A stretch of 64,000 nucleotides of DNA from Ciborinia camelliae. Lineage: Eukaryota > Ascomycota > Leotiomycetes > Helotiales > Sclerotiniaceae. A program made the position numbers and the translations under genes. The stretch covers positions 2,348,250 to 2,412,249 of the forward strand of contig JANPYM010000009.1 in NCBI GenBank assembly GCA_025890175.1. The letters are read 5' to 3'. The notes under the pieces were generated by a model. That model did no database searches, was not told the DNA's origin, and saw only the letters and a list, made by a program, of their open reading frames with translations. Below, piece after piece: positions 1-64,000 of the stretch; within the stretch, counting starts at the first letter, position 1, and each line of letters opens with the position of its first letter.

Positions 1-764
1 GGGTAGGTCGGTGAGTATGTTATATAGAGAGAGAGAGAGAGAGAGGTAGGTAAGTTATTGTGGCTATAAAATCTCTAGAGACACTTGCTAAGGTTATATT
101 GTACTGTACAATGCAAAGGAAATTCATTCCTTTTATTTAATAAGAAAATATATAAACCTTTACCTCATTTGATAGAAGACGGGTCCGGATATTTCGTATA
201 GTCCCAGTAGATTGATTGTCGGGGACTCAATATGGTCCATGTTCAGATGAAGTTCATGCAAAGAATTTTAGAAAGAGATGAGAGTTAGGGATCGAGGGTT
301 TGAGAAAGTCTGAGGTAGAAGAACACCATACAAATGGATACTTGAGAATCAAAGTATGTATACCTACCTGCCTATTGAATGATGTGAGGCTCACGAGATA
401 TGAAAAGATCGATGTTGTGGCAGTAGTAATAGAAGTAGTAGTTTGCCAACGAGTACAGTAACTATCATATATGATATGATGTTTGTTTCTTATATTGGTG
501 GATCTTAACATCTTAACATCTGAAGATCTACTTATTGACAGGCCGCCTTGCATATTCTAAAGGATATGAATAGAAGTTAATGGTGGAAGGTGCTGTCGAT
601 CTAAACAAGTATATCCTTGCTGAATAGATTTTCTATTCGAGATTTTGGAAACTCTGGAGTCTGCCAGTGCCATACTCTGCCTTGCTCGAAAGTTAAAAAA
701 ATGGAGTCTGTCGGTGAATGAATTGTCGATCTCGTAGACTCCCGACATCAATGGGGGCAACATC

Positions 765-900
765 AATGGGGGCAAGCCCCCAAACCCCCATAGCTCGCTG
801 CGCTCGAAATGTTAAAGATTGGATAGGAGTGAAGATATATTTCATTTCCAAATAGTCTGCCTCCACGGCAGTGGCCCCCGGAGGGCCAGCGGAGCGTCAT
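765..900. repeat. GC-rich hairpin patch, possible transposon relic
   Basis: In an otherwise A+T-rich intergenic stretch there is a short G+C-rich patch. It holds a palindrome at 769-782 (gggggcaagccccc), a second imperfect palindrome around 870-890 (tggcccccggagggcca), and the phrase ctcgctgcgctcg. Base composition is unlike the flanks. It may be the end of a decayed mobile element. No open frame is convincing in 1-1418, and nothing else is recognised there. Confidence 0.25.
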
Positions 901-1454
901 TCAATTGATTGTAATCAATATAATAGACAACCCCCTTGTGATGATAATTGTGCTCATTTAAATGAATGACTTTATAGAATCATGGATATCGAGGTTCAAA
1001 GTTTATACGGTATTGTGTATCGTGTATCGTATATCGTATATCATCGGGTATATCGTGTTGATGTTTTTACCATTTTTACCAAATATTCGTCGTCTAGTTT
1101 CACCAAGCCTTTAAAGAAAAGATCTGGATTGGATCTTTTTTATCCTTGTTCCATCATCCAGCCATCGCAATCTTTTTTTATGCACTCAAGACGACCCCGC
1201 CTAAAAAGTATCAAACCCCTCAAGAAGTACAAAATGTGAGAATCTTTCCTCTCGTCCCAACGACTATTTTTAATTTTATTTAGTTTCATTTTATTTTGAT
1301 TCAACTCTCTTCAACATTATATGACTACCTAGGTATGCAATAATTATATCACGCGCAAGTTGTATAGTAAGTTATTTCGACTTTCTACCATAATAAACCC
1401 ATACAACTTTTTAGGGTTATGTACTTACACCTCCAAAGAAATCTAGGCGCAAAG

Positions 1455-3065
1455 ATGGACCCCGCAATCAAATCCGAGTTGGAAAGATACGGCGACGACA
1501 TTCCATTTCGTGCAATCACAAACCATACACAGTCAACATGGGCACGAACATTTCATTCATCCCCCGAATTATTCATCCAACCACAATCTATCGAAGAAGT
1601 CGAAAAGGTTGTCAATCTTGCGCGAAGATGTAGACGAAGAATTACAACTGTGGGATGTGGACATTCTCCATCAAATATCACCTGCACATCGAGCTGGCTC
1701 ATTAATCTGGATAATTTCAACAAGATTCTATCTGTGGATAGGGATACAGGTGTGGTGGTTATGCAAAGTGGTATACGATTGTATTCCGTGGGTGAACAAC
1801 TTGATGCGGTGGGTTTGGCAATGCCAAATTTGGGTAGTATCAATCATCAATCGATTGCGGGTGCCATCTCAACTGGTACTCATGGAAGTACATTACGACA
1901 TGGGATTTTGTCAAGTTCTATTTTATCATTAAAGATTACTCTTTCAAATGGTAGAACGGAAACTTGCTCGGCAGATGAAAATGAGGAGCTCTTCCGCGCA
2001 TCTCTCATTTCCCTTGGAGCAATCGGTATTATTACAGAAATCACTTTCCAAGCTGTACCAGCTTTTACTCTCTCGTGGGAACAAACTGTGGATACAGATC
2101 TTCGCATGATGAATAATTGGGATAAGACACTTTGGACACAAACTGAATTTGTTCGAGTTTGGTGGTTTCCTTACACGAGAAGAGCCGTTGTATGGACCGC
2201 CGAAAAGACCGATTTGGCTCCAGTTCCTCCCCCAAAGTCTTATTACGATGCTTGGTTAGGATATCACATCTATCATAATCTTCTCGCTCTTGGACACTAT
2301 GTCCCACGTATCATTCCATGGGTAGAATGGTTCGTCTTCGGCATGCAATACGGATTTGCAAATGGATCCAAGAGCTCAGCCATTCAACCATCTCGTCAAG
2401 CACTCCTCATGAATTGTCTCTACTCTCAATTTGTCAACGAATGGGCAATTCCAATTTCCAAGGGTCCAGAAGCCTTAAAGAGACTCAGCTCATGGCTCAA
2501 TCACCTCACCCCCGATGATCCAGATTACATTGCACATGGCATTCCTTTCTCAGCAGAAGGTCTATATGTCCATGCCCCAGTCGAAGTCCGCGTCACCGAA
2601 ACAAGCAATAGTCTTACCCCACGCCCTCATCTCGATCCTACATGCACCGACGAAGCAACGCTCTACTTAAACGCCACCCTCTATCGCCCTTACGACATGG
2701 ATCCACCATGTCACGCACGATACTACCAAGGGTTTGAATATTTAATGCGAGAACTTGGCGGGAAACCGCACTGGGCCAAAAACTTCGAAACGACGGGATC
2801 GGATATCGAAGAAATGTATGGCCACAATTTGGACGAATGGAGAAGCATTCGAAATGATGCGGATCCCGAGGGCATGTTTGTGGGAGAATGGCATCGAAGA
2901 TTTATCATGGGCGACGGACCCCGATTGGCGCTCGAGGAGGTCGAAATCGGAAGGAAGAAGCTTAGGAAGGGAGGTGTATTGGTGGAGGGGGTCGTGGGTA
3001 GCTTTACTGATGGCAGTGAGAGTGGAGAGAGCTTTGATATGCTGAGGGCTAGTGAGTTGAAGTAG
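1455..3065 (+). CDS. ALO1: D-arabinono-1,4-lactone oxidase
   Basis: Mitochondrial flavoenzyme of the aldonolactone oxidoreductase family. It oxidises D-arabinono-1,4-lactone to D-erythroascorbic acid and makes H2O2, the last step of the fungal vitamin C analogue pathway. The single exon encodes a protein near the usual family length (536 residues from this ATG). The N-terminal FAD-binding (VAO-type) domain contains VGCGHSPS, whose histidine (residue 70 here) is the site of covalent flavin attachment in the family. It continues with the substrate-binding ALO domain, including the conserved C-terminal KPHWAK motif. An in-frame ATG at 1419 would add 12 residues. I prefer 1455 because family members begin with a similar MDP-type N-terminus. 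The frame is intact and no neighbour suggests co-regulation. Family assignment is very secure; the start is moderately secure. Confidence 0.95.
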   Translation: MDPAIKSELERYGDDIPFRAITNHTQSTWARTFHSSPELFIQPQSIEEVEKVVNLARRCRRRITTVGCGHSPSNITCTSSWLINLDNFNKILSVDRDTGVVVMQSGIRLYSVGEQLDAVGLAMPNLGSINHQSIAGAISTGTHGSTLRHGILSSSILSLKITLSNGRTETCSADENEELFRASLISLGAIGIITEITFQAVPAFTLSWEQTVDTDLRMMNNWDKTLWTQTEFVRVWWFPYTRRAVVWTAEKTDLAPVPPPKSYYDAWLGYHIYHNLLALGHYVPRIIPWVEWFVFGMQYGFANGSKSSAIQPSRQALLMNCLYSQFVNEWAIPISKGPEALKRLSSWLNHLTPDDPDYIAHGIPFSAEGLYVHAPVEVRVTETSNSLTPRPHLDPTCTDEATLYLNATLYRPYDMDPPCHARYYQGFEYLMRELGGKPHWAKNFETTGSDIEEMYGHNLDEWRSIRNDADPEGMFVGEWHRRFIMGDGPRLALEEVEIGRKKLRKGGVLVEGVVGSFTDGSESGESFDMLRASELK

Positions 3066-5086
3066 AGGGAGGCTAGGCTAGGCTGGCTAGGCTGGCTGTG
3101 ATATACATGTTATGTCATGTCATGTTATGTTATGACTCTTGAGAAGGAAGGAATAGGGCGGGACTTTATTTTTTTTCCGGTTCGCAGAATCATATCGCAT
3201 CTTTCATGATGGATGGATGGATGGATGGAAGGAATGCCAGATCAGTTAGTACAGCTCAAACTACTTACCTAGATAGATATATGAATATTGGATATGGAAT
3301 TGCTTACTTGCTTACTTGCTTACTTGATTGTTTTACATTGCTCAGCTTGATTTCATAGCATCAAAACTCGTCTCAATGGCTCATTTACCTACCTACCTAC
3401 CTAGGTACCGTTGTATTAATAAATGGCATGCATGCAAGCACATTAGGTAGCTTAGCTTAGCTTAGATTAGGTTGGGTTGGGGTTATTCATATACTACCTA
3501 GGTAGTCAATATTTATTTGGAGATAGATACTAGGTATTGAAGAATAAATGGAATTTTATGGGGGATTGGATGGATGGATTTTGGGGTGAGGTGGGATGGG
3601 ATGGGATGTATAGGATGAGATTGCTATTGCTGTTGTTGTTGGTGGTGTTGTATTATTTATTATGATCGTAATTGTTGTTGTTGTTATCGTTGTTGGTTTT
3701 TTTGTTGCGGGTAAATAATATATAATATTAATAATAATGGTTTTTTTTATAGTATGGATCGCTGTCTTGTTTTGTTTTGTTTTGTTTTGTTTTGTTGAAT
3801 TATACTGTCAAGTGACATTCTTATTCTTACTCTCATTGTCAAAGACGAAAGTACCTAAGATCAGATTGATGGATTCCATGCCATGCCATACCATTAAATG
3901 GGATTTGTTCGTGCTCATCTCATCTCATTTGTATATTGGTTATCTTTGGCTTTAGCTATACCTTTGCGGACTTGTGAAGCTGAGATAATATGATATCGGG
4001 AATCATCTTGGTTTTTATATCTAGATATTCTAATTGCATCTGGTTGTTGTGAGGTTTGCTGATTTTGAGCTATGCCCAGGTGGGATTTTACTTGAGGGGG
4101 CCGAGGGATGGAGAAGTGGAGGTGGGAAAAGTGGAGTGAATGACATTCTGCGAATATATGGGAATAGGCTCAAGGAAGCTTTTATATGCAGACAGACCTC
4201 GATATGGGAAGTTTGGTTATAGCTGTAGGAAGACTCGGTGAGCTCCCTTGCTTGTTTGTGCTGGGGAATTGGATAGCTCTGTTCTTTTTTTCTTCTGGAC
4301 ATTTGTTTACACTTGGGTCCAATGTATATTTTGGACTCGGAACCTCGGATTTCTCTTCTGTTGATTTAGCCTATGACTAGCCAATTCATTCCAATAATGC
4401 TAGAGGGCCAGGCTCTCTTTTTATGCCAAAAGAAGTGGATGGCTTCAAGTGCTTGCTTTTCGTAAGATCCTAGACGATCAAGTCGACGAGGCTTAAAATA
4501 CTGGTAACGGGAGCGTGCATGAGAGCGCGTTTGCAGAATATGACTGAAGATTACGGATAGGCCATACTTTTGATAGATGGGTAACTCAGATATCAAGAAA
4601 AGGTTCAAGTTATTGAGGATCACCCAATATTCATTAGATAGGTACTAAAAAGTGGTTCTGTAATGAAATTCCCTCTGATATTGAATTTTCTCAAACTTCA
4701 GCCCAACTCATTATGGCAAACCTTTACATACCCCCCTTTAATTCGAAGAACACTCCGCTGGCGCGGGGTAGATATGTTGAGATGGACATGACCCCTCTAA
4801 ATATTCACTTGTATATTTGAATCTACTATCTACTTCTTCAGCTGCTTCTCTAATTCAATCAATACACCCCGCAGAATGCGGATATCTCGGATGATATCTA
4901 TCTTTATTTAAGTTATTTAAATCAACACTGAACACAAAATCTCTGTCCATTACACATCCCCAATCGCATCTTTATTTGCCTTTACAAACTCGCGTATTAT
5001 TACTTGTGGGTTTCCTAATATTGAAGAAACTATCACCCGCATCACCCAGACACTACTTGCGTTGTTTGATAGATTCCAAAGCCATC
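3066..5086. other. Gene-free interval with simple repeats
   Basis: No supported gene. It holds short microsatellites: GGAT around 3210-3230, tacttgct around 3300-3325, tttg/ttgtt around 3620-3800, and a perfect acctacctaccta/taggta stretch near 3390-3410. Open frames at 3737-4623 on either strand have no recognisable domain and look like chance frames. Confidence 0.5.
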
Positions 5087-7058
5087 ATGACTACAGCACC
5101 AGATCCCAAGTTTCCCAACCTTCCGGGCCTGATCTTTGGCTGTCCTCCATCCATGCATCGAAGAAGCTCGATTAAAATGCTTCTAGGTCGCTACAACGTC
5201 AAATTGAGGAATAATGATAAGAAAGAAGACTTTCTCCATAGGCTTGTCGAACTGGAAAATTCGGTTGGCGAAAGAGAAAAAGAGGCAGTCGTGAAATGGT
5301 TCGCTGGCGAGAATACCTACAAAGCTCTTGCAGCCTTTTTAGGTGATGCAATGAAGGTACGAATTCCCTTTCTCAAATTTATATCCTTAATGTGCCTGTT
5401 TACTTGGATGTTTTGTCTCCTGTAATTCATGTAATCCGAAAAGGCGTTCATGATAAGCACTTATTAACTATTGGGGGTTCTAGCCACCGATCACTCCGAA
5501 AAACATCGATGAACCAGCGGCCAAGAAGGCAAAACTCCAAGAAACAGAAGATGAATGTTTATTTGCCGCGGTTGATGAGTGTAGGATTTGTATGGAAACC
5601 CTAGCACCCGAAAAGTTTCCACAAACTCGCATCACCAGTACATGTGCACATCATCCAACAGTTTGCCGTCAATGCCTCACCAAACATATCAATGTTCAAA
5701 TTCAGACCAAGGCATCCGATCAAATCTCTTGTCCTGAGTGTCCGGAGAAGGTTTCCAATGAGGAGATAAAGAATTATGCCTCCCCCGAGGTCTTGGAGAG
5801 GTAAATATCCCTTTTTCATTTCCATCTTCACCACACCACACCATACTAAACCAAACTAACCCACCCATCCATCCACCAGAAACGGAAGAAGAGCCCTCAT
5901 GATGTCTCTCCAACATCTCCCCAACTTTACCTTTTGCCTCAACGCCGCCTGCGAATCGGGCCAAAGACACACCGACGGATCCGAACAGCCAATCATGACG
6001 TGTACTACATGTGGATTCCAAACATGCTTCGTTCACAAACTCCCATGGCATGAAGATCTCACCTGCGCCGAATTCGATCTTTTGAACCGCGAGCGCGTGC
6101 AGCAGGAAGCGGCTTCCGAAGCCTGGATGCTGGAACATACGACTCGCTGTCCGAATCCCGAGTGTGGGATCAGAATCCAGAAGAAAACGGGCTGTGATCA
6201 TTTGAGTTGTAAGTGTTTGTTACATTCCTATTCCTATTCTTATTCTTATTCTTATTTGCATTCAATCTTAACTATCCATCGATCGTTCTGAAGAAAACAA
6301 AAAACAAAAAACTGACCGATGTATTCATATTCTCCGATCTCATAGGTGGTTATTGCCTCTTCGAATTCTGCTACGTCTGTCGAGTCGATTTCCGCATCGT
6401 CAGGAAAAAAGGTAATGATTTCCACAAGCCGGATTGTGAGTGGCATACGGAGAATAAAAATGGCATGCCCGGACATGGTGCGAGAAGGGCGAATGCGAAT
6501 ACGCGGGTTAGGGAACCTAAACCTAAGTCTAAACCTAAGTCTAAACCTAAATCTAAATCTAAATCTAAATCTAAGAAGTTGAAGGATTCGAAAAGGGCAG
6601 AGGAAGCACAGCTGGGGGAGAAATTGAATGGGTCAGTGGAAGCACCGCTGGAGAAGAAACCGAATGGTGAAAAGGACCTCGAACTTGTGGATTCACAGGA
6701 CGGGAATGGTGACTCGGAGCATGGTTTGGTGACGGTTTCTCAGGATCCGCGTGGTGTGGATGATGTGATGACGCATTCACAGAATCCAACCGTCACAGAG
6801 AGACTCGTGGATTCGATGGAGTTGAATGTTCCCAAAACCCCAGGCCCAGTACTTCAACCCAATATCCCAAAAACCCCGGAGCCAGTTCATCAACTAGAGG
6901 AACCAGAGGATCTGCAGCCAATACAGAACCCAAAAGAACGAATCGACGCCGACTTCGACTTCGACGCCGCGGAACCACGGGATTGGGATTGGGATGGGCA
7001 TTTGGATATATTGAAATCTAACCAGCTCAATCCACGTAAGAGGCCTTGGGAGGAATAA
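5087..7058 (+). CDS. RBR-type (RING1-IBR-RING2) E3 ubiquitin ligase
   Basis: Ligase that takes ubiquitin from an E2 onto its own RING2 cysteine and then onto substrates; partner and substrate are unknown. Four exons fit the frame: 5087-5356, 5484-5800, 5880-6208 and 6346-7058, with GT-AG introns of 127, 79 and 137 bases, giving 542 residues. RING1 starts at Cys123 (CRIC) and ends with CPEC. The IBR follows, with CLNAACESG and TCTTCGFQTCF. RING2 begins with CPNPEC at residue 286; Cys301 in TGCDHLSC is the predicted catalytic cysteine, and its second half is restored only by removing the third intron (GYCLFEFCYVC). The C-terminal third is low-complexity, with a Lys/Ser/Pro hexamer repeat near 6510-6575 and an acidic, Pro-rich tail. 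Upstream in-frame ATG at 4976 is less likely. Confident as RBR; the individual family member cannot be named. Confidence 0.88.
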
Positions 7059-7859
7059 TGATCTTTCTTCTTAAATGATCTTTCTTCTTCTTTGTTGTAT
7101 TCTTTATTTTATCCTCATGGCGATGGCGATGGCGATTGATGATATTCGGATTTTGGCAATTGGCTGCGGTGCACTGCGCTGTGCGTAGGTTTTTATAGGG
7201 GTTATATGCATGGATTATATGCAATACATGCATTTACACTATTGATATTTTTACGGTGGTTTTTTTGTGTGGGATGGGGATTGATGGGTTGATTGGGATG
7301 GGATGGGGATGGAGGGAACGATGAAGAGGAATAAATGGTAAGGAATTTTAATAAATACCTTTACTTAAACTAGCAGTATCGGTGCCTATGTATATGTATG
7401 TGTATGTGTTGATGATAGATTACTTACACCAGCGTTCCTCTAGAATATCAATTATGGATCTTCTAGTAAGGATAGAATGAAAATAAAATGCACGATGTGA
7501 AGTAAAGGAATAAGAAATGAATGAAGTATCGTAAGAATAAGAATAAGTAAGGGTAAAAGTTATTGTGAAGATATTTTTAGTAATTATAACCTTATTTACA
7601 CTTATAGGTATCAAAACCTCATTCTAACCTAGCAATAGAAGTATGTATTCAAAAGTTTAAAATATCTTACCCCTAAATTTCGAAACCTGAAAAGGCATTT
7701 ATATAATACATACCTATTTATATCTCATATCTTATAATTATAAAGTCTAGATAGTCTAGATATACCTTTAATCTTTCATCTTTCTTTCTATACCTACCTA
7801 TTTATCTTAAAGTAAGCTACCTATCTATCTAATAGGTAAGTAAAGTGCCTTGGGTAATA
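7059..7859. other. Gene-free, increasingly A+T-rich flank
   Basis: No gene seen. The sequence becomes steadily richer in A+T towards the inverted repeat at 7860, with several taggtacctac-type short repeats. A 64-codon minus-strand frame at 7420-7614 is low complexity and is not supported. Confidence 0.4.
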
Positions 7860-10800
7860 TACCCAATTTAATAACGTGTTTCCAAAACCCTATTTTTTAA
7901 TACATTTCAAAAAATACCTCAAAATATATTAATACCCCCTCAGATTCTACATTAATTATTAATATCTTTACAACCAAACCTTCAATTAATATAATATATA
8001 TATCAAATTAAAGTTAGAATTTAGTTTTATTATTTGATTATATATAAAATATTTATTATAACTCCCCACTTACCCCCGGACAATATACAAACAATTAAAT
8101 ATATATTAAAATATTGTAATAAGTTTATTATTCCTAATTATTATAAAATGATTATTATAATCTATAAAACTTTTATAAAAATAATTAAAAATTATTTAAA
8201 TCGAATTTAAAAAAAAAAGTTTGTTAAAAAACTTTCTAAGGGTTTTATTAAAATCATTATTTTTAAAATAAATAAAATTATAAAAAAGATTTATAATAAA
8301 TTATTATAATTATATTAAAATAAAATTATTGCTTTTTTTAAAGAAATATTTAATATAAATATATACAAAATAATTATATATAATATATTTAAAAAGATTA
8401 ATTTTAATCGAAAACAATTAACAATAAAAACAACTTAAAAAAATATAAAGTTTTAAAAAAATTGAATAAATAAAATGTAATATTTTAAATAAAATTAGAT
8501 TATATATATTAATAAATTTGATAATAATAAACATATTAGGGATTACAAATACAAATATAATCGAAAAAGAATTAAGGTAAAGGTAAACCAATAATTAACA
8601 AATTATATAAGAATATTTATTTTACTAATATATATTATTAATAAATATATTATATTAAAATTTTTTTTAGGTATTTATAATAAAAACCTTTTTATTAATT
8701 TTATTATTGAAAATATTTTATCTTTATATAATTTATATTTTAATTTATAATTTATTATTATAATAAATAATATATTTATTTATTATATTTATATAAATAA
8801 TATTAAAAAAATGGTAATAAAAAAAAAAATTTTAATTTAATATCTCCCATTATACTTTTTCGATTTATATTTTATTAAATTAAATTTCGGTAATTTGAAA
8901 AGTTTTATTTATTAATATTATTGTATAAAATATTTCAAATTCGATTATTATTAATTCTTTTTTAAATAAATTATTAAAAAAAGTTGTACAAAATTAAAGA
9001 TAATAAAAAAAATAAAAATATATTTTTTAAATTATGAGATTTATTTATAATTTTTTATTTTTATATAATATCTAATATATATTTAAAATATTTTATTTAT
9101 ACAGTTATTAATTATTATTATTTTAAAATTATTAAATTATATTAAAATATAAATATTTATTTTTTTATTAAACCTATTATTTTATATTTAATTTTAAAAA
9201 AATATTATTTGTTTTTTTTTTTTTTTTTTTTATAAAATATTTTAAAAGATTTTATTCCCTTTCGAATATCCAATAAAATATTATTAAAAACTTTTGGAAA
9301 AAAAATATTATTTATATTTTTTAATTATTTTAATATAAAAAATTTCTTTTTAACTTTTTTTATAATATTTTCAATAATTTTTTGTTAATTAAAATCTATA
9401 ATTCTTATATTTAACTAATTATTATATATTTATAATATTTGGAAATAATTTTATACACAAATTAATAAAAAAAAAAAGCTTAAAAAATTTAAAAGGTTTA
9501 AAAAACTTAAAAAATTTAAAAGATTTGAAAAAGTTGAAAAAGAAAAAAAAGAAAAGAAAAGGTAATTGCAAAATTATTGTTTTATAAAAAAAATGGAAAT
9601 AGTTAAGATTATTGAAGATAATATATTTATAATAAAGAATATACTTATTATAAAACAAATTAATATATATTAATTATGGGTGTAAAAATTAAAACAAAAA
9701 CAAAAATCGAAGTGGGAAATAAACTTTTTATTTTTTTTAATTTTTTTATTATTATATATCTTTATTGTTTATAAGCTTTTCCCAATAATTTATTTTATTA
9801 TTTATTTAAATAAAAATAAATTTATTAATATATTTGGTTTTTTATAATAAATATATTTTGTTTATTCAAATTATTTGTTTATTAATATTATATAATATTA
9901 TTTTTTATTAAAAATCTAATAATAATAATTAATATTAAAATATTTATATTTATTATATTTTTATTTTTTTAATAACTTTGTTTATAAATTTTTTAATTTA
10001 AAATTTTTGTATTTTTAGATATTTAATTTTTTTAATATATATTTTGTTATAGTATTATGCCCATTATATTTTTTATTTTTTTTCTTTATATTTTTTTTAT
10101 CTTTTTCTTTAATTTTCTTTTTTATCTCAAAATCCGAATTAAATTTTGTTTAACAAATATATTTCTTGATTTTATCAAAAAGCTTTTCAATAAAAAAAGT
10201 AATTATACGTTTTTCAGAGTATAAAAAATAAACTTTTACTTTAATAATATTATAATATTTTTTATTATTATACTTTTATAAATATAAATTGTAAAAAATT
10301 ATATTTTAATATTTTTAATTTTTAATAATAAACTTTATTATATTGTTTTTTAATGATTTTATATAAATAATTTATTTTTTTATAATTAATTTATTTTCCA
10401 TTTGTATATATTTAAAATCAGTTTATTTATTAATTTTTTATTATAGATTTCTTACAAGATTATTATAGTTCTTTTATATAGCATTATTAATATTAAAGAT
10501 TATATATAATATTCTATAAGCTTTTTTATTAATATATTAATTAAACAAAAATCTAATAAATATATCATATATAATATCCTTTATCATAAAATTAAATATA
10601 AACTTAATTGAAGAAGAAAATCAATATCAAGGGATAAAAGTATACAGAGTAAAAATATATAAGATATTAAGGAAAAAAAAGATTTTAATTGGGCTTAATA
10701 ATAATATTGCTAAATAAAAAAAAAAAAGGAAAAAAAAAAAATAGCTTTATTATCCTTATTCATACCTTTCTTAAATTATATTTTTTTTAAAAATAAAAAA

Positions 10801-11090
10801 GATTTTATTGAATTATTTGTTTGCCGCTTTTTAAAAAGGTTTTTGTAATTTTTGTAAACATTAAAAGGTTTTTTAAATAAAAAAAAAAAATATTTCTTTT
10901 TTTAGTACAACGTTTTAATCCCCTAATTTTAATTATTAATTTTTATTAAAAATTAAATCAATTAAAATAATAATAATAAAGATATTAAAAAAAGTTTAAT
11001 TATTTTATGATTGAGATTTCTGTTTGAGGCAAAAATTATACAAATATTAAAAAATGGGGTTTTGGAAATACGTTATTAAATTAGGTGTAT
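7860..11090. mobile_element. A+T-saturated block with terminal inverted repeats (RIP-degraded DNA transposon)
   Basis: The block is almost entirely A and T and has no meaningful coding frame. Its ends are inverted copies. The left edge (about 7861-7905) reads outward to inward as ACCCAATTTAATAACGTGTT then TCCAAAACCCTATTTTTTAA. The reverse complement of the right edge (about 11045-11090) reads ACACCTAATTTAATAACGTA then TTTCCAAAACCCCATTTTTT. This gives imperfect inverted repeats of roughly 45 bases. TA dinucleotides lie at both borders, so a TA target duplication is possible but not resolved. Composition returns sharply to normal after 11,090. Loss of nearly all G:C pairs is what repeat-induced point mutation produces in ascomycete repeats. 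A Tc1/mariner-like origin is a guess from the possible TA duplication; no transposase remains readable. Confidence 0.7.
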
Positions 11091-12246
11091 ATCGATTTGC
11101 TTATTGTACAATTGGTGTTCTCGTCTCGTCTCGTCTGATCTGATCTATCTGATCTCGCTTGGACATCCATGATCAACGTCGCACTAGTGAGAATCACCGT
11201 GCGTTAACGTGTTTCTGCTTGTTTCTTGTTGGTTGGGTGCTAATTAATTGACTTTCATGTTTGGATTTTACGGTTTCTGTGGTTTCTAGGTGCGGTTTCT
11301 ACTATCGTGATGAATCTCGACCTCGAAACTTGGGGTTTTTGCATTGTTTGATGGTGGATTGATTGATTGGGTTATGGATGGAGGATGGTGGATGGAGGAT
11401 GGAGGAGAGGAGGAAAGGTAATGTGAAATGTGAAATTTGGTTATGGTGAAGAGAAACATATGGATGAACTGGATTGAATCTTTGGTTGGGGATTAAAGTT
11501 AATCTTCAAGATAAAATTCATGAAGGGTTCGTTCATGATGTTTTCATATTATTATTAATTTTTGTTCTTCGGGTCGTGATGTGATGTGATGTGGAAGATT
11601 TGGCTCGTTCGTTCGTTGTAATATTAGTATATTACTTCTAGTGAAGCTTTTCTTTCGGGATTTAAATTCTGCGGAAAGCTTTCTTTTCTCGATCATGGAT
11701 TTATTAATCGCCATGTCATGACATTCTATCTTGAGTCTGGATTGTTTGACATCTTCAAACACTTCACGCACAGACTAGTGGCCGTCAAAATGCAAAGTTC
11801 TCACATCACCCACACCACACCATTTGTTTGCATTTTTATAACCGATAGACAATCCCATTGGTGTGAAACGCGCCATCTAATTCGAAAAGATTGCATGTAA
11901 GAAAATTTAACCGTGTACCTCATGCATGTCGGAAGAATTACTAGTTGGTGTGGACGTTAGACATGGCCTTACCACCACTGTATCCTTTGGTCTCCCCCGC
12001 GATTCTGTTTTTGTTGATTTGGTTATGCCAATTTGATATTGGGTATACACATTAATAGAAAATTCACATTTCAGACTGCAGGACAGCAAAAATAATTAAT
12101 GGGTGGATTAGATGAATTGGAATAGTGCTGGACGCATCTGCATTTGAATTTTACTATATTCTCAAGGTTGGATTCCATTCCTGTCTTATAGACTCGCATT
12201 TTGGAGAGTAATCACTAATTGTGAATTCAGACGACTCGACATCGAC
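11091..12246. other. Intergenic, no gene seen
   Basis: Normal-composition DNA between the A+T block and the next gene. It has cgtct/gatct short repeats near 11,120-11,155 and GGAT-rich stretches near 11,370-11,410. Short frames at 11,544-12,089 have no recognisable features. Confidence 0.4.
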
Positions 12247-14268
12247 ATGCAACTTAATCAATTCTCTCTTTTAGTCTTCATGACAGGATCAGGACTATGT
12301 GAGGCTTCTCTTCTCCGTCGAAACTCGGAACCCTCATCAACATGCATCACCTCAACAACCCTCCAAACCCTCACATCATCTTCATCATCTCCACCCAACC
12401 AACCAGAAGTTACCCCTCCACCAGGAATGAAAGTTGCCCAAATCGCCGGCATTTTCTCCTTCTTCCCCAAGCCAAAAAAAAGTAATGGCGGCTCAGAACG
12501 TAGCGTAAAAGTCAATTCAGCCTCAAGAGCAGTCTCCGTGTCATCAGACCTCACCTCCAGCGCTTCCTCTACATTAAGTAGCACAACTTCGGAGAGCACA
12601 ATTTCGGAGAGCACAATTTCGGAGAGCACAAGTTCGGAGAGCACAAGTATAAAACCTAGTTCCAGTTCAAAAGTCCCCACAGTATCTGCTTCCCTCGTTC
12701 CCGCGGCTGCAATAGCTATGAACACTGCACAATCACAATCACAAGCACAAGCACAAGAAGAAGCAGCTACGGAATCTGCAGGGGCTATTTCTTCACAGTT
12801 AGGCGGTGCGAATGGGGCGGTGCAATTTTCAGATGCGACGACGATTCCTATGGCTGTTGTCGTGGTACTTATCATCGGCACGAGTTTTGCGACTAGTGTT
12901 ATGAGTGTATTGGTTTATCGAGTTGTGTCGAGGCGAAGAAAGAGAAAGGGGGGAGAGAAGGATGATGAGATGAAGGGGGAACAGAATGGGAATGGTAATG
13001 TAAACTTTGGTGATGGGATGGAAAAGGGTATCCAGAGTGGGAATGAATTCTATGGTGGTGGGATGAAAAATGTTATACAGAGTACGAATGAAAACTATGG
13101 TGGGGGGATGGAAAGGGGTACACAAACTTATATGGATCCGGATCCCGCGACAACATCCAATTACCCCCCAGCTAGTAATATTCGCTCAGATGGCCCCTCA
13201 GTCCCAACCTTCACCAACCCTTTCCCCCGACCAAAGTATGCATCACGCTACCGGAACTCTCAAAACCCCGAACAAGCAAATATCAATCGAGCATATTCCG
13301 AAAGCGTTTACGACCGAGGCAGCGCCGATGAAGATAATTACAGCATGTACGATATCATCGACATCGAGAAAGAAATCGCCGAAATGGATTTTCAGATGCG
13401 CATGGCGGAAGCGGAATTAGAGAGGAGGGAATCGGAAAATCCTATTCGTTTGAGGGAGAGTGGGTTGAGTGGAGGTAGTAAGAGTATCGGTGTACCCTTT
13501 ACCCCTGGGAGAGTACCTCTTGGGAATATTGAGGAGAGCGAAGGCGAAAACGAAGTCGAAAGCGAGAGGAGAGTGAATGGAAATGAAAGTGCGAGTCCGA
13601 GAAATCCGATCGGGTTGGGAATGAGTGTGCCCGTTGATGAGAGATTGAATAGTTCCAGTGTGGTTGTGTCGCCTCCTCGTCGTCAATCTCAAGTTCTATC
13701 TCCATTATCAAAACCCAATTCTGAAATTTCAGAGTCCTCGAGGGAAATACCAATAAGCGATAAAGAGTTAGAAGAGCCTTCTCGTCGCCATTCTCAATCT
13801 CTATCTCCATTATCAGACCCCAATCCTCAAACTTTCGAGTCCTCGAGAGAAATACCAATGAGTGATAGAGAGTTAGAAGAAGAAGAAGAAGAAGCAGAAG
13901 GAGAAGAAATCCCATTTACCCTCGATGAAACCCCACCAACCCCACCAACCCCACCACCAAAAGCATTACCAACACAAACGCCAGCACGGAAACCATTACC
14001 ACTACCACCACCAACACCAACACAAACCCAGAAATTGAATCCGAATTCGAAACATGCATATCAAAAGAGTGATGCGAGTGTAATGACTGCCATGACTCTT
14101 AGTCCGAGTGTTTATGATGGTAGTAGTGGGAATTGGAAGAAGGTGGTTTGGGAGGGGAAGGGGAAGGGAAATGGAAATTTAGGGATGGGAGGAGGGATGG
14201 GAGGAGGGATGAGAGGGGGAATGGGAGGGGAGGTAAATCAGCTTGGAGATGGGAGTAACTGGTTGTAA
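12247..14268 (+). CDS. Ser/Thr-rich single-pass membrane protein, function unknown
   Basis: Not recognised as a named family. The single 673-residue frame begins with a hydrophobic stretch (residues 1-21) ending in GLCEAS, a likely signal peptide. Next is a Ser/Thr-rich extracellular part with repeated SEST units (about residues 112-135) and an Ala/Gln stretch. One transmembrane helix at about residues 202-226 (starts AVVVVLIIG) is followed by a basic stop-transfer SRRRKRK. The long cytoplasmic tail has GGGM/GNE repeats (about 245-300), a short acidic coiled-coil-like segment (IEKEIAEMDFQMRMAEAELE, about 374-393), two related SPRRQSQ/SRRHSQ plus LSPL segments, an acidic run and a Pro-rich stretch. 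This architecture resembles fungal cell-wall stress sensors and SKG6/Axl2-like wall proteins, but no WSC or cysteine domain is visible. Strong open frame; role open. Confidence 0.75.
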   Translation: MQLNQFSLLVFMTGSGLCEASLLRRNSEPSSTCITSTTLQTLTSSSSSPPNQPEVTPPPGMKVAQIAGIFSFFPKPKKSNGGSERSVKVNSASRAVSVSSDLTSSASSTLSSTTSESTISESTISESTSSESTSIKPSSSSKVPTVSASLVPAAAIAMNTAQSQSQAQAQEEAATESAGAISSQLGGANGAVQFSDATTIPMAVVVVLIIGTSFATSVMSVLVYRVVSRRRKRKGGEKDDEMKGEQNGNGNVNFGDGMEKGIQSGNEFYGGGMKNVIQSTNENYGGGMERGTQTYMDPDPATTSNYPPASNIRSDGPSVPTFTNPFPRPKYASRYRNSQNPEQANINRAYSESVYDRGSADEDNYSMYDIIDIEKEIAEMDFQMRMAEAELERRESENPIRLRESGLSGGSKSIGVPFTPGRVPLGNIEESEGENEVESERRVNGNESASPRNPIGLGMSVPVDERLNSSSVVVSPPRRQSQVLSPLSKPNSEISESSREIPISDKELEEPSRRHSQSLSPLSDPNPQTFESSREIPMSDRELEEEEEEAEGEEIPFTLDETPPTPPTPPPKALPTQTPARKPLPLPPPTPTQTQKLNPNSKHAYQKSDASVMTAMTLSPSVYDGSSGNWKKVVWEGKGKGNGNLGMGGGMGGGMRGGMGGEVNQLGDGSNWL

Positions 14269-17200
14269 CCGGGTATAAAGGAAGAGGGTGGGAGATGAGA
14301 GATGGGAGATGGGTGATGAAACTTTGAAACTTTGAAACTTTACCGCTTTGAGATGGGATAGGGGGTGGTGATAAAACACCGAGACTTTTAAACGAGGTTC
14401 GTGTCAATATATTTAGGTAGGTATTATGTACCTATAGATAGATAGATACCTAGTATACTATATACATACCCGCCTACTTCCTCGTACTTAGGTATATAAA
14501 TTAACCCCCATCTTAGAACATAAAAGAAGATCTATAAATATACAATATATACTTGACTTTTTTATTGTATTGTATTGGATTAAATAGGGGTGGCTGCTTA
14601 CAATTTACTAGGTATTATTAGACATATAAGTTTTTACCCCTAGTATATAGTTATATTAGTTCAAATATCTTGACAATATATGACATGACATAACGATAAC
14701 CAATAATCCCTATCCCATATATCTATATATAAAACTACAACCCATACACACAACTAACTCACTTGGAAAGTTGGCATCCGAGTAGAAAGTTTATGCAATC
14801 TTATCTGACAGTAGGTAGGTAGATACAATAATTTTTAAGTATATGGAATTTTATCTTACTCTGCAAGGTATTTCTCTTTATACATAATCTTATTGCATGG
14901 CTGGCTTCGCATGGCTGGCTTTCGCTTTCCGAAAAATACTAGCTAGGTATTAAGGTTAAGGGCTGGCTGGCTGGCCCATAGGTTTCTTTATGGTGAGTTG
15001 GGTTTTATGTTTTTAGTTAGGAGTCGGGGGAGGGAGGGGGGGGGGTATGATGGCGCAGGGTATAGTATGATGATGTTGGATATGATGGAATATGGATATG
15101 ATATTGTAGGATATAATATTGATATTAATATTGATATAAGAATACATAATTCTTATGCATCATATGATTATTCTTTGGGGATGTCTGCCTAGTTTACATT
15201 TTGTAACATCTATATTTTAAATATTATTAGTATTTAGCTCTCGATCTATACCTAGGTAGGTATCTATTGTAGTAAATTCGCCATCCTATCCTATCTAACT
15301 AACTAGAGAGCCACTACAAGACTGCAATAGCATAGCCGTGATTGAAATTTGGTTTTAGTTTTAGTTTTACCATATTCGAGTGCCTATGAATCAATCCAAC
15401 GTGTTGTGTTCTTGATCTTCCTTCCATCGTTCCTTTCGATGGAGTTGCGTGGGATTGTTTTCTTCGGGAACTACTCTACTATACTATATATATGAATATC
15501 TTTAAAATATCCTCCATCATCATGGCTTTCTCTTTCTTTCTCAATCGTGATGAAGATTTTCGTTGGACAGATGAATAATTACATTACGTTATCAGATTTG
15601 GTACGGTTGAAGGGGTGTATGTTTACTAGATGCAGAACTGGGTTGTTGGTGTGAAGATTAGTGCGCATCAGATCAAATCTTTTTCATGTGTGGGCGATGC
15701 GATGATGGCTAGTGTACTAGGAAGTTTTTTTATTTGATTTTATGATTTTTCTTATTCTAGATCTATGTTCATGTGAGATTTATTTATGAATAACTAAGTT
15801 GGTCAAGAATTAACATGATGAATTTCGTTTACGGTAAGAGGTTATCATCATTGAGTTTGCCATTCGAGTCGGATATAATAATATCACAGACTTCTGTCTA
15901 AATAATATACTACCGCCATCACCGAGAATAAATAAACCACGAAATCACCTATAACATGACCTACCTAGGTACGCCATGTAATATATAGTACAGACGAAAG
16001 ATCAAGAGCTTAGGCCAAGTTCGTTAAGGGGTCATCTACATAGGTAACCTATTCAAGATAAAAATAGCTTCCGACTGTACTGACTAGGCCACTTTTAGAA
16101 TATCCACAACCCGAGGAATTGGCTTGTGAAGGTAATGCTGTGTCAATATTGCTTTGAAGTATTTGCATATCGAGGATGTATGGCAGGGCAATTAAGAATA
16201 TTATCGTCTCGTCTATCTTGGATTGTCGTTTTCCCGGTGCATCTTAGTACTATCCTATTTATACACTGAAAGATTAGTTGATATTCTAGTGGTATTCCTA
16301 TGGGGATTTAAACTGTACTCCAGGCTTGGGAAGCTAGGCTTGGTGTTCGAATTTGGAAAGACGCATATGATGGTTTGGAAGAGTAACCACTCAGTCTATG
16401 CAGATAGCACTTCAAGGTAGACTGTTGCTTTTATAGACCCTTACTCCAATTATGTACAACCTTAATTAATACCTTGAGGGGTTTGAGTGAATCAAGTTTT
16501 AAAATGACTAATCGGAAATTCTAAACTAAATCGAATCGACTTGCGTAGATCTGGTTGCTTTGGTCCATGACTGAAATACATCGCAGGGAATTCTGAAACT
16601 CCGGTTGAAGTTATGTCATTTCATAAATCATATTGTTTCGTGAGTACTCGCTTTTTCAAAGTAATCTTGTTATATCTCATACTGTTTTCATATGTTCCTG
16701 TATCGACAGAACCACTTTCGAAGTACTGAAAACTGACAGCTACTGATTATCTTAGCGATAATGTAAATATCAAATCATCAGACGAGTATTCTCAGCTCAG
16801 TGGCAAGGCATTCTTTTCCATCTAAATCTTGTATCTAAACTATCACCTGAATGTGCGTCACCTTTTTATCCAAACGCAGTTTACTATTGTTGGAGAATAA
16901 TCTCAGTTACAACCCCAGATGATTTCCTTCGTGAGTTCTGAGAATATATTAGTGTTCCCGTGCTAACTTGATCATACTTCCACTTTCTTTAAATGGCAGC
17001 AGTTAGTCGTTTCTTGAGACGAGAAGTTTATTAATCCTATAATTCTGGTTAACCATTTATAGCTACATCCTCAACAACGGTGGTACTTACCAGCGATAAT
17101 AGGTAGGTTTAGAAGGTTTAGATTTGCAATAACACAGCTAGGCCATGGTGTAGGCATATCGGAAAGAGCATGGTGCCTTCTTTGCTTAGGCTGGAGGCTT

Positions 17201-18950
17201 TTATAATATTTGCTTTAGATTTCTAACTCGGAATCCAGCCTCTTGAGAGATGTAATATCATGCTAATTCACCCAAAATTACATGAATGGTAGAGATTCAC
17301 CTATGTGGAGTATGCCGCAAGAATGGAAACCGAAGTCATTTCTTGGTTTCAACTTGAAGGCTTTCTATATAAGATTCGAGGAATATTCTTCTTATCCAAC
17401 AGCGAGTATTGTAAAGAGCGAGGGTAATCTACGATGGAGAATGCCGCAGTATTTCTAGCCACTAGGTGGATGTTTTAAAATAGTAAAAATGTAGGATGAG
17501 ATACAATGAATTTGACAACCCATCATTCTACTCAGAACGATATTTTCTCAATTGATTGGATTGTCGAAACTTTTATTTAGTGAAAGTAATAATTCAATAT
17601 TTTTCACCAAAATATCAGCAGACAAGCAAGAGTGTCGTTGAACACAAGTGTTAATTTCATACAGGCAATAGATAACTAGCCTGAGATCCTTGAAAATTTG
17701 AAGAACTTCTACGGCTTCTCTTCCATTTCAGAATCTGTACCAATTCCTTCGAGATGTCGTTGAATATACGATCAAAAAGTCTTGAAAAAAGGCTTTGTTG
17801 CATAGAATTTATTTCCCGTAAATGATTTAAAACTTCAATATGGATCTAATACTAATAATGCTTTTTTACCCCTTCTCTATCAAGCTTCCACAAGTGTATC
17901 ATAGGTGAGGGGGGTGGTTTCTTTTGGGGATGAATAGTTACTTCCGGATGCTAATTCGCTACAATGGTATTAGAAGATTAGGAATATACGTACATGGCAA
18001 GTTGCCCCGCTTAAGCTAATATAACACTATGGCTTCTGAGTTCTGCTTTTCTTCCCAAAGTTAATCGGAAGTACAATATAAAAGCGAGGTGTTCTTCAAT
18101 TCTCGATCCATATATTCGAAAAAAGGTTATGTACAGGGGCGATTGTCGCATTGCTTTCATAGCACATGACGATGACGAGTCGGTGAAACAAGGATAAAAC
18201 AGAGAGACTCCGTAGGGGAACAATAGGAACGTTGTCGAGTTGTAATCCACGTTTCTATTTGATATTCATAACCTTTAGATGTGTATAAAGGTCTCGCTGT
18301 CGCTTTTTCAACACACTATCAGATGCTAGCTCACTCGAGTCCAGAATCACACCAATCCTGGTTTCAAAGAGCTCACAAGGAAAACCCACCAAAACTTCTA
18401 GAACTACTGAGCAGACGGACATAAGTAGGAAGCAGCAGTTGTAGTACGAGTTGGTTATCTCAATCTGTTGCAACAGCCATGTCTTATATATCGACCAGTA
18501 GAAGAATATGTGACTGATATGTGCGAGAATAGAAGGTGAATCTTTTCTACGAAGCCTCGGAGGTAATTCCCAGTACCAGAGAGAATATGATAAATTCGCA
18601 TGCCAGAATTCAACGAGGGAATTTAACTTACACACAGTTATTCTCCCCGCCCCCACACAGAAAAGGGGGGTAAGTCTTTATCCGAGCCCCGCTTTTTTAT
18701 TCCCCGCGATCAACCTCATCGCAATTCATCCACCAAAACTTCAAGGATACGAGACACAACTCATTGCAGTCGGCGTTGTATTCGGACCACATAAAAAGGA
18801 TGAAGACAACTCCGACAAATATAATAGGCAAAGTAAGTTTTCTTTTCTTTCTCCAAACATCTTCATTTCACTTCATACCCATCACCATACAAAATAAACA
18901 AACAACCTCCCGAACAAACAACTACACACTTACTATCGACAATTACCCCA
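14269..18950. other. Long gene-poor interval (4.7 kb)
   Basis: No gene can be supported. It contains scattered acctacctaggtaggt repeats (14,410, 14,810, 15,255), a TGGCTGGC run near 14,895-14,970, and two adjacent minus-strand frames at 18,011-18,250 and 18,255-18,656. The latter has hydrophobic stretches but no motif I recognise; it could be a fragment of a decayed membrane protein. The region just upstream of 18,951 (18,760-18,950) reads as a likely promoter and leader, with a GT...AG-like leader intron possible after 18,832. Confidence 0.4.
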
Positions 18951-19415
18951 ATGCCTATCAAAAAGATTCTCCTCCTCAACGGTCCCAACCTAAACCTTCT
19001 CGGAACCCGTGAACCCCACATCTACGGCCACGAAACCCTCGCCTCCATCGAATCCTCACTCTCCACCTACCTCTCCACCCTGACTCCCGCCATCACCCTC
19101 CTTACCTTCCAAAGTAACTGGGAAGGAGCACTTGTCGATCGAATCCATGAAGCTCGTACCGATGGCACCGATGCTATTGTTATAAATCCTGCTGCGTTTA
19201 CGCATTATAGTGTTGCGCTGCGGGATGCTCTGACGGGAGTTGATATTCCTTTTGTGGAGGTGCATATTACTAATGTGCATAAGAGGGAGGAGTTTCGTCA
19301 TAAGAGCTTTTTGAGTGATAAGGCTGAGGCGGTTATTTGTGGATTGGGGGTTTTTGGATATAGGGCGGCGGTGGAGTGGTGTGTTGGGTATTTGGAGGAG
19401 AAACCGAAGTTGTGA
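18951..19415 (+). CDS. Type II 3-dehydroquinate dehydratase (catabolic)
   Basis: Converts 3-dehydroquinate to 3-dehydroshikimate. The stand-alone type II enzyme in filamentous fungi normally serves quinate breakdown (QutE/Qa-2), while the biosynthetic step is in the pentafunctional AROM protein. The 154-residue frame has the usual family length. Near the N-terminus is [18 protein letters not shown], with the catalytic Tyr25 and Arg20. The substrate-binding segment [10 protein letters not shown] gives Asn79 and His85, and [14 protein letters not shown] gives the conserved His105 and Arg112. It starts at the ATG directly preceding this motif and is intronless. No quinate permease, dehydrogenase or repressor gene is visible nearby, so the gene is apart from a classical qut cluster within this window. 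Family assignment is secure; the catabolic role is inferred. Confidence 0.95.
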
Positions 19416-22400
19416 GAGAGTGGGATTGGGTTTCATGGGAGGGGATAAATGGGAGTATGTGTTGGTGAATGGAGAAGTAAACAAAGGTGTCAGATACAGT
19501 GTAATTTATTGTGTGGTTACTAATCAAATAAAACTCCGGAGTGGTGGTTGCTACTGGAAAGACTAGCTTACCTGGACTTTCAAGTATAAAATCCGATTAT
19601 TGAAGCTTGTTTTCTTTTATTTGACAATAATTACTTCATGGAAAGTCGAGCAAACTTGATAGCGATGTTTTGTGGAGCAGAAGACTGGTCTTGAAGAAAG
19701 CAGTACCACGGGTTATGCGGTAATTATCAATGGCTGAGATTCGGGATTTTATCGAGATTCTATGCTTTAAGTACGCGCCCCTTTCATCATCAATTATATC
19801 CATTTAGCGATATTTGTGCCTGGTGGGATTTTGTAATTTACACAGAGACAGCAAGAGCCATAATGACAACTCCACATTGCAATAAATGTCTACTCTGACT
19901 TTTATACTCACCGCAGCAGAACCGTGATCTAATCGTACTATCCCCATGTAATAACAAGTCCTTGTGTAAGACGCAGAATTTACATACTCCTATCCTATCC
20001 ACTGGCGTAACGTTCATTTATACCTGAATCTTAAGAACATGAGCATGATGGGTCTAGGATCAATCTAAATTCCATATCTAGCCTAACTTGGTTTAGATAC
20101 AAAAATGGTTCATTTGGATTCATCCAGTAGTATAAAATGAGATAAGAATCGTTTCTGAATCCCCAAAAAATCTCTTTCGAATCAATCAATACTTTTTACT
20201 GGGTTGCTATATTCAGATGTAGATTCTGCAAAGTATTGTGAAGGAAAAGAAGCCGTTTAGGCTTATCTTGCAGCTCGGTTTTCGGAATGCCTATATGTTT
20301 TATGATTTGTCTTATTTATAACAACAGCAGCCTCAAATTGACAACAACATCTTACAGAAGTCGTCCCCAATTAAACATAGCGCTGCACGAAATAATATGT
20401 TTTTGTCACAGCAGTATCATTCCCCAAAATACATTACTATTCAAGACCTTTTCGATGATGTCAGGTTTTGGCTTTGCTTTGAGAATTTCTCTCCAGCCGC
20501 GTGGTATTTGATTTATACCTCGATCTTGGGGAAGTGAGCATGACTATGACCGGACGAAGGCTAACCCTATGTTTTTAATTCACCCAATCCGGTTCCGGTG
20601 CTACATCAATTGGTTTCAGTTCACCAAGTTATATAAACAATGCCCATAAGCATACTTGCATCCCATAAATACCAATAAAGATAAATTTAGAGAGACTTAA
20701 TGAAGGGTGTGAGTTCCGATGCTGCTTCGGCAAATTGCTGTAGTAAAACCGTGAATCTGCTCAAAATATTGCACCTGATGAGTGTTTACCTCAGGAAATC
20801 CCCCCTTCTGTCTGTGACAATAACAACTTGAGATAGACAATAGAAACAACTGTACATCAAGCATTCAACTATTGCTCAAACAAACAGGCTCTTGTCCCAA
20901 GAGTCTCCTCCCCGGAGAGTACTAACTCACAAGAACCTCTGATGGTTCGGGAGATCTCCTAGCGTTTTTGCACTTTACTTACTACCGATCATGTCATCTT
21001 ATTTATAACTAAACTCCGAAGAAAGTTCGCGAGAAGAAAACAGTCCGACTGGAGTCTGGGCTTTAGAGATGACACGCAGATATTTCAGTGAAGAATGGCC
21101 GCGATGAATTCATCCCTCAATATAAAAGCCAGTATTCTTTCATATATTTTCATATCCAAGCAAGCTTTATATCAGCGGATGTGGTGTTTCTTTTAGGAAC
21201 ATAATCGGTGTAGAGATTTTGTATTCATCAGAATTGGAGAACTTCAGATCTGAGCACATGAGCAGATACATTTCTAGGAAAGATCCTTCGGGGAATCCAA
21301 ATATTTAATCAATGAAAATGAGATCCGGCAGTGATAGACAAGCAGCAACAATTCCCATTGACAGTCAGTGATTGCCCCTGCGAATTTGTTCCAGTGAATC
21401 GAGATATCTGATGAAGTTATTTGCTTCCAAGTTATGGCCTATTGTTCTTGTACTTCAACAGTGCTAGGTACCTCTTTATTGGGAAGTACTTGAGCGCTCC
21501 CAGAATTTCTACAAGTCTTGGTCCTTTTATAGTTATTTTTGGGACAGTTTTCAGGTCTAAGCTACTCACATGGAATGGAAAAAAGATGATAAAAGCGGGT
21601 CACCTGGTGGGACTCTAGGAGAAAGCTATGATAGATCAAAGCCCAAGATCAACCGATACAATATTAAATTGGTAATTAGTTGAGATATGATGTTTGCACT
21701 CAGATTAGTATAGTGTTGTCATCATTTACTTATAGTTATCATATTGCAGGAAGATGAATATATTTGAAGATGACAGTAAAAGCTTTCTTCAATAACTTTT
21801 ATTGTGAAAATGGCACCACCAAGAATATAAAAAACGAAAGAGATGTTTAGAAATGACAACACGATCGCTGTATTTCAGGTAAGATCTTACCTCAAGTGCT
21901 GAGACGAGTATGGGTAGAGGAGATACAGTGTTAACCTTAGGGCGGAGTCACAAAGTTTTGGAATCGAGAACTGAAGTCCTATAAAGGGGCTATGGTCTGA
22001 GTAGGTAGACATCTATATTCATTATATTCTATACTCTTTCATCATGTGCGACGGTTTTATACCAAACTCCAATTCCTTTGCCAAGACGATCGTCTAAATC
22101 AAATGAAAATCATGATGTTAGCTACCTACTGGTAGGTTTATTGTAGCTAATCTTTATGTACCTACCTACCTAGGTAGGTAGTATTTTGTTCTTTCAATCT
22201 GAGGCAAAGTATAAAAAGAGGCAGATGTGTGTATTAGTAACAAGGTATGTAAGAACCTAGGTATGAATAGAAAGGAGAAGAAACGAGGTTGCTGTAAGAT
22301 AAGTGATATTAATCCCTATGTGTAGAGCTATATGCGTAATTTGATCTCAAAATGCGTTACTGGGGTGGATAAACACGGTACTGTATTTATTCTCGATTTG

Positions 22401-23835
22401 TGGTTAACTTTATGTTATTATGATGAGATGACTGTAGACACCGACAAGTGACGGCGAGAATCTTATTATGGTTACACAATTGCTACTGTCGAATACCTAC
22501 CCTCGGTTCTTTCTGAAGACAACGTTATAAGCGAGAGGAAAAGAAAAGTATTGTCAACACCCGTCAGCCTTGATGACCTAGAAATAATCTCCGTTTCCCA
22601 TTTGGCTTGAGGATCTGCGCCAGTTTCATATAGATTGCTCCCTCCATACCATACTACCAAGACCAACTTATACTCCGACTTCGAATATCTTCAACTCAGT
22701 TCACGTGTATTCACTTTAGTGTCTGAGTATGGATGCAGCTTTGGAAGTGAATCTGTGTAAATGGAGGTCAAGATCCAGTACCGGAGGAATATTAATCTAC
22801 ATTGAAAACACATCATTGAAACCTCCAGCTATTCACAATACCAAGAAATTCCCTATTAAGTATATGATGAAGCTTCCATTTCGACGATTAATCTTCACCC
22901 TGAAAGATAGAAGAACGCTTTCTGAAGCATTAGGAGGTTGGCGCCATGATTTCGAGTTTATGAAAACCAGGAGTTTTCCTCATTTTTTATGGGTTGAGAG
23001 TATTTTGAAGACTTTCCGGGTTCAGATTTGAGACTTGAGAAGTTGTGATGACAGAAAACCAATTTGATAATGATATCTACCTAGATAGCTATTACAATAC
23101 CAGACCGAGATTCAAGAGCTGCCAACTTCAAAATACAAAGTTCAACCATTACAAAAAAAGGGCATCGGAATAATTGTATATCGAATGCGGAGATAATAGC
23201 CGTCTAGGCGTATATATAAACTACCCTATGGGTAATCTTATGCATCCATATAGATCTATAAGATCCATATCTTTAAAATAGTGCCCAATACTAGCGAAAG
23301 TGGGGCCACCCACGATTAAGATCATTTGATAGAAGAGAGTGGATTTTTACTTCCAAACGAGTCCGGTCTTTAAACACGCCTGTAAAGCTGATACCTACCT
23401 AGATTTCGTTCAACCCAATTAGAAACTGCCTTATCGTCCTTCGTCCCGCTGGGGAACGTTAGGTTTTGTGCTATGCATATGCCGCGGACGAAAAATAAAA
23501 ACACACACACTTCCTTCCCCAGATAAATCCACTCCAAATCCATTCCATGGGAACGATGAGAACTTCAACATTCACACGAGTACCAGCAATGGAAGCCCAT
23601 TCCACTTTTTCATCGACAACAGAATCTGCTTTCACTCTTTTATTTATGCAATCGCATCCAAATTTGAATCTGACGCCGGGACGCTTGCCTGATGTAGGCT
23701 AATCCGTGATTACCTAGGTACCTAAATTATATATAATTAGATGACAATGAAGCTCACTTAAACTCTGTTCTACAACCCCTCTATCTTCACCTGCTAATCC
23801 ATTCAGATTCTTAAAGAAAGGTAAAACGGAAAAAC
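19416..23835. other. Long gene-poor interval (4.4 kb)
   Basis: No gene is supported. The base composition is ordinary rather than RIP-like. Short frames near 20,287, 21,421, 22,472, 22,729 and 23,468 lack domains, signal peptides or family motifs. A tract acctacctacctaggtaggtag occurs near 22,160-22,182. The last 130 bases are the likely promoter of the methyltransferase at 23,836. Confidence 0.4.
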
Positions 23836-25198
23836 ATGTCGTCATACAGTCGAATCCGAGACCTTGCCTCTCGGATTTCAAGGTATGCAATCGAGATTGA
23901 AACACATTTGTCGAGCCAAAACATTGCGCAACCAAATTTTGAGCCAGATTCTCCTTTCGAGTTGCCTCCGACAATACACACGACCCAAGCAGCCCTTCTT
24001 GAAGCGGCTGACGAACTTACGCTACTCCTCCAAGGGCCGATGCAATCGTTAATGCATATTGCTGGATATTCTGTGAGGTTTCGATTTGCTTGCTCACCAT
24101 TTTAATTCCTACTAAACTGTATACCAGCACAACGCTCGAAATTCCCTTCACGCGATCATCCGCTATGATCTCGCTACTGCTCTTCCAATTGACTCAACTG
24201 CAACCTTCAAGACTATTGCACTGGCACGGGGACTAAATACTCTCGATACTACTCGTGTATTACGTCACGCAATGACCTATCGCATATTTTCTGAACCGAG
24301 CCCCGGGGTAGTGAGCCACACTGCATCGTCACGTTTGCTTGCCGAGCGCCCGGATCTGCGAGCATGGATAGCGACGACACTGGATGAGCTTTTACCGGCG
24401 GCATCAAGAATGATAGATGCAATGGAGCAATGGCCGGGCTCTGAAGAACCCAATGAGGCTGGATGGAATATTGCAAACAATGAATCAAAACCGATGTTTG
24501 AGGTGTTGGGCAATGATAGGAAGCGGGCGAAGAATTTCGCAGGCTCGATGACATTTTTTGAGGCACGACCAGGCATAGCTGTGAAGTACTTGGTTGAGGA
24601 TGAGGGCTTGCAATGGGGCAAGGTCAAGAAGATGGTTGATGTTGGTGGGAGTCATGGAAAGGTTGCAATTGCACTTGCCAGGAAGTATACTGGTTTAAGT
24701 TGTATAGTTCAAGATCTCGAAAGTGTCGTGAGTGGAGCGCAAGTCCCCGCTGATCTGGTTGACTCTATCACCTTCATGCCCCATGACTTCTTCAATGCCC
24801 AGCCTGTAGTAGACGCTGATGTCTATCTTCTGAGGTGGGTATTGCATGACTGGTCTGATAAGTATGCAATCAAGATCTTACGAGCTCTTGTTCCCGCCAT
24901 GAGGAGTGGAACAAAGGTTGTGATCAACGAGTCATGTCTTCCAGACTTCGGGACCATGTCACTCTATGGACAACGCTTTCTGCGGTAAGCGCAATCCAAT
25001 CTGTCAGAATAAGAGAATATCATCTAACACCGGAACAGAGCCACCGACTTGACGATGAAGCAAATTCAAAACGCACGAGAGCGGGATCAAGAAGACTGGA
25101 CTGCACTTGTAAAATCTACGGACAGTAGGTATCACCTTCAGAGTATTTCTCGGCCTGAAGGATCTGAACTTGCCATTATCACTTTAGTTTGGCAATGA
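23836..25198 (+). CDS. Class I SAM-dependent O-methyltransferase (cluster copy 1)
   Basis: Plant-COMT-like fungal O-methyltransferase (PF00891 type) that transfers methyl from S-adenosylmethionine to a hydroxyl group; the acceptor is unknown. Three exons fit: 23836-24072, 24128-24984 and 25039-25198 (introns 55 and 54 bases, GT-AG, consistent phases), giving 417 residues, the usual length. The N-terminal dimerisation/winged-helix half is followed by SAM motif I VDVGGSHGK at about residues 249-257. The catalytic-base segment LRWVLHDW places His319 as the general base. The C-terminus reads RPEGSELAIITLVW, matching the family end. It converges on the UstYa-like gene at 25317-26159 with about 118 bases between stops, a pairing repeated at 33-35 kb. 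A methyltransferase also occurs in the phomopsin-type dikaritin clusters, so tailoring of the peptide encoded at 26.7-27.2 kb is a reasonable inference, unproven. Confidence 0.9.
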
Positions 25199-25316
25199 TT
25201 TCACTCTTTTCCTCTGGTCAGGATCATTTAATTTCGTTTTGAGCATAATCGAAAATTGATTAAAGCATTCTGTCCCTACATACTGCAAAAATTACGATTC
25301 AATCTATCTGACAGTA

Positions 25317-26159
25317 CTACTCCTTCGCATTGCGCTCATTTACCCAGTCAACCATCTGCCACCAATTCCTGCAGGGATATGTAGTTCCAAAAGCCAATAT
25401 TCCTTGATGATAAGATGCCTCTACCTGAAGAGAAGTGTCGGCGTGGCACATAACGGTCTGTCGTAAGAATTCGACGCAATGCAAGACGAGGGTTTTATCG
25501 ATGTGTTGCGGCATATTACTGATATCTTCCCCAGCTATCAATGCCTTCTTAAGGTCTTCTTCTTGATAGAATCTCTTTCGGAGTGCATCCTGCTATGATG
25601 TTAGTCCATCTGATTCACTGAAGTACCACATGTTGAATGTACTCACGACACAATGTAGTTGGTGAAATCCTGCGAATCCGGATCGCTCGGGTTTGTCTTC
25701 TGGCCACTCGAAGAGCCCATGGTGATCATTGGGGTATAACCCCTCCCAGAGCTTATCGGTATCCGGAGATGGCCTCTGTAGATATGTTCTGTTCGATTTG
25801 AATGTAATTGCAACAGGATCAACCATAAAAAGATATTAGCATTGAAATTTCGAGAAGAAGCACATAAAACAGTAGATTATTCACTCACGGTCAAGGATTG
25901 GACGTGGATAACCGTTGTTGTATGGGTGAGAGAGGTTTTTCTCCAATGAATATGCTTTTCCTGCAAGAAATCCGATCCCCGCACTTGTAATAAATTCTGT
26001 AGAGACAAATATTGCACAAAGGCAATACAAAACCCGTTGCCTTGGTCTGTCCTTTCCTCCGTATTGCGGTGAAGCTTTTGAGTGTGCGAGAAGTTCATTC
26101 TCCTCTTGGTCGAGTGACTCGTAGACATGGTCTTTTGAGGTGCTCTCTGTCGCCGCCAT
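25317..26159 (-). CDS. UstYa-like (DUF3328) oxidase, copy 1, possibly defective
   Basis: UstYa-family proteins oxidatively cyclise or modify fungal peptide and polyketide products using two HxxHC motifs. Proposed exons on the minus strand: 26159-25889, about 25825-25647 and 25589-25317 (about 240 residues). Residues 43-67 form one transmembrane anchor after a short cytosolic N-terminus. The first motif HQLHC (about 145-149) is intact. In the second, where HIDHC is expected just before the conserved VEFLRQTVMC, the reading is HID, five extra residues (KTLVL), then HC, so the motif spacing is broken. The first intron has a clear GTGAGT donor and a gctaat branch-like site, but the expected acceptor position at about 25825-25827 has no AG. 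These two oddities may mark a failing copy, a sequencing error, or an unusual splice. Convergent with the methyltransferase at 23836-25198. Confidence 0.8.
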
Positions 26160-26704
26160 ACTTCTTTCAGGGCTTCACTCGGTATAAGAAGATTGATGGG
26201 AAGTAAGTGGGCTGCAATTGAGTTGTACGTGAGCTGTAAGATTTCCAGTTTATATGTTGGGTGGGATGGGAGGCAGGCTTGCTCGTGAAAGATATCCTCG
26301 CGGGTCATGGGCCTTGCGCAATATACCACCTTGGGTGATTACATGCGGGGTGACAGTCTTTTCTTTAAGACTTTGTGGGCACGGGTTCCAACAAATTAAC
26401 TTACAGGGGATGTTCTTTATGCACTGTTGGAATAGTGGGTAGACGGTCGCTTCTAGGTGAAGAATTCGATTGGGCCAACTGTTTGGGCTGGGGCTAGACG
26501 AGAGAGAGAATTATGATGGTCATGTTGCTAAAATATCCTTCTACGGGCAAAATACGTATCGAGATACTACATATTCATTATACTTGTGTAGAGAAAGCGG
26601 CTTTTATCATTCAAACTTGAACTATGGTAATCAAGACTGTCCAGTTCACGGAGTATGGGCTATTTGCTATATATTTCCTGACCAAAGAGTAGCCAACCAA
26701 GTCC

Positions 26705-27231
26705 CTAGTACTCTTCACTGTAAGGTTTCTCATCAGGGTAGACGATGCTGTCGTCGGCCTCGGCTACTATAAAACCCAATTAGCCACCACTGCCAAAATT
26801 AATTCCATTGGAAAGTCATACCTGTGTGTCTCTTGTACTCTTCACTATAGAGCTTCTCGTCTCGATAGACGATGCTGTCATCCGCTTCAGCTGCCAAAGG
26901 AAAATCAGCTACCATTGGTGAGGAAAGGTCTTGCTGGAATCTCACAAGTGTGTCTCTTATATTCCTCGGTATAGAACTTCTCATCTGGATAGATAATGCT
27001 ATCATCGGCTTCGGTGTTTGCGGCTGCTATATAACGTAAAGTCAGTAAAAGAATATGAACGGGCATGAGAAGTTTGGCTTCTGGAATCTTACCAGGAGTT
27101 CTTTTGTATTCCTCGCTGTACAAATTCTCATCGGGATACACGATCACATCATCAGTTCCAGCGCTTCTTTTGATCGGCCCTGCAATAGCCAATGTGCTGA
27201 GCACAATTGTAAGAATTGTTGAGGCACGCAT
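26705..27231 (-). CDS. Secreted RiPP precursor with four Kex2-flanked Tyr-rich core repeats
   Basis: Predicted precursor of a ribosomally made, post-translationally modified peptide of the dikaritin/KEP kind. Minus-strand exons: 27231-27093, 27026-26946, 26890-26822 and 26766-26705; all three introns (66, 55, 55 bases) are GT-AG and phase 1; 116 residues. A signal peptide (about 1-18, cleaved near AIAG) is followed by Lys21-Arg22. Four repeats follow, ending in EEY at Tyr42, Tyr69, Tyr92 and Tyr116. The core pattern is Y-[P/R]-D-E-[N/K]-x-Y-[S/T]-E-E-Y, with Lys-Arg after the first three and the stop codon directly after the fourth Tyr. Linkers carry T/H-P/T then acidic residues (EADDS). Each repeat is essentially one exon. 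It is surrounded by three UstYa-like genes and two methyltransferases, as expected for a pathway that crosslinks Tyr side chains. The product is unknown and it is not a sequence I recognise. Confidence 0.85.
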
Positions 27232-27630
27232 ATTCTGGAGATTTTTCTGCTCGGAATTGATCGTATGTATTCAGGTGAATTTGTGGTCTCGGAATTTAAG
27301 AGGATGTCTACGGTATTGGTTTGGGGTGCATGCGTTGTCATATAAGTAAGTGTTTATAAAATTTAACCGGCCGCGATGCCAATGTCATAAAGTCTCGGCA
27401 ATTCGGAAAATAATTTGACTTTCTAGGCCCCGTCTTAATTTTTTGGGTGTCCATATATATGCAGCAAGTCAGCATTCCGATATCTTTCCAGACCCAAAAT
27501 CATTTAAAAGAACATCATGTTACATGCTCTGCTTTGACTCTTCTGTGCAGTTTATATGTGCTAGTGGTCTCGAAACGGACAACATTCAATTGACGTCTCA
27601 AGAGCATCGGCCTCTCGCCCACCATTCAAA
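27232..27630. promoter_or_regulatory. Divergent promoter between precursor and UstYa-like copy 2
   Basis: A 399-base intergenic space separates the start codons of the precursor (minus) and the UstYa-like gene at 27631 (plus), so both are probably controlled from it. At 27396-27406 it holds CGG, five bases, CGG (cggcaattcgg), a direct-repeat arrangement of the kind bound by Zn2Cys6 fungal activators. A ccggccgcg patch lies at about 27368. Which factor binds, if any, cannot be told, and no Zn2Cys6 gene was recognised in the window. Confidence 0.4.
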
Positions 27631-28496
27631 ATGCTAACAAAAAAGGGAAAATTTGGGTCTCCGGAACTTGAAGCTGCGAAATCGATTGGGGCCGTTCCAT
27701 TCCTGCTTCCAGATGGATCAGGATATTCCCATACTGATGTCTCAGGCATCGCTATAGCGAAGCCTGCGAGAACTGGAAGAAAAATAGGCTTAGCAGTGGC
27801 GCTACACGCCGGTCTAATCTTGCTCTATTCAATCACGAGTATTACCTTGATTGTCTGGTTCCATGATTCAAGAATGGAGAAGTCTCGTTCTGGTAAGTGC
27901 TGTCTATCCAATCTGAAGCCTAGATCCGTTGACGCTAAACGCCGCGGATAGCTTTACCTGACATGGACGTAAAGTACCACTCCCACCAGTACTCTCTTAT
28001 GCGCGAAAGCCCTTTCGTCGGCCCTCCATCCCCATCTGTCGATGAAGCCTGGCACACCTTACTTTCAAACATGAGCATACGCGTCAGCGATAAGGAGTTA
28101 TCCGCACACTCACTCACATCTGTCGCTCTGCCTGACGGTGGAAACCTTGCCTGGGTGGGTGTATTCCACGAATTGCATTGTGTGAAGATGCTTCAACAAG
28201 CTAATTACCACGAATACTACCACCACAATGTGGGAGGCCAGGAATTGAGAGATTTGCAGGTGCATGTTGGACATTGTATTGGATTGCTAAGGGCTACGGT
28301 TATGTGTCGACCGTATCTGGCAAGTCTTACGACGTTTGTGTGGAGGGAGGGGTTGAAAGGTCCACTGTTGGCTCCAGAGAGGCCGGTGAGGCAATGCGTT
28401 AACTGGGATGTGTTGATGGGTAGTATTCGAGACCGAGTTGTGGCGAAGGAAGAGCTTGAAAGACTGAAGAATCCTCTTGGTATGGCTGATGCTTAA
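27631..28496 (+). CDS. UstYa-like (DUF3328) oxidase, copy 2
   Basis: Predicted membrane-anchored oxidase that would act on the peptide encoded divergently next door. Two exons, 27631-27892 and 27952-28496, with a 59-base GTAAGT...TAG intron, give 268 residues. A soluble N-terminus of about 50 residues precedes one transmembrane helix (about 51-76). Then comes the DUF3328 body, with PPSPSVDEAWHTLL, the first metal-binding motif HELHC (160-164) and the second, HVGHC (192-196), followed by IGLLRATVMC. Both motifs are intact, unlike copy 1. The tail after the second motif is longer than in copies 1 and 3 and includes a CVNWDVL segment, which corresponds to the CxxW near the end of the family. Among the three copies this is the best candidate for the cyclase partner of the precursor, because of its shared promoter and intact motifs; that is inference. 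Confidence 0.9.
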
Positions 28497-30944
28497 ACAT
28501 TGTCGTTGTAGAGACGTATTACAAACTTGCCTTGCATGGATTACTAGGATGTTTGTGGAGAATATTCTGACAGCAGTCAAAGATGAATAACTACAGTAAA
28601 AACTTCATTCTGTTTCTTGTAACTAGATATCTGCATAAGGGTAATCTCAAAAGTTTGCTGTACAACGTATTATCAAACTGTCGCCATTCTATCTAGTTTG
28701 TATTACCTCGTTCCACTATTCAAGAGCCTAGACCGGATGACAATGCACTTGCCGCTTTGAACAGAAAATGAACCGATATTCGTTGAATCGTCAACGGCAC
28801 TGTGCCGCCAACTCGCTGATAGAAAACAGTCCTATGCACGCACTTAGTGATATTGGGACTAGTCAAAAGAGTTTTCAATATTACCCGACATGTATCATCT
28901 GCTGTCATCATCTCCAAAGATTTTCAGATCGCCGTGTGACTTGTCTAAAGCACCAAGATCCTTTCGCGCTTTAAGGTTGCTAATTCTGGACAGAGAAAGT
29001 TGAGGAACTGATCGTCTATGGAGCAACAGTATTAATTCATCCTGGTGCTTACTCGTAACCTCCATGACATGGAAGACCCATGTGTTTTATTAAATTGAAG
29101 ATGCAAGTGATCTGTTTAATGAGTTCATCAACCCATCTACTTGTGTAGCCAGGGGTTGCTATCTAGTCTTTTTAGGACTGATGTAGGCAGGATATTCTCT
29201 TGATTGCGTTAAGACTTGGGTATCGAACCATTTTGAGCGAGTCTGCAACTCTGCAATGTTCCTCTATTATTAACCGGCGAACCAGTCTGACAAGTTAGTA
29301 ATCTCCTACGGTTGACCACATATAATGGGTCTGCTGTAGATGCGGGGGCAGTCCGAGCCTAAGAACTCATGCAAGAGGAAAGATTGTAAAATAAGGCCAG
29401 GACCATCTTGAGCGCGTCTGCAACCCTCCAATTTTCAAGAGTGCTTCACGGGCGATCCATTACAACAGACTAACAATCTCTTGTGGTGGAGCTCCTCTGG
29501 TGGATCTTCTGTAGTGGATCTGCTGCGGAGGTGGGGCGGGACTCGGGAGTTACAACCGAATCAATCCATGCAGGAGAAACGGAGAATTAGATCTGTCGCA
29601 GCTCGGATTGCAGTGCGGTATGCATCGATCAGACTGCTGCTGTTTTGGTATTATATCAAAAGTAACCAATAGAGGGCTTCAAACCCTATCTCCGAATTCG
29701 CTTACTCCCGCACCCGCACCCGTTGCATAGAACGAGTCGTGACGGGGCGGGTTCTTATCCGCGGACCCCATTCTTATTAATGGCTTTCTGCGGATGATTG
29801 AAGAATTTTGTATACAGATTCCTCAGTACCTCGGTATCTACTTCGACAGTGGTCCGTAAATAAGGGGTCTAGAACACCCGACTGCATGAAAATCCCAATA
29901 TATACTCATCTTCCGGTATTTAGTTCACAGATAATACACAACTACTCCGTACATATTTTATTGGAAATAATACTACGCCTCTCAAAACTGAAGAACCCAC
30001 TCGTGGAATACCGGCCATTTGTTTACGGTAAGCCGGTGGCCATTCCCACAAATGACATTTTATTGGGCTGTGGCTCTAACTTCAATGGCCACCTTGCTGA
30101 TGGGTTACCCCCCCACCTAGAAACCCTGTATTAAGCATACCCAAGTTTTTTTATTCAGGGATAAGATCTAGTGTGCATTGATCTGAGTTCAGGGAAAGAA
30201 CTTACAAGAAGTGTAATTCCAGGCAGTAATTGCATCTGATGAATGGTGACAGGGGCATGATACGAGCATCATGCTAACCCAGCTATATCACTTACCTGAA
30301 CCAATCAAAAGGGGGATACCAAAGCTCGACTGTAATTGAAGTCTGATATCCTTTCACTGGAGTGGAGTTGGAAGTTCTATAATACGCTTAGGCCTCTCTA
30401 CCCTAGATTCCCCGCTCACATACCCCGCTTTGTATCGAATGAAGTGTCGCAACATCCAAAATGGATGGGACTAGTGACGACTTTACATTTCTTAGATTAG
30501 TTGTATTTGATCAAAAGGCTAGTAAAATTGAAATATTTTTACCTAGACCCTTAAGGCTACGACGCACGGTGAGAAGTCGTAGTTCTAGAAGTCTTATTGA
30601 TTAGGTATGTGGGAAGGCTAAAGGTTGTAAGAGGTTAGGCCTCTTGGCTAAATATATACACAAATGGATGCCTTAGTCAGGCTCAAAAGAGCCTTACAAC
30701 GGATACTGATGACTGGAGCAACGGGGAACTTGGTACCAGTAATTAGATTGATCAAAGGGCACAGAGAGGTCACAAATCAGACAATTAGATAAAGTTTAGT
30801 TAGAATAGATCAACTGCGAGTATAGTAGATCACCCCAGAATCTCTATAGTATTCATCTTCTGAAGAATCAGTCTGAGCCAATTACCACGGCCCCGTAGAA
30901 GATCATTGCGGAAGTTTTCAGCAGACACGTGAAGTACTGCCTAC
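28497..30944. other. Gene-free gap inside the cluster
   Basis: No gene is supported in 2.4 kb. A diverged tandem duplication lies at about 29,228-29,590 (separate entry). A G+C-richer patch at 29,700-29,770 includes cgcacccgcacccg. Short frames at 28,768, 29,481 and 29,808 show no motif. The stretch could hold remnants of lost cluster genes, but I cannot identify any. Confidence 0.4.
29228..29590. repeat. Diverged tandem duplication, about 180 bases per copy
   Basis: Two neighbouring segments align by eye. Copy 1 starts near 29,228 (ttttgagcgagtctgcaact) and copy 2 near 29,402 (tcttgagcgcgtctgcaacc). Both continue through a taa/aatctc block and a ggtctgctgtag versus gatctgctgcgg block followed by a G-rich stretch. 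Identity is partial, so the duplication is old. No coding function is seen. Confidence 0.4.
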
Positions 30945-32364
30945 CTACCACTCCCTAGGGATTCCCTGGCCACTCTGATTCGTATTTTCAATTTGTGTAA
31001 GTTGATGTTCCGATCCTGTCTCTGTAGGCTGCGTAACTTTCAAGTTGGAGCTTTTGCCGGTCTTGTAGTATTTCCCATTAGTAGCAGTTGAACTGAAGTT
31101 GTAACCCTTTGGCGTGGTAAAGTATCGATCGTAGAGTGTCTTGAGCGCTGGAACACTTCCACACACAAGAACGACGAAATTCTCGGCACCACTCCACATA
31201 ACGAGGTTGTAAGTGTCCCCTGTGTAAATTAGCGATTGGCCATTATTTACTCCATTGCGAAGCATAAATATGAGCCATTGTAACTTACAAGTAATGTCAG
31301 AGTGCGCATTCAGCGAGTATAAGTAAGTTATCTTGACGATACCAGCAACCGCAGTGCTTCAAGAATCAGTAAACTGGCACGATGATAAACAAGGTCTTTT
31401 GTTTCAGAAATGACTTACAAGAGTCCCGGTCCCAGCAGAAAACAGAGAATGATCTTGTTCTTCGTAGGCATCTGAAGACCCGAAATGATGGTCGCAGGCA
31501 GAAGCGCAAAAACGGTATCAGTAAATACATTGAAGCCTGGGGAGAGATAAGTTAGTAAGCCCATCTAGGAAGCGGTGGCGTCGACCTTGACCGTAGAGAC
31601 TCGGACTCACTGGCTTGAAATATCGAGAAATTGGCCTGAACGGTAGGGTTCCAACAGTGTGCTTTTATTGTTGTGTCCCATAAAGCACTAGGGGGGTTGC
31701 ATTGGGCATACGTGAGGATGCTGTCAAGTGTATTGATGATAGCCATAAGTGTCATGATGGTAACAATAGTCCAGAACCTCCATCCACGAATCGGGTGAAG
31801 AATGCGAATGAGAAGCAAGCCAACCGATATCTTCCCAGGCGTAAAGGCACTGATGCCCCAGCACTGCAGTACGTAATTCCATTTGATACATTCCGTAATT
31901 TGCGATGGACTCAAGTAGTAGAGATGCTTGAAACCGCCGATAGTTGCTTCGTACGTGCAGAAACAGCTCAAAGCTACTTGAAATATCTGTTGATCCTCAT
32001 TAGCAAGAACAGAAAATGATTAAGAAGACTGTGAGGGAAAGCTCACGAGGCTGATAAGCATGAGCCAGTCATCTGGCCAGTGGCACGAGCAAGTCGACGA
32101 GCGTAGAATCGGAGGCCAATGACTAGCATAGCTATCGCAGCAATTGTCCAGTATAGAGCAATAACGGCCCCACCACGATCTCGATCGCCGTCACCAGTTT
32201 ATGGTAGACTCAATCAGACATTATTGGTGATATGCGAGCAAAATCTGGAACAGTGCTTTGTGGGAGGTCTGAAGCTTTTCCAGTCGGTGTTAATATAAAG
32301 TAAACCTTGAACTAGTGTTCGTCCCTTGAGTGAAATCTGCAAGTTCTTGGCGATTGAGAACCAT
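30945..32364 (-). pseudogene. SAT4/PTH11-type fungal rhodopsin-fold membrane protein, N-terminus broken
   Basis: Family of seven-helix fungal membrane proteins (PF20684 type), some acting as surface receptors. Downstream exons read cleanly on the minus strand: 31986-31611, 31536-31419, 31356-31289 and 31219-30945, with matching phases and GT-AG introns. They carry the family segments WGISAFTPGKISVGLLLIRI, LMAIINTLDSILTYAQCNPP, DTVFALLPATII and DTYNLVMWSGAENFVVLVCG. The first exon, ending at 32047, is damaged. The segment ALYWTIAAIAMLVIGLRFYA is in one frame, while the following DDWLMLISL lies in another (break near 32068-32072). A stop stands upstream without an ATG in frame. A possible original start is at 32364. 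Either the gene is recently dead or the assembly has errors at this end. It lies between UstYa-like copy 2 and methyltransferase copy 2; a role in the pathway is unknown. Confidence 0.75.
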
Positions 32365-33017
32365 CTTAACTTCAAGTATTCTAAAGTTCAAATATTGACT
32401 TAATTTTGGAGCGGGAATAGTGGGTGAGATTGAGATCCTTCCAATTTTCCTGGATGATATGTGTGGGTTGGATTTTCCTTAGAATTTGGCTTGCCCATCT
32501 TTTTGGCTCACCCATCTTGTTTTGAGCTACAAAATCGAATATGAAACTTCATTTCATCTCGGCCTTTACAAGTGGCGCAATATAAGCTACGAGAGAGGTT
32601 ATAAAGGGGCGTTGCCAATAATATATACACGCTATAGGCAAGGACTATTATTGGTTGGCCCAAGCGGCCGTATTCAAATCTCGTGAGCTATAATTAGCTG
32701 AAAAAAAATCAACAGAAAGTCAACAGTAAACCAACAGTAAACGAAAAGCTAGTCAGGTTCACTTGTATATTTGTCACATTAAAGTTGGATTGCGGCTCAT
32801 CAATACTTCCAGGGTGTTTGCTGTGCCACCCTGCAAAACTTTCCCAATCCGGTTCCTTTTGCAGCAGCTTATAAACATCCAAGTTTTCTTCTCAAAATCG
32901 CGACATTCGTTTACTTCCTGGTTGGGAAACAGAAAATACTTGCTTTCAAATAATTTTGGCAGACATTGATTGTATTGATTCACATTTTCGACGCAGTTTA
33001 CAGACCTTGATTTGACC

Positions 33018-34465
33018 ATGGAGGCAATTACTACTCTCGCAAAAGAGATACAGAATGCAGCTGCTACTGCAGATGAGGCTGGCCGTAAGGAATTGTTGGA
33101 TTCTCTCCGAGATTTGCAATATTCTATCGAGAAGCCAGAAGATACAATGCAAAGAGTCATCCATCTGGTATGATATGATCTCTTAAACATGTACCTACAA
33201 GTCGTCTCCTAACATTACCTTACTTTTTCAGCATTTAGTCATCGCTATCACTCGAACTGCGATTGATCTCAAACTTTTTAATATTCTCGGCGAATCGGAT
33301 GGCCCTCTACAACTAAAAGACTTGGCTTCCAGCACTGGGGCTGACCCGACGCTTCTCGGTTAGTAAATATAGCGCTAAAGCTACAGCTAGAGCTACACCC
33401 ACCCCCCCCCCCCNNNNNNNNNNCCCCCCCCCCCCCAAAAAAAGATTACGTCAAGCTGATGTTTTTCTAGGGAGAATACTTCGAATGCTTTCTTCGTTGG
33501 GAATGATCAAAGAAACAGGAGAGGATGAATTTACTTCCAATCAAACGAGCAATAACCTCTCCATTCCCGAAATTCAAGCTGGCCTCTACCACAAGTATGA
33601 AACACTTTGTTCAGTTCTCTTTACCATGTTCTGTGACTTATCATTCATGATTGCAGTTACGATGTTTTGGGCCCCGCCTATCAAGTTCTACCCGACTTTC
33701 TGGCTTCTACCAAATACCAAAGTCCCACAGAGACTCACAAGGCAGCTTTCCAGAAAGCCTGGAATACCGACTTGCCATTGTGGTTATGGTTTCAATCGCG
33801 GCCCAAGGAAACCGCACAATTTAATCGCTTCATGATTGCCCAACGATCCAGTACACCGAATGCCTTCAACTTCTTTCCCATCGAAGAGGAATGCAAAGAC
33901 TGGCCCGCAGAAAACCCACTTTTTGTTGATGTTGGCGGAGCTTCAGGTCAACAGTGTATTGAATTCAGGAAAAAATTTCCCGACATCAAGGGCAGGGTCA
34001 TATTTCAGGATCTACCTGGAGAAATCGAGCACGCCGTATCGCAAGGTCTGCCAGAGGGAGTGGAAGCCATGGTGCATGACTTCTACACTCCACAAGTCAT
34101 AAAGGGTGAGTGAAATAGGAATGCCCTTCTCAGGAAAAGAATTAACACATCTAGGCGCAAAATTCTACTACTTGCGTGCAATTCTCCACGACCACCTTGA
34201 TGACAAAGCAATCCTCATATTGAAGAATATCATGCAAGTCATGGATAAAGATTCCTTGATATTGCTTGATGAAATGGTGTTACCAAACCACAACGTTGAT
34301 TGGTTTGCTACCCAAACTGATTTGACAATGTTGGCGGCATTTGGCTCATTGGAGCGTACGGAAGCGCAGTGGAAGAATCTTCTGGAGGGTGTTGGCTTAA
34401 AGGTGCGAAATATTGTTACTTATACGCACGCGTTCAGACTCAGCGTAATAGCAGCAAGTCTTTGA
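33018..34465 (+). CDS. Class I SAM-dependent O-methyltransferase (cluster copy 2)
   Basis: Second COMT-like O-methyltransferase. Five exons fit: 33018-33167, 33232-33358, 33471-33594, 33657-34105 and 34155-34465, all GT-AG with consistent phases, giving 386 residues. The N-terminal half carries a winged-helix region (LASSTGADPTLLGRILRMLS, split by intron 2) that aligns substrate and dimer. SAM motif I VDVGGASG is at about 224-231. The segment LRAILHDH gives His295 as the likely catalytic base, with Asp296 next to it. The C-terminus ends in a short HAFRLSVIAASL and lacks the EAVW-type ending. Intron 2 contains a poly-C tract interrupted by ten Ns, so that intron is not fully sequenced, but no coding frame is lost. 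Different intron positions from copy 1 mean the two are not recent duplicates. It converges on the UstYa-like gene at 34686-35494. Confidence 0.9.
33403..33437. other. Poly-C tract with 10-N assembly gap
   Basis: Ten N characters at 33414-33423 sit inside a run of C on both sides, within intron 2 of the methyltransferase. The true length of the homopolymer is unknown. Confidence 0.95.
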
Positions 34466-34685
34466 TTGGATTGGGCACACAATGTCAAATGTTGAAGTAC
34501 AACTGTAGACAATATTTGTATATGCCAGAAAATTCTACAAAAACAATGAAAACGCAGTGCACAAAAGTTACCAGCGAGATTGCTTGATTGTGATGCCAAC
34601 AACTTTGTCAGTAGTAGATTAGGTAGCACGGGACTGCGTCGTAAGAACTAAGACTGACTATACTAACACATGTTTGATAATATCT

Positions 34686-35494
34686 TCAATGGTGACCCTG
34701 GTGATCCATCAAACCAAGGGCTTTCACTCTCTCCCTCTCCTCTTCTATGTTGTAGTTCTGCCACTTCTCAACCCACTGTGTGACTTGTTCCCAACTTTTA
34801 CACTTGTGTTCGACCCCAAATCCCGATACTCCGCCCTTCTCCTGATCCTTCTCCTCGATAGCGAGGTCGGGTTGGCACATTAAGCTTTGTCGAATCAGAT
34901 CGATGCAGTGTCTAATATGTGGAGGAGAAGCCATCATCGGGAGTTCATCCTCAAGAATGGCAGGCCCGGTAGTTGCAGCTGAAAGAAGTAACCAATAAGT
35001 GCTACGAAGACCATTCTTCCGAATTGTCAGGATGATAATGGTATTTTAGATGGTGCTTCAACGGCTTACCAGGCAATGCAATTGATGAAACACCGACAGT
35101 GCTGAGCGATGAGGCGCAAGTTTGGGATGTTGGAAGTACCCCCCTTGAGACGGAAAAAGAGAGTCCCATGCTGCATTTGTTTCGTTCGAGGGCTTTTGTC
35201 CATAAGTCTGATTGTATACGAATATTTCTGATTTTGTAGTGACTAGGCAAAAAGTCAGGATGTTCTTGTAACTAGAGCTCACGAATACGTACGATGGATA
35301 AAGTCATCTGATTCTATCTTACTGTAGTACCTTCCAGCAGAAAAAGAGGCTGCGGATAAAAATATGGCCAGTAAAACAAAGACGAAATGTGACTTTGAGA
35401 AAGGAACACAAGGTTTCCGAGGCTGCTTCTCCAAAGGATTCAACAAGGAATAATACCGGGAAGGTGGCATTGTAAAAAGCTTCACCATTTTCAA
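34686..35494 (-). CDS. UstYa-like (DUF3328) oxidase, copy 3
   Basis: Minus-strand exons 35494-35293, 35242-35070 and 35015-34686 give 234 residues; an internal ATG at 35470 is an alternative start. The first donor is GTACGT, and the second intron (54 bases) ends at ttcggaag before AATGGTCTTCG. This acceptor, not the more obvious ttcag further on, keeps the frame and restores the family segment NGLRSTYW. A transmembrane helix spans about residues 36-55 (HFVFVLLAIFLSAASFSAG). HQLHC is at 120-124 and HIRHC at 158-162, followed by IDLIRQSLMC; both motifs are intact. KCKSWEQVTQW near the end is the usual CxxW region. It is convergent with methyltransferase copy 2, mirroring the pair at 23.8-26.2 kb. 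A role in tailoring the peptide is inferred from family and location. Confidence 0.9.
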
Positions 35495-35893
35495 ATTTGA
35501 AATATGTGAAAAGAATACGCATCTATTTACCTGTCTGGTTTGATAGAACCCATTTTGTCGGAACGCATAGGCCCTTACATATTATCAAGTAAGAAAGCGG
35601 GTTGAACCTGCCCAGGTGCATATGCATATGTATCCTTTGCATATCCGTTACGAACCTACAGCGCATAATCAATTTATGCACCCTGCCTCTCAGCGGCATA
35701 TAACCCAGACAAATTGACGCTGAGAAAAAAGGTTACAGCTAGAAATATTGACAAATACGATACCCCGCTATCACTGCCTCTTAGCTCTCCACTTTTTATC
35801 AGCTCTTGTTCATCCGTCAAAACACATAGATACAAGCCCAACCATACTAAAGATTCTTACAGGTTTCTGTATTAACAATCCGATAATTTCATC

Positions 35894-36892
35894 ATGAGTC
35901 TTCCAAAAACAATGCAAGCTATCTACGCTTCTCTTCCCTCAGCGACAGCGTAACTGTGACTTACTCTTAACAATCTGCCTATCCCAACTATCCCTTCAGG
36001 ATCCAACCCAGCTTTGTTCCGCATTCATGCATCAGGAATCAACCCTTCCGATGTTGCTAATTCGATCCTTGATCGATTCGGTGGAAAAAAGCCCATAATT
36101 TCAGGTCGCGACTTCGCTGGTACCGTTATTCAAGCTCCATCCGATGCCCAACTTGACGGTGCCGAGGTATATTGAACTTCTGGTCGAGAACTCAGTCTCT
36201 CCGTTGATGGAACTCATGCCGAATATGTTGCTATACCTGTTGAGGGCTTGGCTACTAAGCCCAAATCACTCAGTTGGGCCCAGGCGGCAGTCGTTGGTGT
36301 TCCTTAACGGCTTATTTGATGCGAGAGAAGGCTGCTGCACGTGCCGGAGATGTAGTTTTGATATTTGGCGCCAAGAGAGCTGTCTGAAAAGCCGCAACAA
36401 AAATCGGAAAGGCCAAAGGACTCAAAATAATTACTATATCGAGGACAGATGGCGCTGATGTAAATGTGGCAACAGATGAAAATTTGCAGAAGGTGTTAGA
36501 ATTAAACAATGAAAAGAGGACCCAGCATCATTCTTGACTGCGCAGGATCCCCGGTTTTAATGGAGAAGGGTCTTGCTATATTAGGAAAGGCTGGAAGATA
36601 TATGTTCGTTTCTGGTATGAGTGGAGGCGGCCCCGAAGTGAAGGTTAATATCATGAAGATGCTGGCAATGGATCAAAGCTTGCATGGAGTCAACAGCTGG
36701 AGCCTTAGTTTAGCTGAAGTAAAGGACCTCATGGCTAAGCTAGGCAAAATGTTTGAAGATGAAGAAATCAAGAGTCCAGAGGAAAATTCGCTGTCCAAAG
36801 TTAATATTGTGGATGCGGTTGATACTTATCAAGAAGTTGCGAAAGTAGATGGCAGGAAGTTTGTGATTGTTTTGCAGGATCAAGAAGTTTGA
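35894..36892 (+). pseudogene. MDR-superfamily (quinone oxidoreductase / zinc-type alcohol dehydrogenase-like) pseudogene
   Basis: Fragments in several plus-strand frames together match one NADP-dependent medium-chain reductase. These are FRIHASGINPSDVANSILDR (frame from about 36,000), HAEYVAIPVEGLATKPKSLS (about 36,200), AGDVVLIFGAKRAV then KAATKIGKAKGLKIITISRT (about 36,340), and ILDCAGSPVLMEKGLAILGK (36,530 onward). Breaks: an in-frame TGA near 36,174 where Gly is expected before TSGRE; a frame change near 36,305 after VVGVP; another TGA near 36,401 where the Gly of the AVGK nucleotide-binding turn is expected; and a frame change near 36,510. With this many lesions it is a dead gene rather than a sequencing artefact. 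It borders the peptide cluster and may be a lost member; reductases occur in related pathways (AprR in asperipin-2a). Confidence 0.85.
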
Positions 36893-39491
36893 CGATAGGT
36901 TACACAGCCCTACTGACCAATGGTCGGCGTGCTATATGTTTATACATCACATCATCGGAGTCTTTCTTTCCTTATTCTTTAGTCAAACCAATTCATTGGT
37001 ATTATATTGATATTATTATCAATATAATCACTATATTTATATCACTTCCGAATCATTCCTTGTATGCTCTGGGATTCTCTTCAAGAAGTTTAGTTGCTAC
37101 CATTAGAAAGTAGATTTGAAATGCGAACAACATTATACGAGGTATTATATGAGCCCCTTGATCATAACATATTATATCGCATGGCATGGTTCATTGAAGG
37201 TGAGGTTAATATTGAATATTCTGGAGTTATTAAATAAATAAAGAAGATCATAGTACTATAACATATTTTTCTAGATTTTTCAAGAGATTTATTAATATCA
37301 CTCACTACCTTACTTATTATTTATATTCTTTTCAAGCTACTATTCATTCATCCATCTCAATATCAATATCATTGCCATATATAACAACAAAAATCCAATA
37401 AACAGCAATATGCAGAATTAGCAACAACAAAAAAGTACCTAGTACTCCCAATACCCCGAATCCAGAACCATCGAAAGCCTTTAGCTATCAGAACCAGGAT
37501 GCAACCGCCAAAACCAAAACCAAGATCAATTAAACTTCACTTGAATAGATAAATAAGCAGAAGAACAAGAGAATCGATTTGAGCTCCTCCTAGAGTAGTG
37601 TCGTTCAACAAGCACATCATTCATACTCCACTCCTCCCTCCCCTCCACCCCCCCTCTCAAATTCTTTTATACCTCCTCGGTATCCTACAAAAGATTTGCC
37701 CGACTTCTATCCTGGCAACCTTAAGTAAGTAGCATAACCACGCATCAAGCTTCCTCAATTTCCTTCGCACAACAATGAATGAATGCCCGGTGCAGAAAAC
37801 CACGAAGGAAACTCCAATGTCCTGGAAGGTAAGATTACTTGTATGTATATATGTATTTAACCAAGTAAATCTCAATCAATATCTAATATCTAATATCTGA
37901 TATCTGATTTGTAATTATGATAGCAACCAGCTGAATGAATCTTAACCCTAAGGACAAGACAAGACAAGACAAGGAAAATTGAAGCTGTAGGAGTCCGTAT
38001 GTATATGCTTAGGTACTACATAAGTAATCAGGACATCCATCCATCCATCCATCCATCCATCGATCCACCCATCCATCCATCCACCCATCCACCCAAAAAT
38101 ACCCAGATTTTGTTTAAATAAAGAAAGAGAATTGAAACCATCCGTCGAGGTCCAAATAGCCGACTACTACTGTATACAATAGCATAGCGAAAACGAACCG
38201 ACAAATGTTGCTTCGAGATTTGGCTGTTGCTGTCTGTCATTCTCGCTGTTATGGTAATCCATCCATCAATCCATCCATCTCCTCTCTCCTCTTCCCCCCT
38301 CTCCTCTTCCCCTTCTCCTCCCCTCCTCTTCCCATTTCACTCCCCATCCATTCCCTTCATCCATCCATCCCTCCACTCCTCTCCTCTTCCCCCCTCTCCT
38401 CCTCCTCTCTTCTCAAACCTCCTCCTGCTCTCCTCTCCCCTCTACCCCCTCTACCGTTGCGTTTGCGGTTGCGTTGGCGTTTGCGGTTGCGTTGGCGTTA
38501 CATTTGGAAAGATGTTAGTTATGTTATGCATATATTATGATATCTATATGCACATTCATAAGATCAATCACATTCACAACAAATCAGATCAAATCACACC
38601 ACATCAAATCAAATCAAATCACAAGACACTCCCCCCCTCTCCCTCCCCCTCCCCCTCTCTCCCCCCTCTCTCCCCCTCTCTCCCCCCCTCTCTCCGCCTC
38701 CCCCATCACCCATCACCCATCACCCAGCACCCAGCATCACCCAACACCCACAAGCAGGTAAAAAAAGGTAAAAAAAGGTAAAAAAATGTATATCCATTCC
38801 ATTATTATATTCCACACGCAACTGTACAATCCCGGCCGCATTTTACTTTTTCCTAATAATGGGGTATCATACCACTCCCACTCCCACTCGCACTCCCATT
38901 CATATCCACCCCCATACCCATTCATATCCACCATGATACCATTCATAAATACAGAGAAGTGAGGTAAAGTGAGGTCAGGTAAGATAAGGTAAGATAAAGT
39001 ACCTAGAAAAAGTCTTTCGAGGGAGAAAAAGGAAAAGGAAAAAAAAAAAGAAAAAGAAAAAAGTTAAACAGAAAAGAATCGACCATCTCTGGATGCAACG
39101 CCAAATGTATTTACCCCCTGGGGATGCAAGCCCGAGACGCATTGCGAGTACGACTGGCAGCAATGTAAAGTAAACCCCCTTCCATACCTCCTCAAACCGA
39201 TCCTCTTTCGAGAATCTGCGTGTATATGCCGAATTGAAAAACCATCCACGAAGAAATAAACGCCAACCATATGGATGTATGCCTCCCTGTGAGATCCATT
39301 CACACATCAATGCCCCCCCCCCCCAATCATCTTTCCGTGCACCATGATCTTACATTGGCAAACTCGATAGTTCTTCTTTCCTCTCTATCAAACACCCCCG
39401 CCCCTAAAGTCATAACCGCAGTGTGGTAGGATGGAATGTATGCTTCATATTTAAAAAGTCTGTCCGAGACTCAAAAGAAGACCCTTCCCCA
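36893..39491. other. Gene-free interval with dense simple repeats
   Basis: No gene is supported. Repeats seen: aagac at about 37,955-37,975, (CATC)n at about 38,033-38,095 and again at about 38,255-38,375, pyrimidine tracts of cctct/ccccct at 38,280-38,450 and 38,628-38,700, an aaatc run near 38,582-38,622, and a short c9-10 run at 39,313. Proline- and serine-rich frames on the plus strand at 38,205-38,781 are translations of these tracts. Confidence 0.5.
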
Positions 39492-41012
39492 TCAATTCGG
39501 ACTGGACAGAGTTTGACTACTCTCAGACTTCTCATCCAATCCCCAGTCTCTATCCCTCTCTCTTTCCTTTTCTCTTTCCTTTTCTCTATCTCTTTTATGA
39601 GCATGTCCAATCCCACTTCCATTTCCATTCTTCATCTTCTTCCTCTCCCTCTCATCATCCGGTGGCATCGAACCAGGTTTCAGTACTGGTGTTGAACTAC
39701 CACTACCAGGTCTCCCCAGAAGTAATTTCTTCTTTTTCTTCTCACTCAATCCCGCAATACCGAGACCATCTTTTGCCTTCTTGACTATCCCCGCCCCCGT
39801 CTTATTAACTAGCGTCTTCTTTTTCGGTTCAACACTTGCTCTTCTTCCGTATTCACCATCTCGATCATCATCTCCTGAATCATTATCATCGTCACTATCC
39901 GGTCTCTTGTGTTCGAAACTTAGGTTTGATGAAGAGAGTTGTGAAGGTGTCTTTGTCATCTTTGGAGCTTTGAGTTTGTTCTTCAGAATGATTCCACCCG
40001 AGCTTCCTGGTTTCTTCAAGAATTTCTTCTTCTTCTGTGGAGAATCGGATTCGAAATCTGGGTCATCGGCTGCTTCGCGTTTATTGGGGCTACTCCTCTT
40101 TAACCCATTGGGTTGTGGTGTGCCCTGTCGACTTATTGGTGGTGTGCCATTTTGACTGTTGTTTCCTGTACCCAATCCATTTCCATTAATCTTAAAAGCG
40201 GCTGCTCGTGCAGAATCTCTTCCTCCACCTCCAATACATTTCACCATATGATTATTCATTCGTTTGATCGGTAGGAACGTATTGCAATTGTGACATTTGG
40301 CGTGTGGAAATGAGATTGGTTTCGCAGGTCCATCATCTTCACCATCCATACTATTCGGCGTTCCCTCTTTCTGTTGTTGTAGTAAAGGATTGATCATGTC
40401 CTTCTTTTTCTTTCCTCGACCTGGTCCTTCTGGCACATATGTTTGACCGTAAACATCATGCCATGGTTTCTCAATGAATGGCCTCTTCTTGCAATATTCC
40501 TTTCCTGGTGTAGGTTTCTTTGCTCCCACTCCATCGGTAGGGTGTAAAAGTCGAGGCAATCCACACTTTGCGCAAATAATCTCATCGACCAATTCTAGAG
40601 GATTGCCTTTTAAGAAAACTTCTTTATTTTCCCATTTCGCAGCATCGGTTTCTATGATTTGGTTGGTGTTCCATGAACTCGAGGGATCGTCTGATCCATC
40701 AGGATTGGTTTCTGCGACTTTTTGTTCAATGACAATAGCAGCAGAACATGCTTTTGCCATTTTCTCCTCTCGATGAGTTTGTAATACAATATCATGAATG
40801 ATGTTATAAAAAATATCATCCAGTACAGCATTTGTCTATATGGAAGGTTAGTAAATTGGTAGTAAGCAAGGCGGCCAAAGTTAAAGATTAATCAAGTCAA
40901 CAAGGAAACAAGTAAGGAAGAGAATAATTACAAGTCTCCCCATATCATCAGTTTGTTCATCTTGACCAGCAATTATTATACCAGAATGTGGAAACTGGTC
41001 GTTGGCAGACAT
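39492..41012 (-). CDS. SGF11-like SAGA deubiquitination-module subunit
   Basis: Sgf11 links the Ubp8 deubiquitinase to the SAGA coactivator, which removes ubiquitin from histone H2B in the nucleus. Minus-strand exons 41012-40932 and 40835-39492 (96-base intron, GTAATT...TAG, phase 0) give 474 residues. Exon 1 encodes a short acidic leader. Exon 2 opens with an N-terminal helix (LDDIFYNIIHDIVLQTHREE) like the Sgf11 helix that binds the module. The Sgf11-type zinc finger is CHNCNTFLPIKRMNNHMVKC, with Cys208, Cys211, His223 and Cys227; spacing matches the yeast finger. A second CxxC (115-118, CAKC) with Cys142 adds a further possible zinc site. The long Lys-rich C-terminal tail is disordered and much longer than yeast Sgf11, a pattern also seen in other filamentous fungi as I recall. 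It shares a 1.15 kb divergent promoter with the acetyltransferase at 42161. Confidence 0.75.
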
Positions 41013-42160
41013 TTTGAAGTTGTCTCGAGAGGTTGATTGATTATTCTTGAAATTAAAATTGATTTCTCGAAAACCCCAAGGCTGACGAAATTGTTACTTG
41101 TGATTTTGGGGGTTGGGGTGAGGTTGGGAGGGGGAAGGGTTTTGATCTGATGCAAAGAAATGAACTTGAGAACTTGAGAACTTGGAGGAGATCTCTCTCT
41201 TTCAAGAAATGATAAAAAGTATTTGGAGTAGAGGAGAGATCATTTTATTATTGATATGAAATGATATTGAACTTTTGAGGTAAAAAAAGACAATAGAAAT
41301 AGGTGTTTTGTCTGGTTGTATGGTTTTCTCGGAATATCTTCACGTTTTTCTCTATAATAGAAAATTGGATGATATTGGATGATATTGGATGAGATTGTCT
41401 TCGTTTCCCCAAGGTTGACCTCTAAGTAGGTGAGGTAGGCTGGTGGTAGGTGTAGTAGGTAGGTAGGTACTTTCGGGAAACTGGTCAGGTCAGGTCAGAT
41501 CAGGTACTTTGCAGTTTCACCCAACCTCATGTTAAACTCAAAGCTCATTGATGTTCTAAATTATTGCCAGCCCAATATCAACTTCATTAGGTTAGTCAAG
41601 GCGGTGAATTAGAGATGGGATATTGTGTGGCTTAAATGTGGCCTTATACTGTGGCTTAAATGTTGGAATAATTTGACTCACCCTCTCTCTCTATCATTGA
41701 TGACTAATTAAAGCTTTTCAACCAACAGTTGACCCTTAAATTTGGAAAAGTGTCATAAGTGAAGGGGAGAAGAAAGGAAAGAGTACCTAAAAATGGATCA
41801 TTGTGGCTAGTGAAAAAGGTACAAAGTTGTCGAATGATATCCTTGAACCTTGATATGATTCTTGATTCCTCATTTCCTCATTCCATCGAATTATATTATT
41901 GTTGACATAAATACTTTACTCAGTACTCGTACTTTCGTAATGGTGGGAAAGTCTAGTTGACAGATCTCTTTTCTTATTTATAACCTCCTTTTCTTCTATA
42001 CTCTACGCAGTTAACTTTGGTCAAATACTGGTACTGTTCATTCACTTGTCAAGTCACGGCAGTCAACACAGCTATCCATCCCTATTATTCATTCCCGCTT
42101 CCAAGCATTTGTATCACTCCTTAATAAACATCTACCAGGACTCAGCCAAGTAATTGAGCA
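41013..42160. promoter_or_regulatory. Divergent intergenic region, SGF11-like / NAA50-like genes
   Basis: The 1.15 kb between two start codons holds no gene. It includes gatattggat repeats (about 41,365-41,390), tagtaggtaggtaggta at about 41,452-41,470, tcaggtcaggtcag at 41,483-41,498, and a CT-rich stretch near 41,990. No specific binding site is claimed. Confidence 0.4.
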
Positions 42161-43324
42161 ATGACGATGACAACAGGCACCATGTCAAATAATACCCCTC
42201 CACCACCACGCTCTCAGCAATCTACCATTCGATCATTTTTCCAGCCAAAACAACCAACATACACTCCACCACCAGGGACTTCACCAATCACAACTACAAA
42301 TCTCCACGTCAATGAGAATGAAAATGCAAGACAAGAAGTACCTCCACCTTCACCTGCATCAGGTCCACCAAAGTCGATCAATACCCCTCCACCAAAATCG
42401 GCAACTACCGCCACCCCAGATTTCACTCCCGCACCACAGGAGCTTCCCCAAGGTTATAAAATCGAAATCCCCCAAGAACATCATATACAACCTCTCCGTC
42501 GCATCAATGCTCTCCTTCTTCCCATTCCATACCCCGATTCTTTCTACCACGCTATAACGTCTCCTCCACCATCTTCCACGCCAATCTCCCTCTCTTTCTC
42601 TAGAGTGGTTACATATACATCCTCCGATCCCAACTCCGAACCAAAAGTAATCGGTTCACTAATCTGTCGAATTGACCCATCTCCACCTTCCTCTCCAAAT
42701 GCTCAAGCCCCCGCAAATACATATAGCATCTACCTACAATCCCTCACACTACTCTCGCCTTACCGAAATCTCGGACTCGCAACCGCGCTCCTCAACTCCG
42801 TCATCGAAACCGCTACATCTACTCGCATACCCCTGGGGGTGAAGATAGAAGGTCTCTATGCACATGTCTGGGTCGAGAATCAAGAAGCGTTGGAATGGTA
42901 TCGCAAGCGGGGATTCGAAAACGGGGAATTGGTGGAGGGATATTATAGGAGATTGAGACCACAAGGAGCATGGGTTTTGAGACGGAGATTTTCCGTGCAC
43001 GATCATATTTCTCGACAACCACAACCACAAGCAAATCCAAATGCAAATCCAACATCAACGCCAAACTCCCTCGGGAGTGCGAAATCACCCCCAGCAGGAA
43101 CCACAAGACCACCCCCTTCCCACCACCCCGCCTCATTCCAAGACCGTCGTCCCGATCGCGAATGGAATGATTTACCCGAAGAAGTATTCTTGCGGCCCCG
43201 CGCCCCGGGAGAAGAACCAAGCAAAGACAGTTCGAGAAGTAGCAGTCGGAGTCGCGTTTCGGGTGCTGAGGGCAAGGCGGGCGGAAAGAAAAAGAGAAGT
43301 TATCCCGCGGCGGCTTTTGGTTGA
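42161..43324 (+). CDS. NAA50-like GNAT N-acetyltransferase with N-terminal PIP box
   Basis: GNAT-fold acetyltransferase most like NAA50 (San), which acetylates protein N-termini and is needed for sister chromatid cohesion in animals. Single exon, 387 residues, much longer than human NAA50 because of added ends. The GNAT domain spans about residues 100-275: INALLLPIPYPDSFYHAI matches the NAA50 substrate segment, a CoA-binding LSPYRNLGLATALL follows at about 198-211, then YAHVWVENQEALEWYRKRGF and YYRRLRP near the end. The N-terminus carries QSTIRSFF at residues 20-27, a canonical PCNA-interacting box (Q-x-x-I-x-x-F-F), followed by basic/Pro residues. The C-terminal tail is Ser/Arg- and Lys-rich with a KKKR cluster, a likely nuclear signal. 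PIP box plus acetyltransferase is the arrangement of Eco1-type cohesin acetyltransferases, but no zinc finger is seen here. Confidence 0.8.
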   Translation: MTMTTGTMSNNTPPPPRSQQSTIRSFFQPKQPTYTPPPGTSPITTTNLHVNENENARQEVPPPSPASGPPKSINTPPPKSATTATPDFTPAPQELPQGYKIEIPQEHHIQPLRRINALLLPIPYPDSFYHAITSPPPSSTPISLSFSRVVTYTSSDPNSEPKVIGSLICRIDPSPPSSPNAQAPANTYSIYLQSLTLLSPYRNLGLATALLNSVIETATSTRIPLGVKIEGLYAHVWVENQEALEWYRKRGFENGELVEGYYRRLRPQGAWVLRRRFSVHDHISRQPQPQANPNANPTSTPNSLGSAKSPPAGTTRPPPSHHPASFQDRRPDREWNDLPEEVFLRPRAPGEEPSKDSSRSSSRSRVSGAEGKAGGKKKRSYPAAAFG

Positions 43325-43679
43325 GTTTGTTTTTATGGCTTGGTTTGGTTTGGTTTGGTTTGGTTTGGTTGGTTTTGGAGCTGGGCGGATGAGAGAGAGG
43401 AGAGATTTCGGAGTTGGGGGTTGGGTCGGATTGGGTTGGGTTGGGTTGGATTAGGCTGGGTTGGGTTGGATAGATAGATGGATAGATAGATGGGAATCGA
43501 AATGGAAATCGAAATGGTAATAGAATCATAATAGATAGATAGAACAGAGCAGAGCAGAACAATAGAAAATAATAGAAAATAATAGGATAGGAGCAGATTT
43601 TAAATTGAGCGGGAAAGAAAGGCAATGTAAGTCAAGGCAATGAATGTAATGAAAAGCAATGCAATGAAAGGTAGAAAAT

Positions 43680-43960
43680 GGAAGTTGGGAAATAGAAGTT
43701 GGGAAATAGAAGTTGGGAAATAGAAGTTGGGAAATAGAAGTTGGGAAATAGAAGTTGGGAAATAGAAGTTGGGAAATAGAAGTTGGGAAATAGAAGTTGG
43801 GAAATAGAAGTTGGGAAATAGAAGTTGGGAAATAGAAATTGGGAAATAGAAGTTGGGAAATAGAAGTTGGGAAATAGAAGTTGGGAAATAGAAGATGGGA
43901 AATAGAAGTTGGGAAATAGAAGTTGGGAAATAGAAGTTGGGAAATAGAAGTTGGGAAATA
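43680..43960. repeat. 15-base minisatellite (gaaatagaagttggg unit)
   Basis: About 18-19 near-perfect tandem copies of a 15-base unit. Only single-base variants occur (aaatt at about 43,839 and agatg at about 43,892). The array is interrupted at its right end by the MITE at 43,961-44,370, after which a partial copy (atagaagttggagttgggg) resumes. Minus-strand translation gives an artificial NFYFPTSISQLLFP repeat. Confidence 0.95.
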
Positions 43961-44370
43961 GAGGGATTTAGCAAAATTTCTTAGGTTTTCTAAGCTAGCT
44001 AACTCTAGTGGCCCTAAATAGGTATAGATCTTCGAAGCTAAATTTAAATAGGTATAGCTTTTTTTGCCTATTTGGGAGATAGCAACGTAAGAAACTTAAG
44101 AAACGATCTTGATTAGTTGTCAAGACCGTTTCTTACGTTGCTATCTTTTTGTGGATCCAATTAACCCTTGCAATTCTTATGAAAATTATGAAAAAAGCAA
44201 CAATGCGTAACACTAAAATTAAGCGAGATTTAATTGGATCTTGATTATTAATCGATTTCAAAAGTTTTCAAAAGCTTTGAATGGTCAGTTCGATCCACAA
44301 AATCTCTACAAAATCCATTTTAGGCATAGCTAGCAACTTAAGAAACTTAAGAAATTTTGCTAAAGACCTC
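43961..44370. mobile_element. MITE with TA-flanked inverted ends and internal hairpin
   Basis: A 410-base element inserted in the minisatellite. The left end reads GAGGGATTTAGCAAAATTTC. The reverse complement of the right end reads GAGGTCTTTAGCAAAATTTC. Both are flanked by TA (43959-43960 and 44371-44372), consistent with a TA target duplication as used by Tc1/mariner-type transposases. Inside it, 44079-44096 (gatagcaacgtaagaaac) and 44129-44146 are perfect 18-base inverted copies with a 32-base spacer, forming a strong hairpin. Ctaag/cttaagaaac motifs recur near both ends. There is no coding capacity, so it would need a transposase elsewhere. The unit resumes on the right side, which shows insertion into a pre-existing array. 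Confidence 0.8.
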
Positions 44371-44564
44371 TAATAGAAGTTGGAGTTGGGGAAAAATATA
44401 AACAAATGATTGAATGTTATTTTATTTTATTTTATTTATCTAGGTACTTATTATTAGGTAGGTAATATGAGATGATATGATATAATATGATTTAGATGTA
44501 CTGTACCGATGTATGTATGTATGAAGATTAAATATTAAATATCTTATAAACCCAGGATAGTATA

Positions 44565-44662
44565 GATGGATGGATGGATAGATGGATAGGTGATAGATGG
44601 ATAGATGGATAGATGGATAGATGTATAGATGGATAGATGTATGTATAGATGTATAGATGGAT
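44565..44662. repeat. GATAGATG-type microsatellite
   Basis: Runs of gatggatagatg/gatgtatagatg variants, adjoining tatata and ggtaggtaggta stretches up to about 44,735. No function is inferred. Confidence 0.85.
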
Positions 44663-44924
44663 GTATGACTTGGGAGCCAAAGGTAGGTAGTCCATATATA
44701 TATATATAGGTAGGTAGGTAGATATATAAGGTATATATATACACATGCGCGGAATATCGTATATCGATTGGTGTATGTATATCTAGGTATATATAGATAG
44801 GTATATAGGTAATATAAGATTAAAATTGGTATGCAACTGCACTCCTAAACGCCTTTCTTTCTTTCTCCTCTCCTCTCCTCCCCCCAATCATCCCCCCCCA
44901 ATCATTCCCCCCCATCCCCTCACT

Positions 44925-45085
44925 CACTCACTCACTCACTCCTCCCCCTCACTCATCCCCCTCACTCATCCCCCTCACTCATCCCCCTCACTCATCCCCC
45001 TCACTCATCCCCCTCACTCATCCCCCTCACTCATCCCCCTCACTCATCCCCCTCACTCATCCCCCCCTCACTCATCCCCCCTCAC
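44925..45085. repeat. 15-base minisatellite (ccctcactcatcccc)
   Basis: About ten tandem copies of ccctcactcatcccc, starting after a cactcactcact run. The array reaches the stop codon side of the minus-strand cyclophilin gene (45082), so it lies directly in or next to its 3' untranslated region. Confidence 0.9.
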
Positions 45086-45773
45086 TCCTCCCCCTCCCCC
45101 TCCAAAACCCACCCCCTCAAAATCCGCACCTCCTCCACCGGACGATCCCCCTCCCCCGTCCTCACCATCCCCATCCGCTTCAACACGCCCATCCCCCTTG
45201 TCACCCGTCCAAAAATCGTATGTTTGCCATCTAACCAGGGCGTCGGCGCTAACGTGAGGAAAAACTGCGAGCCGTTGGTATTGGGGCCGCTGTTGGCCAT
45301 GCTGAGGATGCCGGCGCCGGTGTGTTTTAGTGGCTGTAGTGAGGATGTGGAGGAGGATGTGGATGTGGAGGATGAGGAGGGGCCTGGCGGCCCTGGGGGA
45401 ATAATTTCGTCCTCAAATTTATCACCGTAAATCGAAGTCCCCCCCCGTCCGGTGCCCGTCGGGTCGCCGCTCTGGATCATGAAATTCGCGATGATGCGGT
45501 GGATGAGCAGGTTGTCGTAGTAGCCGCGTTGGATGAGGGTGCGGAAGTTTAGACAGGTTTTGGGGGCGTGCTGGGGGTAGAGCTCGAGGGTTATGGTTCC
45601 CTGGGGGCGGGGTGTTAGTTGGAGTGGAGGGGGGAGGGGTTGGAAGAGGGGGAGGAGGGGAGGATGATATGGGGGGGAAGCTGGAGGAGAGGGGAGTAGG
45701 AGGCGGGGAATGGGAATGGGAATGGGAAGGGATGACTTACCATGGTGGTTTCTAGGGCGATGTTTACTGCCAT
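45082..45773 (-). CDS. PPIL1-like cyclophilin (peptidyl-prolyl cis-trans isomerase)
   Basis: Catalyses cis-trans isomerisation of X-Pro bonds; PPIL1 homologues work in the spliceosome in other eukaryotes. Two exons, 45773-45741 and 45600-45082 (140-base GTAAGT...CAG intron), give 183 residues. Family segments appear in order: [17 protein letters not shown], the catalytic-Arg segment [54 protein letters not shown] and [14 protein letters not shown], ending in [17 protein letters not shown] and [10 protein letters not shown] are typical of the PPIL1 group. A low-complexity Pro/Ser/Thr insert of about 20 residues (roughly 85-107) separates FEDEI from LKHTGAG, where PPIL1 proteins have only a few residues. 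No splice donor is visible within it, so it is probably translated. The gene lies 0.9 kb from the divergent signal peptide peptidase. Confidence 0.88.
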
Positions 45774-46294
45774 CTTGTTTTGGGGTATGTGTATAGCGTA
45801 TGGAGTATGGAGTATGGATTATAGTGTATGGTATGAATTGTTATAAATCGTTGTGAATTGAATGGGATTGATCGTATATTACTTAAACCCCAACTCCCTA
45901 ACTTTAAGATGGGTAATTCAATTATAAGTTAATTGGTAAGTAGATAGGTAGCTCGATACCGGTAGATTGGTAGAATACTAGATATATATCTATATGAAGT
46001 TTCGAGAAGGCTTTGATTTCATGGGTATTTATTTTATTTTTCTGCAAGGCTGAGAGAATTTAAGCTTATTCTAACTGTACCGTGTAAGCAAAGCAGTGCA
46101 AGGTTATCGCCTCGTTAAAACCCTGCTCTACTCTGCTCTGCCCAGCCTAGCCCGGCTACCTCATACTCTTTGTTTCTAAAAGGACAACATTTGAGTAGGT
46201 TACCCAATATCAATATCATTCACTTAATCTTCAACTTCTGATTTCATGATTTCACACTTGCAGTGACGGGAGAGCGAATTACATTTGTGGGAAG

Positions 46295-46320
46295 ATCACG
46301 TGAATATACCATATTCACGT
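46295..46320. promoter_or_regulatory. E-box-like atcacgtga within a perfect inverted repeat
   Basis: The sequence ACGTGAATAT at 46298-46307 is repeated in inverse at 46311-46320 with a 3-base spacer. Its left arm overlaps ATCACGTGA at 46295-46303, similar to the E-box-like half of sterol-response sites bound by SREBP-type bHLH proteins. It lies about 400 bases upstream of the signal peptide peptidase start, between two divergent genes. Palindrome seen; factor inferred. Confidence 0.5.
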
Positions 46321-46372
46321 AAATGTACCTAACTAGAGCTACGGTGCCTGTATCCGGAATATCCATCCAGAG

Positions 46373-46380
46373 TATATAAA
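46373..46380 (+). promoter_or_regulatory. Probable TATA box of the signal peptide peptidase gene
   Basis: tatataaa sits about 220-330 bases before the candidate start codons, with a CT-rich run (46,478-46,498) in the leader as is common before fungal transcription start sites. Confidence 0.5.
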
Positions 46381-46699
46381 CCCACACTGCATACACATTT
46401 TAAACCCCATACGCAATATTACACTTCTCACACCATTACCATCACAACATTACTTGGAGGATAGAAAAGATCAGATCTATCTCTCTCTCTCTCTCTCTGA
46501 GTTTAATCATAAAGAGTATTCTAGATTTTAAATTTAAATCCTGAAAGAGACCTGAAAACTATAAGTTACACACAGCTTCTAAAACTGTCAGTTTGGGTTG
46601 TCATTCACTCACGATTTCCTTCACCACTACCACCACCACCACCTCCACGTCTCTGATTTGATTCTCCAAATACCACATCAACACCAACTTCAACCAAAA

Positions 46700-48640
46700 A
46701 TGGATAACTTTAAAGACTTCCTATTCAAATATGGCACCAAGATCTATGAAGAACGAGAGTCGATCATATTACCAATTCAGATTACCCTCGCAGCTCTCTT
46801 TCCCATTTACATCGGATCACATGCATCACTCAAACGACCTCCTTCCGCCTCACCCTCATCAGATGAAGATGAAGATGAAGAAGTAACGGATTCTTCAGCG
46901 GAAAACCTCCAACCATTGGATGCTATTATATATCCCCTTTTTGCCGGTGCAACATTGGGAGCCCTTTATATCATCATCAAATGGTTTGATGGTGTTGTCA
47001 CGCTCAATAAGATAATGGGATGGTATTTTTCCGGCACGGGCATTTTTGGCGTTTGGAAATTGGCAAAGGATTTGTTGGATATGTTGATTGGCTTTATCTT
47101 TCCCAGCGTGTGGACGAGAAGAAATCATATTTTTCACGTGGATCAGAAGATGAGATGTCAAATGGTTCAAGAGGAGAATGGAAAGTTGGTCAAGGTTCAA
47201 GGAGTTACGAATCCTCTTCCGGGTCGTGCTTCAAATTATCATCTTCCGGAAACCATCACGAATATGATGTGGAGCATTCGTGGCCTGCTCAGAACTACTT
47301 ATGTGCTTCATCTTCACATCAAGAATTTCATACCTCATCGGAAATATTCCATTACATGTACAACGGTTTTGGGTTTGGAAATCGGTGTCCTCACAATCAT
47401 GGCTTACAATTTCTTCAATGCTCCATGGTACCTTACAAATATCATTAGTTATGGTTTTGCCTATGGATCTCATCAATTTTTAAAATCACCCACCTTCTCC
47501 ACCGGTTACTTGGTTCTCCTTGGACTCTTCTTCTACGATATCTATATGGTGTTTTATACACCTCTCATGGTAACCGTTGCCACATCTCTAGATGTCCCCA
47601 TCAAACTGGTATTTCCGAAAACTGCGGGTGGAAAAGGGAGTATGTTAGGATTGGGTGATGTTGTATTACCTGGAATGCTTATCGCATTGGCATTGAGGTT
47701 TGATTTATATCTACATTATGTGTATTTGGGAAAATCTTCCTCGAAGTCTTCCCCTTCAACCTCATCCTCATCCTCATCCTCACCCACCAAAACCATCTCC
47801 AAAGCTTCCTCTCCTCCCAGTTCCCCGACCCCAAAAAATCCCCCCTATAAACGCGCAACCGGTCTCTGGGGTGAACGTTACTGGACCTCAACATATACTC
47901 CCCTCCCATGGGGGAACCCCAACCTCGAAACCGGCACCGAAGGAACGCGTTTCCGCAAACCATATTTCAAAGCTTCGTTGCTAGGATATACCCTCGGAAT
48001 GATAGCAACATGGACCTCCCTACTCGTTTTCAAAGCCTCGCAACCAGCTTTATTGTATCTCGTTCCGGCCGTCACGGGATCATTGTTGGTCATGGCGTTG
48101 CTGAGGCGGGAATTCGGTCTCTTTTGGGGCTATAATGAAGATGGGTGTTTAGAGGAGGGATGCACTGCGGAAGAGGAGAAGAAAATCATGGGTGGGATTG
48201 GAAAGAATGGTCTCGAGAATGTGATGGGCGATGAAGAGGTGGAGGAAGAGAAGACGATGCAGGAAATGTTGAGGGAAAAGGAGGAGCCGCAAGTCAATCA
48301 CTCGATGCTGGATTCTTCAGATACAAGTTCGATTCTCTCGGATGGATCGATTTCCTGGCCTGGTGATTCTCCTCCTTTTCACTTAAGTGATTCTGCGAGC
48401 GATGCGCATGCGGATGTGGATGTGGATGTGAATGTGGATGTGGATGTGGATGTGGATGTAGATGATGAATTGATATCTGCCAAGAAAAGAATCGGAAGGG
48501 ATGAAGACCCAATCTTCCTCTTCTGGATTACTGCGTTATCATCGAAATTGAAATCGAAATCGAAATCGAAATCGAAATCGAAGTCGAATGGTGTTGGTAC
48601 CAGTGCAGCAATTGCGGAAGTAGCAAAGAATATAAGATAG
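46700..48640 (+). CDS. Signal peptide peptidase (presenilin-type aspartyl protease)
   Basis: Intramembrane protease of the ER that cuts signal peptides and other type II membrane segments; in Aspergillus the homologue SppA is needed for SREBP activation. The single exon has 646 residues from this ATG; an in-frame ATG at 46598 adds a His-rich leader and is less likely. Catalytic motifs are intact: YD in FFYDIYMVF (Asp280), GLGD in LGLGDVVLPG (Asp320) and PAL at 449-451 (QPALLYLVP). About nine hydrophobic segments are visible. Between the second aspartate region and the last helices is a Ser/Pro-rich loop (about 340-400), longer than in typical members, and the C-terminus is a long acidic tail with a VDVDV repeat (about 572-590) and a KSKSKS run. 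It shares an upstream region with the divergent cyclophilin gene; an E-box-like palindrome is at 46295-46320. Confidence 0.93.
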   Translation: MDNFKDFLFKYGTKIYEERESIILPIQITLAALFPIYIGSHASLKRPPSASPSSDEDEDEEVTDSSAENLQPLDAIIYPLFAGATLGALYIIIKWFDGVVTLNKIMGWYFSGTGIFGVWKLAKDLLDMLIGFIFPSVWTRRNHIFHVDQKMRCQMVQEENGKLVKVQGVTNPLPGRASNYHLPETITNMMWSIRGLLRTTYVLHLHIKNFIPHRKYSITCTTVLGLEIGVLTIMAYNFFNAPWYLTNIISYGFAYGSHQFLKSPTFSTGYLVLLGLFFYDIYMVFYTPLMVTVATSLDVPIKLVFPKTAGGKGSMLGLGDVVLPGMLIALALRFDLYLHYVYLGKSSSKSSPSTSSSSSSSPTKTISKASSPPSSPTPKNPPYKRATGLWGERYWTSTYTPLPWGNPNLETGTEGTRFRKPYFKASLLGYTLGMIATWTSLLVFKASQPALLYLVPAVTGSLLVMALLRREFGLFWGYNEDGCLEEGCTAEEEKKIMGGIGKNGLENVMGDEEVEEEKTMQEMLREKEEPQVNHSMLDSSDTSSILSDGSISWPGDSPPFHLSDSASDAHADVDVDVNVDVDVDVDVDDELISAKKRIGRDEDPIFLFWITALSSKLKSKSKSKSKSKSNGVGTSAAIAEVAKNIR

Positions 48641-49325
48641 AAGGTTGGAGGAAGAGGATGAGGATGAGGATGAGGATGAGGATGAGGATTAGAATTGGGA
48701 TTGGGATTAGGAGTTGAAGTTGGAGTTGGAGTCGGAGTTGAAGGTGGGATTGGGGTTGGGATTGGGGTTGGGATTGGGATTCGGATTCGGATTCGGATTG
48801 GGATTGGAAGAATGAAGATGAGGTACTCATATATTCATCCATACATCCATACACGCACGTACATACTCACATGCATACACACATAGAAATGGGAGTGAGA
48901 GTGGAAATACTAGTTAGCTAGCTATTTTAAATCGCGGCAGTGTATTTATATTTATATTTCGTACTTTCTTTCGTGCTTTCTTTAGTTCTTCCGTGCTTTG
49001 GTTCTAATATAAAGACTAGACTAGGGTAGTGTAAAAAATAAACAAATGAAGTATTCTTAAATAAACATACCTATATATATATACCTATATATATATACCT
49101 ATATATATATATCTATATATTCTTATATGTTAATACCTATACTTACTAGATATTTAAATTTAGATATGTATTTGAATTAGATATCTCTCTATACTGAATA
49201 TTTACCCAATTAACTTATACTTTCTTTTACTTTTACTAGATACCTATTATATTAATCTATCTACCTTCCCTTCTTTATTCTCTTCTTTATTCTCTTATAT
49301 ATTTATATTTATATATTTATATATT
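48641..49325. other. Gene-free, microsatellites
   Basis: It begins with (GATGAG)n at about 48,656-48,690 and a ttgggattggg run to about 48,800. Tacctatatata repeats follow near 49,065-49,125. No gene is seen. Confidence 0.5.
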
Positions 49326-49630
49326 TTTCTTTTTCTTTTCCCTTTTCCCTCTTCCCTCTTCCCTTTTTCCTCTTCCCTTTTCCCTCTTCCTTTTTCCCTT
49401 TTTCTCTCTTCCCTCTTCTCTCTTCTCTCTTCCCTTTTCCCTCTTCCCTCTTCCCTCTTCCCTCTTCCCTCTTCCCTCTTCCCTCTTCCCTCTTCCCTCT
49501 TCCCTCTTCCCTCTTCCCTCTTCCCTCTTCCCTCTTCCCTCTTCCCTCTTCCCTCTTCCCTCTTCCCTCTTCCCTCTTCCCTCTTCCCTCTTCCCTCTTC
49601 CCTCTTCCCTCTTCCCTCATCCCTCACCCC
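49326..49630. repeat. TTCCCTC heptamer satellite
   Basis: A pure-pyrimidine tract. 49,436-49,618 is about 26 nearly perfect copies of a 7-base unit (ttccctc); the left part is more varied (tttcccttttccctc). Because 7 is not a multiple of 3, three copies make 21 bases, which yields a spurious GRGKREE repeat in the minus-strand frames. A homopurine/homopyrimidine tract of this length can form triplex DNA. Confidence 0.95.
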
Positions 49631-50149
49631 CTCCCTCACTCGCCCATTAACTAACTATCATTTCCAAATTTCCAGCAATCAACATTTCTTATTCATCTCA
49701 TTATACACATATATACATTACTTACCTACCTATATACCTACATACGCCTATATACCTACCAAGGTACCTATCTACCTACCCATCTACCTATCTTATATAT
49801 CTATCTACCTTAGGTACTGTTTATTGATACTATCGATACTATCGATACTGTTGATACTCTTAATATCTACTTACCGTACCTATTTACTATATTTACTATA
49901 TTTGCCACCTAATTACTAGATGGAATATATTGAATATATTAATATATCATATTTGATACCTACTGTATTTGATATCTACTGTATTTGATACCTACTATAT
50001 TTAATACCTATTATATTTGATATCTACTATATTTAATACCTACTGTATATTAAATTAATGATTTAACAAGCCTACCGCAAAAGAGAGGGTGTCGAAAAAG
50101 GTTATAAATAAGCTATTAATAGTACCGTAAAAACCTACCTATAATTAAG

Positions 50150-50930
50150 GTTCGTAGATTCGTAGGTTCGTAGGTTCGTAGGTTCGTAGAATCGGAGGGA
50201 GGAGGTAGGTTCGGAGGGAGGAGGTAGGTTTAGAGGGAGGAGGTAGGTTTAGAGGGAGGAGGTAGGTTCGGAGGGAGGAGGGAGGAGGTAGGTTTAGAGG
50301 GAGGAGGTAGGTTCGGAAGAAGGAATCGTACGATTTTTAGGTTTTTAGATTCGTAGGATCGGAGGAGGTAGGTTCGTAGGTTCGTAGAATCGGAGGGAGG
50401 AGGTAGGTTCGGAGGGAGGAGGTAGGTTCGTAGGTTCGTAGGTTCGTAGGTTCGTAGGTTCGTAGGTTCGTAGGTTCGTAGGTTCGTAGGTTCGTAGGTT
50501 CGTAGGTTCGTAGGTTCGTAGGTTCGTAGGTTCGGAGGGAGGAGGTAGGATCGGAGGAAGGAATCGTACGATTTTTAGGTTTTTAGATTCGTAGGATCGG
50601 AGGGAGGAGGTAGGTTCGGAGATTCGTAGATTCGTAGATTCGTAGGATCGGAGGGAGGAGGTAGGTTCGGAGGAAGGAATCGTACGATTTTTAGGTTTTT
50701 AGATTCGTAGGATCGGAGGGAGGAGGTAGGTTCGTAGGTTCGTAGAATCGGAGGGAGGAGGTAGGATCGGAGGGAGGAGGTAGGTTCGTAGGTTCGTAGA
50801 TTCGTAGGATCGGAGGGAGGAGGTAGGATTGGAGGGAGGAGGTAGGTTCGTAGATTCGTAGATTCGTAGATTCGTAGGATCGGAGGGAGGAGGTAGGTTC
50901 GTAGGTTCGTAGGTTGTAGATTCTAAGTGG
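50150..50930. repeat. Composite higher-order minisatellite (ttcgtagg and cggagggaggaggtagg units)
   Basis: An 8-base unit (ttcgtagg, up to about 15 consecutive copies at about 50,425-50,535) alternates with a G-rich unit (cggagggaggaggtagg). A longer module contains aatcgtacgatt, then tttaggtttttagattcgta. Three such modules are seen, with the palindrome at 50,324-50,335, 50,562-50,573 and 50,678-50,689. G-rich units have runs of GG/GGG. No coding role is credible; frames are stop-poor only because of periodicity. Confidence 0.9.
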
Positions 50931-51149
50931 GGTATAGACCTCGCTGTCGCTACCCCTGTCACCCAATTAAATCACTTAATTATGAAAACTTCAACAACTT
51001 CTTCAAAATTGCTTATTTCGGATCGGGCTTATCAATTTTCCGATCAAAACCTACTACTTTATATATATATACTATAAATTTGAAGAATTTCGAGCTGAAA
51101 AACCAACGGAAAAGCATACTTAATCAATTGCTACTATATCACTACTATC

Positions 51150-51240
51150 TACTATACTATAGTGTATGGTAGTCTATATGGTAGTCTATCATGGTAGTCT
51201 ATATGGTAGTCTATCATGGTAGTCTATAGACTATAACGTT
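51150..51240. repeat. ggtagtctatat/ggtagtctatca short tandem repeat
   Basis: About six copies of tggtagtctat with alternating atggtag and catggtag spacing. They form several overlapping inverted repeats (atagacta/tagtctat). The rest of 50,931-51,755 has no gene. Confidence 0.8.
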
Positions 51241-51755
51241 TCTTATTTTTAGTCTAGCTTTCTGTAATAGGAAATCTTCCACATTAGGAAATGGAAGCGA
51301 GATTCCTCATACAAAATTTTATACCGAAGTTTATCCACACGGAACCTACATTACTCCGTGTTATTGATTTAATGATTTGATTCTCTAATCCGAATACACC
51401 CTTTCCCTCCTCCCCCAAATCCCATCGCAGACTCTAACTCCAACTCCAATTCTAACTCCAGCTCCAAGCCTAATAACTCCAACTTTTAACTCCCATATTT
51501 CCCAATTTCGCTTGATTTCTTTATTTCTTTATTTTTTTCTATCCACACCATCCCAGTCCAGTCCAGTCCAGCCCAGTCCAGTCCAATCTAAAATAGCATG
51601 CATACCAATGCATCAAGCATCTAGCATCAAGCAATTCGCCTACCTATCGATATATAATATTATAATAATTACATCCCCCCCTATCTCCCCTCTTCCCCTT
51701 CCCCTCCCCCTTCCCCTTCCCCTCCTCCCATCCACACCCCCACCCCACCACCTCC

Positions 51756-53687
51756 CTAAGAAACACACCCCGGTAATTTCCACGCCACCAAATCCTCCCT
51801 CACATCAAATTCATCCACCTCCCTCGGATATCTATACGTAGGAGCATAACCCAATCCCATCCCCAATCCAGGCCCATGAATATGACCCAAAGACCTCGCA
51901 GAACCCTGTGCATGACCCGATCCCGATGCATGACCCGATCCATGTGCATGTCTCAAACCCAGTCTTCCCCTCTCTCCATCCCTATCTCTCTCTCCATGCT
52001 CCCCATCATCATCCCTGTCCTGCGCCGAAGCAGGAACCGATGCCGATGCCGATGCACCACTCACACTTCTTGATCCGGGGGCGCTGGAAGAAATCAATGA
52101 GAGCCCGCTGCGTGTCGTATCGTTACTTTTTCTATATCGATGACCTCTTCCTTCTTTTCCATCTCTCGCATCCCTCGTATCCCTCACATTCCCCCTCGCC
52201 GAAGCAGTCGTAGACGCAACCGTCATATTAGATCTCAAACTAGCATCCGAAGGCGATCTTCGATGTCTTCTCAGATCCTCGCCACTACCCCCACTCGCGC
52301 TCAACAGGGAATTCATATCATCATGAGTGATTCGCGGGGTGTGGACATCGGTCCCCGCACTCCCGTTCGTACTCCCATTCCCATTTCCATGGAGATTATG
52401 TGGATCGCGTTTCCATCCGTCGCCGCCGGCAAATATATCTTCGACGCATTCATCGGCTGCCATTTCCAAGGGGGAGGCAGACCAGGAGGCCGCGAGCGCG
52501 CATCGGTACATGTCGTGGAGATCGGATCGGTCGGAGGATTTTTGTGGTTGCGGTGTGTCTATTTTGTTTGTCAGTATGATGAATGTTTCTGAGGCATATG
52601 TGATGTGATGTGATGGATAGAATGGAATTGGGTGAGATATGATCTGATATGATATGATAAGAAGAAAAGCCCCAAAACTCACTCCCAGCATCATCACCCT
52701 CCCCATTCTCCCCCTTCATAATCCCCGCGATCCCCCCAAATACCGGCGCACTCTTCAATGCCGGGGCGACAAAATTCCTCTCCCCATCAATCTGCCTCAT
52801 GGTAATGCCAATCTTGGCCGTACTATTAATCTTACTCTCCTGCATCAAATATCTGCGGACGACTCCCTCCTCCCCCTCGACTTCACTCTCGTCGACATAT
52901 TCCGCGAGATTCAAGGTGATGTGTCCGAGGGTGACTCGTTCCCCTTTGGCCGATTGTCCCGAGTTGTAATCTTGGATCACTTCGAAGTGGAGGAGACATT
53001 CCGTGAGATGGTTGTTTTTATCGATCGTGAGTCGGAGTGGGATCGTTCGCATGTAGTCCCAGGATACTTTATGTTCTTTTATCGGGGACCGTGAGGTTTG
53101 TCCGGAGTGTTCTGAAGCTGTGCTGGTGGGGAGTGTCCATTTTATGTAGGCGGTTCCGCTGGTTAGAGGGACGTTGTTAAGGTCTATTATCTGAGGAGGT
53201 GGGTGTTAGTTGTGAGCTGCGGGTTGATGGATGGGATAGAGATTTGATTTGAATGAGAGAATGTGCCAGGGCAAAATGGAAAGGGGGATACTTACTTTGA
53301 GTACTAAATCGAATTTTGGCTATTCATATTATTTGTTAGTTAATTGATAACCTTAAGTATATACTCAAATCCATCCATCCATCCATTGATGCATCAATCC
53401 CTCAACTCTCCCCTCAAACCAAATGGCATATATCCATATCCAAATCCCATCCCCATCCCCATCATCATTTAACAATCAAAATAAATAAACAGAAACATAC
53501 CTTTCTCGCCTTAGATACTAGCAGAGGAATAATAAACATAATCAGCAATGAACCCTTATAATTGATCCCCTTCCATGACCTCACATCACCACATCACCAC
53601 ATCACCACACCACAACAACCACCCTTTCCTCCCTCCTTCCCCCCTAAGAAGAAGCCAAAAAAACTCACCCAAAACATTCATACTCAT
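51756..53687 (-). CDS. NT-C2 (EEIG1/EHBP1-type N-terminal C2) domain protein
   Basis: C2-domain protein of the FAM102/EEIG1 type, whose animal members act in membrane trafficking and signalling. Minus-strand exons: 53687-53669, 53517-53501, 53319-53296, 53190-52683 and 52558-51756; 456 residues. Two micro-exons of 17 and 24 bases are required to read VSKARKPKFDLVLK, the family's first strand, before IIDLNNVPLTSGTAYIKW in exon 4. The domain continues with SPIKEHKVSWDYMRTIPLRL, LLHFEVIQDYNSG, LGHITLNLAEYVDES and a YLMQESKINSTAKIGI strand. The C-terminal half is Ser/Gly/Arg/His-rich and probably disordered, with an SGHASGSGHAQGSARS region and a conserved-looking end (DVREDLVAWKL). Alternatives: start at 53539 in place of the first two exons, or an N-terminal extension from ATG at 54029 (frame open to 53,669). 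The exon 1/2 choice is less certain than the domain. Confidence 0.82.
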
Positions 53688-56600
53688 AGATTCCAAATCC
53701 TCCCAAAGAGGAAACCTCCAACAATTATTCCACGAAGAAGGATAAGTCGAACGATAAGTCAAAGACGAAGAAGTCGGAGCGGTAAAAGGGAAATGGAATT
53801 TGTTCCTTCTCCCAACCGGTGCGTGATAACTATTGATCAAGATGCTATCTTTAGCCAACACGAGACCGAGGCTAAAATGAAGAGGTGGTGGAGCTTGAGC
53901 TCGGGCTTGGGTTTGGGTTTGAGTTTGGGTTGGTACTGGTCCTGGTACTATTGATGAGGATTGGACTTGGATTGGGGCTGGTGTCGCTACTGGGGCTGGG
54001 GCTGGTGGTGCCATCTTTGCTTTATTCATTTCCCATGAAATAAAGGGGGTGAGAGAGATGGTTTTGTGTGTTTGGGAATAACATCAACATCAACAAGACA
54101 CATCAATAAATAAATAAATAAACAAATAAACAAGAAATCGATCCCCTCCACGATTTTCATACTCATATTCATGATATAAAGATACCTAGATGAGATTCAT
54201 TTCTTTCAATTGAATTGATTCGATTGCAATGGATTTCATTTCCATTTCCATCGGGATTGGAATTGCAAAGTTGCATTCCTTCTTTAGGTATCGTGAATTG
54301 GGCGGTTCGTTTTCGCCGTTCTCGTCTGTCTTATATAGGTAACTTACCTAGTATCTATCTACCTTCAGCTACCTACCTAGGTATATTGGATACGCCTGGG
54401 TGACTGGATTGGGAAGGTGGTGAATTGATTGCTTTCGATACTTTTTTGCATGCTTACGGAGTCGCTAGGAGTACGGGAGTACAGGAGTACAAGAGTACCT
54501 ACCTAGGTATCTAGCTGGAGAGCTGCAAACGTTGATGTGTATATAGGTATTGAATTGAGATGTTTGAAAATCTTAAGCCGTATTTAGGTAGGTATTAGGG
54601 GGAGGGACGGGGAGAGGGCTGTTTTATATATGTACCTATGTAGCTTAGTGAATCGACAAGGGCTTTAGGTGAATTTCTTGCTTTCTAACTATCCAATATT
54701 ATTACATCTATATTACTGTTATTGTTTGAAATTTTATATCGCTGCTTGTGATCCGTTGCGTTACAGGTGAGTTGAATTGAGTATTATCTAGATAATAAGC
54801 ATAGGTAGATAGATAGATACCACTAATATATCAGCTTACTATATTTAATTTCGAAGAAACAGAAGGAATATCTATCTAGGTCCAATCAATCCTCCTTTAC
54901 GAATATTCAATCTTTACTCATTTATTCCAGTTTTCAAGTAATTCAATTCATTCATTCGTTTATTCATTTATTCCATTTATTTCATTTACTCCAGCTTAAT
55001 ACAATACCTTGGTAAGTTACAAAAAAACCATCAAATATTCTTCTCGCCTAAGTAGACACTCTTCCAATAGAAATTCCACCCCTCCCCTCTCCTCTCCATT
55101 CAACAATCCACCCATTCATCCATCCCCCTTTTCATCTTCAATATGGATCCTCGTTTCATTCCGTACTCCATGGGGAATTCTCCCTACCTCCCTACCTACC
55201 TACCTACCCATCTACAACCACCAGCTCTTACTAATTAGAAACAACCTCATGTATATATACCTAGCTGGAGGTATTAAAACGAATCTCGATAATAAACAAC
55301 TTATTTTTAAATTCAATCCAATTCAATTCGATATTAAATTAGATCAGATATCTAGATACTGTATCTAGATATCGTATCTAGATATTGTATCTAGATATTG
55401 TTATAACAATATACAATATAGATTATCAATATAAGGAGATGAGGAGATGAGATGGAATTTTATATTATTTTATTAAATTCAATTCAATTCAATCCAATTC
55501 AATTCAATTCAATTCAATTCAATCCAATCCAATTCAAGAAACATATCACTCTCAAATTCCCACACAATCTCCTCAATCTTTAAATAAAGAGTCTGAATCG
55601 AGATCGTTTGTTGTATGTCGTATGTTTTATTTTTATTTTTATTTTTTTCTTCCTATATCTACCTAGTAGGTAGTTAGTTGAGTGATTGAGTAATACTAAC
55701 CTTAATTAGTCTTTAGTCTTTAGAAAATGAATAAATAAATAAATAAATAAATTTTCTAGAGAATCCATTTTTTTATTCATATAGAGTGCGGAGTACGGAG
55801 TACGGAGTTGTATCTATCTTACCCAAGGTACGTAGAGTAGTAAGAGAGAGAAAAAGAGAAAGAGAGAGAGAGAAGATAAAAGAGGGTTAATTGGGTACTG
55901 ATTTACTGTCGGTACAATTATATAACCGTACATTGGAGCCATACAGAGCTGCAACGTACGGAACCAGCGTACGCTAGCGCGGACTAGCGCCTATATAGAT
56001 CTATATATTCGGATCTACTCTAGCATAGCTTAATCAATCAGAACATTAGCAGATATAAAATTATAAATTGCCCACCATATACTCTTCGCAGACGATATCT
56101 CATCTCGAGACAATAGTTGAATAGGAGAGGGATTTATAATATTAGGCTGGTATGAAGTCATCAATCAACATTGGTATTGCTCAATCGAGATGAAAATTCA
56201 TGGTGGGATATTCTTTGTGTGTTGTGGACTGCTGGATTGTATGCGTATATCTGGGTTTCTGAAAGCTTGAATGCTAATACATGTACATGTACATTGTGTA
56301 TTGTGTATTGCCTCGACAACTTTAAAGATTGTCAAGTCAGAAGTCTGGCCTACGTATCCGATGCATATTATCATGAAATTAGTTGGGATATTCTATAGGA
56401 TGAGGTTTCATTGGCTAGACAAGATCAAAATAACTTTCCGAATAGATAGGATCCAGAAGTTACCATATACAGCAGTGCTTTCAAATCCCACTCTATTCAT
56501 TTTTTCTTTCGAAAACTGGATATTTACTCACTCATCAGTTATCTGTTGCATTTTCTCTGCGTAAAATTTCTAGAATCCTATTTTTCCCTTGCCATCTTGG

Positions 56601-56785
56601 TCGATACATTCAACATTCTTGTTTCCATTACGTCTGGTCTGTTCTACATCAATTTCCCATCATCCTTGAGTCGTTATATTTCAATCAAGCTTTCTGGTCT
56701 ACATTCTTGCCATCCGAAAGCAGAACGATATCATCCAACCACGCCACGAAGAAGAAAATCTCACCAACCACTCGTCAAAAGGCCT

Positions 56786-57229
56786 CAATGAGCACCGTGG
56801 GTATCTCGAACAAAACAAGGTAAACGTTGGGTGGCAGATACAAAGAGAGAGCTATAAAGCTAGGGTTGATGGTTATAAAATCTTTGGTTCTATTGGGGAT
56901 GCCGGGATGGCTTGGGATGTTTGTTATTGCATTGATGTAAAGGATTCTCGCGGCCGGGGAGACGAAAGTTATACCAGAGGATCTCTGGAAAATGGGCGAT
57001 GAGATTCTTCGCGTAATCGGAGAACTTCGAACTAGAACGATTAGGGGGGCAGATTGATGATATAGGAGAGAGAGATAGAGTAGGTAAACTTCTAGGTCAG
57101 ATTGATGATTTGAAAGACCTGACAAGACAGATGAGGGGAGCAGGAGAGACAGGAGATAATGAGTATCGTATGTTAAGAGAAGTCCCTCCCCTCTTCTGTA
57201 AATACTATGAGTTTTTAAATCTCAGATGA
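56786..57229 (+). pseudogene. Decayed coiled-coil-like coding remnant
   Basis: The plus strand carries two consecutive frames with biased, protein-like composition. A hydrophobic piece (VIKSLVLLGMPGWLGMFVIA, about 56,875) is followed by KVIPEDLWKMGDEILRVIGE. After a one-base frame change near 57,045, IDDIGERDRVGKLLGQIDDL and KDLTRQMRGAGETGDNEYRM follow, stopping at 57,229. Stops at 56,820 and 56,936 break the first part. It looks like the relic of a membrane-plus-coiled-coil protein gene. I do not recognise the family, and chance is not excluded. Confidence 0.3.
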
Positions 57230-57378
57230 GCAGATTGTTCGTCAACTCGATCTTATTCTCGGCGAATAGAGAGCTGTTGGAATAAACCATGGGAGTGATA
57301 GTCATGCACATATACACGTATAATGCTTTCAGTTGACCATGTTTTATTAAGAGGTTCTAGCTAAAATGACCTGATTAT

Positions 57379-57839
57379 ATGCTTCCTACTGCTGTACTAG
57401 TTCGTACGCTAGTACTGTACGGTTCGATTCATATGATCCATATTCAGACAAGAGCAAATACCTTGAGCATCATAGGAGGTCATATCGACAATCTCGAGTC
57501 AGAGGTAATGGGAATGTGGAATGATATAAATGAGCAACTTTCTCAAATCCCAACCATACTCACCAACATCTCCAAAAGTATGAAAATCCCTTCTATATGA
57601 CTAATATTAAGGCTATATGTCTCTTGACTATTATTTTCATTTGGCTGAGAGGATGTGCCCTGTATCCTGCCGAGATGATGCGCTACTGTCCTACATCTTT
57701 CCCTCTACAAAGAACCAAACGAAGGAAATCCTCGCCGCGGTACATACAACAAGCTGTTGAAGGCATTGAAGAGATTAAAACAAAGATTGACTTTTCTACA
57801 ATGATCACCATGATCGACGGACGAGCACCGATCATGTAG
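57379..57839 (+). pseudogene. Two abutting short frames, possible gene remnant
   Basis: Frames at 57379-57600 (73 codons) and 57597-57839 (80 codons) overlap by 4 bases. The first has amphipathic residues (IDNLESEVMGMWNDINEQLS) and the second a hydrophobic stretch, then VEGIEEIKTKIDFSTM. The similar alternation of hydrophobic and coiled-coil pieces as in the remnant 150 bases upstream suggests one decayed gene. No start, splice or family evidence is found. Confidence 0.25.
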
Positions 57840-59043
57840 TATGTATGCTATTACTATTGCTCTTGCCTACGACGTCAGATCAGCATCACACTGATTGAAA
57901 CCCCTTTCTCTTCCTCATTCGTGGATCCAGAAGAGCTACTCATGGAAAATGTTAATAAGGATGAATTTCTCGAACGGGCTCGAAAGACAAATGATCTGAC
58001 AAACGACCAGCCTTACGATCTCTATTATTTTCATCGCATTTTGATATGTGGTTTGGCACGTGGAAAAGCGTAGAGGGATTTATAAAGTCTGAAATGTAGA
58101 TCTTCAAATATACTATGTGGGTCCTTTACGTTTCTATGATTGTTGTATTGAAGATTAAGTACTACGAGAAGCTTATATACACGTGGAATGCCTAATGCAA
58201 CCACGTGTGACATACCTACACTGGGCTTTTTAGCTATATAGTTTTTATAGGGTTCCACTTTAGGGTTCTTAATTAATAATGAATTGAAGGGGAAATGGTT
58301 GATTTTTGAAGTGATAGGAACCTAGGAACTATACGAACTATACGAACCATGTTTGCCAATGATTTTAATTGATCAAGTTTCATTAAATGATCGAAAAAAA
58401 TCAAAATTATCTAAATGAATTATATCGATGAAAAGCTTGTCGATCCGGGGATTATTAAATGTTTATAAACCCCGTTCTTTTCATGTATCTATTTCGATAA
58501 ATCGAAAGAGTTATCGAATTATACTTTTTCTATCGAGATTATTAGAATGTCCCGTAACTTCTTTTCAGGTACCTTTAATTTATATAGATGCCGCGATTCG
58601 ATTTAACTCTAACTCCAAGAAATCATTTGTTGAGAACACCGGGAAGCTTAGCGAAACTTACATAATTCACGTAGATCATTTTACTTTGCCTCTAGTTATT
58701 AATTTGAATTAAATTGAGAGCCACTTTTATCATTTGTATTGATCATATATATGGTCATTGTAGTAGAGGTTTAAATATCAAAAACTCTTAATATTTAAAT
58801 AATAGCATTTACAAAGTCTTAACTTCAATCAATAAACTTCTCGATAAAAAATTGAAATAATAGCTGAGGGCTCTATACCTATAAAAGGGGTATATTAGTA
58901 TATTGATTTATTTATATAGAAAACTTCAGATAAATAAGAATAATCCAATATCACTTCACTTGCAACGACTTTCATCTTGATACCAACTCACCCCAAACCA
59001 AACTATACCATCTACACCAACTACACTCTTCCGAAATTTCAAA

Positions 59044-59399
59044 ATGGTTAAATTCACCTCCATCGCTCTATTCCTCATCGCCGCTGTCAGTGTACAAGCT
59101 TGCACCTACTGTCAATGTCTATACGAAAACGGCAACCACTGCTGCATGACCACGGTAAATAATCCCCCTAATAATGAACCCTGAGTGTATTTTCAAGACA
59201 CGAGGGTTCGGTTCCTTCCCTCCATGAACGCAACGCTAATCTCATCATTTTCATTCCATAGAACGATAGCAACCAAGATTGCACGTACGCTTGCAAACAA
59301 GTCCGTCGTTGGGATGGCACGGGCTGTGTTGCGAATGGAAAATACAAGTGTGTTAGTGCGTGGGATTCGGACTTCCGTGAGAGATGCCAGAAACTTTAG
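59044..59399 (+). CDS. Small secreted cysteine-rich protein (effector candidate)
   Basis: Not a family I can name. Two exons, 59044-59154 and 59262-59399 (107-base GTAAAT...TAG intron, phase 0), give 82 residues. Residues 1-19 are a clear signal peptide (MVKFTSIALFLIAAVSVQA). The mature part of 63 residues has ten cysteines: CTYCQC at its very start, HCC, then DC, AC, GC, KC and RC, which is even and consistent with five disulfides. Charged, glycine-containing loops lie between. Size, secretion and cysteine density fit fungal apoplastic effectors or antimicrobial peptides. It sits alone in a gene-poor, repeat-rich interval, a setting common for effectors. Frame, splice sites and leader support a real gene; function is inferred only from form. 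Confidence 0.8.
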
Positions 59400-61788
59400 A
59401 TGGGTGCTGCCTAGTACATATCTCGAGTTTTGGAGGCCAATCATATCGTTATTGTTAGGTGCTAGGGTTACTTGGTTTATAAACCTTGGGAACCCTAAGT
59501 AGACTACGAGAGCTGGAAAGAGAGCTGGAAACAAAGCTGGAAAGAAAGCTGGAAAGTTTATACGGAGGATGGTGTACTGTACTACTTCCTCAAGTCCTAA
59601 TTAATAATCGAATGTTCCTTTTCCGTTCAATTTTATAATTGTTCTATTACTTGGTGATTGTATATATTTATATTATTTTATATTATTTGGAATATTTTGT
59701 ATTAAGAGAAGAAAATTCCATTGACTAATGAGGCGATTTCCTTATTTAAAGGGTTTTCATTGGTTAATAAAGTAGTCCTACTAATTAAAAGGCTGGATTA
59801 ACGAACGGGGTGTACCAGTTCGCTAAGCAATGTACTAGATATTAACAAGAAGAATGTCACCTATTCATCACGACGGACGTGTCAAGATGCCGATAATTAC
59901 AAAATCTAACATGACTGCCATTGTCAAACTCACAAAACGTGCTTTCGAACTCCAACCTATATATTGCCTCCTAGTATCCGACAATCGAATACGGACAGCA
60001 TCATGCAACCCGATCAAGCGATGGTCAAAAACCTTTGCAAGACAAAACCACTTTATACCTAATCCTACATCCCACGTCTGATTATCCTTATTTTGTATGG
60101 TGATGGATTTGACAGTTTGGGAGTGGTGAAGATAGGTCTGCTTTTGATCATCAGGAGTTTTAAATCCATTTCTCTTCGATATACTTTGTTATTCCATTTT
60201 CGGATTGGATCCAGATTTGTCCCAAAGCAGAGAGAGGGGTCAAATAGCCAGGATTGCATAATACCTGTTGTATTGCCCGTGGATCGCGGTTCAAGCAGGT
60301 AATACGAAATGCAATGGCAAGGAAGGGGAAATATATCTGCCTACAAGAGGCACATACAGATTAATAATGCGTGCCACTACCCTCAGTGATGGTAGTTGGG
60401 GTATCTCAGAGCACATATGGAAAATGCTCGAAGAAGGGGACGGATGACCGGTATGCAGATGCGACACTGGCAAGTCAACGCGGGACCAATCAGTCAATAT
60501 GTACTCATGTTTCCTACAAACAAGTTTTGGGAGAACCATCCATACATAGCATCACCGCGTCATGAATGCCAATGCCACACTTACTCCTAAACCGATGCAA
60601 ATCCCAGAACCACAGTTTTTGCTCGTGGAGAAATTCAAATCATTAACATACAAGCGTATCTTGAGGATCTAACATTCTTTTTACATTCGACTTTAGGAAT
60701 TATATATGTCTCTTATAATGGGTTCATATTGTCAGCTTCAGGACTTTCATTCAGTGGGTTGGTTGCTTATTGGCAGGTTTATATAAATCGGCCGGCCTTT
60801 TCCTTTCTTTTGCGCGGATTTATTGTTATTGACTATGATGGATAAAAGGGGTTCGAGAAATCTATCTACCATTTATTGATTTATCTATCTATCTACTCAA
60901 CAACCCATACCCGGAGGATCTCGCATTTTACTTATTTTTCGTTTTAGCTAGCTTTTAGCTAGCTAGAATTGAAGCCTACTAGATCCTCATCGTATTGTGC
61001 AGTATTTAAGCTCCGAGTTGAGTTGAGTTCCTGTTCAGTTAACTGGAGTTCAATTAACTAACTCAACTTATATGCATGATCTTTATGCTTTTTATAGTAC
61101 CTACGGGTCTACGTTTTACAAACTTTAGTTTAGGTTTGCTTTATAAAACTACCTAGATAGTTAGCTTATCTTTGGGAATAAATGGAAGGAATGGATGGAA
61201 TAGATATTTAATATATGTCCACTTCTTCAACTTCATTTTGTTATATCTATATTTGTATTTGTATCTGTATCTATAATCATCTATATTTCCATCTACATTC
61301 CCATTCCCATAGTATATCTCTATATCTACATATTCACCAACCCATTCACCAACCCATTCATTCACCAATTCACTCACCAACTCCCCCACCCACAAACAAA
61401 CAAACAAACACTTCAAATTCCATAATATTCATTATTTATTGAAATTATATATATATTGATTATCATATCTTATATCTTGAGGATACAAGATCTTACTAGT
61501 AGGTAGTAAGTAGTATCCATCCTCTACTATACTATTCTATTCCATGTAATGTCATGTCATGCCATAATATGATATGCACATCTTTTGTATCTTCCACTGC
61601 ATTCCTGCATTCCTGCATTACGGTGTTTGTTCAAATTTCAAACTTGAATTTAGATATCAGATATCAGATATGAGATATGAGATATCAAAGGATCCTAAGA
61701 AATCCAATCCTCTCCTCTTATTAAAACCCCCAAAGAAGAAGTAAGTAAAACAAAAGGAAGAAAAAAAAGCCCTCCCCGGCACCCTCCC
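59400..61788. other. Gene-poor interval
   Basis: No gene is supported. Frames at 59,854-60,081 and 60,093-60,590 are short and switch frame, with no motif that I recognise. Simple repeats: tatctatc at about 60,880, a tagctagc run at about 60,947-60,965, gagttgagttgag at 61,016, a cattcaccaacc array at about 61,330-61,385 and caaacaaacaaa at 61,395. Confidence 0.35.
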
Positions 61789-63696
61789 CTAAATATAAAA
61801 ACTCTTCAAATTCGCCACCAAATAACTAAAACTGGTCCCTCTAAAATCATCACTAACAAACTTTCCAAAATCAGCATAAAGATTCAAAAGCTGAGCGCCC
61901 TTCGCATACTGCGGCCAATTAGCATAGAGCAAGGCATTCGTCCCATTATTCGGATCGAGGGTATTGACGAAACTGAGATAATAAGCCTTGCTAGCGGCCG
62001 CCGCATAATCCGGCCGGATGCCATTGAAGACCTGCAGGATGTCGGAGCCGTGGAAGGTGCCGAGGAACGGGGTGCCGTAGTCGTACGAGGAGAGGTAGGA
62101 CCACGAGGGGACGGCGGGAGCGACGGCCAGCGCCGTTTGCAGGAAGGCGCGCCGCGTCAATGTGAAGGTGATGTCACCGAGGATGGCGGCCAGACGCTTG
62201 AATTGTGGATACCAGTTGTTGAAGAGGAGGGTGCGGAAGGGGGATCCCGAGGAGAGATCGTCGGGGTAGGTGGCGAGGAGACCGTTGAGGATCGAGGCGT
62301 CGGTGTTGGGGAAGAAGACGGATTTGAAATAGGTGGCGAGTTGGGCCGTGGTGGAGATGTTGGATTGGAAGAGCGCGAAGATGGTTCCTTCGTCTTCTTG
62401 GTCTCCGACGATGAAGGGTACTTTTGCCCATGCTCCGGATGAGAGAAGAATGTCGGGAGATTGGGTGAGGACCGTGCCATCTGGTCGTGGGAGATATGAT
62501 AGTGCAACGGATGAATAACTTAAAAGTCCTGGTACTGAGTTTGTTGCATTGAGAAGGGTTTGGTAGGATACTCCTCGTAAACATGCTAGAGTATCGCTGG
62601 CGGTTGAACATCCTGCTGATGCTACCACCGTGTTATAGACGACTTGTCCTTTGGGACAATCGACTGGGTCGGCTGGGATAATACTTCCGGAATTCATGAT
62701 GGCTCCGCGGAATAAAGCTTTTCCTTTGTATGTGTTGTCACCTCCATACAAAGCCATTTGATCGAAGACTGAAATTGCTCCAGCTGACTCTCCCCAAATG
62801 GTAACCTTTGTTGGGTCTCCACCAAATGCAGCAATATTGTCAGCGACCCTATAAAGATGTGGTTAGTATGATAGATAATATGTGCATCTTGAATCGGATA
62901 ATGGGAAAGTGATGGATGAAAGAAGTTTAAATCTCAGGGGTAACGAGGTAATGAAGTTTGCCATGGTATGATAGGCGTAAAAGAAGAATGGATTGAAGGT
63001 TATCCAAAAACAGAAAGAAAAAACATACCACTTCAAACCCAACCTCTGATCCAAAAGACCCAAATTGGCACTGCCATCAGCCAGAACCTCAGCACCTGGC
63101 AAGAATCCAAATCCACCAACTCGATATGCCACAGCGACAAATATAATTGGTTTGCCCTCGGCAATACTTTCAGCCACCCAAGAAGATCCATCATACATTG
63201 AAGTCCCACCTAGTTCAAACCCGCCTCCATAAATCCAGAACAAGACTGGTAACTTGGATGAAGAAGTAGTACCAGCTGGTCTTTGGATATTCAAATACAA
63301 ACAGTCTTCGCCAGCATTAAGAACCTTTTGGAAAACAGGTGTATCGAGAAGGAGACCAAGTGCAGATGTAGGGATTGCATCATTGACCGCATCACTGAAG
63401 AAGAATTGAGGACAAGAAGCTGCTTGTGTTGTTGCTTTGATGGTTCCTAGTGCAGAGGTGATGGGTTGAGGTGGTTTGAGTCGAAGACCACCGACGGGAG
63501 GTTGTGCAAATGGAATACCAGCGAAGGTTTCCACGGCTATGCCGGCACCCCCGATGATTGTGGCTACGGGGGAGGCAATTGTTACAGTTGGAGCTGCGGC
63601 TCTTTCTTCAATTGGAACATCCCGCACTGGAGTTTCAACAGGGAGAGCCGAGGCAATTGACAGAAGTCCAACAATTGGGATCAGAGAGAACTTCAT
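61789..63696 (-). CDS. Secreted type B carboxylesterase/lipase
   Basis: Serine hydrolase of the alpha/beta-hydrolase fold (PF00135 type), predicted to cut carboxyl esters outside the cell; substrate unknown. Exons 63696-63029 and 62848-61789 (180-base GTATGT...TAG intron, phase 2) give 575 residues, the usual length. A signal peptide covers residues 1-18 ([18 protein letters not shown]), with a possible pro-region ending near EERAAA. Conserved segments: [31 protein letters not shown], the oxyanion-hole strand [15 protein letters not shown], and the nucleophile elbow GESAG with Ser244. The acid Glu376 (GDQEDEGT) and His489 (GTFHGSDI) complete the triad, and all three residues are present. A minus-strand TATAAA lies at 63802-63807, about 105 bases upstream of the ATG. 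Fungal members include triacylglycerol lipases and tannase-unrelated esterases, so no substrate is proposed. Confidence 0.95.
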
Positions 63697-63801
63697 GATG
63701 TTTGATGAATGAGGATGGTTCTGACTTTTTGGAAAAAAAGTAGGATGCTGAGTAGGGACCTCTGCAGAGGGAAGGGCAGCCCTCCATTCTTCCTTATATG
63801 G

Positions 63802-63807
63802 TTTATA
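63802..63807 (-). promoter_or_regulatory. Probable TATA box of the carboxylesterase gene
   Basis: TATAAA on the minus strand, about 105 bases upstream of the start codon at 63696. The remaining 63,808-64,000 is upstream DNA with no other feature seen. Confidence 0.45.
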
Positions 63808-64000
63808 AAAACCGTCCGAGTATCTTCGTATCCCATCTTCAGCAGAAATTTGTCAAAGTTTTTCATCCTTTCAACATGTGCCTCCTCGGTCGGAGGATAT
63901 AACGTCTATCCACCTGACCCATTTCTCACTATTGATTGTTCGATGGCATTTCATTACGAATTCATCACCGACTGGTTATTAGAATTATGCCTTACTGAAC

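What the first reader, a model, noticed from the sequence alone, without database searches (positions are those of the whole stretch)
23836..36892. Candidate undescribed ribosomal-peptide (dikaritin/KEP-like) biosynthetic cluster
A secreted multi-repeat precursor with Kex2 sites (26705-27231) lies among three UstYa-like genes (25317-26159, 27631-28496, 34686-35494) and two O-methyltransferases (23836-25198, 33018-34465). In ustiloxin, phomopsin, asperipin-2a and victorin pathways, repeated cores released from a Kex2-processed precursor are oxidatively crosslinked by UstYa-type proteins. The core here (Y-x-D-E-x-x-Y-x-E-E-Y) differs from the short core sequences I know for those systems, being longer, acidic and carrying three Tyr. 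No tyrosinase or peptidase is visible.
Basis: partly seen in the sequence, partly recalled or inferred. Interest (0 to 1): 0.92.

Follow-up and report, generated by a model that had tools for sequence, protein, structure and literature searches.

The report
Fungal repeat-peptide precursor with UstYa oxidases
A camellia petal-blight fungus carries a gene for a secreted protein made of four near-identical tyrosine-rich peptides, flanked by genes of a copper-oxidase family known to tie such peptides into rings, and the same trio of genes recurs in related fungi, which points to a so far uncharacterised family of modified fungal peptides.

Summary
On the minus strand, 27231-26705 encodes a 115-aa secreted-type protein of four repeats (family consensus DDSIVYPDEKLYAEEYKR), one repeat per exon, separated by KR sites. 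The window is Ciborinia camelliae. The precursor lies between two UstYa genes, and the trio UstYa2-precursor-UstYa1 recurs with consecutive locus tags in Botrytis elliptica and Cudoniella acicularis; in Periconia digitata, of another class, a precursor and a UstYa1 relative lie on contigs of the same length. The best reading is a dikaritin-like RiPP module.

(2) The core in this window is a diverged copy; all four repeats depart from the family consensus. (3) UstYa1 here looks impaired (expected splice acceptor absent; one copper-motif His, present in 7 of 7 relatives, replaced), though this is not proof. (4) The first 12 residues of the unit match another repeat precursor near a UstYa gene in the same genome, so this is a longer relative of a commoner precursor type. 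No expression, cleavage, crosslink or methylation is shown. Ordinary in kind, new in core.

The parts
26705..27231 (-). Repeat precursor gene; exons 27231-27093, 27023-26946, 26890-26822, 26766-26705; signal-peptide-like start, KR sites, four repeats, one per exon
   Evidence: public protein NHQ30_007738; repeat conservation
27631..28496 (+). UstYa2 (DUF3328/PF11807), 268 aa, exons 27631-27892 and 27952-28496; both HxxHC motifs; a conserved Asp of CxxD is Tyr here
   Evidence: identical to NHQ30_007739 (P0011)
25317..26159 (-). UstYa1 (DUF3328/PF11807); first HxxHC present, second lacks its first His; splice acceptor expected from B. deweyae P0012 absent; alternative in-frame model 26159-25885, 25788-25647, 25589-25317
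23836..25198 (+). Methyltransf_2 protein OMT1, three exons; convergent with UstYa1 at 119 bp; membership in the module unproven
33018..34465 (+). Methyltransf_2 protein OMT2, five exons, nearest solved structure LepI; membership unproven
34686..35488 (-). UstYa3 (DUF3328/PF11807), three exons, both HxxHC motifs; membership unproven

Best explanation
A dikaritin-like RiPP module of three genes. The precursor enters the secretory pathway (inferred from its N terminus). Kex2-type proteases cut at KR and free four acidic peptides of 20-24 residues ending in EEY (inferred). UstYa2 and, where intact, UstYa1 are membrane-anchored copper enzymes of the DUF3328 family that oxidise the peptides, most likely by crosslinking Tyr side chains (inferred from the family). 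Shown here: the repeat structure, the constraint on it, and the conserved linkage of precursor, UstYa1 and UstYa2. Not shown: expression, cleavage, any crosslink, any methylation. In this isolate the module may be partly decayed at UstYa1.
For: Repeats beyond chance and under constraint. In B. elliptica BELL_0894g00010 is UstYa2-like and g00020 carries the repeats followed by UstYa1 sequence; in C. acicularis G7Y89_g4254 carries repeats followed by UstYa1 and g4255 is UstYa2-like; in C. camelliae the tags are 007738 and 007739. Tree support for the UstYa2 relatives 100/99 with B. elliptica and 87/85 with Cudoniella. In 20 repeat copies from 8 sequences D1, Y6, D8, Y12 and E14 are in 20 of 20. 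DUF3328 genes are enriched beside such precursors (PMC7329392 sections 6-7), and CctR shows the family to be copper enzymes with HxxHC sites (PMC12435403 parts 1-2 of 3).
Against: No expression or chemical data. DUF3328 enzymes also hydroxylate and halogenate and occur in non-RiPP clusters (PMC12048977 passages), so crosslinking is not implied by their presence alone. Y16 is F in 3 of 20 copies. No tyrosinase or peptidase was recognised among the window ORFs that I looked at, though asperipin-2a lacks a peptidase too. UstYa1 of the window looks impaired.
Confidence: 0.7

Rival explanations
1. The mature core is short: only the part around D-x-(I/V)-x-Y-P is modified, and LY-x-EEY is a follower or spacer trimmed away. 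The unit is then an extended form of the precursor type with DADTAIVYPAEKR repeats found near a UstYa gene elsewhere in this genome.
For: The L034 precursor unit matches the first 12 residues of the consensus unit; 0 of 20,000 shuffles of the L034 unit reach the score. Known dikaritins need further peptidase trimming (PMC9233826 passages).
Against: Y12, E14 and E15 are as conserved as the first half (20, 20 and 19 of 20), which a mere spacer would not need. No trimming peptidase recognised nearby.
Confidence: 0.35
2. The module in this isolate is decaying: UstYa1 is dead or mis-spliced and the product is lost or altered, while relatives keep it.
For: UstYa1: no AG where the orthologue's exon should begin; His to Leu in the second HxxHC, His in 7 of 7 relatives; more own changes than B. 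deweyae against five outgroups (7:2, 6:2, 5:1, 4:1, 5:2; small and not independent). All 4 window repeats deviate at 1 of 7 positions Y6-Y12. A Botryotinia convoluta protein looks like a remnant of the precursor (P0004, E 1.8).
Against: The precursor frame is intact. UstYa2 has no excess of changes (8:9, 8:8, 9:5, 8:8). A six-frame scan of 20 own-genome UstYa stretches, introns left in, has His at that place in 10 of 21 UstYa-like matches, so the family may tolerate other residues. An assembly error is possible.
Confidence: 0.45
3. An unmodified secreted peptide (signal or pheromone-like KEP) next to unrelated UstYa genes.
For: 78% of KEP genes surveyed have no DUF3328 neighbour (6120 of 7878, PMC7329392 section 7).
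Against: The same two UstYa partners stay with the precursor in three genera.
Confidence: 0.1
4. The UstYa and methyltransferase genes serve another pathway and the precursor is incidental.
For: DUF3328 genes occur in polyketide and non-ribosomal peptide clusters; OMT2 is nearest to LepI of a pyridone alkaloid pathway.
Against: No polyketide or peptide synthetase gene was noticed among the window ORFs of at least 110 aa (read by eye) or in the 9 proteins scanned; linkage to the precursor is conserved.
Confidence: 0.07

Closest known systems
Dikaritins (ustiloxins, phomopsins, asperipin-2a, epichloecyclins, victorin)
   Same: Secreted repeat precursor with Kex2-type sites, UstYa/DUF3328 genes beside it, Tyr in the repeat
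   Different: Unit is 16 conserved residues with three Tyr and many acids; ustiloxins and phomopsins share an EDYXI core (PMC6339444 section 10); no tyrosinase or peptidase recognised; one repeat per exon; product unknown
KEP types conserved in Pezizomycotina (Le Marquer motif 3, DADAATXYV[A/V]D) and the L034 precursor of this genome (DADTAIVYPAEKR)
   Same: The window unit starts with a similar acidic stretch followed by I-V-Y-P; L034 also lies within a few kb of a UstYa gene
   Different: The window unit runs on by LY-x-EEY before KR; L034 has 8 repeats readable in one frame, without introns. The likeness to motif 3 is by eye only
CctR and other DUF3328 copper enzymes
   Same: PF11807; both HxxHC motifs in UstYa2 and UstYa3
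   Different: UstYa1 of the window lacks the first His of the second motif; substrates unknown
LepI, HpiI and OxaC-type O-methyltransferase-fold enzymes
   Same: OMT1 and OMT2 are nearest to these among solved structures (142 and 294 bits)
   Different: OMT2 has His where LepI has Arg295, the methyltransferase state

Membership tests
KEP (Kex2-processed repeat protein) | Signal peptide | tested here: inconclusive
   N terminus MRASTILTIVLSTLAIAG looks like one by eye; no predictor was run
KEP (Kex2-processed repeat protein) | Repeats separated by KR or similar | tested here: met
   KR before repeat 1 and after repeats 1-3; four repeats
Dikaritin | DUF3328 (UstYa) gene at the precursor, the class-defining enzyme in the later definition (PMC12048977 passages) | tested here: met
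   UstYa1 and UstYa2 on either side; also linked in B. elliptica and C. acicularis
Dikaritin | Double HxxHC in the DUF3328 proteins | tested here: met
   UstYa2 and UstYa3 have both; UstYa1 of the window has one, its 7 relatives both
Dikaritin | Tyrosinase gene (earlier five-gene definition) | tested here: inconclusive
   None recognised by eye in window ORFs of at least 110 aa; no profile search of the whole window; not required in the later definition
Dikaritin | Methyltransferase gene | tested here: inconclusive
   Two Methyltransf_2 genes near by; their link to the module untested in relatives
Dikaritin | Transporter or peptidase gene | tested here: inconclusive
   None recognised in the cluster stretch
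Dikaritin | Peptide cyclised by UstYa-type oxidation | not testable with these tools
   Needs LC-MS/MS and deletion strains
LepI-type pericyclase (for OMT2) | Arg in place of the methyltransferase His (LepI Arg295) | tested here: not met
   His at that place in the alignment; residue roles from PMC10491745 passages

The most novel reading that the evidence does not exclude
The conserved 16-residue unit D-(D/E)-x-(I/V)-x-Y-P-D-E-K-L-Y-x-E-E-Y is modified as a whole by two different UstYa enzymes, giving a larger, acidic, multiply Tyr-linked peptide class present in two fungal classes (Leotiomycetes and Dothideomycetes) and distinct from the five reported dikaritins.
Probability: 0.22. Interest if true: 0.65.

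Novelty: new member of a known kind. Interest (0 to 1): 0.45.

Why it matters
Only five dikaritins had been reported by 2022 against at least 838 KEP types (PMC10512285 passages). A defined core that recurs with the same two UstYa partners in three Leotiomycete genera, with a relative in a Dothideomycete, gives a concrete target: predicted masses, a named gene pair, and relatives with a better-kept copy. It also shows how such precursors hide in annotation: here with a retained intron, in B. elliptica and C. acicularis run together with the next gene.

Tried and rejected
Considered and set aside: chance repeats; further copies in the own genome (none found; only best candidates are scored there); exon-plus-intron duplication as origin of the repeats (introns not clearly alike: 179, 1744 and 38 of 2000 shuffles reach the score for pairs 1-2, 1-3, 2-3); a LepI-type pericyclase role of OMT2; a solved relative of UstYa2 (none at E<=1); an AlphaFold model of UstYa2 from 6 rows (mean pLDDT 44.1, not used); a mobile element splitting the cluster (28600-30900 holds a 129-bp exact copy from C11 and a dispersed repeat with matches at 18 other places; nature not worked out). 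Umemura's wide type G-5 (35 KEPs, 19 genera) is unlikely to be this family as a whole, since searches returned no protein from most of those genera; her Fig. 5 and supplements could not be read, so single members may be in her tables.

Limits: all three protein searches are used; no fungal genome but the window's own could be read, so relatives are known by protein sequence, contig length and locus tag only; no DNA of relatives, so no codon test between species.
Full report
Where the window lies. UstYa2 as I model it is letter for letter the public protein NHQ30_007739 of Ciborinia camelliae, and the precursor is NHQ30_007738. The own genome has 46.2 Mb in 27 contigs. C. camelliae belongs to Helotiales, Sclerotiniaceae and infects only camellia flowers (abstracts of PMC10512376 and PMC10673376 as shown in the search listing).

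The precursor. The minus strand from 27231 to 26705 gives four exons and 115 aa. Each exon carries one repeat; all three introns are phase 1 and begin two codons and one base after a KR pair. The public model keeps intron 1, which has no stop in frame. Two facts favour splicing: B. elliptica P0006 reads from repeat 1 to repeat 2 without it, and in P0003 the stretch after the donor has diverged while the exon has not. Four Y.DE..Y.EEY matches are in the window against none in 100 Markov sequences, and silent sites are near saturation while pN is 0.05-0.17.

Relatives of the precursor. Two searches were made: one search gave 4 proteins at E<=10 of 604 candidates, one search gave 6 at E<=10 of 5066 candidates, P0001 being in both. 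They are Botrytis elliptica P0006, Cudoniella acicularis P0008, Periconia digitata P0007, a JGI metagenome protein P0002, a short sequence P0003, two weak ENA hits P0009 and P0010 (E 0.26 and 0.38) and a Botryotinia convoluta protein P0004 (E 1.8) that looks like a remnant. For conservation I used 20 repeat copies from 8 sequences and left out P0001 (same gene) and P0004: D1, Y6, D8, Y12 and E14 in 20 of 20; P7, E9 and E15 in 19; K10 in 18; L11 in 16; position 16 is Y in 16 and F in 3. The last B. elliptica copy is cut by its fused gene model. From Y6 to Y12 each of the 4 window copies differs from the consensus at 1 of 7 positions; so does 1 of 4 copies in B. elliptica, 0 of 1 in P0003, 0 of 3 in P0002, 0 of 4 in Periconia, 0 of 2 in Cudoniella; P0009 differs at 1 and P0010 at 2 positions.

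Linkage. The third and last search (profile of the three window UstYa proteins; 12 proteins at E<=1e-20 of 7997 scored) gave the partners. B. elliptica: g00010 is UstYa2-like and g00020 runs the repeats into UstYa1 sequence, both on a contig of 14,806 bases. C. acicularis: g4254 runs repeats into UstYa1, g4255 is UstYa2-like, both on 49,982 bases. In C. camelliae the tags are 007738 and 007739. I read the fused models as annotation merges of neighbours on one strand, the order seen in the window; a true fusion is not excluded. Botrytis deweyae has a UstYa1 (P0012, 82%) but no precursor was returned from it. The tree (15 rows) joins UstYa2 of window and B. elliptica (100/99) and then Cudoniella (87/85). 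The other side, with the UstYa1 relatives and the long-branched UstYa3, is set apart with 100/100 but is open inside, so UstYa1 orthology rests on identity (85% to P0012 in the alignment) and position. No public C. camelliae protein for UstYa1 or UstYa3 came back, so they may not be annotated.

State of the enzymes. The double HxxHC motif forms the binuclear copper site of this family by model and metal data, and alanine changes of the conserved His and Cys abolished CctR activity (PMC12435403, parts 1 and 2 of 3). UstYa2 and UstYa3 have both motifs; UstYa1 has one. At the missing His of the second motif 7 of 7 relatives have His (column 269). The B. deweyae protein continues after the first exon with EPVAITF; in the window the matching frame (DPVAITF) has no AG between the donor and that place (read by eye), so the only full-length model that I found uses another donor and acceptor and drops about nine residues. 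In UstYa2 an Asp kept in 5 of 5 relatives is Tyr. Against reading too much into this: a six-frame scan of 20 own-genome UstYa stretches, introns not removed, has His at the same place in 10 of 21 UstYa-like matches (two further matches did not look like UstYa and were left out), and UstYa2 shows no excess of change (8:9, 8:8, 9:5, 8:8) while UstYa1 does only in small numbers (7:2, 6:2, 5:1, 4:1, 5:2).

Other genes. OMT1 is nearest to HpiI among solved structures (142 bits) and OMT2 to LepI (294 bits). OMT2 has His where LepI has the Arg that replaces the methyltransferase His, so a methyltransferase role stays open; the same point was not checked for OMT1. OMT2 and UstYa3 are separated from the trio by a gene with a fungal rhodopsin domain (about 30.9-32.2 kb) and by a stretch with a dispersed repeat. 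I could not test whether they or OMT1 go with the trio in relatives.

Wider setting. Of 20 further UstYa stretches of this genome (9.9 kb each, chosen from the hits, not all of them) a scan for KR-spaced repeats flagged 6, and also the window; shuffled sequences 0 of 105. I read four of the six: L021, L028, L029 and L034 look like repeat precursors; L026 and L027 were not inspected. L034 has eight DADTAIVYP-type repeats; its unit matches the first 12 residues of the window family's consensus unit (0 of 20,000 shuffles). The window family thus looks like an extended form of another precursor type. Umemura counted 7878 KEPs, 838 types and 1758 KEPs with DUF3328 neighbours (PMC7329392, abstract and sections 6 and 7), and nine dikaritin clusters were reported in one apple-scab genome (PMC9632046 passages). 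So a new KEP-UstYa pair is expected; what is new is this core with its fixed partners. Text searches for pieces of the core found no paper with this core (one search found DADAAT in PMC6339444, the motif already named), nor did one with the species names (listing only), within an open-licence library without figures; supplements were not searched.

Verdict. The biochemical claim is an inference from gene partners, at about 0.7. The window holds a diverged and perhaps impaired copy; relatives such as B. elliptica or P. digitata would be better material. Signal peptide, Kex2 cutting and what I say of known dikaritins beyond the cited passages rest on general knowledge.

Noticed in passing
L034 (G000:C3:1723000-1732900), minus strand within 1000-2400: Repeat precursor with eight DADTAIVYP-type repeats and KR/RR sites a few kb from a UstYa gene; similar to the first 12 residues of the window unit.
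   Followed up: partly
L028, L021, L029: Further repeat precursors near UstYa genes in the same genome (units SADEDLIEQYKR, GDAKEALNAYQMFSEIERR, EPDRSVVGTGSDRYKR).
   Followed up: no
L038:3203-2889 (minus), with UstYa2-like 4307-4902 (+) and UstYa3-like 6400-5682 (-): Best-scoring own-genome relatives, among the 20 stretches, of both UstYa2 and UstYa3 lie together; a possible single-unit precursor (DGDEYVTWPDDSVDES) reads divergently from the UstYa2-like gene, by one of several splice forms.
   Followed up: partly
window 35895-36892: Zinc-type oxidoreductase gene that looks broken: the reading from its apparent ATG stops after 19 codons and later pieces lie in other frames.
   Followed up: no
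window 30216-30344 and 30567-30713: A 129-bp stretch identical to one on C11, and a dispersed repeat with matches at 18 other places (73-90% identity), both between the trio and the OMT2/UstYa3 pair.
   Followed up: no
window 33416-33425: Ten N in a C run inside OMT2 intron 2, an assembly gap; single-base oddities near by may be assembly errors.
   Followed up: no
window 18837-19412: Type II dehydroquinase (190 bits), not thought to belong to the cluster.
   Followed up: no
P0004, Botryotinia convoluta BCON_0314g00090: Short protein that looks like a decayed copy of the precursor (E 1.8).
   Followed up: no
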